From Blattamonas nauphoetae (Eukaryota > Preaxostyla > Oxymonadida): DNA of 64,000 nt. Location of the stretch: contig JARBJD010000007.1 of NCBI GenBank assembly GCA_033064195.1, forward strand, positions 248,001-312,000, read 5' to 3'. This document shows, in pieces, positions 1 through 64,000 of the stretch (the first letter of the stretch is position 1; each line of letters begins with the position of its first letter). The notes below the pieces were generated by a model, which saw only the letters and a list, made by a program, of their open reading frames with translations, had not been told where the DNA came from and did not search any database. The translations under genes were made by a program, and so were the position numbers.

Positions 1-637
1 ATTCCTGGGTTCTGTTCGTAAAAAGAGGAGGAAGAGTGACATCTGGAACAGACTCCGACAGATCGCTGTCACCAAAAGTGGTGTGCCTCATCTGAAAAGC
101 AGTCCCAAATTGGAACGCAAAATCGCCGAGTCTTGCGTTGTCTCTCTCTTCCATCGACGGCATTCCCCCAAAACGACGAATCGTGTCCGACTGCACCACT
201 TCATCAGCATCCAAAATCCGCGCTAACTTCGTTCTGTTCTGGTAACGTCTGTTCCTCTCTGAATACATTTCGTCCAACCGATTCACTTCATCAGCGAGGG
301 TAGTTTGTGAGAGATGCACAAGATCAACTTCGCTCAAGTCGGGATCCTTCCACAACACACACTCCACATCGCCAATCCGGTCTGCCTTGCCATAGATGCG
401 ATTTTCCAGGTGTGTCGGCTTGACAAGCGAAAATATGGGCGATTTGGCTTTGGATGCCATCCAAAGTTTGTCGGTCTTTGCTCCGCTCACCTCTCGTCGT
501 TTGCGCTCTCGTTGATTCTCGTTGCTCTCCGACCAACATCGGCAATGCTTCTTCCCATCCGGCATCGCATCGTGTATCGCTCGCCTCCGCGCAGCTCCTC
601 GTCTTGCTTCGCTCTTCGCTGCTCGTTCTCTGCCCAT
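1..637 (-). CDS. Unrecognised protein, N-terminal part (runs off left edge)
   Basis: A single reading frame of 212 codons starts at the ATG whose complement is 635-637 and stays open to the window edge, so the 3' part is missing. It is the longest frame in this stretch; shorter frames on both strands overlap it. The N-terminal 50 residues are very basic (Arg/Lys/Ala-rich). The rest is charged and looks globular, with segments such as IYGKADRIGDVECVLWKD and TKLARILDADEVVQSDTIRR. I see no signal peptide, membrane segment or named domain. It lies next to repeat-rich DNA, so a transposon-associated gene is possible, as is a lineage-specific host gene. No function is assigned. Confidence 0.45.
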   Translation of the reverse strand, partial: MGRERAAKSEARRGAARRRAIHDAMPDGKKHCRCWSESNENQRERKRREVSGAKTDKLWMASKAKSPIFSLVKPTHLENRIYGKADRIGDVECVLWKDPDLSEVDLVHLSQTTLADEVNRLDEMYSERNRRYQNRTKLARILDADEVVQSDTIRRFGGMPSMEERDNARLGDFAFQFGTAFQMRHTTFGDSDLSESVPDVTLPPLFTNRTQE

Positions 638-1098
638 TGTCGTTCGAGTTTTGCACTGAAAGAATACCCAAATAGGAGGTCCTCCACTTTTTCTTGTCCT
701 ATTTTGAAACTGAGAGAAATTTGGCTTGTTTTTGCGAAAAAACATGAAAACCAACATCTTCGATCTGATAAAATACATTAATGGTTGATCACAACCAGAA
801 TCATCTCGAATACTCTTGTTTCCGATGAAATGTTATGTAAGATATAATAGCCAAAAAATGAGAAGGGTCCGGACGGAGTTGTGACTAAGTAAGCACACTA
901 CATCGCCTTGAAACCAGTTTCTCAAGTTGTGTCGGATTTAATGGAAGAAGATCGAGTGATAATACTGTGGATTTCATCCGTTGAACGCAGTCAAAACGGA
1001 GGAAAAGAATGAGTCTTGATAAGTCCGAATTGAATAGAAGTTGTAGGGGCAGTGACGTCGACGTCGATTGCATGTCATATCGAGAGAGAAGTGAGTAG

Positions 1099-1206
1099 GC
1101 GATCGTGGGGAGGAGGGAGCAAGCGATCGTGGAGAGGAGGGAGCAGGCGATCGTGGGGAGGAGGGAGCAGGCGATCGTGGGGAGGAGGGAGCAGGCGATC
1201 GTGGGG
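1099..1206. repeat. 24-bp minisatellite, about 4.5 copies
   Basis: The unit GCGATCGTGGGGAGGAGGGA plus GCAG recurs with period 24, starting at 1099, 1123, 1147, 1171 and 1195, with a few substitutions (CAA for CAG in copy 1, GTGGAGAGG in copy 2). The array is G-rich on the plus strand. The period is a multiple of three, so frames through it stay open as eight-residue repeats (REQAIVGR on plus, TIACSLLP on minus). I do not regard those frames as genes. Confidence 0.9.
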
Positions 1207-1291
1207 ATGAGGAAACCAGTGTGCTTTGAAAAACACTGGAGCGAGAGAGAATTATTCGGAGAGAGATTGTACGATGGCAACGTTGTTCTGT

Positions 1292-2255
1292 TCAATGATG
1301 AGATGAACTTCCAGACGTTCTCCCCCTCCTGATGAAAAAAGAACGATCTCCGAGGGTTGCCGTCTTGAAGTTGGCAGTCAGCTTCGTCGTCAAGAGCAAG
1401 TTGACCGCCGACTCAAATGATCTCACCCCGGAACTGGTCCGGCAGATAGTGATCTTGTCGACAGACTCTGTGAGCAGTGTGGAGTATTCCTGATTGCTTT
1501 CGTAAATCGAGAAGGCTGACAGGATCCGATCGCAAATTTCCACATTGTTCGCCTAAATTGTGAAGAAATGCATCAGTACTTGGATGTCTTTTCATTCATT
1601 CCAATGTTCGACAGTACGGCGATCATTCGACTGATCAGTTCTTCGTCTCTCGCGAACACTTCCACAATGTCCAAACAGCATCGAATGTAACCTGAATCGT
1701 AAATCGCCTTCTTTCCATTTGGAGATCCTGTTGTTGTAGCTTTTTGTGTTGGATGAGGGATCAACGTGCTGTCAAGTCCGTCCTCGTCAACGATGAAGCA
1801 AGTCCCTGAATCTGTCGTGGTGTCACAGTTCATGATTCTAATCCCCTACAACGACGAGCTCCCCTCGTTCCGGAACATGACGTCCTTCCCGTCTGAAGAG
1901 TCAGCTCCTCTGAACATTTCACGAAGAGGACGTTGCAGAGACTGGCTAGACCGTTCGAGAGAAGATCAACAGTGTGTGTTGAAAGCGAACTTCGTGTGGT
2001 GCTTCGGTTGTGGTGGAAAATAGAGTCTGAGACTGAAAGAGAGGAAGGGCCGGAGAGTGTCACACTTCCCCCATACCGCGCTGAACACGTCACACAACGA
2101 ATAGCGACTGAATGTAATGTGGGTATGAGCGATGCCATGGATTTCTGGATGATTCTGTTGAAGGAGGCGACGAAGGCGTGATTAGTCTGTGTCGGTGTGC
2201 ATTGGTGTGAGGGTGGAGTGGCAGTGGGTGAAGGAGACGTTCGAGCAGACCTCAC
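1292..2255 (-). pseudogene. Possible decayed host coding remnants
   Basis: Several short minus-strand stretches read like protein but lie in different frames with no convincing splice junctions. Positions 1830-1573 include YIRCCLDIVEVFARDEELIS, 1543-1292 include VEICDRILSAFSIYESNQEY, and 2255-1830 are Ser/Thr-rich. The helical, leucine-rich character resembles the decayed coding region at 3800-7830. No domain is identified. Chance open frames in balanced-composition DNA are a real alternative, and the boundaries are loose. Confidence 0.25.
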
Positions 2256-2865
2256 TCAGGAGAGCAGAGCAGCGAATGAGGCTCATTGTGTTTAGGAGGC
2301 GGGAAGGGGGATATAGTTGGACTAATGGGTTAATATGAGTGTTGAAACAAGAAAGATGCACACTGATGTTGGGAGTTGTTTGTATTTCATGTATTTCTTT
2401 TCATTTCAGATTGAAAAATGATCAAGTCATCTATGTCAGACAAGTGAAGAGAAATGTGAGAAGAAGAGGATGAAAATAGCGGAGATACACACTGATGTAG
2501 TGAGTTTTCATCAGGTCAATTCGATACGATGTCAATGACAAGTCGGAGAGGAGTCAATTCTGTGTCGAGTTGATTTTCACGAATTAGGATTTATAACAGA
2601 CAAAATTGATTGAGAACCCGACAAGAGAGGAATTGAATGGATAACTGAATTCAAATTGCGGTTTAAGAGTATTAGATAGAAAAGAGACGACGATGACAAC
2701 TTGTTATGGGCAATCGGATCAGATCTAATGTCATGACCGATTTGTCCCATATTGAGATAAGTACTGAATGTTGATGAACTAATTGAGAGAAAGTTCCAGT
2801 GTGAATATGAGGTGCTAGTGCTATGTTGTCATCGTCTGTCCTCTCTTGGGCCGATCGACAGCCAT
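2256..2865. other. Non-coding gap, nothing recognised
   Basis: No convincing gene is seen. Two short related segments occur near 2355 and 2488 (both contain CACACTGATGT followed by G-rich sequence). Otherwise this is A/T-leaning unique DNA up to the left end of the foldback element. Confidence 0.5.
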
Positions 2866-3380
2866 GAACAAAAGTTCCTGGCACCACTGTCCAGGAACTT
2901 TCACCAGGCACCATTTGTTTTCATTTCACTTTTCACTTCATCATCTGAAAAGAATGAATTGTGGAGAAAATGAAAGTGAACAAACGTGTTTTGATGGAGA
3001 AGGAGAACAAAGAAGAGGCTGTAGAAAAGTGATCAAAGTCAGAACCCAACCACCATCGATAAAACTTCATCTTCTGAGAGGTTGTGACGAGACGAGTGCA
3101 TTGTAACAAGAAAAAACGAGATCCTCCAACTGCATGTCAAGAAAATAAGAACATTCGCTTTCCATAATCTCACTTAATAAACTGCTCAGATTTGGATTGG
3201 ACATGCTCATAAGAATCGTCGAGAAGGTTTGGATGGGAGACAGCGTTCTTCTTTGTTCTCCTTCTCCATCAAAACACGTTTGTTCACTTTCATTTTCTCC
3301 ACAATTCATTCTTTTCAGATGATGAACACAAATGGTGACTGGTGAAAGTTCCTGGACAAGGGTGCCAGGAACTTTTGTTC
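2866..3380. mobile_element. Foldback/MITE-like element with long inverted repeats
   Basis: The left arm (2866 to about 3016) is repeated inverted as the right arm (about 3246 to 3380). Both ends begin GAACAAAAGTTCCTGGCACC when read inward, and the arms match closely apart from an 18-bp gap in the right arm. The ends contain a smaller palindrome around GTTCCTGG..CCAGGAAC. No transposase is encoded. The 229-bp core (3017-3245), read on the minus strand, holds an open frame with host-like composition (for example SEIMESECSYFLDMQLEDLV) ending at the right boundary of the left arm. I could not assign a target-site duplication with confidence. The family is not named: it is a non-autonomous DNA element by structure. 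Confidence 0.8.
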
Positions 3381-3799
3381 CAAGGAGCTCCCTACCAGTC
3401 ACTCCTCACAAACCTTCAGCTCCCACTCCATTGAGATAAACCCGGAAATAATCGAGAATTTTTCACCATGTGTCACAAATGGTCAAACAACGACAAAAAA
3501 AGAAGCATTTTTCTCACAGTGTTCGCTGAGAAAACCTCGAACGTAAGTGACCAAAATTGTGAAACAAATGGTCGAGAGTCGGTATCATCTGAACAAGTTT
3601 ACCGATCTTCACCATATTTTGTTGGAAATAAAACAGAACTCCAAGGAACATTCACCAAAAGCACGAGAAATAATACACGTGGTTTCTAAATAACACGTAG
3701 AAAAAATTGCAGTAGCTCACCGACGAATGGGTTCAGAGATGTAACTAAAGTTTTTAAATGTGAATCACCTCATAAACTGTTCTCGGATTGAATTTGGTG
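3381..3799. other. Gap, nothing recognised
   Basis: A/T-leaning DNA with short chance frames. No repeat, RNA gene or coding segment is supported. Confidence 0.5.
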
Positions 3800-5140
3800 A
3801 AAATTGCAGAGAAAGCGCAACAAATCTGAATCTACGTCGCATGGAGAGACTGTTCTCTCAAATATCTCAACTGCAGACATCGTGGATTCATCACATCGCG
3901 ACGACATCGAAGCCAACGAAGAATCCCTACTTTATTCCCTTCCCATAGGATCCACCGATTTTTTCGGGCGATCCTCAACTCTATTCGATCACATCTGGAG
4001 GATGCTGAGATTCAACTTCAAAATTCAATTTTATTGGATTGGAGAATCATATCACAGGATTCAATTACAGGCGATGATCTCCGCAAGTGCTATGTCTCAC
4101 TCCTCGAACGAGTTAACTCCGAACTCGAATTGACTCCCAGTGAAGTGAATCACGCAATTCGAATGCTGGAATTCACCACCATGTACTTCAAAAATGGTTC
4201 CCAATCGCCTTCCAGTTTTTTTTAGACTTCTTCGGCAATTATGAATTCTCGTTCACCATGCTGCGTGTAGCTGCCATTTTTTTGCTCCACTATGTTCTCA
4301 GGTTTTGGGTCTGAATCCTCCATTTTATTGACGAAAACCCTTCATTCAGCAACCAAATACTGCATCCTGAAACCGTCGCCTCAATTCTCCAAACATTCTG
4401 CCCATACTAGCGGCACATCATCACCCATCCTATTTTCTTCCCTTAGAAGCCAGATCGGATGCCTAACTCAATTCTGCTGAAATGCAGAACTGTTACCGAC
4501 AACATCACCTCAATTCGCTCGACACATCCGGAACTCGCTGAGTTTGTCGACGACATGATGAGTGAACTGTCAGAAGAGCTTGCATCTTCGATTGGTCTTG
4601 GTTGTAACGACACAACCACCGATTGTCTTCTCTTCAACGAACTGGATTCGGCTACCATCACTGATTGGGAGAAGGGATTTGAATGCTTGCTCACGCTGCT
4701 GAAGGGAGGCAGTTCTCTGATTTGGCACTTCAATCAATTGTGATCTTCCTCAAAAATCATCCGAGCGACATCCAACTTGTCTTCGTCCAAACATGATATC
4801 GGATCGCTCTGGGTACTCCTCACACCAACTCAGCCGCACCACGCAACGGCTCTGATCACTGGTACTCGATACATCTCCAGTAGGATCAACCACGCCGACA
4901 AAATCTAATATATTTGGAATGGCTGGCTCTACTCCTCCTTCAACGCTGTCAACCCTTCGAAGCTGCCGTTCACTCCTCAACACTTCTCGCTGCATACTCT
5001 CCTCGTTGATGAGATGAGTGACATCATCGATTTATTCAATGACTGCGAGACAGTTTCCACACATTCTCGACCAACCATCACTCAAAGTGAGTTGAGTCAA
5101 TATTGTCTCTCATTTCTCACTCTCCCAAAGGAGGATCTCA

Positions 5141-5739
5141 TAGTGGCGTCACCAATCGGTGTCCTGTCACCAATCGGTGCTTTTTTCTTGAAAAATCACG
5201 ATGGATCAAACTAAGAAAAAAAATAAATTTTTAGAATTATACTCCCACGCAATCCCGAGAAAACCTCAAAATACCCCCTTTTGCCCGTTGAAAAAAATCG
5301 TTTTGGCAATATCTCAACAACCAATGTACCGATTTTGATGAAATTTTTCACAGAAACGTTTTTTTGGGGAAACAAACATTTTGAAAAAAATTAGGAGAAA
5401 AAATTCTGGGTATATGGGAAGATAGAAAAAAACCCATATTTTTCTCAACAAAAACTTCTTAGGACAAAAATCGGTTTATTTTTTGAGAACCATTTGTCGA
5501 GATCTATACGATCACAATGCCTTTTATTTGATTCAAAACGGATGGCTAGTTGTGGAGAAATGAGGGAAAAAAGTTAAGAAAAATGTGTGCTTTCGTAACG
5601 TTATAGGTATTTTGAGGTTTTCTCGGGATCGAGCCGGAGAATAATTCAAAAATTTTATTTTTTTCTTAGTTTGACCAAAAGTGATAAGTCCAGAAAAAAG
5701 CACCGATTGATGACAGGACACCGATTGGTGACGCCACTA
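5141..5739. mobile_element. 599-bp MITE with about 135-bp terminal inverted repeats
   Basis: The outer ends read TAGTGGCGTCACCAATCGGT inward on both sides, and the similarity of the two arms continues for about 135 bp (to AATCCCGAGAAAACCTC on the left and its complement on the right). The direct TCA at 5138-5140 and 5740-5742 is a candidate 3-bp target duplication. TA at the termini is an alternative. No coding capacity is seen. The core (about 5296-5450) matches the DNA upstream of the transposase frame near 9900-10010 in inverted orientation (TTTTGG.AATATCTCAAC and GGGTAT..GG.A.ATAG motifs), so it looks like an internally deleted relative of that element. Confidence 0.85.
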
Positions 5740-6284
5740 TCATCCATCTCTCACACCATGCTTACGCCAACCATCCACACAATCAATCCACTTTTCCTTC
5801 TCTCCTTTCTAAAGTGATGAGATTTGATCTGAAGACACCCACCACTGAAGCATTTCGTCAAAACCTGAAACAAGAAATGATCGCGTCTGCTCTCGCCTCG
5901 TCGTTTACACCATTCATCCTCACTGCCGAACTTGTCTGTCCTCTCTCGGATTCCGAGACGATGGACGTTGTGGATCGAATTGTGTCTCTCCTCGACAGCG
6001 ACTGTTCTTTGGATACCGACACGATTCTGCGGATGTGCGTGTTCATCGCGAGTCACAACACCCGAAGACTTTCTCTCGCCTTTCGAAAAGCAATACGCAC
6101 GAAAGAGGAGTATTTCCACGCTTTCGAGTCTCACATCTCTCCGCACATCCAATCATTTGATGAAGCACCAATCATCAATCTTCACTCACCTCGATCAGAC
6201 GATTAACAACAACCAACATTGGATGAGTGGGATGAAGTTGATTTGGAGACTGTTCGCATTGTAGTCCATGTGAACAATGACAGT

Positions 6285-6455
6285 TTTTTGCTTAGAAAAA
6301 TTTCATGGGAGAAAATTGGGAATTTAATTGAGGTTTTCTCGGGATCGCGTGTGAAGAAAATTCAAACAATTTTCTTTTTTTCCAAGCTTGACCAAAAGGG
6401 ATTATTCCAGAAAAAAGCTTTCATTGTTGACATGGTACGACTTGGTGATGCCACT
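6285..6455. mobile_element. Truncated copy of the 599-bp MITE (right end)
   Basis: The sequence GAGGTTTTCTCGGGATCG, a T-rich tract, TTGACCAAAAG and CCAGAAAAAAGC occur in the same order as in the right arm of the element at 5141-5739, ending GGTGATGCCACT at 6455. The left part is missing or too diverged to place. Flanking DNA on both sides resembles the decayed host coding region. Confidence 0.65.
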
Positions 6456-7766
6456 CCGAGACACTTTCAGATTTTATTCTTCACGATTCATCAAACGAGC
6501 AACTTGCTATTTTCCTGCTGTTCAGCCTATATTCATCGCCAACAAACGTGTCAACGCGTCAAACAATAACCTTAGACGACGTGGACTCTCGAATAGAAGA
6601 AGTAATCACCTCGCTCTTGGAGGACCACCACTTCACCACCTCCGACCGCCATGCGTAAACTTAACATCACAGACACAGTTGTTGCAGAACTCAAACAAAA
6701 TCCCGCAGTGCTCGCACCTCCAACTCGTCGAGCTTTGGCATGAGAGAATGCCACCTGCGTCACTCGGAACCCTGACGCATTCAACCGCCTGAATGTGACG
6801 TGGGGAGCACACGACCTGAAGCAACAACACTTTCTCGTGTTGGCCAAGAATCGTGTAGAGAGGGCCCAAGGACTCAATCAATGCGGAGTGAGCAGCTATC
6901 AGAAAACGTATGACAAGAATGGAAAACACTAACCATTTAAGCCTTGTTCTATATTTCTTCTAACTTCGGGGAATTTTTCAGAATGATTTCGTGCATGGAG
7001 GAGAGGCTGAGATGGGTCATCCTGCCAGAGAGTGGTCAGCAAGGCATGTATGCTTGCTGTGTCTTCTGAGCGAGCTGGATCTGATTTTTGGGTGTATGGA
7101 TTTAGATTAATCATGTTGGAATTTGAAAGGAATGGGCTGACGAACAGACTCAGTAGACTTGAGCAATTTACTTTCAATGGTATGTTTGATTAAACCTGAG
7201 TAGATGTATTGTTGATGATAATTTACGTCCCATCATTTGATTCTCTGCTCTCCTCCTCACCAAGTTCTTCTAACCTCCATCCTACTCTTGCCCCAACATC
7301 GTCCTCAACTGCCCTCCTCCCGCCCAAACATCGTCAGAGTTGTTGACGATATTTCGATGACTGGTGCAAATGATATTGAACTGTCATCCATTCGAGGATA
7401 AGATTTCAAAGAAAGCGGAGAACCTTCTTGAAACAATCAGGAGGAAATTCAATCAAACCTCTGCCGACTTCATCCTTTGCCTCGTCCCATCGTCTGGCGA
7501 TGAGTCTGAGATGGAATTTGTGTCTTCGATGGTTGTGCTCACCTCGTTCGCGAATCAGAAGAAGAATGTGAGAAAAAGGGGCAGGAAAACACACTCTCGC
7601 AAACAACAGCAAAAATCCTTCAACAAACACCATTCTTCGACTTGAACGGGAAACCCATAATCCATACGACTCCGATAGCGAAGAGTCCTCTTCACCCGAC
7701 AAGATAACGACTCATTTCAAAAGAATGAAAAGAAAAGTGCCAACCTTCTCAGATACATGGTTGGAT

Positions 7767-10181
7767 AGTGTCCTGTCACCCCAATGGAAAGACCACATGA
7801 TTGCTGATCATAGTTGCCACTCGAGATTCTAAGTTTCTCCGAATGCTGTTGAACAAATACACACCTTCCCATACGATCTGTGTCATTTGAGAGGTGATAG
7901 AGTTAAAAAGCAGCGGTTCGACGGCATTCTTCGTGCGTCGAGCCTTCGAGAATCACTGTGATGCCTCCACTGTTATTGGCTGATGATGACAATAAAAAAA
8001 AAGACCAGTTTTTCAGAGTGAGGTTCATTCATTCTGAGAGGTGCGTGAACAACATGCTCGACGGTCGGTTGAGGTAGTGTGACGCTCCTTTCTGTTAGAG
8101 AGGCGTTTTTCTACTAGAAAGGCGTTTTTCTGTTTTCGGCTGAGAGCGGTGAGAAGCATCAAAAGGAGACTGAAAAACGGTGTTGGTGTTGAGACAAGGC
8201 CGGAGAAGTGGCAAGTGAGGTGAATTTCGTCAAATTCGTCGCTGTCGCTACGAACAGTACAGGAACCATTGTGAATGATGGTTGCATTCGTCTGAGGAGT
8301 GAGAGAAGAAGGCGAGAAAGAAAAGAGCGACCGAAAATACGAAGGAGAGGTTGAAGTGAAACGCTGTGGGTTCCCGATACATTCCAAAACCGGCAGAACG
8401 GGATGTCGAGCGGGTCGAAAGCTAAAACCAGGAGGGGTGATGATACAAGAGGGGGAATCGAAAGACAGCCAAAGTTCATAGTGCAATTGTGGTTCGAGGA
8501 CACGGGATAAGAATAGGTTTCGTAAATCGTCTGAGGACAGCTGTAGTCTTCCAGAAAACGAGGGGGAGTTGGGATCGAGGAGTGCGTCTGATGGATGAAT
8601 GTTTGAAGGGTGAGTTTTGGGGAGGTTCTTTAGAACTGTTTCAGATGACACTGGCCACATACCACTGTCACGGAAGCTTGCCCGGATCGTCCTTGGATCC
8701 AAGGCAAGATGTAACCCGTCGATAAAGGTCCTACATAATATAGTCCTGTGATTTGAGGCCGTTATGTCTACCGGAATGTCTTCGGGAAGATTTGATACAA
8801 CTTTCTTTAGATTTGCATTGACATATAAATCTAGAGGTTGTAAGATCGATGTTGTGTGGGAGGGGGATAGACCAGGTCTATTCGATTATTTTTCGCTTTA
8901 TTTAGAATCTTATCCGAGACATGAACAACTAAAGGAGCGTTCTTCGTAAATTGATTGCTGGAATGATGTAGTTCGTGAACACAGATTCGAAATGCGTTTT
9001 CGTAGACGATCCAGAGGGCGATGGGAGTACAACGATGGTTTGAGACAGGTAAAATTGTGGGATAGCTGAATCCATCAGCCGATATCATCACGAGAGCAGA
9101 TGTGCGTGGGGGCAGGAGTGGTTCTAGAACAGCAGGGCGAGGGGCAGAAGAAGTCGGAATTCGTTTTTCTGGAATGGAGTGGATACGTTGCAACTTTTCA
9201 AAGAATGGACCAATACACTGCTTCGTGCAGTGGATGAGACGCCCTAGTGGATAGGAGCTGGGGGTGTCGGAAGATAACACCTCGATCTGACCGATAAAAA
9301 ATAGTACGGCCATGTTCGACACACAGTTGATCCAATCTCGTCAATGGCCTTGTTTGGATTCAGGAGAGAAATCACCAAAAAAAGTGAGAATGACAATAGA
9401 ATACATTTTTTCGAACTTGTTTTGCGGTCATATGTTGGTTTTGATCTGCGTTGTGCTTTATTTGATCACGAAGTTCGATCTTCAACACGCCATTCAACTT
9501 CGAAGGTCTCCCACTTTTCCCAATGTCTCTCTTTTTCTGTTCAGCCCCAGCTGCTCGGTAATTAGCCGATTTACTGAATATCTTGTTCCTGTCAAGACAA
9601 AGTGGTGAAATGTTTTCTTTCTTGGCGACAGCATACAACCGAGCCTGTGGCGACGAGTAAGATGCTGTTTCATTTTCAAGCAGCTCTTGAAATTCCTCGG
9701 ATGATACTTCCCTTTTTTCTTGGAAATCGGACTTTTTATGGAACAAGGCGCTTGTCGGTGCCGTCCAATCATCCGTTTTCAACCAAAAAAAGTATATTTT
9801 ATTTGTAAAGATCTCAAAAAACGATTCTTCTGAAAAAGGATGAAAAATTATGCCTCTGTGAGTGTTTTCAGGACAATATGGGTTTTTCGACTATTTTCCA
9901 GATACCCATCATTTTTTTCTAAAAATTTGCTAAAAAGTTCGGATCATCAAAAAAGATATCTGGGATAATTTTCATGACAATTGATTCACTGGTGGTTGAG
10001 ATATTACCAAAATGAATAGTGAAAAGTGACACTTTTCAATGACAAGGCAGTGTTCTCAATGAGTAGCAGGAGATTGTTTTAAAAACTTATTTTTTTAATG
10101 AGTTGGACTATGTCCATCAGATTCTGGGAAAATCATGATTTATGGCGGTTTAATGACTTTCTGCGCTTTGGTGACGGCACA
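7767..10181 (-). mobile_element. Degenerate pogo/Tigger-like (DDE) DNA transposon
   Basis: About 2.4 kb. The transposase lies on the minus strand (9782 to 8025). The right boundary near 10181 (complement of GTGCCGTCACCAAA) resembles the MITE terminus. The left boundary is inferred from GTGTCCTGTCACC at about 7769, a 13-base match to the MITE terminal repeat, but this lies in DNA that also reads as host-like coding, so the left edge could be off by 200 bp. The non-coding 5' flank (9790-10180) is homologous to the MITE interior. Family size and gene layout fit Tc1/mariner-pogo elements. Confidence 0.6.
8025..9782 (-). pseudogene. pogo/Tigger-like transposase (broken)
   Basis: Three minus-strand blocks in order resemble the DDE_1 (CENP-B/Tigger/pogo) transposase. 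The first is an N-terminal helix-turn-helix-like block (9782-9372) with GRPSKLNGVLKIELRDQI. The second is a catalytic-core block (9322-8831) with ADGFSYPTILPV followed by NAPLVVHVSDKI. The third is a C-terminal block (about 8840-8025) with QPLDLYVNANLKKV and DPRTIRASFRDSGMWPV. The core and C-terminal blocks are out of frame by one base near 8850, just before the conserved ILQPLD stretch, and the usual second aspartate block (VDGHxxH) is not intact in NAPLVVHVSDK. I judge it inactive. It ends near 8025 with a low-complexity tail. Confidence 0.7.
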
Positions 10182-10221
10182 TCGATCGTAGTGATTGCTA
10201 TCCAAGTATCATCCGACTTCC

Positions 10222-10372
10222 TTCATCCTTTTCTCTCTCCTTCCCACCACGTCTGTTCACTTTGTTTTTCTCTCCACAACTTTCTTTTCAGATGGTGAAG
10301 TGGTTCGTGAAATGAAAACAAAAAAATTTTCGTTAATTGTTCCTGGACAGGTATGACAGAATCTTTTGTTCA
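10222..10372. mobile_element. Solo end of the 2866-3380 foldback family
   Basis: CTGTTCACTTT, CTCTCCACAACTTTC, TTTTCAGATG.TGAA, GTTCCTGGACA and TCTTTTGTTC occur in the same order and spacing as in the right arm at 3246-3380, with many substitutions. The opposite arm is absent. It begins about 40 bp from the inferred end of the pogo-like element, so the two may have inserted next to each other or into one another. Confidence 0.6.
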
Positions 10373-10704
10373 AGGGTGCAGCCTGGAGCCAGTGGCTAGA
10401 CCAATACTTGAACATTTCTCATCTCATTTTTTTCTCTTCGATCCATTTCACATGTTTTTCGTCTCCTGAATCGTTTTTTCACATGCATATCGCCAATCAT
10501 AAAATTGTGATCCAGACCCATATTATGATTCAATCCAACAACCTCCGGCTACGCCTTTTTGGATGGCCATGCAGGGATTGAACGGACTCGACTTTTTAAA
10601 TAGATCAATATGGATTTTGAACGAACAGACAGTAATCTGTCCCTTTCTTTGGTTTTGATAGAAAGGAGGATCGTGGGTCAGATCGGGAAATAATTTGGAG
10701 AGAG

Positions 10705-11535
10705 ATGATGATATCCACACAGCATCTCACCCCCAATGCTTCACCAAGCAAGACACTCTGCCCCAACACATCACCTCAATCCCCCGGCTTCTTTAGTTCA
10801 AGCTCACCACTCTCTCCAACCAACCACCAAGGATTGAGCTTTTTTCAACTCGTAAACAGTCCTCCCCTCCTATGTGATCCAATTCGCCATCTTTCTTCGA
10901 CAGACAATGACTTTATCCCGTTTTGTGAAGCAAACTCTTTTTCATTAAACACTTTTCTTGAAAACAACCTCCAATTTTCTCCATCCGTCGATTTTCCGTT
11001 AAACGCGCCATCATCGACGGATTTCTCACAGGACTTCGAAGGGCTCCCTTTCAACTCTCTTTCTTCACCGAAATCTTCTTTTTCTAGTCGGCTCCCAACA
11101 CCGAAACAACATCCCCATTTTGATCCAGTCCAGATGGGCTTTGTTAATTCACGTGTTATTGCCGCCCAATTAGCGACTCCTCCACTCCCTCGGAGCCCTG
11201 TCGATAAATCTCCTCTCCTCCCACCTCCAAACAGAGATTCATCGCTTCCTCCTCTGGAGCCTCATGATACTTTACAGAAGCCTCCTACAAATATTCTTCG
11301 AGTACGAATTCATTCGAATTCCGAGCAAAGTCTCCTCGTCACTCCTGTTTCAAAACCTCCTCCCAAACCTCATTTTCTGTTCCACAAGCAAGGCCCCCGG
11401 CCTCTTCGCAACGGATCATCTCCCAAAAACAAAAGTCATTTTCCAATTAAATGTCCCATCAATTCGACTCCTAATTCATGCTATGATTTGATGATTAAAG
11501 ACCAAACTCAAACTTGGCAGGAAAAATACTTATGA
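10705..11535 (+). CDS. Ser/Pro-rich protein of unknown function
   Basis: Open frame of 276 codons, the first long frame of the gene-dense half. The product is dominated by Ser, Pro, Phe and Asn with many SP dipeptides (candidate proline-directed phosphorylation sites) and no hydrophobic segment or recognised domain. It looks intrinsically disordered, as in a transactivation region or a scaffold. An acceptor-like TTCTATTCCAG at 11628 followed by a short basic/leucine frame (to 11741, SKKNRLEEQVKSRQKYIDC) could be a last exon making this a bZIP-type factor, but no consistent donor joins them, so I end the gene at the TGA at 11535. Function unknown. Confidence 0.5.
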   Translation: MMISTQHLTPNASPSKTLCPNTSPQSPGFFSSSSPLSPTNHQGLSFFQLVNSPPLLCDPIRHLSSTDNDFIPFCEANSFSLNTFLENNLQFSPSVDFPLNAPSSTDFSQDFEGLPFNSLSSPKSSFSSRLPTPKQHPHFDPVQMGFVNSRVIAAQLATPPLPRSPVDKSPLLPPPNRDSSLPPLEPHDTLQKPPTNILRVRIHSNSEQSLLVTPVSKPPPKPHFLFHKQGPRPLRNGSSPKNKSHFPIKCPINSTPNSCYDLMIKDQTQTWQEKYL

Positions 11536-11809
11536 ACCAGTACTTCTCTTCTCATTATGTGTATGCTTGTGATACACATGTTACTCTTTCTCCCTATGTT
11601 GATTTACTCACATTTGTTTCTATTCCAGCTCTCATTTGACGAATAAGAAAACCGAGCAAAAGCGACTTCGAATCGAAAAAGAATCGACTTGAAGAACAGG
11701 TCAAGAGCCGACAAAAATATATCGATTGTCTTGAACTGTAATAACTGAGAAATAATCGTTCAAATCTTCCGTTCGCATGCTCTCTCCCGTCTTGAGATGT
11801 CCTGTTCCC

Positions 11810-13564
11810 TCAAGTCTCAAAATCATGAATACTTCCGATATCATCCTCGATCGGTGGAGTTGCTGGATCCTGTTTTATCTCTTGTCTCTTTGTCTCCCAC
11901 AAAAACACCACAATAAAGACAGTTGCTGCTGCAATCAACAAGCAACACGGTACAATCACTCCAACCAACCACCAATTGTTCGTCCCACCTCGGCTGGCCT
12001 TGTCCTGGCTCTTGAGCTGTTTCATATTCGTCACAATCGTCCCATTCATAAACTGGATATATACACCCCACTCGTTTGGTGTCAGAATCTCACTGGGAAT
12101 CAATGCTGTGAGAGACGAAGGTTGTTGAAGAACGGCGTTAAAGCTCCCCCGCTCGACAAAGTGGCCCTCAATCATCTCTCCAAGGACTGCCTTCACGTCA
12201 CAAGGAAAGAAATTCGTACCGGTGATGAACAAAGAACAATGGCTTTGATCAGGAGAGGTCTCCATTGTGATGTTTGTGATGGTCGAGGTGAAGAGGTGCA
12301 CAACCTCCGTCGAATTGTTCATGTGTGTGATGGCACAGTGACCACCACTGATCCAAAGTCCAGTGCTGGTCTTGTCCGCATCCGACTTGATCGTTGAGAG
12401 GGTAAGGAAGGATTCAGAAAGACATGCAATGTTCCTTCTCGAACCCGAAAACGGGATGACTCCCACCCCGTTCTGAGAGAAGGTCACGTTGGTCATGTTG
12501 ACAGATGACGACACAATGACAATTCCTCCCAACACTGAGTTCTGGAAGGTCGTCGAGACAAGTTCCACGAAACTGTTTTCAACAAGAAGCATCCCAGTTT
12601 CCCAAGCACAAACAGAGCTTGAGGAAAGCGTGCCAGAAACATCGTCATTGTCTCCGTCAAAAGTGCAGTGAGAAATAAGAGCCCGTACACTGTCCACGGC
12701 CCCACAGGAAACGGAAGTTTGAGGGATCGTCATTATGTTTGTGAAAGTTGAGAGTGTGATGTTCAATTGATATGCTTGTGCGTTCTGTTGAACAAGTTTA
12801 GAAGAACTGCAGTAAATTGCAGGAACAGAGAGAGAAAGTGACGAAAATGTGCAATTCTCAAGTAGAGTGGATATCATGGACTCGGTTTTGACGAGAATAA
12901 TTGATGAATTGAGAGTGATTCCAGTGGCTGACACAGAGAAAAGGCTGAGAGTGCAATTAGACGCAACACAGAAGGAACAGGGGAGCGACATATATGCACT
13001 GCTCATCTTGAAAGTGAGCGATGAGACGATGAGTGTTCCATTGGTGCAAGAGACCATACATGGAGGAGATAATGCTGTAAGAGAATAAATAATGTTGATA
13101 TTTGAAAGAATATGCGTTTTGTCTGTGGTATAAACAATAAATCCTGTTTGAGTCACTTCATCGTGAATGTTCACGAGAAAATTCTGCCGTTGATCCGAAT
13201 CTAGTGAGGTAATTTGAACACCGGAGCTATCTATTTGACTGTTAACAGTGATCGCAGTTAAAAGAATGATTATTCCATCAGAATCGGGGACAGCCCCCAT
13301 TGCAGAATGGATGGTTGCGCAGGGGTTAATATTGCTTCCGCAAGACGGATCTTCCGAGAAAGATGAATTGACATAGATCATATTGGAATTGTGCCCGAAA
13401 TGATGTGATTTTTTCTTGGGAAGTGGAATGAGGAGGTCAGTAAGTTTTGGATGGTTATTTTGTGGAGGGTTGGGTGACACTGGATCAAATAAGGGTATTA
13501 GTACTGATGATGGAGAAGTACAATCATGGTAGATGAAAAGACTGATAAGACAAAGCCATTTCAT
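11810..13564 (-). CDS. Secreted/type I surface protein, beta-helix-like
   Basis: Single-exon frame of 584 codons. The N-terminus (MKWLCLISLFIYHDC) is a short hydrophobic signal peptide. A hydrophobic stretch near residues 541-560 (WLVGVIVPCCLLIAAATVFI) is followed by a charged cytoplasmic tail (WETKRQEIKQD). The ectodomain begins like DPSCGSNINPCATIHSAM and then has repeating short Val/Ile/Ser/Asn strands with many NxT/S sites and paired Cys. Both features are typical of pectin-lyase-like right-handed beta-helix surface proteins expanded in oxymonads (family inference). Likely located at the plasma membrane, facing outward. Adhesion or glycan contact is plausible but unproven. It is convergent with the Ser/Pro-rich gene and about 66 bp from the WDR17 start. 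Confidence 0.75.
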   Translation of the reverse strand: MKWLCLISLFIYHDCTSPSSVLIPLFDPVSPNPPQNNHPKLTDLLIPLPKKKSHHFGHNSNMIYVNSSFSEDPSCGSNINPCATIHSAMGAVPDSDGIIILLTAITVNSQIDSSGVQITSLDSDQRQNFLVNIHDEVTQTGFIVYTTDKTHILSNINIIYSLTALSPPCMVSCTNGTLIVSSLTFKMSSAYMSLPCSFCVASNCTLSLFSVSATGITLNSSIILVKTESMISTLLENCTFSSLSLSVPAIYCSSSKLVQQNAQAYQLNITLSTFTNIMTIPQTSVSCGAVDSVRALISHCTFDGDNDDVSGTLSSSSVCAWETGMLLVENSFVELVSTTFQNSVLGGIVIVSSSVNMTNVTFSQNGVGVIPFSGSRRNIACLSESFLTLSTIKSDADKTSTGLWISGGHCAITHMNNSTEVVHLFTSTITNITMETSPDQSHCSLFITGTNFFPCDVKAVLGEMIEGHFVERGSFNAVLQQPSSLTALIPSEILTPNEWGVYIQFMNGTIVTNMKQLKSQDKASRGGTNNWWLVGVIVPCCLLIAAATVFIVVFLWETKRQEIKQDPATPPIEDDIGSIHDFET

Positions 13565-13630
13565 CTTGGATTAATGAAGAGCCCATTGAATTCTCTTTTC
13601 TCCATTTACGCCGCATAGAGATTGCTACAC

Positions 13631-16600
13631 ATGCTTGTATGCTAGTTTTCTCGAAAATCTTGCATCTTTTTCTTGATTATTCTCAATACATTTTGAATTG
13701 CTTCCGCAGAAACAAGTGGGGCTAATCCCTTCGGCTCCGTCTGTTTTGTCAAGAACAACGACTGCAAACAACTCCGTGTCATATGCAAGTTGCTCGCTGA
13801 TGTCTATAAATATCTTTTCAAAGGAAACCAACAACCTTGAAAAGATCCTGAATGGACCTGATGCACAAGTGTCTTCCATTGCATGGTTTGCCAATTTTTT
13901 GTAACTATTATATGCAAACTCCTTTCCTCCATCTCCGCTGCTTTTTCTTTTCGTTTTTATGTCATTCTCTTTCCTTTTCTTCTTATTTCATCGAATGTCA
14001 GGTCCCCTTTTGACGAATCAGCCCTTGCAGCGTGTTATTCCAACAATCAGTTCATTCTTTGGGATGTTATTCGACAAGTACCATCTCTGACACTCGATCT
14101 AGACACTTCATTTCTCCAAATGAGCTTTTCAAAGACCGAGCCAACAGTTCTCTATGTCATTACAAATAATTGCACATTAGCTATGTTTACATGGGCAAAA
14201 GGAAATGATTCATCCAATACACGTCTCAGAACAATGCATTCGATGAAGACTATCTTCCAATTTGATGTTAATCATCACGATCCCAATTGTTTAGCAGCTT
14301 CCATGGCAAATGGAGAGGTATTTGTGAGATTCGATGAGGAAGGCAGAAATACAAAGACATTATCTATGAAAAAAATCAAATCTTCTGACTCAAAGAAGAT
14401 TACTGCACTCAAATGGTTCATTTCTTTTTCGTTCGAATACTCACTCTTGTTTCTCATAAAGGGACCCATTATCACCTAATTTCCTTCTTGTTGCACTCGA
14501 TTCTGGCTATATGTCCCTCTTTGACGTGACCCAAGCAAATGACCAAGAAGAAATTGCTCAATTTGACAGAGAATCTGGAGGAATCAATGATATCTGCTGG
14601 ATTCCTTGGGAACCAGGTAGTTTTGTCACTGCCTCTGCTCGTGCTGGTATTCTCAAGTTCTGGAATGTGTCTCAGAAGCAGCCTGTTGGCCAAGTGGTTG
14701 TCGGGCAAAGTGGCCTGAGATCACTCTGGCTTTTTGCGAACTATCACAAACTTGATTATCAAAGTGGTCACCCTGCATCACATCACGTTCTCCATCAAGC
14801 TGGGAAGGTTACAGATCCTCAATTGTTTGTTTCATCGCTGGATGGGTCAACTGCAATTTTTGACCTGAAAGACAAATTTATTGTTTATTCTCGATCAGGT
14901 GGAAGTTCAAACACTGTTTTTGCTGTTGAATTTGACCCGTCAGACAAACGTATCTTCGCAACAGCTGGTTTTGATGGATGTATCCGTCTATACAACACAG
15001 ATGTCCAACAATGTGTCGATTTCTATGATTGTCAAATAGGCCCAATCAACACGTTAGCATGGGGCCCAGTGGGATCCAGGAAGATTGTTGTTTCGTCTCG
15101 ATTGGGGAAGGTGATGGTTTTTGATGTTGATAAGCATGCACCAGTATTTGTGAAGGATATCAACAAAGAATCCTCCAGCAATGGCATTGCCTGGAATCAT
15201 GACAAAGCAAAGAAAGTCGTTGCCGTCTCAAACATGCGAAAAGAAGTTCTTCTTTTCTCACCCGACGATGGAAAGGTTCAGCACAAAATCACCCATCCTG
15301 CTGGTGTCTGTGGTGTCGACTGGAATCCATTTGACACCACCATGCTCGCGTCTGGATGCCACGACAATCATGTTCGAATCTTCACCATCACTTTCGATGC
15401 AGACGGCGAGGTCACCGACTCGAAGCACAGACTGACTCTAAAATCGCACCAAGCCCGCGTCTACAACGTCGCCTTCTCTCCTCTTGTCCCCGGCCTGCTC
15501 GCGAGTGGAAGTGACGACCAAACAATCAAAGTGTGGGATGTCCCAAACTGTGTTCCCTCCTCCAAAGGCACGAACGAACAGAATCACATCACGCTGTATG
15601 GGCACGAGAAGAATGTTCGTGCTCTCCGCTGGTCCCCCGAATTTCCGCATATTCTCTTCAGCGGCAGTTGGGATAGCACCATTCGAGTGTGGAACGTGAA
15701 GCAGGGGTCGTGCATCAGTGTTGTTCGCGACCATCATGCAGATGTGTACGGGCTCGCTGTCCATCCACTCCGCCCTTTCACCTTCGTCTCCTGCTCACGA
15801 GACACCTCTCTTCGAATCTGGGAAGACACTCTCGCAACTTCCATCCGGACCCAGTTTGTGCTTGGCGACAAAGATTCTGGAAACTCTTTTGCCAACCCAG
15901 TTCCCACTGAAAAGAACATGGTCGAAGCCATCAAGAATGGGTATTGGGACGGCCCCATAAAACCGACAGTGAAGCTGAGTGGAGCTGCCATTGTCGCGGA
16001 GGCTTTGCAGGCCAAGGCATCAGCTGGTGTCAAACCGAAGATTTCATCAAAGAGCGATGATAAAGAGCCCAAAAGGTCCAAAACTCCAGAACCGGAAGAC
16101 TCGGAGAAAGAACCGCCCAAAATATCCAAAACTCGATCATCTTCTTCTTCGCGTCTTGTTTCACCAGCATCACTCGGCGCTACGCCGATGACTGCTTTGA
16201 TACGCGAAACTATCAAAGAGACCAGACAGATGTTTGGTTTGGGTTCGGAGAAGCTCAGGGCATCACTGTCGTCGCTGACGCCAAACACAACCGAGTATAT
16301 CTCAGCCGTCGTTGATTTCTTCTGTCCGCCGAACGGCTATTCGCAGTTGTTTGATCTCATCGGACAGATGCAGCGCACCAAAAACGAATCATCTTCATCA
16401 CAACAACCACTTCAACCAAACACTCTCTATTCAGTTCCTCAACTCACACCATCACTTCTCCCATCATCATTCTGCCATTCCTCCTTCATCACCCACTCAT
16501 TCCTCAACGAAGCCATCCTCTTCTCCGCTCCTCGCGGTCGAAAACTCCGAATCCCGGGGATGAGCGACTCCGAAAGCCAAAAACACATCAAAGCCCTCCT

Positions 16601-18421
16601 CGCAGTCTCGCCTCATCAGAAGGGCAACCAAACCGACAAACTCAAGCGAGCTGGGCTCTGCAGATTGATTGCTGGTGATGTCCGCGGATACTGTGGTCTT
16701 CTCGTTCAAAGCGGAGATTGGATGAAAGCACTTGCCTTGGCTCCATGTGTCTCTCTTGAGTATTGGAAGGAGCTTCTAACGGAAGTCGAGGAGAAGAAAA
16801 AGGAATTGAGCGAGAAGGCAGATAAGAAGGATTCAAAACTGAGCGAAACTGACGAACTGGCCTTCTTGATCGCCGCAGGGAAGATTCCCGAAGCGATCAA
16901 GTTTTTACTCTCTCACAAAATGGAGGTTGAAGCTTTTTGTTTGTGTGAGTCATACAAGAAACTCACAAATGGAGAAATGTCTGACATGTGGGTGAATTCA
17001 ACCAAACAAGAAGCTGACAAAGCTGAGAAATCAGCCCAATGCACGTCACTTGGGATTCAAACTGACAATGCGGGCAAACAATGTATTTTTCTCTCATCAT
17101 TGTCATTCTTCTCTCGTTCTTTTCTCCTTCAGCGTCTCTCACTTCAGCACCCATTGTTGATGCCCTCGCTCAACGATATCTCTCTCAAGGTCAACCGATT
17201 TACGCTGCGTGCTGTTTCCTCGCTGCTGACGATACTCAGCAAGCCATTCGTGTGCTCGAAAAGGCAGGTGAAAGTGAAATCGCCTCAGCCTGCGCTCATC
17301 TTCTCAACCTTCCTTTCCACGAACACACCCATGTCCTCGCCGCCTTCCGTTGCGAACGGTATTTCCTGTGGGCACTAGCCATGGAAACACTTCAGCGCCG
17401 AGTGCCAGAATCATTCTCCAAACGAGAGCTCTACGGACTCGCCATCAGATTTGGAACTCAACACTCAGAAGACGAGACTGATGCATTCTACAAACAGGCT
17501 GGTTTGGGAAAAGTTGGAGAGTATAAGCAATGCTTCAACGAAGAGGATCGAAAGGAAGAAACAATCCCAGACCGTCCCCCCTCTCCTTCGCAGTCTCTCA
17601 CCCCCATCACTGTCCCTGCTGTCAAGCAGTCTCAGCTTCTCAACAAACTCACAACCCAATTCGGCTCCAAATTGGCACCCCTAATCGCTGCTTCTCTTTC
17701 TCAGAACCAGAAAACTTCCGCCGAACTTGGTGTTGCTCTCATTCGCCAAGAGATGAGGAAGGACAACTGGGAGCTCTCCGAAATGAAAGATGTTTTGTTC
17801 TGGTTGAGCAGCGTTGGAGTTGACTCTCTTTCTGTTCCGTTCCGCAACGAGATTCTCAGCTACTCTGCCTACCTCGGCTGTGTCGAAGCAAGTTGGCGTG
17901 CTCTCACTCCAGTTCTCGCCCATCTCTTCAATTACACCTCTTCTTTCATCGAAAAAAGCAAAATCCACTTTCTTGTCCCTCGAGATTACCGAAAAGTTCA
18001 GGCAGCTGTGTTCACTCTCGCTGCAACAGCCGCTCGAGCAAGAGAGCAACTAACACAAATTGTGAATGGGCGTGAAGGAACCGTCACAGTGATTCCCTCA
18101 GGCGACTCCGAACAAACGTCATCAGACCCAGAGACAATGTCGATCAAGAAGATTGCTGGATTCATCAATTCCAACATCGACGCATATCCGCATCCAGGCA
18201 TCTCACACCACAACACCTCCATCCCAATGGGCTCGACCATCCCCAGTGGTGGGTCTATCTCCAACCCAGTTCCATCTCTTCTCACACACCAACCAATCAA
18301 CGGACCTCCTTTCTGGCTTGCTGACGGAAAGAGTGCACTCTCAGTCAGTGAGGCATTGATGTGGGCTCAGGTAAATCCCTTCTCTCCATTGAATACTGGA
18401 GAAAGAATCAACCCATTTTAG
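13631..18421 (+). CDS. WDR17: WDR17 homologue (WD-repeat protein)
   Basis: Five exons: 13631-13636, 13710-13900, 14002-14415, 14462-17082 and 17133-18421, joined at GT..AG junctions that restore the family alignment. The N-terminal half holds WD40 repeats forming two propellers (clear GSDDQTIKVWD, GSWDSTIRVWN, SCSRDTSLRIWE). The C-terminal half is helical, and the protein ends in LMWAQVNPFSPLNTG and RINPF, which is the characteristic WDR17 terminus. The 46-nt intron at 14416 uses a GTTCAT donor and gives ALKWDPLSPNFLLVAL, matching the family. Exon 1 encodes only two residues, inferred from ATGCTT before a GTATGC donor. WDR17 is conserved mainly in ciliated eukaryotes; its molecular role is poorly known. 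A low-complexity Ser/Gln/His insert lies near 16380-16550. An alternative acceptor at 17146 is possible for the last intron. Confidence 0.9.
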
Positions 18422-18561
18422 GGGTTCTTCATTATATTTGCAGTTTTAGTTTGAATATAATAATTCCACACGCAACCAATCGTTTTTGTCAAACCTCGGA
18501 GCGGATCTCACCCATCACGCAAGATCCTCTCGGATTCCACACCGGAATTCAAGAGCTATAA

Positions 18562-20779
18562 ATGATTTGGAAGCTTTATCCGCTTCTGATTTGTCTTTTG
18601 CATCCAACCTTGGTCTCTGTTACTGTTTTTTCCAGACATGGTTTCCATTTTCAAATTTCGTCATATCTTTCTTTTCTCATGAAATAGGAGAAAGAACGGC
18701 ATTGAATCCACTTAATGTATTCATTTTATGATCATTCTTTCCATATTTTTCAACGTGTTTCTCTCGCAAGTTCTCATTCCTTCACTCATCTCTTCATTCC
18801 CTCTTCCTTCTAACGATTCTCCATACTCTGGAATTGTGATCAAGTTCTTCAACAAATCTGACGATCCTGCTCCTGGTCATCTGACAAATCTTGGGATGAA
18901 ACAACATCATCACCTCGGCAACTTAGTCAGAGAACACTATCTCTCCCTCCCAGACTCTTCCACAAATACAAATTCTTTCTTTAATTTCTCATACTCATCA
19001 TCCTCAACGTATTTTCGTGCTTCACCGTTCCCTCGTACAATCCAATCCGCTGCTGCCCAGGCGATGGGTCTATTTCCGAAAGGGACCTCCACAGGTGGAG
19101 AAGGTGATGATACCGATCCATTTCACACTATTCCAATACAAAGCGAGCATTATGACGAAGAAGCTTTGTTCGCAGCGAACCACATCTGGTGTGAATCACA
19201 ACTACATCTGTTCTTCATCCATTCATTACTCTCTCTTCCGATCTCCATTTCTTTCGTGGAAACCTTTTCTTCTGGTCATTATTTTTCATCTTCAATACTT
19301 TTGTTATCTTCCCTCGACTTCTAACTCCATCATCCATTTTTCTGAATGAACTGTCTAGTCCCTATTCTCTCGCAAAGAAAGCTGCTTACCTCAATAGTTC
19401 AGATCACACTGCATTTGTGGAAGAATTTACACCCCTCTTTACGAAATGTTCTCAACTTAAGGAGGGAATGACAATCACAGCATCCAACTTTGCAGAATTG
19501 GCAGATGAAATGGAACGAAAATTCAGTCACAAGTATGGAAACATTCACCCAGCATTTTTGTTTTCATTTCGACGAGAGAAAATCCGTGGATGAGATTTCA
19601 AGTCATGCTTTTCATTATCCTCTTTATCTCAACATACTGAACTTCATTCTTCTTCATTTTTCTTTTCTTTATCTTTTTTCTCAGAGAACTGTTGGATGAA
19701 AACGAGATAGCTCTATTTTCCGAGTTGGATGCAGCGAAACAAAAACGTGTGTAAACTCCAATTTTGAAATATCTTTTCTTCCTTTTATGACGCCTTTCTC
19801 ATTTATTTCCCATTGTCTCCCTATTTCTCTCTTTGGGATCCATGTTGTGCCCATCGACACCATTCTCATCTTTTTTTCTCGTTCTTCTAGTTTGGTCAAA
19901 TTATAATCTCAATAACGATTCCAAATGGAATATGAACCAGATTGGACTCCTTTTTGGAGAAATCTTCTTTAAGAACCCAGTTGCAGATCTGAACTCTTAC
20001 AAATCAAAAATCGCAAAATCATCTCAATCAGCCAATGCGGAACAACCAAGTCAATCTTACATTCCATTAAGAATCTATGTGGGACACGACTTCAATCTTT
20101 GGAACATCCTCCGTGTTCTCCAAGTTGACCAAAAGCATCTTCCTTATTTCGCTTCGGCCTTTCTTGTGGAACTGCATGTTGATGGTATGGTGTTCGTCAA
20201 GTGATATATCCGTTCCTCTCCTCTGTGCTTCTACCCTCTTTCTCTTCTCAGACAAGCAAATCCCATTTGTCAAACTCTTTTCGATCGAGAAAATTGACTG
20301 CGATAGTGATACTCCACTTAAAGGTGCCACCTTTTCTTGACATAATTGCCATCCCTCTCAGACCTTCTTATTCCAATCCAACCACCATCTTGCCCCGTGG
20401 ATTGTCCTCTTTCCACCCTCCAAAGTACCTTCAAGAACATCTCCTTCACAGGGACAGTCACCACAGATTTCCTAACCAACCAATGTGGCCTCACACTCTC
20501 CCTCCCTCCCACGAAACAGGTCAAATACAAAGGAGGAAGCACTTATACTGTCTACCCCCTTTTGGCAGTGTTTGGCATGCTTGTGACTGCTGAATGCTGG
20601 ATTATCTTCCTCAGTTTCATGGAAAAGAGGAAGAAGATAAAGGCTGGTATGCTTTTGTTCCATCTTGGAGAACCGTTCATTTTGTTCATTTTCCATCTTT
20701 CTGCTCTTTCATCATATTATTCCTCATCCTTGCAGCTGGATTCGTCAAACTTGAATCAACTGATCTCGACTCTTCATGA
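18562..20779 (+). CDS. Histidine acid phosphatase, membrane-anchored
   Basis: Nine exons reconstructed: 18562-18640, 18688-18716, 18845-19188, 19361-19532, 19685-19746, 19891-20185, 20252-20323, 20362-20646 and 20736-20779. The product starts with a signal peptide (MIWKLYPLLICLLHPTLVS) that runs straight into the catalytic SRHGERTALNP (RHGxRxx; the usual Pro is shifted). Then come GHLTNLGMKQHHHLG and the proton-donor motif GHDFNLWNILRVL. A hydrophobic segment (TVYPLLAVFGMLVTAECWII) precedes a short basic tail, so it is probably a type I ecto- or lysosomal phosphatase. The second intron is uncertain: a nearer acceptor at 18770 puts the next exon out of frame, while the one at 18844 keeps frame and gives the family's usual spacing. 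It is convergent with VPS15. Confidence 0.85.
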
Positions 20780-20963
20780 CAATCTTGTTCATCTGTTGAT
20801 ATTCAATTCATTTCAAACGATTTAACATTGAAAATGTGTCGTTTTTTCTGACCAAATGGAACGCATGACTTCTCATTTTTGTAGGAGCTCCGTGTCCGGG
20901 ATGATCAACCATGAATTCCGCAAAAAAGACGTGTGAAGTGGGAAAACAAATTAGAGGAGAATC

Positions 20964-23900
20964 TTAATCAGATCCCCAAACAATAATAGAACCATCACGA
21001 CTCCCAGAAACAAGTTTGTCATTGACCTGGTCAGATGATGTTGACAGAAAAAGACATACGAGAATCATCGATGTGATGCAATCTTTGTGATTGGACCAGT
21101 CCTCATCTTCCAGCTGCTGAAGATCTTGTTTGGACAGACCCTGCATTGATGATTGATCGTCGATTAAAGCTGAAGAAAGATTATTATCGTCTGACGGAAG
21201 AAAAGAAGAGGTTAGAGAAACAAAGTGAGGACAAACGCTCAAGAATGTGATTGCATGTTCCCGTTGATTCGTTTGTGATTGTACAATTCGCCAATCGATG
21301 CGTCACACGTGTGCACGACACTTGCTTGCCATCATTTGTCCAGTTCCAGTGTCGGATGACTTTGTCACTTCCGGCTGTGATTAAACAGTTCGATCCTGAT
21401 GGAGCTACAAGCGCACGAACTGATGGTTCAGGGACCGGATTGTGAGGAGTGAGTGTCGTATCGTTTTGTTTGGAATGTGATGGAAGAGCCGAGATGCTTG
21501 ATGCTTGCATCCAACTTCGAGAGACATCAGCACCAACGCTGCCGCACACACCAAGGCCTTCCGATGGTGACAAGGCAACAGCGCGATTGACACCAGTTGC
21601 CGCCCAGACAAGGGGATATCCAGAGAGAGCTGAAAGTCGATTCGGTGAGAATGAAGGATGTTGTTGAGACATTGATAATGATGGGAAAGGTGTTGTTGAG
21701 ACAGTCGCGATGATATCGTTGATGGCCGTGTGACTGTCGGACTGAGTCTGTAAGAGAGGGATGCCATATCGAAGATCGACCAGCGACACCCTTCCCATTG
21801 ATGTTCCAACCACAAAATAAAATGCACTTGGCTCAACATCGATCGATGTTACAGATCCACAGATCGCTGGGATGTGCACAACCCATGCCGTTTCAGCAAT
21901 TCGAGGATCGACAACGTGAATGTAGCCGTTAGTGTTTGCATAAACAACAAGAGGTGATGTGTTTGACATGAATGATTTGACACAGGAAACGCCATTGTAG
22001 ACGGACGATGAGGCGAAGATGGACCGGCGAACGCCCGTTGAAAGGAGGAGGGAGTACGGTTGGGCGTTCAATACATGCGATTCACTGATGGTGTCGGTAT
22101 CCATTGCGAGTTGCTTGAGAACCTCGACACCAGTCTGTAGGTCAACAAATGAGAGGACTCCGGGTGATTGTGGAGAGATGGTTGACGTTCCATAACAGAA
22201 CATCGATCCGCCAGGGAGAAGAGAAGTGTGATACTGCACTGGAACTACATCACTTCGCTTGGCCTCAACACCAAGCATCGATGGTCGACTGGTGAAGCCA
22301 GTGTCAGACGGAAGATATGGACCAATGAGAAGAGGTGAAATATCTCTGTCCATTGGTGGTGGAACAAATCCGCGGTGTTCCGACCCAGCTTTATCGTATG
22401 ATGGAGCCATGCAATACGCAAAGAGTGACTGTTGTGCTTCTTCTCCTGACTTCATCTGGCTAAGATCCCAAAGACGAGCATATCCGTCCGATGAACATGA
22501 CAGGAAAAGTGGCTTGTCTGTGGAAGGTGACATTGATAGAGATGTGATCCCCTTCGTGTGTTCGCTCAAATATTGGACTTGGCGTAGTTTCAGTGCCCAT
22601 TCAGATGAGGAAACCAACGCCGACGTATTGGCAGCAGCAGAGCCTGCTGTCGACTGGTTGTTTACGGCTGCTGGCGCAATGAACTGTGAGATATCCAACT
22701 GTGGCCTGACAATAGGGACACCAGACAAGGCTGAACCCTCATTCTGGAAAGGTGTGGCTTCTCTTGGTAGATCCTTGTATGCAAGCGCAGCGTTGAACAG
22801 TTTGTCGCGGAAGAGATAGAGAAGAATGAGATCATTCTGTGATACCGACGAGGACATTTTTGGTGGGCCTTCTGGTTTGCGGTGCTGACTATCCGCATTC
22901 AGTACGTCCCGTGCTTGTTCACGTGCCATGTCCAAATTGAGTGACGACACACCAGGCTCGCAAGTTGGCTTTGAGGTAGTGAATAAGAAGTCTAGACACG
23001 ATTCACCAAAAGCTGCTCTGAACGATTTCTCAATCCGATCTTCTCTCATCTGCTTCTCGATCTTCTGCCGAGACGACATACTCGGTGGAGGTGTTTTGAG
23101 AATGTAGGTGGAAGGTGGAGGTGATAGAGTGACACGAAATGAACAAACAGGGGGAGGATCGCTTCTGAAGTCTTCGATCAGATGGTCCATAACAGTTTTG
23201 AAAGCGGTTCTCGTGATGGGCGTGACAAGAGATGATGAGATACTGGCAGGATCATTCAATTGTACAGTGACACCATGAACGGGATCAAGGAAAGGAAGAA
23301 CCGAAGGCTGAAGGATAACAAGACACATGATTGGGTTTAGAGCTGCGGCTGTTCGACTGATAAAAAGGACAGCTTCATTTCTAATCCAGGCATTCGGATG
23401 GATCAGGAACCACACAATGTCCTGCACTGCCAACAATAGCTTTGAGATAAGTGACTCACTCTTGGGAACGAAAGATGTGGGATCAAATTGGAGAATCGAA
23501 TTTGTTTCGGTTGGTGTGACGAGCTGCGCGATGTCCGACATGGCGGCCAAATTTCGTTGGAGGACTGCTTCCACAGGTTCGAATCGATCCCCAAACCTCG
23601 GGAGAAGATCCTCGATGATATTTGGAGCAGCCTTCGGATTGTATTTGGCGATGGTGCACAAAGAAGGTGCAAGCGATGCCCTGATGGGCCATTCATTGAG
23701 TTCAATCAAAGATTTGAAAATATACAACAACGCATCACTGTCCGCCATCTCAGGAAGGATGAATTGGGTTTGTGGTGATTTCAAAAATACGAAACGTGTT
23801 GTCGTGTTTAGTCTGAGAAGGATTGTGATGCAGCATAAAATCATCTCCGGAAGTTCTTTCATGTGGAGTGGATACTCGACTGTATCGACGTAGAGCGACG

Positions 23901-26600
23901 CATACCTCATCGACGCGAGGGCGATGTGTGAAAAGTGCGAGGCGAGAGCGGCGTAATTTGTGGAGAAAATGGGTTTGTTCGGTGACGGCCTCTCATCATC
24001 GATGCACATCGGGACTTCACGCTTTCCTTCCCAGCTGACATACTGGGCTCGGACAGAGAGTTCAGGGAAGAGTTGATTGTTCCGAGGGAGAGTTGACTGA
24101 CTCATTGATCCATCACCCAGAGTCCGCATTGGAGAGTGATCGGGAGAGGGGAGGATGTATGGGAAGATTGAGTGGATGAAAAAGTCGATTTGGCCAGGAA
24201 CTGCGCGACGGATGGAAGAGAGGACATGACAGAGGACATCAAGCGACAGATTGTATATCGTCTGAGATCGGGTGTTACTAATCAGATAAACAAGAGTCGG
24301 GGCGACGTATCTGATCAGGGCGAGATCTTCAAGATATCCAGAAAGAGCACAAATCATGTTCAGACAATACCGTTGGAATTGGAGATTGCTCATCGAGACC
24401 AGCAATGTACGAATAACAAGAATATAAATAATGTATTCAGGATGCTGTGGAGGGAGGTTTACGTCGCCTAGCGGCTTTTTTGAGTGCTGGAGGATCTCGA
24501 TTGATTCTGAGACAGTCTGTTCATTCCCCAGACAACACAATTCCCCATGGGTACAATGAACACACTGAATAGAGTTGACAATCAAAAATTGTGATGCTGT
24601 GATGGGAGGAGATCGATCAGGAACTCTTTTCGCGAGATTGAAATAATTGATGCTTTGTTGCCTGACCGACGGCCTGTCCTTTGGTTTCTGTCCAGTTTGT
24701 CTCTTCGAGAAATCGTCCAATGTCAATGAGCTCTTCTGCCTTTCCCATTCCATCCAATCAATGGCGGCAGAATGGTTCTCTTTGCGAAGCATGGCAACAG
24801 AACATGCATCACAAGTACAAACCAGCCCACAGGAGGATCCTGCAGCAACAGGCATAACTGGCCAATTGATCGATCGGCTATCACTGGGCGACCTGTTGGG
24901 ACGGATCTGTAATTGGACAAGTGGATTTTGCGATGGTTCTGTTGACGAGCCTTCATTCATCCTTCGATGTTCTCTTTGTTCCAATTTTTGAATCACATTT
25001 AACAACGATTGAAGCTCATTGTCTCGTTCAAGGGATGGAATCAGCGCTTGTTTCGGGATCGGGACTGACTCATCTGGAGTATAAACATCATCGAGCATGT
25101 TCTGTACCTCTGACTCCTTGATGAGACGTGTAAGTTCTGCAGAAGTTTCAGAGGCATTTTCGTCAATGAGAGAGGTTGGTGGTTCTTCTTGAGTGATGGT
25201 TTGTGAATCATCCACCTGAGCGATTGGAGCGGGTTTATGAATAGAAAACAATGGACCAAGGGATCTGTCTGCCATGAGCTATTTAGAAAATTAAAGTTAA
25301 TTGGAGCAAACTGCAGCAACACGCATTTCAAATTCTGATTCCTCCGAAACAGAGATAAGTTGGTGTAGATTCCCAAAGAACACAGGAAAAATGGGCATTC
25401 CATTGACCCTGAGAAAATAAGTGGACAATTTGAGCATACTCGAACGTTAAGCATTCATCGATTGTTTTGCGATTTGATGGATTCAGGTCGATCATCGCCC
25501 GAACAAGTTCACTGATATCGTGAGGCATTTGTTCGAAAATGTTGTCTGGATAGTATTTTCCTTCTTTGAACTGGAGGACAGTCGAGAGAGAGAAAAGATG
25601 TTGTCCAGTGAAGAGTTCGGCAATAACGCATCCGCAACTGAACACGTCTGCTCTCTGAGCATCTTCTATGGGGATCACTGGTGCAGGAGCAACAGATATT
25701 TCAGAAGATTTCGTGGTATTTTGAGAAGGATCCAATGAGAGTTTGATTTCATCTTCCATTCCATCGACGAACCTTTCAGGTGCAATGGTGCACGGCTGAT
25801 CAGGTATTATCTGTTTGTTGGGTGCCCATTCGAAGTAGGCATTCCTATGTAAGGTGGATGATGAATTCTGCCAATGAGAGATGATGGAAACTGAAAACAA
25901 ACACAAGGAATGATGAACGGCTTTTGGTTGAGGATATCTGTGAGCATGAGCCATCCCCATGACGTAAGGAGACAATTTGTCGTCCTAATATTTCCATGAG
26001 TGAGTGAATTGTGATGGAGGACGTGGACTGCCTGAAGGAGCTGATAGGCATACCACCGTCGTTCAGAATCAAGAAGTTGAGGATATGATCTTACAGACAA
26101 ATACAAAAGCAATGTAATATATACTTGATTCGTTGAGTGAGTGATGTGGGGAGTGACGGACGCTGAACGACAACGTAGTCACGAAATGTGGAGATTTGTG
26201 TGGGGACGAGAACATTCTGAAGGCATTTCGGAGGAAGAGCTTCAGTAAAAGCTGAAAATAAGGATTGTAAAGACAAATGGGGAATGAAGAAACCTTGTCG
26301 CTTCTTTGTGGCTTGAGTTGGGTTCATAAATCCAGTATTAGACAAGGTTAACTTCACTACGATTGGAAGATCTTTGTCAAGAGCTTGAAACGATGCGCTT
26401 GCGAGACCACAGCCACCAAGACAATTCTTTATCTCCTCAGCCCCATCCTGCTTAACATGACGATCATATTGAATAGAATTGTGAGCTGCAAATGCTTTAA
26501 AGGCATTATTCCAATTATTTAAGGTTTTTGTGATGTTTGTGTTTCGCGCATGATCGGACATTGAGATCCAACTAACTTTTATTTTGTTCACATCAGACAT
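20964..26600 (-). CDS. VPS15: VPS15/PIK3R4, regulatory pseudokinase of the VPS34 complex
   Basis: N-terminal kinase-like domain, HEAT repeats, then a C-terminal WD40 propeller, the VPS15 order. Introns inferred at 26252-26293, 26090-26124, 25845-25918, 25279-25381, 21191-21236 and 21027-21059. Diagnostic segments are SERRWYAYQLLQAVHVLH, APERFVDGMEDE, DVFSCGCVIAELFTGQ and, at the end, NDKLVSGSRDGSIIVWGSD. The catalytic loop reads THGNIRTTN, with Asn where active kinases have Asp, and no DFG is visible. The partner VPS34 acts in autophagy and endosomal sorting. The start is uncertain: ATG at 26600 overlaps the ATG of the divergent neighbour, and a second ATG at 26561 is possible. No MG myristoylation start is visible. 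The middle holds a long Ser/Pro-rich linker unlike animal VPS15. Confidence 0.88.
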
Positions 26601-29509
26601 GGCACGAACTCCAAAACAGAATCACCCAAACCACCCAAAAAAGACAGATAAACCAACTCCAAAACCATCCAAATTCAAAATACCACAAAAAAAGAAAAAA
26701 GCGACCAAGACAAAAAGAAATCTCATTTTTGTCTGCGTAGGTGCTGTGGCGGTCTTTATCTGCTATAAATTGTACGAAAAATACGAATTACAGAAGTTTA
26801 TTGCCGGTCTGAAAACGAACAATCCATCACGAGATGGTTCTGATGTCTTCAATCAAATCATTCAGAAATTGGACCAAGAAGATGTTTTTGAAGCGTACTC
26901 TCTTTCTGAACAGCTGTCACGAATAGAGAGAAATTCTTCACGTTCACTCTTTTTAAGCTTCCAAACAAGATACGTCCTGGGTGACTATCATGGCGCACGT
27001 GCATTCCTTGACCAGGTATATTTTTTTGATCAGTAGTTCTCTTCAGATGGACAATTCATCTCTTCCCAACTTCCCATTTGAAGAATTGAGAGCAAATGTA
27101 ACCCGCGAAGAGGATGAAATCATTAAGATGAGATTCGAGATGCGGGACATCTATCAATCACTCCCACAAGATGCTCTTATACACTACAAACCAGTCACAC
27201 AACTTGACAATTCTCTTTTTGGATCATGCACGACCAACGAGTCACTTCTCTGTCAAACACCGCCATCTTTCCTTGACCTCTGGAAAGATCAAAAAAATCA
27301 AGATTATGAGAGAAGAATCGTCCACAAATCTCGTTTTTATCACGCTTTTCCACCTGTCTCTTCACTTAACCTCGATCCGCCACCACTTGTCTCTCAATCT
27401 TCTCTTTTGAGTGAAGAAGGGAGAACTCTGACGAGGTTCAAACAATCAATCCCAAAACTCGCTAAAATGACTGTTATCCCCACTAACTATAATGCTGGGT
27501 GGATGCAATGGGCACAATGGCAGGACAAGAGAAAAGGAGACTTCATCCCTGTCGATGATGAATTCCATCTTAGAGATGTGAGATTCGACTTAGACAACGA
27601 TATCATTGGATCACCAGAAGTGGGAGATATTGTTGGACTTCCCGATTTTTCTGTTCCACAACCAAACAAAGCACAGAAGTACCTCGCCGCTCGCATGGCT
27701 GTCGATCTCGCAATATCATCAAACATGATTATGCCGCTGCCCGGACGAGTTGCTCATGGAGTTGTAAAGGAATTGATGAAGTTAGCAGACGGAAAAAACA
27801 CGACACAGAGAAGGGAAGCACTTGGAAGACTCGAACTTTGGCTACAGATGTTCGCTGAAGATGAGATGCAAAGGGTGATGAAGAATAGTGATGAGAAGGC
27901 AAAGGAAAGTGACATTATCAATAAAGATCTGGACGAGAGAGTGAGAGTAAAGAAAGAACGTGAAGCAGAATTGAAGGAACAGCAGGAAGCAGAAGAAGGA
28001 GAACATGAATTCGACAACCATCAAGATTCATCCAAAACAAAGAATTCCACGAACCCAAATTCTACTCCAGAACCCGATCTTGATCCAGAATCATATGCAC
28101 GCCAACGTGAACTTGATATCGAGAGTGTTCTAACTGCGGAAGAAAAGACCAACGCAGACCTTGATGACCAATACATGAATCTCATTCAGCGACTTCATCA
28201 GTACTCACCGTACTTCGCAGCTGAAGTCGACAAGATGGGAGGCGTTCTGATTGACTGTTACAATGCGGTTGTTGCTGTTCTGAATGAAATGGTAGTGAAC
28301 GATAATAAAAGTGAGGCAGAAGAAGTGAATGGCGTTGACAAAGTCCTCACCATTCCTTTCGTTCGCAACCTCCACTATATTCTCACCCACACCTCTCCAT
28401 TCTTCTACCAGCCCATCCCAGAACAAAACTCCACCTCAATTTGGAAGACTCAGCGAGGGCTCTTTAAATTGTATCCGAATGACGAGCTCCTTCCCGATAA
28501 AACAAAAGTTTTGCTGCATTCATTGCCAAACGAGACAGAAACCGATTTGCGAGATTTACTGGATAGAACACGGGAAATGATAAAAGAGAATGACAAACGA
28601 CGGGCTGATGGGAGGAGTCCTGTCCCGACATCATCTCTCGCCGCCCTCTTCCTGGCTCAGTTCATGTCTATCAAACCTTTCACGTCGTTCTCATTCCCTG
28701 TCGCTCAACTCCTCGTCTCATCACTTCTCCTCTCTTCTCAACTTCCTCCCCTCTCTCTCAACTCTCCCGACCTTTCCTCGTATTCCAATGTGACGGTCAC
28801 CAACCCTGCCTTTGACATTCGAGAAGCCATTGTTATCAGTCAGACTCAGAACTCACTCTCGACTCTCTCTGGAATCATTGCGGGAAATGGGCGAAGAACG
28901 AGCATGGATGTATTGAGCGGTGTGGAGGGATGGAATTACACTATGAAGGAAGAAATTCGAAAGAAACTGGAGAGCGAGCGAGAGGGAGAGAAAGAGAGGA
29001 GAGAGAAGGCAAGAGAAGAAGGAGAAAAGTTGACAGACGATGTGAAATCAGCAATATTCTCTGTCCTGACTCAGTTTGTGGAAGAGCACAAGGAAGAGAA
29101 GGCAGTAGATGGTCTCAACCGTTTCACACTTGGTTCTGACAAAAGAGTCGGCGATGAAGAGAAAAGGAGACATTTCTTCACAGAGGCTCCCAACACGAAT
29201 CCACCACTCGTTCTCACTCCAGCATCTCCACACACGTTCGACACGACTCCCACAATTCACTGCCACTTTTCACACACATTCCAACCATCTCAACTTGCCT
29301 CTCACCCTCTTTCTCTTCTCTTCGATGTGATTCTTGTTGAACCAATCGAAAAGAAGAACGTTGTCGTGAGGACAATCGTGCAGACACATAGCGATGGCAG
29401 AGATAATGTGGAAGCGTTCAGCTATGAGATTGTTGATGGAGATGAACAACTGGAAAGACTGAAATCATGGGTCGCCCATGTTCTCGATTCTGTTCTCATT
29501 TCACATTGA
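26599..29509 (+). CDS. Type II membrane protein of unknown function
   Basis: Two exons: 26599-27015 and 27047-29509, joined across a 31-nt intron (GTATAT..CTTCAG). The start ATG overlaps the divergent VPS15 start by two bases. About 35 Lys/Pro-rich residues precede a single membrane segment (NLIFVCVGAVAVFICYKLY), predicting a cytosolic N-terminus and a large lumenal/extracellular domain of about 900 residues. That domain has an acidic, Lys/Glu-rich coiled coil, several NxT/S sites and a C-terminal region of beta character. I recognise no catalytic motif; the combination recalls ER/Golgi enzymes or tethering proteins. It is followed by BBS1 on the same strand after 124 bp. Confidence 0.75.
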
Positions 29510-29633
29510 ATATTGGAGATCATCAACCATTTCTTGTTTCAAAACTCATTCATCCCAGTATTTTTGAAATTGGAGTCCATCTTCACTCGACTATCTCTCG
29601 GTTCGAAGTCTGGTTCTCGATCCCATACTCAAA

Positions 29634-31659
29634 ATGTCCAAGAATGAAACTATCTGGCTACAAGCGTTAAATGATCCTCTTGCCAGTATTCCGACCCCCT
29701 CTGAATTGATGACTTTGGGAGACTTCTCTGGGAGTGGAGAGACAATGCTAGCAGTCGCAACCAATTCAAAACAGCTTCGAATCTGGAGTGGAACAAGTTT
29801 ATACACACAAACAACTGTTCTTGATCAGCCATCACACCTTTTTTCATTCTATACTGAACAGAAAACCCCAATCCTGCCTTGGCTTGGAATTGTGTGTGGT
29901 TCAAGGATCTACTTCTATACACTCCAAAACCAACGGCTTGTCCCAAAGGCAAAGTTTGATTTTCCAGTCCATGTTCCCTGTCCGGAGGAGGAACAAATTT
30001 GGGAGAAAATTAAGAACGGAGCAGTTCTTTTGGATGATGCAGCAACGATGTTTACAGATCTAAAGAAGCAACAGTCGAACTTGTCACCATATGCCCTCCA
30101 CTTCCCACTAATCCCAACTCAAGATCAACAAACCAGCTTCATCACCCAGCTTAAACAACAACAATTCCAGTGGAGGTTTGAAATCCGTTCACATCATCTT
30201 TTGATTCTATCTCATCATCCATTAGGCCCCCTGTGACGTGTGTTGGAATTCTCCCAGATAAATCCGATAATCCAACTGAACCATCCTATTTGGTCGCTGG
30301 TACTGAAGCCAAAAAGTTGTACGTCCTATCTCCAGGAAACGCCAAGATTCTCTCAACAATTGATCTTCCATTCGTTCCTTCACATATTACAACCGAAGGT
30401 GAATATTCCAATGAATATCGTATTGTGATTGGATTTCGAAACGGATCAATTGGGATTGTTCGAGAAAAGAATCTCACACCAAACGTCGTAACCACAGGAA
30501 CAGGCCTTGTCGGTGTCCAAATGCTCAACAAAAAGATTTATGTGACACGAATGGATCGAAAATTTGAAGCATATACCATAAAAGGAAAATGTCTCTTCTC
30601 TATGGATCTTCCAAGCGATTGTGTCAGTTTCCAGCCAATGATCATGAAACAAGCAAAACAATTCAAAGGACTACTCGTCGGACTGAAGTCTGGAGAGGTG
30701 ATTGTTTTTAATAATAACATGACAGTTGATATCACTCGCATCCCAAATCTCTGTGGTCTTTACTTTGGTTCTTTTGGCCGAGAAGAAGGAGCACTTGTGG
30801 CAACAACTCACTCCGGAACCTTACTTATTCATCTTCTCCAACGTAAAGCTAATCTCGATCCAGGCGCGTCAAACCCTTTAAATGTGAGTTTGGCTCTCGC
30901 TTCTCCTTTACACACTACACTCAATGCCACTGGAATATCACAAAAGAAAACAGCGGAATCAGCAACAGTGATGGCAGATACACCAATTCAAATCCCTAAA
31001 AGATCATCACTCTTCTTTGAACAAGCTCAAAACGAAATTGAAAATGCATCAAGTCTGATTTCCACATTCTTACATATTTCTGATACTTTACTCTTTTTTC
31101 TATCACCACTCTTATTATTTGACTTATTCTCCTTTTCTAGACATGTATCGAAACTACCAAGCACGCCTCGCAAGACTTAAACTTGAAACAAGTCGTTCTT
31201 TTGTTGCGATGCTTTCGACTGGTGCAGGGGCAACATCTGGAGCTATATCAACTGTTCTCCAGATTGCCGCTCATATTCAGGGGATCGGACCGAAGTATAA
31301 CATGGTCTTAGTAATCAGTAATGTCAGTCGAATGGAAATGAATGATATCGTAGTGTTTGTCAACCCTGAAGAAGATACACATGCAGTTGGAACAAATTGT
31401 TTTCTTGTATGTCTCTTTCTTCCTTTCTTCACAATGATTTACACTTTTTTCAACCAAACATTTTATTCCCATTTATGAACAGTTGCCCACCTTGTTCCAG
31501 GGTGCCTCAAGTACCCTTGTTGTTCCAGTCAAGTGCATCGATGCAGGGGGTGCAGGAGGAGTTATTGAGGTGATTGTGACAGGAACAACTCGAACGGTCC
31601 CAATCACAATGGCTGCGGTGAAGATTCCTCCATGTGAAGTGTTGGACATGGGCGATTAG
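29634..31659 (+). CDS. BBS1: BBS1, BBSome subunit
   Basis: Four exons: 29634-30169, 30226-31052, 31141-31406 and 31483-31659. The N-terminal beta-propeller includes SYLVAGTEAKKLYVLSP, IDLPFVPSHI, LVGLKSGEVIVFNNNM and FGREEGALVATTHSGTLLI, which follow human BBS1 blocks in order. The C-terminal GAE-type domain (IAAHIQGIGPKYNMVLVISN) is complete. BBS1 is the membrane-cargo-facing subunit of the BBSome, which carries signalling proteins in and out of cilia via IFT. Its presence implies that the organism builds flagella with a BBSome. The 56-nt first intron has a GTGGAG donor. Length (about 600 aa) is near the animal protein. It is convergent with PSMB4, 142 bp apart. Confidence 0.9.
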
Positions 31660-31801
31660 TCAGATAGCAGATTTCTCATATACTTAGTTCATAATTTACA
31701 TCACTTCATCCATTGTCTTGTTTCTCACGATTAGGCTCTGAATTACCATGAGACATGAAAAAGAAATGAATAATGAAATGAAATTAGGAGGGAGTGATCG
31801 C

Positions 31802-32820
31802 TCAAATTGGCAAATCAACCGAATTTGGGGATGCCCATCTGTTCTTGGTGTTGATTTCAACATCCTTCGATTCCAGAGCCTGTACCTTTCCATTTGCATC
31901 AATTTCAATCCCAGAAATTTCCAACTGGAGAATGCATTCGTCGACAGACGAATGAACGAGAGCAGAGAGTATGGTAAAATCTATGAGAATCTAAAAAAAT
32001 GCGAACATGTGGATATCCTCGGCAATCTCGCAAGAAAAGAACTGTCATCGCATCAATAAGAACCTTTTCTGCTTGGTCGCGCGTCATATTTTGATTTTCA
32101 GCATATGCCTGAAGAAATGTGCTTAAACCAATATAGCGAACCTTTATCAGAATAGGCTTAGCAATATGCTCGCCAATTCCTGTGGCTACAACATGATCAA
32201 CAATTGGTGTTCCATAGAGATCCACGGTGCCCAAGAATCTTGAAAATAGGTGAGAAAGTTTCCCGAGAATTGAGAATGAAGAACAAGTCTCAACAAACGG
32301 TTTCGCGGAGTCAATTCCAGCAACAACCAAACGCAGTGTATAAGGTTTCTGTTTATTTCTGCGTTGATACATTATCCTGGTTGCATAGCTGTGGTACGAC
32401 TTCGGAGAAATCGAGTGATTATCATTGTGGCAAAAGTCACCCTCTCTGAAACGGAGAAAGATAACAAATAATTTCATCAGAAAAACCGAAAATATTCGAA
32501 TGAACACAATATGCTTTCTTTGAGCTTCCTTTTAAAGAAATAACAAACTGTCTTTCTTTCAGGAGGGTTGTGACCTCTTGAAAATCAGAGTATTCTCCGG
32601 AAGCTGTAATCAGGCAAGTCGGCGATATTTGCTTGGTTCTCTCAATTCCAAAATACCGAGCAGTTTTTCCAGAATTGACTATTGGAGAGTGAAGATGAGT
32701 TGTGAAGAAAAAGGGGTGTCAGAAGTAGAGAACGACAATACTGATCTTTTCAGAGGCAAGGAGAACACCGTTTTGATACTTTATCCCGAGAACGGTTCCG
32801 CAGCTCGAATAAACTTCCAT
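31802..32820 (-). CDS. PSMB4: Proteasome subunit beta type-4 (beta-7)
   Basis: Six exons on the minus strand, separated by introns at 32679-32741, 32446-32548, 32239-32298, 32109-32141 (33 nt) and 31925-32006. The joined product contains GTVLGIKYQNGVLLASEK, TASGEYSDFQEV, HSISPKSYHSYATRIMYQRR, SAKPFLGTVDLYGTPI and NQNMTRDQAEKVL, in the order of PSMB4/Pre4. The mature N-terminal catalytic Thr of active beta subunits is not evident, as expected for this non-catalytic subunit. It forms the beta-7 position of the 20S core. The start at 32820 leaves only a very short propeptide; an in-frame stop lies just upstream. The last exon was chosen because it restores the family C-terminus and ends at TGA 31802. 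Confidence 0.85.
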
Positions 32821-32923
32821 CAGAGGCAAGAAACCAAGTGTGTGGGTGGATCATTCATGGAATTCTGTTCTTTCGTGCTTCATTCATTGTGAAATGAGAA
32901 ATAAGAAAGAAAAACGAAGAGAG

Positions 32924-35107
32924 TCAAAAGGAACTACCGAAGAGAACAGAATTCACAAAATCAACTAGAGGAGTTGGATGTAAGGTTTGGTCAAGGATTT
33001 CGAACGGATTCATTGTCAGAATCTTCCGAATTTGCCTAAATGTGGATTCATTCATCAGGCAAACTTGATGAATGGTGTTTATATAATCTCCAAACTCCCT
33101 CCACTCCAAAGGTTGTTTCGTCATTGTGATTTGTGGAGGCGAATCCAGTTGGAGTTGTCGTCGAATCATATTCTCAGCTCGGCGACACTCAGACACAAAG
33201 GCAGACAGTTGATATCCATCCACACTTCGGATGAGAGTGCCCTTTTGAACACAAACTGTGTCGATTGACGGGATGAGGGAGCCAATCGAGCTGCTAAAGC
33301 GTGCTCGGTCGTGGTGGAGGAGAAGAAGAGCTGTGGGCTGATATCTGTGTTGGGTGACTTTGTGTGAAAAGTAATACAGAGGCGCTTCATCATTCTTCAG
33401 TTTTTCTCCATTTCTCCCTCTCGATGAGTTCAGATCTGACATGATGGTTGTTTGCAGTGTCTGCCAATTCACTCCTCTCCCATCTGCGTAGTTCTGCTGG
33501 TTGGGAAGGTCAGGCCTGTTAACATATTCGTGAACCCATCCAAAGTAGAAGAAGAACCCGTACACCAAGACAGACAGATAGAAGCGAATTGTGTCGGAGG
33601 CGGGAGGCTCGTTTGGTTGTTGGTCAGACGCTGTTTTCGATGCTGGTTCTTCGGTAGTTGTTGCATCTTCATTCTTCTTCTTTTTCTCTTTTTTCTCCAT
33701 CTTCCGAATCTTCTTTTCTCGCCTTCTCCTTTTCCATTCTTCCCATACTCTGATCCAATGCAATCCCATCACACAGATCATGTATGCACTCGGAAACCCC
33801 TGCGCGGCGTCACTCACTCCTCTCTTCTTTGCCCATAATTTGATGATGAACAGATACTCTCTCAGCAACAGTCCAGTTCCGTGTATGTCCTCTTCAGGAG
33901 GGGAGTCAAAGAGATTGAGGATGGCTGCAGATGATGCAACACCGTCTGGCCCAGAGATGACGATATCGCATTGTGAGATGGATGGCAGGGGCGGATCGGA
34001 TGAAGTGTTTGTTGTGTAGTGAGTCTTGAAAGAGGAGAAGAACGCTTTGATCTGGTCTGTAGCTGACTTTGTGATTTTCCGTTCCTTCGGACGATCAGTG
34101 GAGGGGATGCTGAAGGGCGGTGGAGGAGTAAAGCGGAGAATGGGGACCCGAGCTGGGATGAGATGGATCTGCTTCTGCCAAAACTTAAGATCGGAGACCA
34201 TGTGGAACTCTTTAGTGTCTTTTTGATTGAGCTTATCCAGAGACAGTTTCCCGTTTGGTGCTATCGCATCGCTATGTTGTTGTGTGAGTCGTTCAACCAG
34301 TTGGGATTTGGCAAATGATGAGAGACTTTTTGAAAGAAGGAATTGAAGTGTTTCCAGAGAGTGAAGCGCTAAATCATGGTCGGGTGTATGTTTTTCGATT
34401 CTGTTTGGAGATGGTGTAGGAGGAGGGAAGGGTGACGCAGAACCAGCGACGGGAGATTCTGGTTGAATTGCGGAACGAGTAACATCGGGAGTATTGAATG
34501 TGATATCATCTGAATCAGATTCTTCAGGAGTTGAATCATCGGACTCAGTTTTATCGACGATAAATGAAGGACGAGTCGTGATTGTCTGCCCAAGCTCTGG
34601 AAGAGCGAGGAATGTGGGATCAATTGAAAAGTCCGCGTCAGAGCTAACAATTTGAGATGATTTCTTTGATTCAACTGTTTCTTGAGTCTCTTCTAGATTC
34701 AGAAGCTTGGACAGAGAATCAAGGTCTAGATTGCCATCATTTGATGAAAATTGAATTCCACAATTGCAATATATATCAATATCGCAATCTTTGGTTCCAA
34801 GACCGGTGAATGAAGAACCAAACATCATGCATTGGATTCCAGAAAACGGAGGAAATCGTGATTGTTCGAGTTGGATTTGAAAGGAAGAATTGAGCCAATT
34901 AAGAAATGATAATCGATGATTCATGTCAACTGTTGATAGACCAAATACGCAAAATCGATCAACAAAGGATGCTGAGAGAGACGTGAAGAAATCAACGAGA
35001 AAAGGAGAGTTTAATCTTGCATGAGATATTTCTTTGTCTGAATGTTTTTTAGATGATTTTTTTGTGGATGAATGTGCTCGTTTTTTCTTTTCAACTTGAT
35101 CATCCAT
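32924..35107 (-). CDS. Cid1-like nucleotidyltransferase (non-canonical poly(A)/poly(U) polymerase)
   Basis: Single exon of 727 codons. The core begins with MFGSSFTGLGTKDCDIDIY, the GS..G..DxD signature of the polymerase-beta superfamily, with both metal-binding Asp present. The third acidic position is probably in CDIVISG. LLREYLFIIKLWAKKRGVSDA followed by GFPSAYMICVMGLHWI is the typical Cid1/Trf4 helical segment. The PAP-associated region (SVLVYGFFFYFGWVH) follows after a long Lys/Glu-rich insert. Long Ser/Pro/Asp-rich linkers separate the first and second catalytic blocks, so it is longer than Cid1 itself. It probably adds U or A tails to RNA; the sequence does not settle which. It lies head to head with the Sub2 helicase. 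Confidence 0.82.
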   Translation of the reverse strand: MDDQVEKKKRAHSSTKKSSKKHSDKEISHARLNSPFLVDFFTSLSASFVDRFCVFGLSTVDMNHRLSFLNWLNSSFQIQLEQSRFPPFSGIQCMMFGSSFTGLGTKDCDIDIYCNCGIQFSSNDGNLDLDSLSKLLNLEETQETVESKKSSQIVSSDADFSIDPTFLALPELGQTITTRPSFIVDKTESDDSTPEESDSDDITFNTPDVTRSAIQPESPVAGSASPFPPPTPSPNRIEKHTPDHDLALHSLETLQFLLSKSLSSFAKSQLVERLTQQHSDAIAPNGKLSLDKLNQKDTKEFHMVSDLKFWQKQIHLIPARVPILRFTPPPPFSIPSTDRPKERKITKSATDQIKAFFSSFKTHYTTNTSSDPPLPSISQCDIVISGPDGVASSAAILNLFDSPPEEDIHGTGLLLREYLFIIKLWAKKRGVSDAAQGFPSAYMICVMGLHWIRVWEEWKRRRREKKIRKMEKKEKKKKNEDATTTEEPASKTASDQQPNEPPASDTIRFYLSVLVYGFFFYFGWVHEYVNRPDLPNQQNYADGRGVNWQTLQTTIMSDLNSSRGRNGEKLKNDEAPLYYFSHKVTQHRYQPTALLLLHHDRARFSSSIGSLIPSIDTVCVQKGTLIRSVDGYQLSAFVSECRRAENMIRRQLQLDSPPQITMTKQPLEWREFGDYINTIHQVCLMNESTFRQIRKILTMNPFEILDQTLHPTPLVDFVNSVLFGSSF

Positions 35108-35615
35108 ATGAAATATAAGATTGATGAGGAAATCCTAGATCCCGCCCAGAAGACACACATGATCGATTGATTCTTCGTCTCTCTGTTTCTTGAAAACAAT
35201 TATTCTGTAAGATTGATATCGACGATGCGAAAAACACAATGACAACCTCAAAGCACCACTTGTCGATGTGAGAATTCTGTTGGAACTTAGCCGGTCACAA
35301 TTGTAGCAATACCAACAATTATGATATAATTAATCGGAGAACCTCACAAATCAAACAAGATCATTTCCTCTCGAGTTGTTTTTGAACAGACAAATTGATG
35401 TAAATCCATCTTTCGATGGTTCCAAAGATTGCGAGCCGGCTAGAGTCTAGCCGTCTCACGGGTATTGGGATTTAGTTTTCAACTAGCAATAGTAGGGCTC
35501 ACAGACGATCACAGCCGAACAATTGCCCCAAGCGCAAGAATAATCACATGGATGAAAACCTACCCTTATACCCAGAAAATCATTAAACTATTATGGGAAC
35601 TCGAAAAGATCGAAC
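35108..35615. promoter_or_regulatory. 508-bp divergent intergenic region
   Basis: Shared upstream region of the minus-strand nucleotidyltransferase and the plus-strand Sub2 helicase, so presumably holding both promoters. No TATA-like or tRNA/snRNA structure could be assigned. It contains one perfect palindrome at 35437-35453 (listed separately). Otherwise this is unique A/T-leaning DNA. Confidence 0.35.
35437..35453. repeat. 17-bp palindrome upstream of Sub2 helicase
   Basis: CGGCTAGA-G-TCTAGCCG is a perfect inverted repeat with a single central base, in an otherwise A/T-leaning spacer 163 bp upstream of the ATG at 35616. Such symmetry fits a dimeric protein-binding site. Its role is unknown, and a chance palindrome cannot be excluded. 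Confidence 0.5.
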
Positions 35616-37108
35616 ATGCAACAAGAAGACGTTCCCGATTACGAAGATGTCCCACAGCCAACTGATGACAATGTTGTTGGTGCAGACGGTGCCGATGGAT
35701 CAGCACCAGGAAAGTCTTTTTTAGCCTCTTATCAATTCAATTTGTCATCTTCATTTTTCTCACTTACAGGGGAACATATACCAGTCTCCACTCATCCGGA
35801 TTCAGAGATTTCCTTCTCAAGCCAGAATTGATGCAGGCCATCACTGATTGTGGATTTGAACATCCATCGGAGGGTGCGTTTTATCACATTTTCACACTTT
35901 TTTTATTCACTCGATTTAGTCCAACATCTGTGCATTCCTCAGGCAACCCTTGGAAACGATATTCTCTGCCAGGCTAAATCTGGTATATTCATAATCCCTC
36001 AATATTCATCGATTTTTTCTCCCTTTGTCCAGGAATGGGAAAAACTGCTGTGTTTGTCCTTGCTGTCCTCCAACAATTGGAATCTGATCCCTCTCCTCAA
36101 GAGCCACGTGTTATTGTTCTTTGCCACACTCGTGAACTCGCATATCAGATTTCTGCCGAATTCGAAAGATTCAGCAAACACTTCACCGGTGTTCGCACCT
36201 CGGTCTTCTTTGGTGGTATTCCACTGGAAACTAACATCAAAGAATTGAATGAGGTGAAACCCAACATTGTTGTTGGCACACCTGGGCGAATCCAACAACT
36301 CGTTGACGAGAAACACTTGAACCTCAACCATATCTCTCACTTTGTGATTGACGAGTGTGACAAGGTCATTGGACAACAAGACATGCGCCAAGTCATCCAA
36401 AGCATTTTCATGCGTTGCCCTCAACAAAAACAAGTCATGATGTTCACAGCCACTCTCCCGCCCGAAATCAGAGGTGTAGCCAAGAAATTCATGAAGGATC
36501 CAATGGAAATTTATGTTGATGATGAATCTAAATTGGTCCTTCATGGTCTGCAACAGCATTATCTGAGACTTGAGGAGAAGGAGAAGACCCAGAAGCTCAC
36601 ATGGCTCTTGGACAACTTGGAGTTCAACCAAGTCATCATCTTTGTGAAGTCCACCAAACGTGCTGAAACTCTTAACAAGCTTCTCAATGACTATGGATTC
36701 CCATCCATCGCAATTGTATCAACTCTCTCTCAACAGGAACGGTCTGACTCCTTCTCAATCATGTTCCATTCATTTCTCTTTCAATATCTGCCCTATTTTC
36801 TCAGTACTCAACGCTTCAACGATTTCAAAACGTTCAAATATCGTATTCTCGTTTCAACAGATCTCTTTGGACGTGGTATCGATATCGAACGAGTGAACAT
36901 CGTCATTAACTACGACATGCCCGAAGACCCCAACAGCTACCTCCATCGTGTTGGCCGTTCCGGACGTTTCGGTACAAAGGGTCTGGCCATCAGTTTCGTC
37001 TCGACAGCTTCTGACGACCAAGTTCTGCAAAGGATCCAGGAAAGATTCACTGTCCAGATTCCAGAGCTTCCTGAACAGATTGAAGTGGAGTCGTACATGA
37101 ATGCCTAA
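35616..37108 (+). CDS. SUB2: UAP56/Sub2-type DECD-box RNA helicase
   Basis: Five exons: 35616-35714, 35770-35873, 35920-35982, 36033-36741 and 36805-37108. The joined protein follows Sub2/DDX39B throughout: a Q-motif region ([25 protein letters not shown]), Walker A AKSGMGKT, TPGRI, the family-specific DECD box (FVIDECDKV), [18 protein letters not shown] and [15 protein letters not shown]. Differences from the family include motif III TAT instead of SAT and [10 protein letters not shown] where animals and yeast have IHRGMxQEER, so a usually conserved His-Arg is lost. Sub2 couples splicing to mRNA export (TREX) and helps U2 snRNP binding, consistent with the intron-rich genes around it. The acidic N-terminus (DYEDV) is typical. 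Confidence 0.9.
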
Positions 37109-37347
37109 TATTGTTCTATTCTTGATTGCATCACCTCACTGTTCGAGAGGGAATAGCGGAGGGTCAAAACCCGGTTACTCCCCTATTTTTGAAGTTTCTC
37201 ATTTTTCTCCTCTCTACATCTCATGAATGCCCTTAGGCACATATAATGAAAGGATAAACGAGAGAAATTGAACAAAAGATCTTTGAGACCAATAACATCG
37301 CTCAATGAGATTGGTTGGGTTGAATGAAGACTAAAACAATGTATCTA

Positions 37348-40300
37348 TCAATTTGCGGCAATATGAATAAAATCATTGATTTGAGTGCGCGTTGTTTTTC
37401 TTGCTTCATCGATCAGTTTCCTGAAAAGTGTGCCCGATTCTTCCTCGGACTTGTCCAAATCAAATTGTCGCTGAAGATACTTGATGTCAGTTTCAGAGCG
37501 GAGCTCAGGAATACCAGTTGAGAGCATCTGCATTGACAAAAACATTGAAAATGAACGACAAAGAGAACAAACCATCATAAACAGACTGATAATCAGTGAC
37601 GAGTGCTTTCTGAGGACGTTGAAAGCTTTCACACACAAGTCCTCAAACAGGGTGTACATCGGATCGCCCTTGTCCCCGAGCACAAGAGCAAACGCTGGTG
37701 TGAAGATGAACGGCGCTTTTTCTCGCTCGATCCCAAACTTTTTTTTGAAGTTCCCCAAAAAGTGCCCAAAGTCGATGTGGAAGAGATGCCCGTCGTACGT
37801 GCACATGATGTTGTCGTTGTGTCTGTCTCCGATTCCCAACACGTACGTCGCCACGCAGTACCCAGCGCAGGAATACGCAAAGTTCTCCTGAACTTGCTCG
37901 AAGCTCAGTGAGTGCTTGTTTTGCTGATTGAGGAGCCACCTTTTGAGCGGGTCTGATTTGAAGGCACCAAGTGCACCGTCGTGTTCCTTGGCAATCGCAG
38001 CGATTGTAGCACTGTTCTTTACTGCTTCGATGAAGCCTTGCATGTTGCCCGTTGTTTGGGCGTGATAGACGCACAGCCGCATGTCCAACCCTTCTCTCTG
38101 CCAGAGCTGGTCCATCACAGACAGAATCTGAAGAGTAAGTTGATCCTGTCGGATGTCGTCTCCGACTTTGAAAAGAACCGAGACTGATTGCATGCCTTGC
38201 TCGGCGTTGGAGAATGTGAGCCACATCGGTCTCTTTTTACTAACCATCACTCTGCACTTGTCTGACATCAGGTTTGAAACTTCGAAGTCTGGCGAGAGCG
38301 GAAGAAGGTGCCTCGCTGGAAATTGGGCATTCTTCATTTCCGCTAACATAACCGCCTTTCCTTGTTCCTTTGGTGATGCGATGACTTTGTTCGCTACTGC
38401 GATCAACTGACTCAAGACTCGGATCTGCGTCAAAAGGCCTTCTCGATGAGAACCACACCCTTTCAAATATTCCTGAATCATCAGTCCATATCGTTCGGCG
38501 ATGTATTTGTTGTGCAGTTCGGACTTCAGATTCCAGAAGAAGGTGTGCCCGATTGTGTGTGGAGAGAGTAATGCTCGCTTGACCAAAAATGTGGCGAGGG
38601 GTGATGAGTGATACATCTCGTTTTTGAGAACTTGAACAAGCTGAAGAAGGAACAGCTCCAACTCTTCGTCGCAGAAGCCATCGATCCATTTCACAGCGTA
38701 CTCTCGCACGACAGGATCAGCGTAACGTGAGTCGAGCAGCTTCAACGCGTCAATCGGGTTCAACGGTGTCCAGCGACGGAGGAGATAATGAACCTCAATC
38801 ACATTCTTTCGGATGTTCCAATTCACACTTTGGAGGAACTTCGGCAGAGCTTTCGAGACATCCACGAGACTGTATTTGTATCGAAGGAAGAGTGCCCGAG
38901 CCTTGCTATCCAACGCGCTCAGCGGATCTTGCTGGATGACCCGAATGATCTGGTTCCACTCGTCTTGTGTTGGGAGAGGTTCACCTGAGATGATCGTTGG
39001 GTTGAGACGAGGCGAGAACTGCATGGGTGGTTGGAATGGGATCTGGCTCATGTTCGTGTCTTCCTTGAATCGAGGAAAGAGTGGGACAGACTTGTCTACC
39101 TTCACTTTCTTCGAAGTGGCTTCTTCTCGCTTCAGTTTCGGTTGGGTGGCGACCATATTATTCTGAAGTTGGACGTAGTCTCTTGAGAGCGATCTCGGAC
39201 GCGGAAGAACGAGCGGTTTCTTTGCCTTTCGAAACTGCTCGAAGGTGAAAGCTGGAAGAATGTTGTTAGGTTCAATCATCTTTCCAAACTCGTCCTCTGG
39301 AGCAAGTGTTGGGCCTCCGTCAGTTATGATGGCCGACTGACTGTGTTTCAGGACAGTTGGGAGGAACGTCATCTTTCTCTCCGTCGACGCTCCTTTCGCG
39401 TCGGCAAAGGCAAGTGTTGTTCGAGGTTCCCTCGCTTTCGTTTGTGCCGATTGAGTCGTGCTCTCAGTCTCCGACACCTTATTCTCCGAGAATGCCTTCC
39501 GCTTCAACTTTTCGACTTCCGCGACGAGGAACTCTTCCTCCTCGGAAGGAGTGAGCTCCCCAGGGAAGATGACAGGTGCAGACCAATCTGGAAACTTCAC
39601 AACCAAATGCGGTGCAAAGACATCTCCGAGGTTTCCCGTTGAAGTACCGATTGGATTGGCTTCGGAATCTGGCCAGAGCGGGAGGGAGAGTGTGGAGGAG
39701 TTGAGGAAGCCTCGAAAGTCGTACAGAGGAGTGCTGACCCAGCCGATGGGGATGTCGTGTTGAGATGGCTTGGCTGTGGTGCCAACCTGAGGTGCTGACC
39801 GGGCACTGAATGGTTGAAGGTACAACGTGAAACAGATTCGTGACTGGGACGGGATTTGGAAGAGACGTAGTGTCGAGCGGAGTGTTGTTCTGAATTTAGG
39901 GGATTCACTAGCCCAAACGAGTGAGGAAAACATTGGAACTTGATTGAGGACCTTTCCACCGAAGAAAACATTCGCGGCAACATACATTCCTGCGTTCAAT
40001 TTGCTGATAGAATGAGTTTTTGATTGTGCAAGATGGACCAGCAATGACGATGAAAACCGTGGAAGAATATGATCAATGCCTTCCAAGCCCAATGAAAGAG
40101 GAGCATTGGCATCCCATGACGAAATATAAGGGACTGTTTTCTGGTATGCTGTTGGTTGAAATCCCCAATATGGAATATTTGGTATTCCAGGCGGTTCTGG
40201 TGTAACATACTCGTCAAGAAGTTGTAACGTTTTCTCAACAAATTGTAGCGTGTCCTGCTCATGAAGTTCAGAGAGTTTGATCAGTGAAAATTCGAGAAGG

Positions 40301-41454
40301 GCACTTGGATTAATAGCAAGAGAGTTTCTGACGTGTTTTTTGGAGACAATTGGCTCAAATGGGAGATAGTAATCACCTCTTCCCATTATTTTCAAAGATA
40401 GAGAATCTGGTTCTTCTGTAATCGTCTTAGCGCCAGAAGGCTTAGTTGTGAGTTCGATCAGGTCGAGGATAGCTTGCTTCACCGTATGATGTTTTGAAAC
40501 ATCGAGTCTCTTTAGTGTACTGCCATCAAAAAGACGGATATGGATGGAAAATGTCATTGGACAATTTTTTGGCGGAAGAGAGAGGAATGTTTCTTTGTAC
40601 TCGATTTTCTGGGAAGGAAGCTCGTATTTGTATCCTTTTTCCAGATATTCTGGACTAATTCTACAATTCGGCATATCTAACTGTCGCCGAAGGCGAGCCA
40701 TACCGTTTCGGAATTGTAGAATTTCATTTGACTGAGTGAATGAAATTGGTCCAGTAATCTCGGAAATAGTCTCCTCAAGCTTCTTCAATCCTTTCACCGC
40801 TTTATCAGAATAATTGTTTGAGAGTGTGAGATAATCAAGTCCTGTATAAAAATGATTACGCATCACAACTTCCAATTGTTTGATAGTGTCCTTATACTTG
40901 ACAAGGCTAACTGTATTGTCTTCTTCTGCTTCAAGTCGGTTTGTATGTGATACAATCGTTGATGATGATTCATTTTTGTAAGCGTTTTTCGTTATAGTTG
41001 GCTGTCCATCAACATTCAGAGAATCTTGACATTGTGTCTCATGGATAACTGAAACGAGAAAAGGACAGTAATTGCGGACGCATTCCATAAACTCGGGGAG
41101 ATCTTTTAGTGCAATATCCGCGAGATTATCATTTGGTAGGTCCGTGTTTGGGATGATTGAGTCTGATGAAGGAAGTTTGAAGTAGTACAGGGAGCGAGAG
41201 TGTGGGAGGAGGATTTTTCGTTTTGATAATCGATGAAATAACATATCCCGCATTTGGTGGAGAGTTTGTTCTGCAGGTACATTAAAAATGATGCGGAGAG
41301 TTGCATCAAAATCGAATGAGAACTGAGCAACAGTTTGCTTCGGAAGCATCGATACTTCGGGTGTCGTACATTCCGTAGTGTACAACCAAAGAGGACGTTC
41401 GTCTGATTTTGCTGTTTGAGCTAAAGAAGAAACATCGATCATCGAATCAAACAA
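37348..41454 (-). CDS. Class I phosphoinositide 3-kinase catalytic subunit
   Basis: Two exons: 41454-37573 and 37527-37348. The 45-nt stretch between them has no stop and keeps frame, but it starts GTTTGT, ends TGCAG, and interrupts the conserved FMM|MLSTGIPEL block, so I call it an intron. Domain order is an N-terminal adaptor-binding-like region (residues about 40-110), RBD (about 300-400), C2 (about 480-640), helical PIK domain (about 860-1030) and kinase domain (about 1090-end). Kinase motifs are KKRPMW (ATP Lys), GDDIRQDQL, GIGDRHNDNIM (catalytic DRH) and HIDFGHFLG. The basic activation loop KKKFGIERE is the class I type that accepts PtdIns(4,5)P2. A long Ser/Thr-rich linker sits between C2 and helical domains. 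It makes PIP3 at the plasma membrane. Confidence 0.9.
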   Translation of the reverse strand: MFDSMIDVSSLAQTAKSDERPLWLYTTECTTPEVSMLPKQTVAQFSFDFDATLRIIFNVPAEQTLHQMRDMLFHRLSKRKILLPHSRSLYYFKLPSSDSIIPNTDLPNDNLADIALKDLPEFMECVRNYCPFLVSVIHETQCQDSLNVDGQPTITKNAYKNESSSTIVSHTNRLEAEEDNTVSLVKYKDTIKQLEVVMRNHFYTGLDYLTLSNNYSDKAVKGLKKLEETISEITGPISFTQSNEILQFRNGMARLRRQLDMPNCRISPEYLEKGYKYELPSQKIEYKETFLSLPPKNCPMTFSIHIRLFDGSTLKRLDVSKHHTVKQAILDLIELTTKPSGAKTITEEPDSLSLKIMGRGDYYLPFEPIVSKKHVRNSLAINPSALLEFSLIKLSELHEQDTLQFVEKTLQLLDEYVTPEPPGIPNIPYWGFQPTAYQKTVPYISSWDANAPLSLGLEGIDHILPRFSSSLLVHLAQSKTHSISKLNAGMYVAANVFFGGKVLNQVPMFSSLVWASESPKFRTTLRSTLRLFQIPSQSRICFTLYLQPFSARSAPQVGTTAKPSQHDIPIGWVSTPLYDFRGFLNSSTLSLPLWPDSEANPIGTSTGNLGDVFAPHLVVKFPDWSAPVIFPGELTPSEEEEFLVAEVEKLKRKAFSENKVSETESTTQSAQTKAREPRTTLAFADAKGASTERKMTFLPTVLKHSQSAIITDGGPTLAPEDEFGKMIEPNNILPAFTFEQFRKAKKPLVLPRPRSLSRDYVQLQNNMVATQPKLKREEATSKKVKVDKSVPLFPRFKEDTNMSQIPFQPPMQFSPRLNPTIISGEPLPTQDEWNQIIRVIQQDPLSALDSKARALFLRYKYSLVDVSKALPKFLQSVNWNIRKNVIEVHYLLRRWTPLNPIDALKLLDSRYADPVVREYAVKWIDGFCDEELELFLLQLVQVLKNEMYHSSPLATFLVKRALLSPHTIGHTFFWNLKSELHNKYIAERYGLMIQEYLKGCGSHREGLLTQIRVLSQLIAVANKVIASPKEQGKAVMLAEMKNAQFPARHLLPLSPDFEVSNLMSDKCRVMVSKKRPMWLTFSNAEQGMQSVSVLFKVGDDIRQDQLTLQILSVMDQLWQREGLDMRLCVYHAQTTGNMQGFIEAVKNSATIAAIAKEHDGALGAFKSDPLKRWLLNQQNKHSLSFEQVQENFAYSCAGYCVATYVLGIGDRHNDNIMCTYDGHLFHIDFGHFLGNFKKKFGIEREKAPFIFTPAFALVLGDKGDPMYTLFEDLCVKAFNVLRKHSSLIISLFMMVCSLCRSFSMFLSMQMLSTGIPELRSETDIKYLQRQFDLDKSEEESGTLFRKLIDEARKTTRTQINDFIHIAAN

Positions 41455-41552
41455 AGGGTTCTTTGATAGATTGAACTGTTTGAATCAAAAAGCAATATAT
41501 GTACATCATGACGAAAAGTGTTCTTTGTGAGATGAGAGAACAATTCAAAGGG

Positions 41553-44500
41553 TTATTGAGCTTCTGTCTCTGTAATTTTGAATTTTGGTTTATTTGGTAC
41601 TGCCCTCAACGCAACTGGTGGGAATTCTGATTCAGCTGGCTTTGTCTTGTTCGATGGATCCAGTTTCGCTGATAGTTCATCCTCCGTGAGTGTAGCAGGA
41701 ACGGAAACAACCTGAACTTCGAGTTTTCCAATTGGTGTTTTGATGCTCTTCTGCATGCTCTGTGCAATCTGAGTTCTGCTTTCTGTCAAAATCTGAGATT
41801 CAGAAAACACTCGTTTTGTGTCGAAGACGGTGACCGTTGAAGCTTTGATGGCCTTGTCCAACATGAACACACCGAATTGAAGCGAGTCTCCAGCCATCAC
41901 ATTCCACAATTTTGTCAGTTCCTTCGCTTGAGCTGGTGTTGACCCTTCAGGAATGGTCAATGTTGTCATTTTCCCACCACTCTTTCCGGCAATGCTTGCT
42001 GTGGCCAAGTCAAAGATCCTCTTCTCCAGACGTTTTGTCATTCCATTTACGGCTTCGCAGAGACCAAATTCACTGCTCAGACGAGTTTCGTACTTTTCAA
42101 TCAGAAGACGAACTTCATGAGAGAAGGCTCGTGTCCAATGCACTGTCTTCATGTCCTTCACAATCGCTTGCATGATGTACGAAGGAGATGGCTGGCGAAT
42201 GCAGTCTGGATTCGTGCTCGGTTCCCAGGCACCCTTCTTCTCCTTCGGCTTGTCACTATCTTCTTCAACGTCCATTTTCTTGATGCAGTCCTCGCACGTG
42301 CACGGGGATTCAGAGTGTGCAACTTCAAGAGCCTTCTCGTTCGGGAACAGCTCCTGCAGAAGGGTCAACATGATCTGTTGCCATTCGAAGTATTCATCAC
42401 GCACATACACAACACATTCCACATCCTTCTTTTTCTCCGGTTCTTTTGCCTTTCCCTTTGCTGGTGCTTTCTTTGTGACCGAAAGACGAGCATCGCGCAG
42501 AACATTTGAGAAGTAGTTTCCTTGTTCGACAAGCGACTCGTCCTGGGCGACCTTCTGTGCAGAGTTGTCCATCACAGGCCACGAGCCTCGGATGATGCTC
42601 TTCGCTTTCTTCAGTTCATGACGCCAGACATGATCGGCATATTGTCTGCAGATCGGTGCAATCAGGATCGTCGACAATTCAATGAACTTCCTCAGCAGAT
42701 CTTCGTTCATGGCCTTGTTTTCTTGTGAGCAGATTTCACGGTATGCATCGCGAGCATCGCATATTGCGTAGAAACCGCGTGTCAGAGCCTCCCTGAACAG
42801 CCACTTTGAGTATGCATTGTCTGCATCGCTCACAGCTCTGTCCATACGAGCATTGAACACCTTTTCGAAGAATCCGAGTTTTGACGCGTCAACGACACAG
42901 AGGTTGTCAGGGTCGAAGACGAGGGGACCAGTACTCTCTTCGGTTGGCTTCTTGATGATTGTCTCGATCCAGGCGAGTTCTTTCGTCAATCTGAGAATGC
43001 CCTTGTCGGCTGTGTCCGTCAGGAAGTTCGCGTCATCCCAACTGTCCCCGGAATCTGCCAGTGCGAGACGAACAGACGATGTGCTGAATTGTTCAATTGC
43101 TCCTTCCAGGGTGTAGAAGTTTCCTGTTGACTTGCTCATCTTTTCTCCATTCAGACACAGAAATCCGTTCGGCCTGATTCCCTTCGGCCAGTACTCCTCT
43201 GGGAAGATGGCTGTGTGGTTGAACAGATAGAACGTGAGATGGTTGCGGATCAGATCCTTTCCACTCACACGGACGTCGGTTGGATACCAGAACTTGAACT
43301 CCTTCTGGAGGCGAGCAATGTGTTCTGTAGTCACGCTGGCTGGAATTGTGTGGTTTGGTGTCGCCAAGGCGATTTTTGGGTTGTGTTCATCTCCCTTGTC
43401 ATCCATAGGAGTCAGACCGAAGATTGCATCCCACACACCATCCGTCAGATCTTCAGCTTTGATTCCCAGCAGACCCGGTTTCGATCCAAACATGTCGCCC
43501 TGCAGCAGATGAGCGATTGTGTAGTATGCGTTGTAGATTGTGCTGTCAGATAGAGACTCAATCAGCACGCTGTTGTCCCACGGCAGACGTGAGCCCAAAC
43601 CGAAGGATCGTGAGCAGCCCCATTCCTTCAGCCAGTCAATTGTATATTCGAAAATGTGGCGGACTTCAGGGAAGAAGACATTGCAGTTGTCGAGGGCTTT
43701 CTTTGTCTTTGTCTTCCAGTCCTCGTTGCCATAGTCGAGATACCATTGTGGTGTGATAGCAACAACACATTCGTCGCCTGAGCGTGACATCACCCGTTTT
43801 TCCGGCTCGTAATAGAGAAGGGCATAGTTGTCTCTGATCAGGTCGTCACGGATGAGATTCTTTGCATCTGTGATGGATTTATTCTGATATGGCCCATCAA
43901 CGATAAGTGTACCACCGTAGAATGAATGGCGGTAGGACTCTTTCTTTGCATCTTGTTTCAATGCTTGCAAGTTTCCTGTACCTTCTTTCTCGATGGTTTC
44001 TTGAATCTGACGGCAGAACACCTCAGCAATCATTTTTCCTTCGTATCCTTTCACGTCAATAATTCTGATGGCATCCAGGTTGTTCATCCACTCGTCCTTC
44101 ACACCCCATTTTGTCCTGAGGTCTGGCTTTGATCGGAGCTCCTCGATTCCCCACCAATCATCAGGGGCATCACTTGGAACAGATGTGACAACTCCTGTAC
44201 CTTTCGTTTCATTTACACCCGCAAACGGGAGCATGCGAATTGTCTTCAATGGTGAGAGGCACGGGACGCATTCACAGCCAATGAGGTCCTTTCCTGTAAA
44301 CATTGTAATACAATCGACAACACCATATTCTTCAGTCTTATTTTGGAAGGCTAAGTTGAGAGCAGCACGTTTTGTGCAGATGATAATTCCTTCGCCTTTT
44401 TTCAGTCTGAAGGCACCATAGTTCACATCATATCCGATCCAACAGTTGGTCTGACCATACATTGTTTCTGGTCGGAGGGTCGCAGCCCCGAAGAAGACTT

Positions 44501-45492
44501 CTTCTGGGTCATCTTTCAGTGAGCTCAGACATTCAGGAAGTTTGTCTTTTGGCACCTTCAACTTGATAATTGTGTATTCCTGTGGGATAACACCTTCACC
44601 TTCAGCTCTATCATGGTCGGCACATGGTTGTCTGTCAGTTTGGGCATAGACACAGGGGCGTTCTCCAAATTTGATGAGACCCATGCATTTCAGTCTGTTG
44701 AACTGCCACCGAATAAAAGAATCGAAGTACGGATTGCTTTCAGTCGTCACAAATGACCGCCTCCAGTCACAGAGACTCCCAAATGTTGTCAGATCCTTTT
44801 GACCGATTGGTGAGAAATACTCCACCCAAAATTGAGGATCAATGAACTTTGGAATATCTTCCTTTGGAATTCCACTCTTTTCCATGATTTCCATCTGTGT
44901 CATGTTTGGTCCTCCTTTTTGGAGAGTCTTTGACTTCTTGGAGCGTCCCTGCTTGATCCCAAGATCGTTCTCATCAGGTTCTTGTGATGCAGATTGTGTT
45001 TGTGGCTCTATGGGTTTCGGTGAATCTGATGTTGGGTTTGCTTGACTTTTGAGTTCTCTCTCAATTTTGAGTGCAGCAGCAGAGATCGGCATACCAGTGC
45101 AATGGAAAGCGAGAGGAAAGAGAACATATTTTCCTTTCATTGCATTATAACCTGCAGCAAAGTCTGCTTTCGAGAGGGAGAAGGCATGGCCCAAGTGGAG
45201 AGCTCCACTGTGAAGAGAAAAGGACGAAATGAGTGTGAAGATGAAAAGTGTAGAAATGGATTAAGATAATGAAAGACAATGAAAATCAAAGAGAAAAAGG
45301 CATTCAGAAGGAAATGTCTTTCAGTACAGACTTCATGTAGGGAAACGGAAATGTTAACATGACTTTATCTTTCCTTTCGGTTTCGATATCTCCAGCATCA
45401 ACTTCAAAAGCTTTCTCATCTTCCCAAACTTTGGTAATTGCCTTTTCGATATCTAGGAGCTGATCAACACGAGTACGCTTGTTATCAGCCAT
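41553..45492 (-). CDS. LARS1: Leucyl-tRNA synthetase, cytosolic
   Basis: Two exons: 45492-45332 and 45208-41553 across a 123-nt intron. The start is the ATG of MADNKRTRVDQLLDIEKA. Class I signatures are LHLGHAFSLSK (HIGH box, split by the intron just before it) and GEKMSKSTGNF (KMSKS). The CP1 editing domain is present in the middle (ATLRPETMYGQTNCWIG, GTGVVTSVPSDAPDDW), so mischarged Ile or norvaline can be cleared. It is about 1,240 residues and follows the archaeal/eukaryotic LeuRS type, not the bacterial or organellar one. The C-terminal extension is Lys/Glu-rich. It charges tRNA-Leu in the cytosol. It lies 98 bp behind the PI3K start on the same strand. Confidence 0.93.
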
Positions 45493-45559
45493 TTTCAAGA
45501 GACAAGGATTGATCAAACCACAGCTAATATTTCATTCCGGATCTCCCGTTGTAATAGTC

Positions 45560-46123
45560 ATGGAAACTTTTCTTAACAAGATAGATTCAAAACACTCATT
45601 TAGATGCATGAAAATATTTGGTTTATCAAATGATTTTCGTCCCCACTTTCTCAATCTGAAAAAAATGTCTTCGTAACGGATCTCAGTAAAAAACGCTCGA
45701 TTGTTTTTCCTCTCCAGATGTTCCAAGAGCGCAATCACATCTTTACGCAGTTCGCCCCCTCCTCTCTTCGTCCGTGCGGACAACCACATCAAACATCTTC
45801 CACTTCACAATCATCTTCTCCTCAAAGTCCGGCCTACTCGGCACTTCCTCGCGGCAGACGTGTTCTGCTCGGTTGTGGATGGTCGAGATGATTGTGGTGG
45901 CCCAGTCCGTTTCTTCGGAGTGATCCCAGTCGAATGGAATTATCATCGCTTTCACTTCGATTTTCGTCCAGAACCAATCCCTCAAAATCAACGAATCTTT
46001 GTTGCATCTCCCAGTGAATGTTCTGCCATCATTGCTAGAATGTATGTAACATTTTGGCTAAAAAACCTTCATAAATGCAAGACAAAAGAAATCAAGAAAA
46101 AGTGGAAGTATGCTGTTAAATGA
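45560..46123 (+). CDS. Small protein of unknown function (strand tentative)
   Basis: Two exons, 45560-45672 and 45718-46123, joined across a 45-nt intron with GTAACG donor and a pyrimidine-rich CTCTCCAG acceptor. The product has about 172 residues (RCMKIFGLSNDFRPHFLNLK, then FGVIPVEWNYHRFHFDF and RIFVASPSECSAIIARM). The gene may instead splice at the consensus GTATGT at 46042. Antisense frames in the same interval also look protein-like (FEEKMIVKWKMFDVVVRTDE; LRKDVIALLEHLERKNN) but need a frame change without good splice sites, so I prefer the plus strand. It lies head to head with LeuRS (67 bp). No family recognised. Confidence 0.4.
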
Positions 46124-46184
46124 GGAGACATCCGAAAAAAGAACGGTTCGATGTGAAAAAATCGAATAAAGTCCATTGTCCATC

Positions 46185-47283
46185 CTATTTTCCAGCCGCG
46201 GACTTCCCCAACTCTCTTTCTTCATCCTTGATGGCTACTTTCTTATTCTTCCTTTTAGTCAGTTGTTCTTTGGCAACCCGATGCAATACTTTCCATTTTG
46301 CTTGGAATACTTGATTTTCATGATCTGAGCGCTCAAGGACTCGGCAATAGGCTTCTTCTTCATTCTCGTTGAGATTCAATAATGATGTATCAGCCTTTGT
46401 TTGAAGAACTGTCAATAAACGCTGAATACTCGTTTCGTTCTGTATGATATCATCAATTTGAGATTTTGGAATGGATTTTCTTCTCGAGATCAACTGACCA
46501 ATCGCGGTTTCCAATTCGAGGACTTCCTCCTGTTCATCTTCCTTCTGTTGTTTTCGATGAGTGAGAAGAAAAAGTGTGAAAGTTTCCGGGTCATCAAGAA
46601 TACTTTGAAGTTCAGGAAAGTCGATGCAGACGTATTGTGGGAGAGGAGGAGCATTTGGATCAATTGGGACCTGAAGCGGTTCTGCAGGATGAATAATGCC
46701 ATCACGATCTGATGAGAGAAGATGCTGTAAAAGAAGTAGATAGATCAGAGATTGTTTTCATTGACATGTTCTGAAGAACAACACACCGATTTGAAGCCTC
46801 CATCGTTCTTAGTTGCAAAGAGCGAAATACTGAGAACAATTTCACCTGCATCTGCTTGCTTTGAGTTCAGTAGACGAAACGGTTGTATTCTTTCTTCACC
46901 AAAAAAGGGAGTGAGAGGAATTTCCGTCTCCCCGAGCAACTTATTTCTCCCAAAAACTGAGGACTGCCAGGCTTGAACTGTCACAAGTTGTTCCGGTAGT
47001 ACAGAAGGAAAATGGAAGCGTTCAATAAACTGTGAGGGATGAATTGATTTTCTAGGACAGACCTCAGGGTTACTACTGCTTTGTTTCTCGGTTGAGATGG
47101 CATATTTCCCACAAATTACTGCGAGTAATGTAGTAGTGAATGAGGGATGCCAGTGACGAAACAGAAAAGCATACATCGAACATAACAAAAAGATTTTTCA
47201 TCTTTTGGGAGATCAAAGGCTTGATATACGGTAATAAATAAAGAACCACCAGCATGAGCTTTATGTGAAAAAGCTGTGCCCAT
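46185..47283 (-). CDS. C2-domain protein with coiled-coil tail
   Basis: Three exons: 47283-47174, 47118-46787 and 46724-46185. The N-terminal C2 domain (residues about 10-145) has GGSLFITVYQAFDLPKDE, FIERFHFPSV, LVTVQAWQSSVFGRNKLLGE and TEIPLTPFFGEERIQPFRLL. The acidic Ca2+-binding residues of typical C2 domains are largely missing, so binding may be Ca2+-independent or to protein. The tail (PPLPQYVCIDFPELQSILDD then a long Glu/Lys/Gln coiled coil) is reminiscent of Mod(r)/Vps37 regions of ESCRT-I, a weak resemblance only. It could be a membrane-trafficking adaptor. Convergent with the small plus-strand gene. Confidence 0.7.
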
Positions 47284-47860
47284 TTTTGGTGGCAGAAATG
47301 AAAATGATGAATCGAACGGTGATATTAAAATAAATATGGGCAAGTTTTCAGACAGAAACCGACGTCTCTCTCGTCGAGCCGATTATTATCGCATCAGCAC
47401 CTCAATCCATGTCCTGTATGAAAACCATCCTTCCTAGTTTTGCATCCTCGTTTTCTTCCAGGCACTTCAGAGTTGGTCGTCTCTTTCTTGGTTATTCACC
47501 AGAAATATGAGATTTGTCCTAATTAGAAGAGCCGAGATTTCTTGTTTCCGATTCTTTTTATTTTTCTTTCTCTAACATTCATTTGTTTTGATCTATGTCC
47601 AGCTTATTGCGCAATTTAAAAACAACTATTTTTCACTGGTCATCACGAAACCATATCATCCTTCCCGCATTTTATTTGTTCCTCTGATATGTCTTTTCGA
47701 TTGGTTTGATTTTTTTGACGAGATATTCTGTTTCTTCTCTAATTTTGATTACTTCCTCGAACCACCAAATCGGCATTCTTTGCTCGTTGTTTCCCAAAAT
47801 ATGAATTAAAAATGATACATAGGACATAAGAATAGTAATCCGAAGATAGAATTGATATGG
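47284..47860. other. 577-bp intergenic, possible small gene
   Basis: U-rich spacer between the C2 gene and the CK1 gene. The plus strand has an ATG at 47336 opening a short basic frame (MGKFSDRNRRLSRRADYYRI) that stops after 33 codons. Further on, an acceptor-like TCTATGTCCAG near 47602 precedes a hydrophobic frame to 47809. They could be exons of one small gene, but no frame-consistent junction was found, so no CDS is called. Confidence 0.3.
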
Positions 47861-50292
47861 TCAGTGGTTAGCCTTTGGAGAGTTCGGGAGCGATGAAGAA
47901 AGAAGAGGTGAATGAGGCGGTGATATGGGTGGAAGAAAACCTGGCGAAGAGAGAGGTTCGTCAGGAATTTGCACTTTTAGAGAGAAAGCGAGACTTGAGG
48001 TTGATGTATGAACCTTCATTGAATCTCGCTCTGACTCGTCTTGCTGTTTTTGATTTGTCTTCTTGAGCGAGACATGTGGGAGTGCTCCGAGGTAGTTCTT
48101 CAACGGAAGTGCAGGTACAGATCGTGAAAGAACATGGGATGGCGGCTGAGGGTACGACTGGAACTGTTGTGACTGCGAGAGGCTTCGAGGGATGGGAGCG
48201 ACAGAGAGGGAAGAGGGAGGAGCGGGAAGAGGAAGATAGTACGGTGATCGGTGGGCAGTGGCGAAGGAAGGGGAGGAGGGAAGGTCCGTAGAAGGATACG
48301 GAGGAAGGGAAGTTGGGGATGCCGGGTTAATGGCGGGAGCGTGGTGGACTTGCCGAGTGTTGGGTTGGACTGGTGGGAGTGATGGAAGTGGAACATCAAG
48401 CGACGGATACGACAACGAAGAGATGGAGTGAGGGAGGGAGGCTGTTTCAATCGCAGGCTGGTAAGTTGGCTTATTTAGAGGAGAGGCTTGAGGGAGAGGA
48501 GGAAGTGAGGGGAAGTCGAGTGTGGTGGGTGACGGTTGGGTCGTTGTCACCGCTGTGTTCTGCCGAAGAGACTCAAGAGATGGAAATTGAGGAATCTGAG
48601 GGTACATCCCAATGTCCATGGCGTTCATTGCTTGGACGAGACCATTCGGGCCAATTGCGACATTCGAAGTGTGTTGCTTGGGTGGTGGGAGAGGAGGGGG
48701 TGGGAGGAAAGGAGACACAGGTGATTGTGAAGTGGATTTTTGTGGGTTGGAGAGAGCTTTCTGGCGTTGTTCAGCTGTGAAGGATAGCTGGAACTTGTTT
48801 GGGTCGGGCTGGAATTGTTTGTACACTCTGTCGGTGTTACGGATCCAGTCCTTCGGTTTTGACTGAAGTTCCTGGCGAGCCTTATGCGACAGTTCAAATT
48901 GGGAAGACGAGTTTGACCCCATCATTGAGTGGAGGTAGCTGGGCTGGTTCGATGGTAGACGAACCGCGGTTTGGTTTATTTGACTCGGAATGATCACAGC
49001 TCCAGGATCATCCTTCATCATTGCTCCTTCTGAACTGTTGTTGTTCATGATGCCAGTCGATACATCTTGTGTGTTGACAGAGATGAGTGATGGATCTTGG
49101 TTCACCTAAAAATGATAAGTAGTACGAAAATGAATAAAAAAGTTAAAAAATACGAGATTCCAATCAAAGGACCTCATGTGCTCTGGAATCTGTGACTGGA
49201 GATTGTGGAATGGTTGGAGCAATTCAGCGTAGTTTGGTGTCTCATCAAACTGCAAATTAGACACAGCAATGTGGAAATTGGCAAATTCAACTGGCATATC
49301 TGCGAAAAGATATTCAAGTGGGTATTGTTGTTTGTACATTCTAAGAAGAAGACGATGACGAAATCGGAGAGGAAACAGACACAATCTTCTGATAGCGCTC
49401 CTGGTCAGGCATAGCCTCTCTAAATTGCCACGGGAGACATCCTTTGTGGAGGAATACGAACATGTACGAAAGAGAAATAAGATCATCTCTCCTTGATGGC
49501 TCAATGAGTGAATGAACATTCTTGCGAGAGAGATACGTAAAAAAATCAGAAATTAGAAAAACAGACCATAGAAATAAAACGAAGAGTTCCAACGAGACCG
49601 TGACTACGAGTACATGGGAAATGTTGGCCAGTGTTTGGATCTCTCCACGCTTTTGAGAGACCAAAGTCAATCAAGAAGACAGTGTCTTCGTTTTGACCGG
49701 TTCCAAAGAGGAAGTTGTTGGGTTTGATGTCCCTATGGATGAACCCGAGTTCGTGCATGGTTGCGATTCGAGTGATGCACTGAATAGCTATCTGGACAAC
49801 AGTATAGATCGAGAACTGATGATTCATTCGTTTGTGGTAGTCATCGAATGATCCACCGAGGAGTTCCATCACCATCGCATGATAATCACGGTTGTTCCAG
49901 AAATAACGAACCTGAAGAATGTCAGAAGCTGGAAAGAAATACTTCAGGGAAGCCCAATTGTTGAAGAGCACGGCCAATGCAATATTCTTGATGGAGTTTA
50001 GGTGCTTTCGTGTGTGCAATCTGCAAGAGATGAGAGATGTATAAATGGCAGACTTCCACCTTCGTGGCGTAAAACTTGTGAGATTCACTGCTCTCACAGA
50101 GGAAGACAGCACCTATGCACAACGAAAATTCTGATAAAGAAAAAACATACCAAAGGATCCCTTTCCAATAAGTCGAAGCATTCTGTACCTTCGGCCAAGC
50201 ATCATGGGGAAGTTTTGGAAGTCAGTACCCTTGACATCTTCAAGGTATGTATCGTAGGGGGAGTACCAGAGCTGTTCTTGATTTTGATTCAT
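47861..50292 (-). CDS. Casein kinase 1 family protein kinase with proline-rich tail
   Basis: Seven exons from ATG 50292 to 47861, with six introns of about 32-90 nt whose junctions restore the kinase frame. Kinase motifs in order are YRMLRLIGKGSFGAVFLCES (glycine loop), KFYATK (ATP Lys), AMVMELLGGSFDDY, GFIHRDIKPNNFLFG (catalytic loop), LIDFGLSKAWRDPNTGQHFP (CK1-type activation segment, no APE) and SRRDDLISLSYMF. The SRRDDL signature and the missing APE place it in the CK1 group. After the kinase, about 400 residues are Pro/Ser/Gln-rich and disordered, far longer than typical CK1. CK1 kinases act on trafficking, Wnt-like and flagellar substrates; the specific role here is unknown. Divergent from the acidic/basic gene, 240 bp apart. 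Confidence 0.87.
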
Positions 50293-50531
50293 TATTGAAA
50301 GAAAGGTGAGTGTGTAAAAGCCTAACCTTAATAGTTTTTATCTCAGAATGTGATCATCTGAGTGAGAGAGAAAACTTCCGCTTTCTCAAGAATTAGACCA
50401 GATGATTTGATCAGTACAGTCTCCTTGGTAGTATTGTCGTCTTCGGAGAGTGTCGCTGCGGAATGAGGGCTGATCGGATCGACTGAAAAAAGGAATGGGC
50501 CACCGTTTCACTTCACAATCAAAGGCGTAAT

Positions 50532-51824
50532 ATGACTGAAGACCCGTCAACAGCTGAAGTTCCAGAAGAAGAGACACATTCTGAGGAGCCCACAGTCCAG
50601 GAAGAACCAGCTACCGAAGAGCCATCCGAACCAATTATTGAAGAGCCTCCTCAGGATTCTGAGATAATAAGTCCTGAACAACAGGAAGAACATGACGCAC
50701 CAACACTTCCCGATGAGCCTACTGATCAATTGGACCCACCTGAAGATGGTCAAGATGACCAGACACAGAATGATAATCCAGAGAATCTCTCACCGGAGGA
50801 AGAAGTGGAAGAAACTGAGCAACCAGATCAAACTGAAGAAAATACCCAAGAATCAACGGAACCCGAAGTTGGTGATGAACAACTACATTCAAATGACGAA
50901 ATAGAGCAGAATGAAACTGAAGAGTTCAACCAACAACAACCACCTCCTCCACAGCCCGCTATTATTCAGCCAGTTCTTGTTCGAAATCTGTTAAGCCCAA
51001 TTATTAATGTTATTACCGAACGACTTGTCGAAATGGTGAATCCATCAGCAAATTTTGATTTCTTGCATTCATTTGACGACTACAACAAAGCTTCCTTGGA
51101 AGAGATTGTTGCATCTGCTCGACTGAACGGCGATGATGTTAGTTCTCCCTCAATCCTCACTCAAATCAAAACCCTTCGCAATATTGTTGAGAAACCATCC
51201 CAACCTCCTAAACCTATCGAAAAGAAAGAAGAAGTGAAACTTCTCCCACCCACAAACATCCCATCCCATTCCTCAAATATCCCCACTCTCCGTCAATCGA
51301 AGGCGTCTCCAACGAAACAAGAACAAAAACCGAAACAAATTGCAGCTGTTCCAGAGTCCGGCCGAAAAAGCCGAATTCCTGAACGGGAACAACGTAACAA
51401 TTTGAAGCAGTCAATGACTCCTGATAGATTAAATAAAGCTAAAACAAAAGATATTCAGCAATCAAAAATTCCTCAACCGAAGAAACGAGCTTCTTCGTTA
51501 GACCGACGCACACAACAATTGAATCCCGTCAGAGGTACTATTTCTACCCATTCACCTCAGGGTGCAGTCGGTAATGCTGGACTTAAAGCAGGAAAAGTTG
51601 TTTATGTTGAAGTTGCTGTCCCTGGACAGAAAGGGCAAAAAGTTGTTGTCCCGATGATTCCAGTTGCAGATCCAAAAAGGGCTGCTCAACAAGCGCGTTT
51701 TTCTGCAGGACAGAGAGATCCTCCCTCTTTCCGACAAAAACCAACACAAGCAGCGTCGAAAGGTCCTAAACCGAAACCAAAAAATAGTTATTTAGAACAA
51801 AACAGGGCAAAACTTAAGAGGTAG
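50532..51824 (+). CDS. Acidic N-terminal / basic C-terminal protein, unknown
   Basis: Single exon of 430 codons. Residues 1-135 are dominated by Glu, Asp, Pro, Thr and Gln. A short hydrophobic helix-like block follows (PVLVRNLLSPIINVITERLV, about residues 147-166). The rest is Lys/Arg/Gln/Pro-rich and ends NRAKLKR. It includes SRIPEREQR, KIPQPKKRASSLDRR and a small folded-looking stretch (GLKAGKVVYVEVAVPGQKGQ). The charge asymmetry and SxIP-like basic segments (KSRIPER, QSKIPQP) recall microtubule plus-end-binding proteins, an inference from motif only. No domain family recognised. Confidence 0.65.
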   Translation: MTEDPSTAEVPEEETHSEEPTVQEEPATEEPSEPIIEEPPQDSEIISPEQQEEHDAPTLPDEPTDQLDPPEDGQDDQTQNDNPENLSPEEEVEETEQPDQTEENTQESTEPEVGDEQLHSNDEIEQNETEEFNQQQPPPPQPAIIQPVLVRNLLSPIINVITERLVEMVNPSANFDFLHSFDDYNKASLEEIVASARLNGDDVSSPSILTQIKTLRNIVEKPSQPPKPIEKKEEVKLLPPTNIPSHSSNIPTLRQSKASPTKQEQKPKQIAAVPESGRKSRIPEREQRNNLKQSMTPDRLNKAKTKDIQQSKIPQPKKRASSLDRRTQQLNPVRGTISTHSPQGAVGNAGLKAGKVVYVEVAVPGQKGQKVVVPMIPVADPKRAAQQARFSAGQRDPPSFRQKPTQAASKGPKPKPKNSYLEQNRAKLKR

Positions 51825-51970
51825 AGGAAGTTGAGTCCGTTTCAGTTTCTTTATGATCTCTTGTTTTCATCGTTCATTTTTCACAAACCATCCAAAAAAG
51901 AGAGATTCGTGAGTGAGATTCGCCAACATAAAACATGATATCATTTTCATCGATAGACATTGATTAGTTT

Positions 51971-53769
51971 TCACATTGGCCTTCTCTTCAATAAGCGTCC
52001 ACGCGGTTCAAACGACAAGCATGGCCCATCACATTCCAACTTGAGGATCTGTCCTCCGACAATCACAATCTTCGGATATCCCTTCACTTCAAAGCCCTCG
52101 TAAGGGAATTGATCTGTCATAGAATGAGTTTGACTCAATGTCAGTCTTGTCATTGCCTCTGGATCCCAAATTGCAATGTCAGCATCTGACCCAATGGACA
52201 GGGTACCTTTTTGTGGAAAGAGATCGAATCGTTTCGCTGCAGCAGTTGAGACAAAGTTCACAAATTGTGTGTAATTCCACCCTCGTTGGACAACGCAGAG
52301 TGTGTGTGCAACAATCGCCCTAAATTCAATTCCTGAACCTCCACCGGGCATGGCATAGAAAGGAGGCAACCCATTGTCTGGATTCCACCAAGGGTCAGCC
52401 TGAGGACCTGGCTGGATGGACCCATCTGGCCCGAGAATGAAATTCTGTGAGAAGATAAATGCTGCATGCTAAAGAAGATACAGGTGTTCTCCGATTCCCA
52501 AGTCTCTGGTCACGTGTGAAGGGTGCGTGGTCTGAGGTAATCATTTGGATTGCGATGCCTTTCTCCACCTCAACCATCAATTTCTGGAAAAGATAATCAA
52601 ACGAGGGGCATACATTCTCCTCCTCGACCGGGCGGAGTGGAGGAGACATCACAAACGTCGAGGGGTCCTCTGCTGTGGTGTAGAGGTCAACAGGAAGGGT
52701 GATGTGTTGGGTACAGACTTCCCCGGAGACATCCAAGTTTTGCGAGCGGAGCGTATTCAACAATTCAGCACCCTGAAACTGTGAGAACAGAAATGAGAGA
52801 CCTGTGGTGTTGAGACGTGCACAATGTGGAATCGGAGAGGAACTCCACGACGTTGAATATCAGTCGCAATTTGAAGGACAGTTTGGTTGGATGCAAATTC
52901 GCCTTCAATCGGATGGCATTCAGGGTGATACTTGCATTCCACAAGTCCTTCTTCTCTGCATTTTGTCACACGATCCTGACTGAAACTGTGAAGATAAACT
53001 AATTGATACATTGTCGCATGGTCTTCAGAATGAACTATTGCGAGACCGCGAGCTTGACCGATCGCATTCAAGGCGAGAGGGAGTTCGTTGTAGGTGAGGC
53101 GAATTCCATCGTAGGCGGTGTAAATCTGTAAAAGAAGAAATTATACACACAAGAAAGAACTCACTTTGAATGACGTTATTCCTTCATCAACAACTTGAGG
53201 GATCTCTGAGAGTGTGAGATTATCAGTGCGAATCACCGACTGGAAGACTAGAAAAGTGAAAATTGATACCATATGGAAACTATAATCAAGAATTGATAAT
53301 CCTTGGGCATCATTATTCCGAGTTTGGAGTGCTGTCAGGAGAGTTTCTCTGGAGGAAGATGAAAGGAAAGAAAGAGTCAAACCCTTCTTGTGGCTCAATA
53401 AAATCAAGGATTGTCGTTGTTCCGCCTAACATAGCGGCAACACTGCCACTTCTGAAATCGTCTGCTGTGTAGATTCGGTTCGATCCTGGATGACAGGAAA
53501 AGTCAGTTCAGGGAAAGAAAACCTTGGGGATAATGAAGATGTACATGTGGATCAATGGCACCTGGCATAACAACCAAGCCTGTTGCATCAATAATCTGAG
53601 TGGTGTAAAGACAGTGAAGAAATGATATGAGTTATACATGAACATTCGGCGGGGCTTCGATCCCTGGTCCAATCGCTACAATTTGTCGCTCATGGGTAAG
53701 GACATCTCCGATGAATGGTTGACTATCACCGTCGCGGATAATCAATCCGTTTTTGATGAGGATTGTCAT
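51971..53769 (-). CDS. Dihydropyrimidinase / D-hydantoinase
   Basis: Eight exons from ATG 53769 to 51971, with seven short introns (about 29-45 nt). Amidohydrolase-superfamily signatures are all present once spliced: GAIDPHVHLHYPQ (HxH metal ligands), MLGGTTTILDF, DEGITSFKIYTAYDG (Lys to be carboxylated), AIVHSEDHATM, LRFHIVHVSTPQ (His ligands) and MITSDHAPFT (Asp ligand). The end resembles DHPase: LFPQKGTLSIGSDADIAIWD. It hydrolyses 5,6-dihydrouracil/thymine or hydantoins in reductive pyrimidine breakdown. Plain dihydroorotase and collapsin-response proteins are less likely, because all ligands are kept and the DPHVH..GITSFK order is of DHPase type. Intron density equals its neighbours, so any bacterial origin would be old. 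Confidence 0.87.
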
Positions 53770-53903
53770 GAACAAAAGTGATGGGGTGATCAAATGATCT
53801 GGTTCTTTAAGGAGAATATTGGGCTTCTACAAGCGAAAAGAGGCGAAATGTGAAAGTAATAGTGCTGTTCAGGAGAGAATTAAGAGAGAAAGGGGAATCA
53901 TCA

Positions 53904-55686
<1,783 letters not shown>

Positions 55687-56080
55687 CTGTGAGAAAAAAA
55701 GAGTCAATGGGTCCGGTCGAATGCAACATGCGATTCATACCCGGTAGAAAGAGGTTCTGATAACAATGCATGATTATTTGATAAAGATATGAACATCAGA
55801 GAAGATTGTTTGGTGAGGTGGATGGAGATGACTTGGAGAAGATCATGGAAAACGAAAGAAAACATTTCTCTGGTGAATAAGAGGAGCAAAACAGATCATA
55901 ATCTGTTGGTAAGTTAGATATACTTGTTCCAAAGCTTCGAAATATCATAAATGATGAAGATTTCGAGGATGGAATCGTGTAGATGCCTGTTGACGGTGAT
56001 CAACAATCATTTAAGATGCATAATGAAAGGAGATCAACAGTGAACATTTCCTCGGGCAGTAATCGCGAGAAAAGAGGGTG
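55687..56080. other. 394-bp spacer upstream of AGC kinase
   Basis: Holds the kinase promoter and, on the minus strand, a probable 5' UTR intron ending just before its ATG. Consensus-like donor GTATGA occurs near 55742. No additional gene is supported. Confidence 0.35.
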
Positions 56081-57415
56081 TTACGTTTCTTCGACAGGGA
56101 GAGAGAAGGACATCTGATAGTAATGGTGAAGTTTGAGCTGGAGGAAAGATGAAAGGTATTCTGGATTGATGCAGGTATTCTCCCCATTCTTTCGAATTAA
56201 TGCACCTGAACTGTCATCTGGAGCTTCGCAAGGCGGTTCAACTGTTTGCAGCTGTGGTTGTCGGAAGATTTTTGGTTTAACCGTTGGCAAATGCTGTTTC
56301 CGGCTTGTCATGGGCTCACTTTTTGGGGAAGGAAGATTTGTTGCTGATGGAGGCTTTATTGATTTGAAGAGTTTAGAGAGTGGACCATCATATGAATCCT
56401 TCTGAGGCAAATCTGCCACTTTGTCATGAGTTGCGTGTGGACTGGGGGTGGTCCCCCAATAAGCTGTTTTGAGTTTTGATTTTTCCTGTTGGTCTGAGCG
56501 AGGAGTCTTTTTTGGTTGTGGAGGACGTTGTTGTGATGGTGATGGGGATCGAAGATCAATTTTGTTTTTTCTCGAAGCCTTCGGAATGTGTGGATGTTGG
56601 TTGATGTGCTGTTGTTTAATTGTTGGCCATTCCCTTCGGAAACGAATTGCAGCTTCCGTTGCACGATGGACAAATTTGGTATACAATGGTCTGGGAGGGT
56701 CTTCTGGCAATTTGGACAATGGTATCCATTGAATTTCTCCAACTTCATTTCGAGTTTCAGGTTCCAAGGTGAGTCCATCATTGATACCGCAGACGACAAA
56801 GAAAGTGATGTGTTGTCCGCTCAGAGAAAATGAAATGCGAGGTGTTGTCTCTGAAATATGATTGCGAACATCCAATCCTGTTTCTTCTTTCACCTCTCGA
56901 GCTGCACAAACGTGACCTTCTTCGCCTGGCGACAACTTTCCGCCTGGAAATGACCAGCCAGCAGTGTTTCCGCTCCCTTTGATACAGAGACAGGCATCAA
57001 GTCTTTGATTAATAATAATGGCTCCAAAGACCGGCATTTTACGTTGTTTCTTTTGGAAACGTACAAAGAGTTCATGTAATGAATCTTCTGAGATAATTGC
57101 CTGGATATCGGGTGAATATTGCCAATATAAATGTATAAATTCAAGGGGATCCGAATTGTTTGGGAGGAAACACTTGACAAGTTGTGGATAAAGATCGATG
57201 AAGAGATAATATGCTTGTTCGAGTCGAAGGCAGAATTGTGAATTGTCCAAATCCTCTTCTGGTGATGGATAAATCTGGAATTTGATGGTAAGATCAAGGA
57301 GAGTTGATTCCAACACCTCAATACTTTGTATTTGAGATGATTGAACGGACATGAAATGATCAACCCGCAGATAATTTCGTAGGAAGTGTCTGGTCAACAT
57401 GATGTTCTCATACAT
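56081..57415 (-). CDS. DCP2: mRNA-decapping enzyme DCP2
   Basis: Single exon of 444 codons. The N-terminal helical regulatory domain (residues about 50-120; LRLEQAYYLFIDLYPQLV) is followed by the Nudix fold. PVFGAIIINQRLDACLCIKG leads into GWSFPGGKLSPGEEGHVCAA and REVKEETGLDV, a complete Nudix box with all catalytic Glu. The usual DCP2 FPKGK is FPGGK here. Box-B-like helix LYTKFVHRATEAAIRFRRE follows. The remaining 170 residues are Lys/Pro/Ser-rich and disordered, as in other DCP2 tails that bind enhancers of decapping. It removes the 5' cap of mRNAs in P-bodies. Confidence 0.87.
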   Translation of the reverse strand: MYENIMLTRHFLRNYLRVDHFMSVQSSQIQSIEVLESTLLDLTIKFQIYPSPEEDLDNSQFCLRLEQAYYLFIDLYPQLVKCFLPNNSDPLEFIHLYWQYSPDIQAIISEDSLHELFVRFQKKQRKMPVFGAIIINQRLDACLCIKGSGNTAGWSFPGGKLSPGEEGHVCAAREVKEETGLDVRNHISETTPRISFSLSGQHITFFVVCGINDGLTLEPETRNEVGEIQWIPLSKLPEDPPRPLYTKFVHRATEAAIRFRREWPTIKQQHINQHPHIPKASRKNKIDLRSPSPSQQRPPQPKKTPRSDQQEKSKLKTAYWGTTPSPHATHDKVADLPQKDSYDGPLSKLFKSIKPPSATNLPSPKSEPMTSRKQHLPTVKPKIFRQPQLQTVEPPCEAPDDSSGALIRKNGENTCINPEYLSSFLQLKLHHYYQMSFSLPVEET

Positions 57416-57527
57416 GTTAAGTGAGTTAACAATTGTGATTATATAAATGTTTGCAGAAAATCATATTTGCTTGTGAAGTGAGATCCAATGAAGTCGAGAA
57501 ATGAAAGAAAAGAAAAATGAAGAGAGG

Positions 57528-58922
57528 TCATGAGGTAGTTCCAACAACATTAACACAAGACTGGATGTATTTCGAGAAATGACGTTGGAAACATACGTCA
57601 AAGTCCAGAAAGTCAAATTCGTAGATTCCGTCCCCAACATCGATACAACTCTGTGGCGACGTGGTCTGAATAAATTGGACGATTTGTGGGAAGAAATGAG
57701 CAGGAAGAGAGCGTATCTGTTCAAATACAGTGTTGATCTCTTCCCTAGTAAGAGGAGTTGTGTCTCCATCAAATCTTTCAAGGAGATCATTCAGATCAGG
57801 ATTATGACGATTGCTTTCAGCAGGATGCAGAAGGATACCATGAATATCAACCATAGGTGGGGGTATATCTTCATCAGGATGGTAACTAGATGGGTCAGGA
57901 TAGTATTTGTACGGCTGTGTGTCTTCCATCATTGCGACCTGATCCATCGTAAAAAGAAGCGAAGTCCGCATCCTTTTGCATGTGATTTTATGAAGTGTAT
58001 CGCCCATCTCCGAGACAGCATTTTTTGGAGGGTTGAAGTGAAAGCAGTTGTCGAAAACGAGATACAGATCGTGGATCATGTTTTCGACAGAGTATCCATA
58101 ATCTGCGGCATCATACTTCCGGCGGATTGTACCAAAGTCCATCGGATGTTGAATAATTTGAGTGTATTCCGGAATATTGAGTTGTACGGTGTCCACTGGT
58201 TCCAGAAAGGGTGAACTGTATTTGTGTCGAATCAGATCAGTGAGGAGACGGCGAAGAAATCTGGTCAAGACAAATAGACACAAACGTAAAAATGATCATC
58301 AAGAACGCAAAAAGGGAACAAATCAAAGGAGAAGATGCAAAGAAAATTTGAATGTTTGATTATTCAATGGAAAACGAAATTTGATGTCAATATCAGACTT
58401 GAATCTGATGGCTATGTGTTCTGGAAGTTTTAGAAGGGAGAAAAGCTTCGATGGTGCACTTTTTGGGGTAGAATGTTGATGTCTAGCAGAATGAGCTGGA
58501 CGAAGGACAAAATCTGCGTCTTCTTCTTTACTATCATCTTCAGATTCTTGATTCTAGAGAGAAAATAAGGTATTTCACGAACACGTGCAAGTAAAAGAGA
58601 AAAAAAGAGAGAATCGTCGTGACGATGAAATCAATGGATGATGAGAAAGAGCAGGAAAGATGAAAGGATTATTCTGAAATGGGATACATCCAGCTGTTTG
58701 TTTGGTTGAAAGTTAGTTTCCTGGTTTGAATACGTGTTTTCTACGTCCTGATCATTCTGAGGTGAATCCGATGATGCATGTTTGGTGAGATGAAAGAACA
58801 GAATGAATGAGCATAAAAGAGCGTATGGATACAGTGACTTTCTCAAATGGATCAGATGATAAGTCTGACTCGGATTCCATTTGCTTTGAAAAAGAACTTG
58901 GGGAGATCGTACTTGTACACAT
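57528..58922 (-). CDS. BET-family bromodomain protein
   Basis: Four exons: 58922-58839, 58756-58688, 58553-58399 and 58260-57528. The N-terminal 100 residues are acidic and Ser-rich (SESDLSSDPFE, QESEDDSKEEDADF). A single bromodomain follows: FLRRLLTDLIRHKYSSPFLE, HPMDFGTIRRKYD, DLYLVFDNCFHFNPPKNAV. The acetyl-lysine Asn is present in CFHFN (FNPPKN). Then a NET domain: REEINTVFEQIRSLPAHFF ... DGIYEFDFLDFD. One bromodomain plus NET is the plant GTE/protist BDF arrangement. It probably reads acetylated histones and recruits transcription factors. The ATG at 58922 was chosen because it gives an uninterrupted first exon with the better donor. Confidence 0.85.
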
Positions 58923-59041
58923 AATTTTATCCTTGTCATCTCCAGCTGTATTAAGTGGCCGAAGTATGAGGGATTTGACACATTAATTTAAGACAGAACA
59001 TCGACATCAACAGTTCTGTAGATCGGCCCAAGAACCAATCC

Positions 59042-59834
59042 ATGGGACGAAGCAAGAAGACAAAAATCCTTAAAAAGCCTTGGTGCTGGTACTGTGATCG
59101 TGTTTTTAGTGATATGAAGGTTCTAGTCGATCATCAAAAGGCAAAACACTTCCGATGCACGCACTGTCCGAAAAGATTCAATTCTGTCCCTGCCCTCGTG
59201 CTACACGAACGCGATATCCACAAGTGCACCATGACGAGGTCTCTTCGAGAATTTCTTCAATATATCCCTTTATTTTGGTTCCTTTTAGAGTTTTAAATGC
59301 CAATCCTGGAACCGACAGAATTGATCTCGAAATCTATGGAATGGAAGGTGTTCCAGAGGAAGACATTCAAAAACATAAAGGTTCTCCTTCTATTGTCTTT
59401 TTTGATCATTGTGTTCTTAGATAAGCTATACGCCGAGATCATCGCAAAACGAGATGAATCGTCAGATTCTTCCAGTGATTCAGACAATACTCCTGTCGCT
59501 CATCCACTTTTGGCTCAGCTTTTTCCTTCTCAACCCGCCCCTCGAGCACAGATTCCCGTAGTTCATGCTGTGTATCAAGTCATTTTTCGATTCAATTGAT
59601 CTTTATTTCAGGACTCAAAATGTCCAACTCCCAGCACATCAAAGTGGGATCTCCATAAATTTTCAACCTAAACCCGGCACGATTCAACAATCTCAAACAG
59701 GAGCGAGTGCTCAAGCTCAATCAAATGTCGTGTATATCTACACTGATATTGAAGAACAAGCAGTTTGTACTCTCTTATTTTCACTTTTCCAGGAGGAGAA
59801 ACGATTGCGGTCACTGATGAGTGTTCATGGTTGA
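59042..59834 (+). CDS. ZNF207: BuGZ/ZNF207 zinc-finger protein
   Basis: Five exons with four short introns (donors near 59238, 59379, 59577 and 59761). The first exon reads MGRSKKTKILKKPWCWYCDR with two zinc fingers, C..C..H..H at DRVFSDMKVLVDHQKAKH and FRCTHCPKRFNSVPALVLHE, followed by NPGTDRIDLEIYGMEGVPEE, which is diagnostic for BuGZ. The middle is Pro/Gln-rich and short compared with animals. The protein ends with an acidic-then-basic helix (YTDIEEQAEEKRLRSLM) where the animal protein carries its Bub3-binding GLEBS motif; that equivalence is tentative. In animals it works in spindle assembly, Bub3 loading and splicing. Confidence 0.85.
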
Positions 59835-60085
59835 TGAATCAACCACTCATTACTCCTGAAACACCTCATTCCAACCATCTTGATTCTCATTTCTCGGTCA
59901 TTTTTCACTTCTCATTATTCAACGAATGAGTTTTTTGTACAAAATTCTCCAATTACGAGTTGAAATATGATGTCATTTTGAAAATGCGGAGAGAGCCGAG
60001 TCAATCTGGCTGCTGAAATCGTCTCGGCGTCAAAACCAACAAATGAAATGGTTGGAAGACGAAAGGAAAAGAAGAGAGTCAATGC

Positions 60086-62041
60086 TTAAGATTCCTTGAA
60101 TTCTCCGTTCACCAGCTTTCCACCTTTATCTTTCGGAACTTTCGTCTTCTTCTTCGAATCAACATTTTTGGATTGTGTCTTCGAGTTTGAGTTGTTAATT
60201 CGCTTCGGAGCGTTCTGCATGATCTTTTCTCTCGTGTCACTCAGCCACCTCTTCTCATTACGAAGGACATTCCCAAATTCTGAGTAGTTGTATGTCAAAA
60301 TTGGAGGGTCGACGTCAAACGGGCTTGTTTCGTAGTTCCTGATCTCCTCATTCCACTTCTTGTCAGCCTTGCTTTTCGTGTTGTGCTTTTCATGTTTGGC
60401 ACTTGGCTTCCTCTGCCTCCGAGCCGCCACTTCTCTGTTGTGCCTCGTGATTTCAACTGGATCGGATTTCCCAAACCAATTGAACAGAGGTCTGTTTGGG
60501 AAATACACTGTATCAAACGTGATAGTTGGCCCACTCTTTGAGTCGGGGTGGATGGAGGGAGGGAAGAAGACTTCTGCAAGGTTTCCAAAGAACCCTTTGC
60601 TGTACTTGTTTTTGATCGGAATTTTGAGGTCCTCGTTCAGATCCTCGACGTATGATGGAGGAAGGTCTCGCACAAATCCATTCCCTTTGTTCACTCGCAC
60701 AGCCTTCTTCCTGTTGGTGGTCAGTCGATCCCACTACGAAGCAGAAAGGAAGCCAATCACAAAGAACAATCGCAAACATGCATGGTCTCCCACGTAGTCG
60801 TGTTTGTGCTGAAGAGGTAGATGTGATAGAACGCCATCCCCAAAAGCGAGAGGCTGAGGATAAGCGAAAAGAAGCCATAAAAGATGACCCAAAGCTGCTT
60901 TTCGAGGACGAGCTGAGTGGAAGAACAGTCGAATGAAGGAAAAACAGTCGAATGAAGGAAGAACAGAAGAATATACACGCATGACAAGAGAAGCCCCGAC
61001 AGTAACCACTCTTCCGTCACGAAGGGTGACGCTTCGGCCATAGATGCCACTCTTCATGATGAAGCGATAACATGCAAGAATGGAGAGGATGCCTTGGAAG
61101 AGAAATAGAGAGTAGAGGGGATATGCGACAGAACACACATGTATAGAGAGTGGTGAAGCCATTTATGAATAGGAAAAGAACAAAGAATCGGTAGTTATTT
61201 TGGCCGACACTGAACAAATGATTGTGGTAGAAAAGGAGACAAACCAGTTATTGAGCCTTAAGTATGATTTGAACGAGGTTTCAAGCGAGAAATTGAATCG
61301 AAAATGAGAGAGGATAGAGTTATGATGTTGTTTTCTTTAAGATGCACACCATGGACAATGATGATCACTTTTTGCGACACATTTATTGCAGATTTCGCAA
61401 TGTCTTGTTCGCGGCGGCCTACATAGATGAATTTTTGAGAATTAAATGAGTATACTTGTACAGCTGGCAATGCTCACACCAACGGAGTGATGAGTACAAA
61501 ACTCCATCGTAGGGGTAGATTGACTCGACAACCGAAAGATTCTCTTTAGTAACTGTTCCAGCATCAGCACTGCACGCAACAAAGAAGATTCCGACACTCA
61601 GTATGACCGAAAGTAGGGCGAAGAGACTGGAGTGAGACATAGATGACAGAAGATGCACACTTATGACGAACGCTCATCATTTGTCCATCACAATAGGGAG
61701 CAAGGACAAAAATAAATCCGAGTAGAACTCCTGCTGCACATGCAAGGTACATACACTGAGAAAATGAGCGAAGAGTAATCTCGTGAAGATACTTGGATGA
61801 CATGGTTGGGTTCGTTTTCAATATGATTCCCCCACCTCTCACAACAGCTTCCTTGGAATTCTTGCTTTTCTCCGGGATGCCCTGTTTGTTGTGTTTTCTT
61901 TTTCTCCGGGAAGAAGCAACGATAGAGAGTATAAAGAGGTGTGCTTCTGCAAGCAGGGAGGGACCCAAAAACAATGGCTAGAAGGAATAGAGCCAAAGCA
62001 ATGACGATTCCCAGTACAAAATATTGTCCACTCAGTGCCAT
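60086..62041 (-). CDS. DHHC palmitoyltransferase
   Basis: Nine exons: 62041-61793, 61755-61662, 61627-61456, 61418-61350, 61256-61245, 61209-61139, 61092-60977, 60912-60778 and 60733-60086. Spliced, it gives a four-membrane-segment enzyme: [48 protein letters not shown], the DHHC-CRD ([20 protein letters not shown], then [20 protein letters not shown]), then two more segments and a TTTWE (TTxE) motif. The WLNNCV part comes from a 12-nt microexon. The C-terminus is Lys/Ser-rich and cytosolic. It transfers palmitate to Cys of membrane-associated proteins, probably at ER/Golgi. The closest recalled relatives are Swf1/ZDHHC4-type enzymes. Confidence 0.87.
60919..60959. repeat. 20-bp tandem duplication inside a DHHC intron
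   Basis: ACAGTCGAATGAAGGAA occurs twice in a row with a 20-bp period within the 64-nt intron 60913-60976. It lengthens the pyrimidine tract on the minus strand before the CACTCAG acceptor, so one copy may be a recent slippage event that left splicing intact. Confidence 0.75.
61245..61256 (-). other. 12-nt microexon of the DHHC gene
   Basis: On the minus strand GCTCAATAACTG, preceded by ..CTTAAG and followed by GTTTGTC.. Joining TG at 61350 to this exon and on to T at 61209 converts CPW and VGQNNYR into the canonical CPWLNNCVGQNNYR. Without it the zinc-binding NNC segment is missing. Confidence 0.82.
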
Positions 62042-62290
62042 CAAAAATGCTGGTTTGATCTAGACATTTTCTTGAAAGAGGGAGAGAGTATCGTCATTTC
62101 CCGGAGAATCAGCTAATTGAGGTTTTGTCACTGTTTCTCCGAATATTGATACCTTGTCACGTAGATGAATTGATCCATTCCCAAAATAATTTTAACGTAT
62201 CTCCTCATGAGTGAGGTATGATTTTTTCTTTGTACAACAGTTCTCTCTTGTATAATCGTTTTTATAGAAATCATTCACTCAAACTGTGAC

Positions 62291-64000
62291 ATGTGGTCAG
62301 TATTTGGTCTGCAATCATCAACTCTTTCTCATCCCTCTCTTTCGAACCATTCTCTGTCCTTCCAGTACGAACAACATTCTAACCTTCTTCACTCTGCCAA
62401 TACAACCCAGCAAGTAGTGTCATTACCACAAACACAACAAGTTGTGATGTGCCAATCAAAAGGACTAACACTCATCAATACTTCCTTCATGCATTCTTTG
62501 TCCAAACGAGGTTGCTATCACAAAGATGTTGAGCCAGTCCCACTAAAGACCATCCAACAAGAAAATGTCTGTCTCATGTTATCATTGTTCATTGTTCCAA
62601 TCCATTTTCTCAATAGGCGGATAAATCCATTTCTCCAGTCACGATACCCTTTGGAGCCGAAGCAACTGCCATTTGTACCGTTAATACAGGACAAACATGG
62701 ATCGCAATTGCCTTCGCTGATCCACAAGATTCAAACCACAGCGTCATCGCCATTTTCGAAACCACAGAACTCACCCGACTGTCTCAACAATGCCAATCAC
62801 CGTCTTTCGATCCTGCCACAGAAACAGTCAGATGTTTCGCTGCAAAATTCCCAACTCAAGCGATCACCCTCGAATTCTCAATCGTCGATCCGAGGGATCC
62901 TTTCCACTCAATCGGGATTCTCGGTCGGTCTGGAGATCTTTTCTTTCTATCACGAAATGTGATTGAGGAACACATTGTTGATTTACCATTTTCGAAAGTT
63001 GTTCATGGCAATGAAACACACACAAGACTGTTACGAGCACCAGAGCAAACGAACATCATTGCTTTCACATTCCTTCACCAAGTTGGAAACGAAAATCAGG
63101 GACAATCGCCCGCTTACGCAACTTCACGTTCGGATGGTAGCATTATTCTCCACAATTCGACAATTTCAACCGATCAATTCTCTGTCCCGTCTTCTGTCCT
63201 CCTTGAAGGTTTGTCTGCGCGACAACAGCAGTCACTCACTGGAGATTCCCCCGCCACATACCTCTTGCCTGTTTCGCTGTACAGTTATCCAGCTGCCGAT
63301 GCCTCAAGTCAACTCTCGCCAACCCTCTTTGTGTGTTATTCACAAGTTCCTTTCTCGGATCAATTCAAGAGCAACGTACCCCTCTTCAATCTTGACCCAA
63401 ACATCCTACAATTCCCAAAAGGTCAGAAATATGCAATCACACCAGTAATCGCGGTCGATCTAACTGATCCTCTTGTGTTCAAGAATTTGAAGGTTGATAT
63501 CCTTCCAAATCCGTCTCCCAGTCAACAAGCCATCTTGAGACATCGTTTCATCTTCACACCAATCTCAAAACTCGGAATGTTAATCATTGGGTCAACGACT
63601 TCAAAACATCTCCGCTTCATCCACGAAATTCCCCCCTCCACCCCCACAGCCCGTCCTCAATGGGAACATATCCGCGTGGACGATGTGTCGGATACTGCAG
63701 CTCTCTTAACATTGGATTTTGATGATACAACACCGACAGGTCTCACAATCCTCTTCGACTCCACGCTCACTGTCAATAATTCCGTTCTTCCCGACGCTCC
63801 CGTTCTAAAAACACCAAATACAGATTTTTTACCGGTTCATTCAAAGACTTGTTCAATTGATACGCCTGCTGACACTCTACTCTTCACCCACAAGGAATCA
63901 GAGGCAGAACCGCTGTTGGTGTACACGTCAGCCTTCGGACAGATCGGGGGAATCATGATTGTCAACTTTAACCTCCCAGTTTCTAGAAAAAGATGGATTT
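62291..64000 (+). CDS. Large unrecognised protein, N-terminal part (runs off right edge)
   Basis: Exon 1, 62291-62566, starts MWSVFGLQSSTLSHP. Exon 2, from 62617, stays open to the window edge, joined across a 50-nt intron (GTCTGT..CTCAATAG, phase 0). About 550 residues are seen. They are beta-rich with regularly spaced hydrophobic strands (QTWIAIAFADPQDSNHSVIA, SIGILGRSGDLFFLS, PTGLTILFDSTLTV), suggesting a beta-propeller. Nucleoporins such as Nup160/Nup120 begin this way, but I have no diagnostic motif, so this is a guess. Divergent from the DHHC gene, 249 bp apart. Confidence 0.6.

Follow-up and report, generated by a model that had tools for sequence, protein, structure and literature searches.

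Microexons have been studied mainly in animals and plants, and an exon of the APC11 type is far below the size that is thought to permit exon definition. Descriptions of the plant genes report a 1-nt exon in Arabidopsis APC11 (PMC8831610, PMC4674806) and 9-nt microexons in the invertases, where they encode D-P-N/D-G/A of the beta-fructosidase motif, and in the AP2 domain (PMC8831610); the last source defines a small microexon as one of at most 15 nt. Within the oxymonads, spliceosomal introns were described from Streblomastix strix (PMC1501061) and 1.95 introns per gene were reported for Monocercomonoides exilis (PMC8767320); the word 'microexon' does not occur in the main text of the latter report. 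Among the literature matches listed (titles and beginnings of abstracts) there was no report of microexons in metamonads, and nothing on the present case was found among the matches listed for microexons in protists, unicellular organisms or palmitoyltransferases, or for Blattamonas splicing.

The locus described here, from the oxymonad Blattamonas nauphoetae, resembles the plant invertase and AP2 genes in that part of a family's signature motif is carried by a very small exon. We conclude, with a probability of about 0.95, that the stretch from 61256 to 61245 is a genuine coding microexon of 12 nt, normally included, in a putative DHHC S-acyltransferase gene of this organism. The plant exons are 9 nt long and were demonstrated with RNA, whereas the B. 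nauphoetae exon is 12 nt long, lies between introns of 93 and 35 nt and is known here from DNA and deposited protein sequence. In addition, the invertase and AP2 microexons are often lost in annotation, whereas this exon was kept in the public gene model; the expectation of the preliminary description that most gene finders would miss it was not borne out. Both the APC11 exon and the present one are far below exon-definition size, although they differ in size and in lineage. The flanking introns are like those of S. strix and M. exilis, which belong to the same group, in being short and of the GT-AG type. Microexons of this kind are already known; the interesting part would be the lineage, together with an apparent repeated use at the signature motifs of one family.

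The deposited protein P0001 ('putative Palmitoyltransferase SWF1 [Blattamonas nauphoetae]', in which SWF1 is the depositors' label only) was mapped onto the window, that is, the whole 64,000-nt stretch of DNA that was analysed, using a script that accepted exact codons only, allowed GT/GC-AG introns and chose the solution with the fewest introns. The 521 residues were matched letter for letter from 62041 to 60086 on the minus strand, in nine exons separated by eight GT-AG introns of 37, 34, 37, 93, 35, 46, 64 and 44 nt. On this mapping, exon 1 (61793-62041, 249 nt) opens with the start codon at 62041 and is followed by exon 2 (61661-61755, 95 nt) and by exon 3 (61456-61626, 171 nt), in which the cysteine-rich domain begins (CEHC). 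Exon 4 (61350-61418, 69 nt) ends with two bases of Trp195. Intron 4 (61257-61349) is 93 nt long, in phase 2, and runs GTGTGC...TTAAG with a weak acceptor; exon 5, the microexon GCTCAATAACTG, occupies 61245-61256; and intron 5 (61210-61244) is 35 nt long, also in phase 2, and runs GTTTGT...TTCAG with a strong acceptor. Exon 6 (61139-61209, 71 nt) supplies the last base of Cys199 and then VGQNNYRFF..., with the start of a membrane helix. Exon 7 (60977-61092, 116 nt) precedes exon 8 (60778-60912, 135 nt), which contains the next helix and the TTxE motif (TTWE), and exon 9 (60086-60733) encodes the C-terminal tail and the stop codon. The sequence itself was a further source for exons 4, 5, 6 and 9 and introns 4 and 5, as were an interval scan for exons 4 and 5, homologue alignments for exon 5, splice-site scoring for introns 4 and 5 and a structure model for exon 6. 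The junctions at 61350, 61256-61245 and 61209, and the intron lengths of 93 and 35 nt, had been given exactly in the preliminary description, which was also right in taking the organism for an oxymonad. Introns 2 and 4 (from 61660 and 61349) were observed to share their first 11 bases, GTGTGCATCTT, and intron 7 (60976-60913) was found to contain a 19-nt near-perfect tandem duplication, CCTTCATTCGACTGTT..., which perhaps represents a lengthening of the intron.

The B. nauphoetae assembly was reported to comprise 88,537,989 bp in 879 contigs, with 44.96% GC and 25,221 genes (PMC10703272); the genome searched here contained 88,311,006 bases in 837 contigs. At 88.5 Mb and 25,221 genes (PMC10703272), it is not especially compact, whereas the preliminary description spoke of compact protist genomes. 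The depositors' annotation used Augustus trained on manually curated genes, RNA-seq intron hints, and transcript polishing with PASA and EVM. The deposited P0001 model may derive from prediction or from homology and not from reads that span both microexon junctions.

In minus-strand order the region reads ...GATCATCATTGTCCATG, the 93-nt intron, GCTCAATAACTG, the 35-nt intron and TGTCGGCCAAAATAAC..., and the joining of exons 4, 5 and 6 gives DHHCPWLNNCVGQNNYR. The microexon codes for the last base of Trp195 (TG|G), Leu196-Asn197-Asn198 and two bases of Cys199 (TG|T), so that the LNN with partial flanking codons attributed to it earlier corresponds to one base of the Trp codon and two of the Cys codon. 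As exon 5 of 9, and 12 nt long, it falls within the limit for a small microexon (an internal exon no longer than 15 nt). When the 140-nt interval was scanned for in-frame, stop-free GT-AG internal exons of at most 60 nt, with introns of at least 20 nt, GCTCAATAACTG was the sole solution. Dinucleotide shuffling of the interval (200,000 shuffles) gave some in-frame internal exon in 52,633 cases and an exon that completed DHHCPW.N.C[VI]G..N in 10. Splice sites were scored with a profile built from 17 other introns; between 61400 and 61150 the donors used ranked first and second of 13 GTs and the acceptors used first and second of 4 AGs. The acceptor upstream of the microexon scored 1.7, compared with 9.5 for the one downstream, and this weak upstream site would favour skipping.

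Homologous proteins were aligned with the gene by means of a spliced aligner written for this work, which used BLOSUM62 and GT-AG introns without a further splice model. The set of 239 homologues without a Blattamonas label (242 proteins among the matches listed, less three) was obtained with DHHC queries, one of which already contained the microexon. All 239 returned the exact 12-nt exon, which is strong support, although these homologues are mutually related and do not amount to 239 independent tests. Relative to a copy with these 12 nt masked, the median score gain was 24 (range 10-33), and the skip junction was used in none of the 239 alignments. Because every homologue recovered the exon, the coding content of the 12 nt is required by the homologues. 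Both the S. strix homologue P0002 and the homologue P0004 returned it; in these two alignments some other introns of the gene were positioned differently from the deposited model. The proposal that a 12-nt exon completes the DHHC zinc-binding core was thus upheld by the deposited P0001 and by the 239 homologues.

Several features identify P0001 as a putative DHHC S-acyltransferase (PF01529). The 521-residue protein scored 125 bits against the Pfam DHHC model (PF01529), for which the cut-off is 28.7. Like the solved enzymes DHHC20, ZDHHC9, ERF2 and ZDHHC5 (PF01529), it has the full DHHCPWxNNCVGxxN core and the TTxE motif (T300 T301 W E303). Fold comparison with the PDB gave 13 matches at E≤0.001, all of them DHHC enzymes, with loose overall superposition (rmsd 6.4-10.0), and eight sequence matches likewise belonged to the DHHC family. 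In the AlphaFold model the block pLDDT was 94-96 across the domain and the mean for the whole protein was 72.7. P0001 differs from other PF01529 members in that its core is split over three exons and in that DAG replaces the near-invariant DPG. This replacement (D136-A137-G138) is encoded in exon 3; in an alignment of 61 of 120 proteins among the matches listed, Pro at this position was present in at least 90%. DPG is common in DHHC enzymes and not strictly defining.

The DHHC cysteine-rich domain has been described as binding zinc through six Cys and two His ligands in two CCHC fingers (PMC7586229). P0001 has the DHHC tetrapeptide and the ligand set C165, C168, H178, C179, C182, C185, H192 and C199, with C193 as the catalytic residue. 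From the count of conserved cysteines minus the catalytic Cys193, Cys199 should be a zinc ligand, and the microexon supplies two of the three bases of its codon. In the 61-protein alignment Trp195 and Cys199 did not vary, and Gly201 and Asn204 hardly varied. The core scored 129.1 bits against the Pfam DHHC model with the microexon and 105.7 without it, the skip form being still far above the cut-off. The skip form reads DHHCPCVG in frame; skipping is predicted to leave the enzyme with a broken second zinc site. Six-frame searching of the unspliced gene gave 27.3 bits (30.1 with its neighbours) against 125 for the spliced form, which means that domain searches see such microexon genes in pieces.

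Introns in the same region were compared across the genome. The 39 DHHC matches were grouped by the author into 29 loci, and the 28 besides the P0001 gene were examined. A scan that allowed zero or one intron solved the core in all of these 28 and returned nothing for the P0001 gene. No intron was present in the core of 16 loci, and eight paralogues (L015, L019 and L023-L028) had a phase-1 intron inside the catalytic Cys codon (T|GT). A phase-2 intron in the Trp codon, as in the P0001 gene, occurred in one locus (L020), a phase-0 intron ahead of an Asn in two near-identical loci (L021 and L022), and an intron immediately ahead of DHHC in one (L017). An intron in the Cys codon of NNC, the second intron of the P0001 gene, was present in none of the 28. 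The deposited proteins P0121 (L023) and P0123 (L020) confirmed the intron readings at both loci. Five intron positions are therefore located in or just before the short DHHC-to-NNC stretch of the 29 loci, and the 12-nt microexon, present in one of the 29, is the remainder where two of the five meet.

Some of these loci were unusual in other respects. The core of L003 (C214:26490-26888) reads DHHSSWVNNC, with Ser replacing the catalytic Cys. The near-identical L021 and L022, both on contig C246, are duplicated DHHC genes with HHCGWIGNDVG; if the junction was correctly read, the last zinc-ligand Cys appears to be swapped for Asp. Closely similar copies were present at L009, L012, L013, L016 and L018 (DHHCPW.N.CIGKSN.K.FF), some with stops or missing cysteines, and these look like a decaying gene family.

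A second class of small exon was found in the paralogues. P0121 mapped exactly onto L023, where two of the internal exons measure 14 and 17 nt; the shorter of these, TTGGATGGACCCAG, codes for the DPG motif. The pattern AG-7 bases-GAYCCNG-GT was present in six of the 28 loci, all from one subfamily of eight, and was absent from the opposite strands of these six, from the other 22 loci and from the 64-kb window. The exon lies at 718-731 in L019, 416-429 in L025, 436-449 in L026 and 907-920 in L028, and, on the reverse complement, at 551-564 in L023 and 630-643 in L024. The introns around it vary in length, from 35 to 62 nt upstream and from 32 to 195 nt downstream, and Asp-Pro is retained despite altered third codon bases. 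When P0121 was aligned to the other seven subfamily loci, a 14-nt exon with phases 2 and 1 was recovered in five, in a non-independent test, since P0121 itself holds the exon. At L027 there was an upstream intron only, with DPG inside a longer exon, a state that is either intermediate or a loss; at L015, the sequence of which resembles L027, the alignment ended short of the DPG exon.

Pairwise identity was 57-93% for the DPG exon, 47-67% for the upstream intron and 16-68% for the downstream intron, the intron values being lenient gapped scores. The exon is not clearly better conserved than the upstream intron, and DNA conservation alone is weak support. Proteins from other organisms (80 of the 239) returned the exact 14-nt exon in 12 of 480 alignments on the six loci; 210 of the 480 reached upstream of it, and a long unaligned linker before the cysteine-rich domain probably defeats the test. 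Because these alignments test it poorly, support for the 14-nt microexon comes from the deposited P0121 and from the paralogues that carry it. The DPG motif is likely to be carried by a 14-nt microexon in six of the eight subfamily members, and the 12-nt exon, which had been presented as a rarity, is probably not alone. The 17-nt exon of L023, before the cysteine-rich domain, was found at the same place in L025 (1053-1069) and L026 (989-1005). Small exons of 9 nt (L028) and 10 nt (L015) returned by the aligner were rejected as noise from poorly aligned regions. A stricter DPG-exon pattern gave six matches, four of them in known DHHC genes; the other two (L054 and L055) were rejected, their P0121 scores of 48 and 56 being no better than those of three unrelated loci (64, 46 and 47).

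We propose that the microexon arose because two introns, separated by 12 nt, interrupt the part of the enzyme that is best conserved, the first splitting the Trp codon of CPW and the second the Cys codon of NNC. With introns of 34-93 nt in this gene, splicing would proceed by intron definition. The 35-nt intron, with its strong acceptor, would be removed first, fusing the microexon to exon 6 (12+71 nt), and the 93-nt intron, with its weak acceptor, would follow; inclusion would preserve the Trp, both Asn residues and the final zinc-binding Cys. For plants it has been reported that the intron downstream of microexons is less often detained and that reads occur in which the downstream intron alone is spliced (PMC8831610), an order with which the weak acceptor upstream of the 12-nt exon would agree.

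The same acceptor could instead indicate a cassette exon that is real and skipped by much of the mRNA, the DHHCPCVG form turning the enzyme down by the loss of four residues. Such a role would be in keeping with a length divisible by three, with a skip form that has no stop codon and with a 140-nt skip intron that falls inside the 34-149 nt range of the 19 introns compared. However, the deposited model contains the microexon and the shortened form was backed by no homologue, the skip junction being unused in all 239 alignments. Moreover, the 14-nt microexons of the paralogues are not divisible by three and could not be skipped without a frameshift, which suggests that microexons in this genome are included constitutively. 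On balance, a cassette is unlikely.

It is far less probable that the gene has decayed into a pseudogene, the introns and the microexon being spurious readings of it. The 19-nt near-repeat in intron 7 might suggest decay, but it is entirely intronic, and the eight GT-AG introns yield an unbroken 521-residue protein that has the core motifs and matches a deposited one. Least credible of all is that a 12-nt string completes the motif by chance and that the actual transcript is spliced in another way. The bare pattern AGGNNNAAYAAYTGGT does occur 15 times in the genome, compared with 13 times for a reversed control, but HHCPW is present within 400 bases upstream in one of the 15, the copy in the P0001 gene; the interval offers no alternative in-frame solution, and an equivalent exon arose in so few of the shuffles. 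Regular inclusion of a true microexon accordingly remains the preferred reading. The remaining pattern matches were rejected as further WLNNC microexons, the DHHC context being confined to the P0001 gene. Seven of the 15 shared an identical 16-mer and had similar flanks; they belong to a repeat-like sequence around AGGATCAACAATTGGT on seven contigs (L033, L034, L037, L038, L039, L040 and L043).

More broadly, one enzyme family of oxymonads may carry constitutive microexons of 12, 14 and 17 nt in its signature motifs or close to them. They would have been created when conserved codons gained introns spaced by roughly a dozen bases, and would comprise the WLNNC exon of a single DHHC gene, the DPG exon of six paralogues and a 17-nt linker exon in three. 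We regard this generalization as evenly balanced. Should RNA confirm it, a metamonad spliceosome would routinely read exons far below exon-definition size, outside plants and animals. The 12-nt exon, in an invariant enzyme core, and the 14-nt exon, at the same position in six paralogues, are ready test cases for intron-definition splicing and for the origin of microexons.

In the three deposited models (P0001, P0121 and P0123), three of 20 internal exons were at most 17 nt long. The survey of Rab-like genes covered the best 30 of 67 matches, at whose loci the author counted 24 distinct genes with 64 internal exons in all. Three of the 64 were at most 21 nt long, and one of these had a score gain of at least 8; shuffling of the introns as a control produced one new exon of this kind in 150 runs. 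At most one convincing microexon is therefore present among the 64, and microexons seem to recur in the DHHC family yet are not frequent in Rab-like genes. The one Rab-like exon with such a gain is 17 nt long and lies in L072, close to the N-terminus and after a doubtful first exon.
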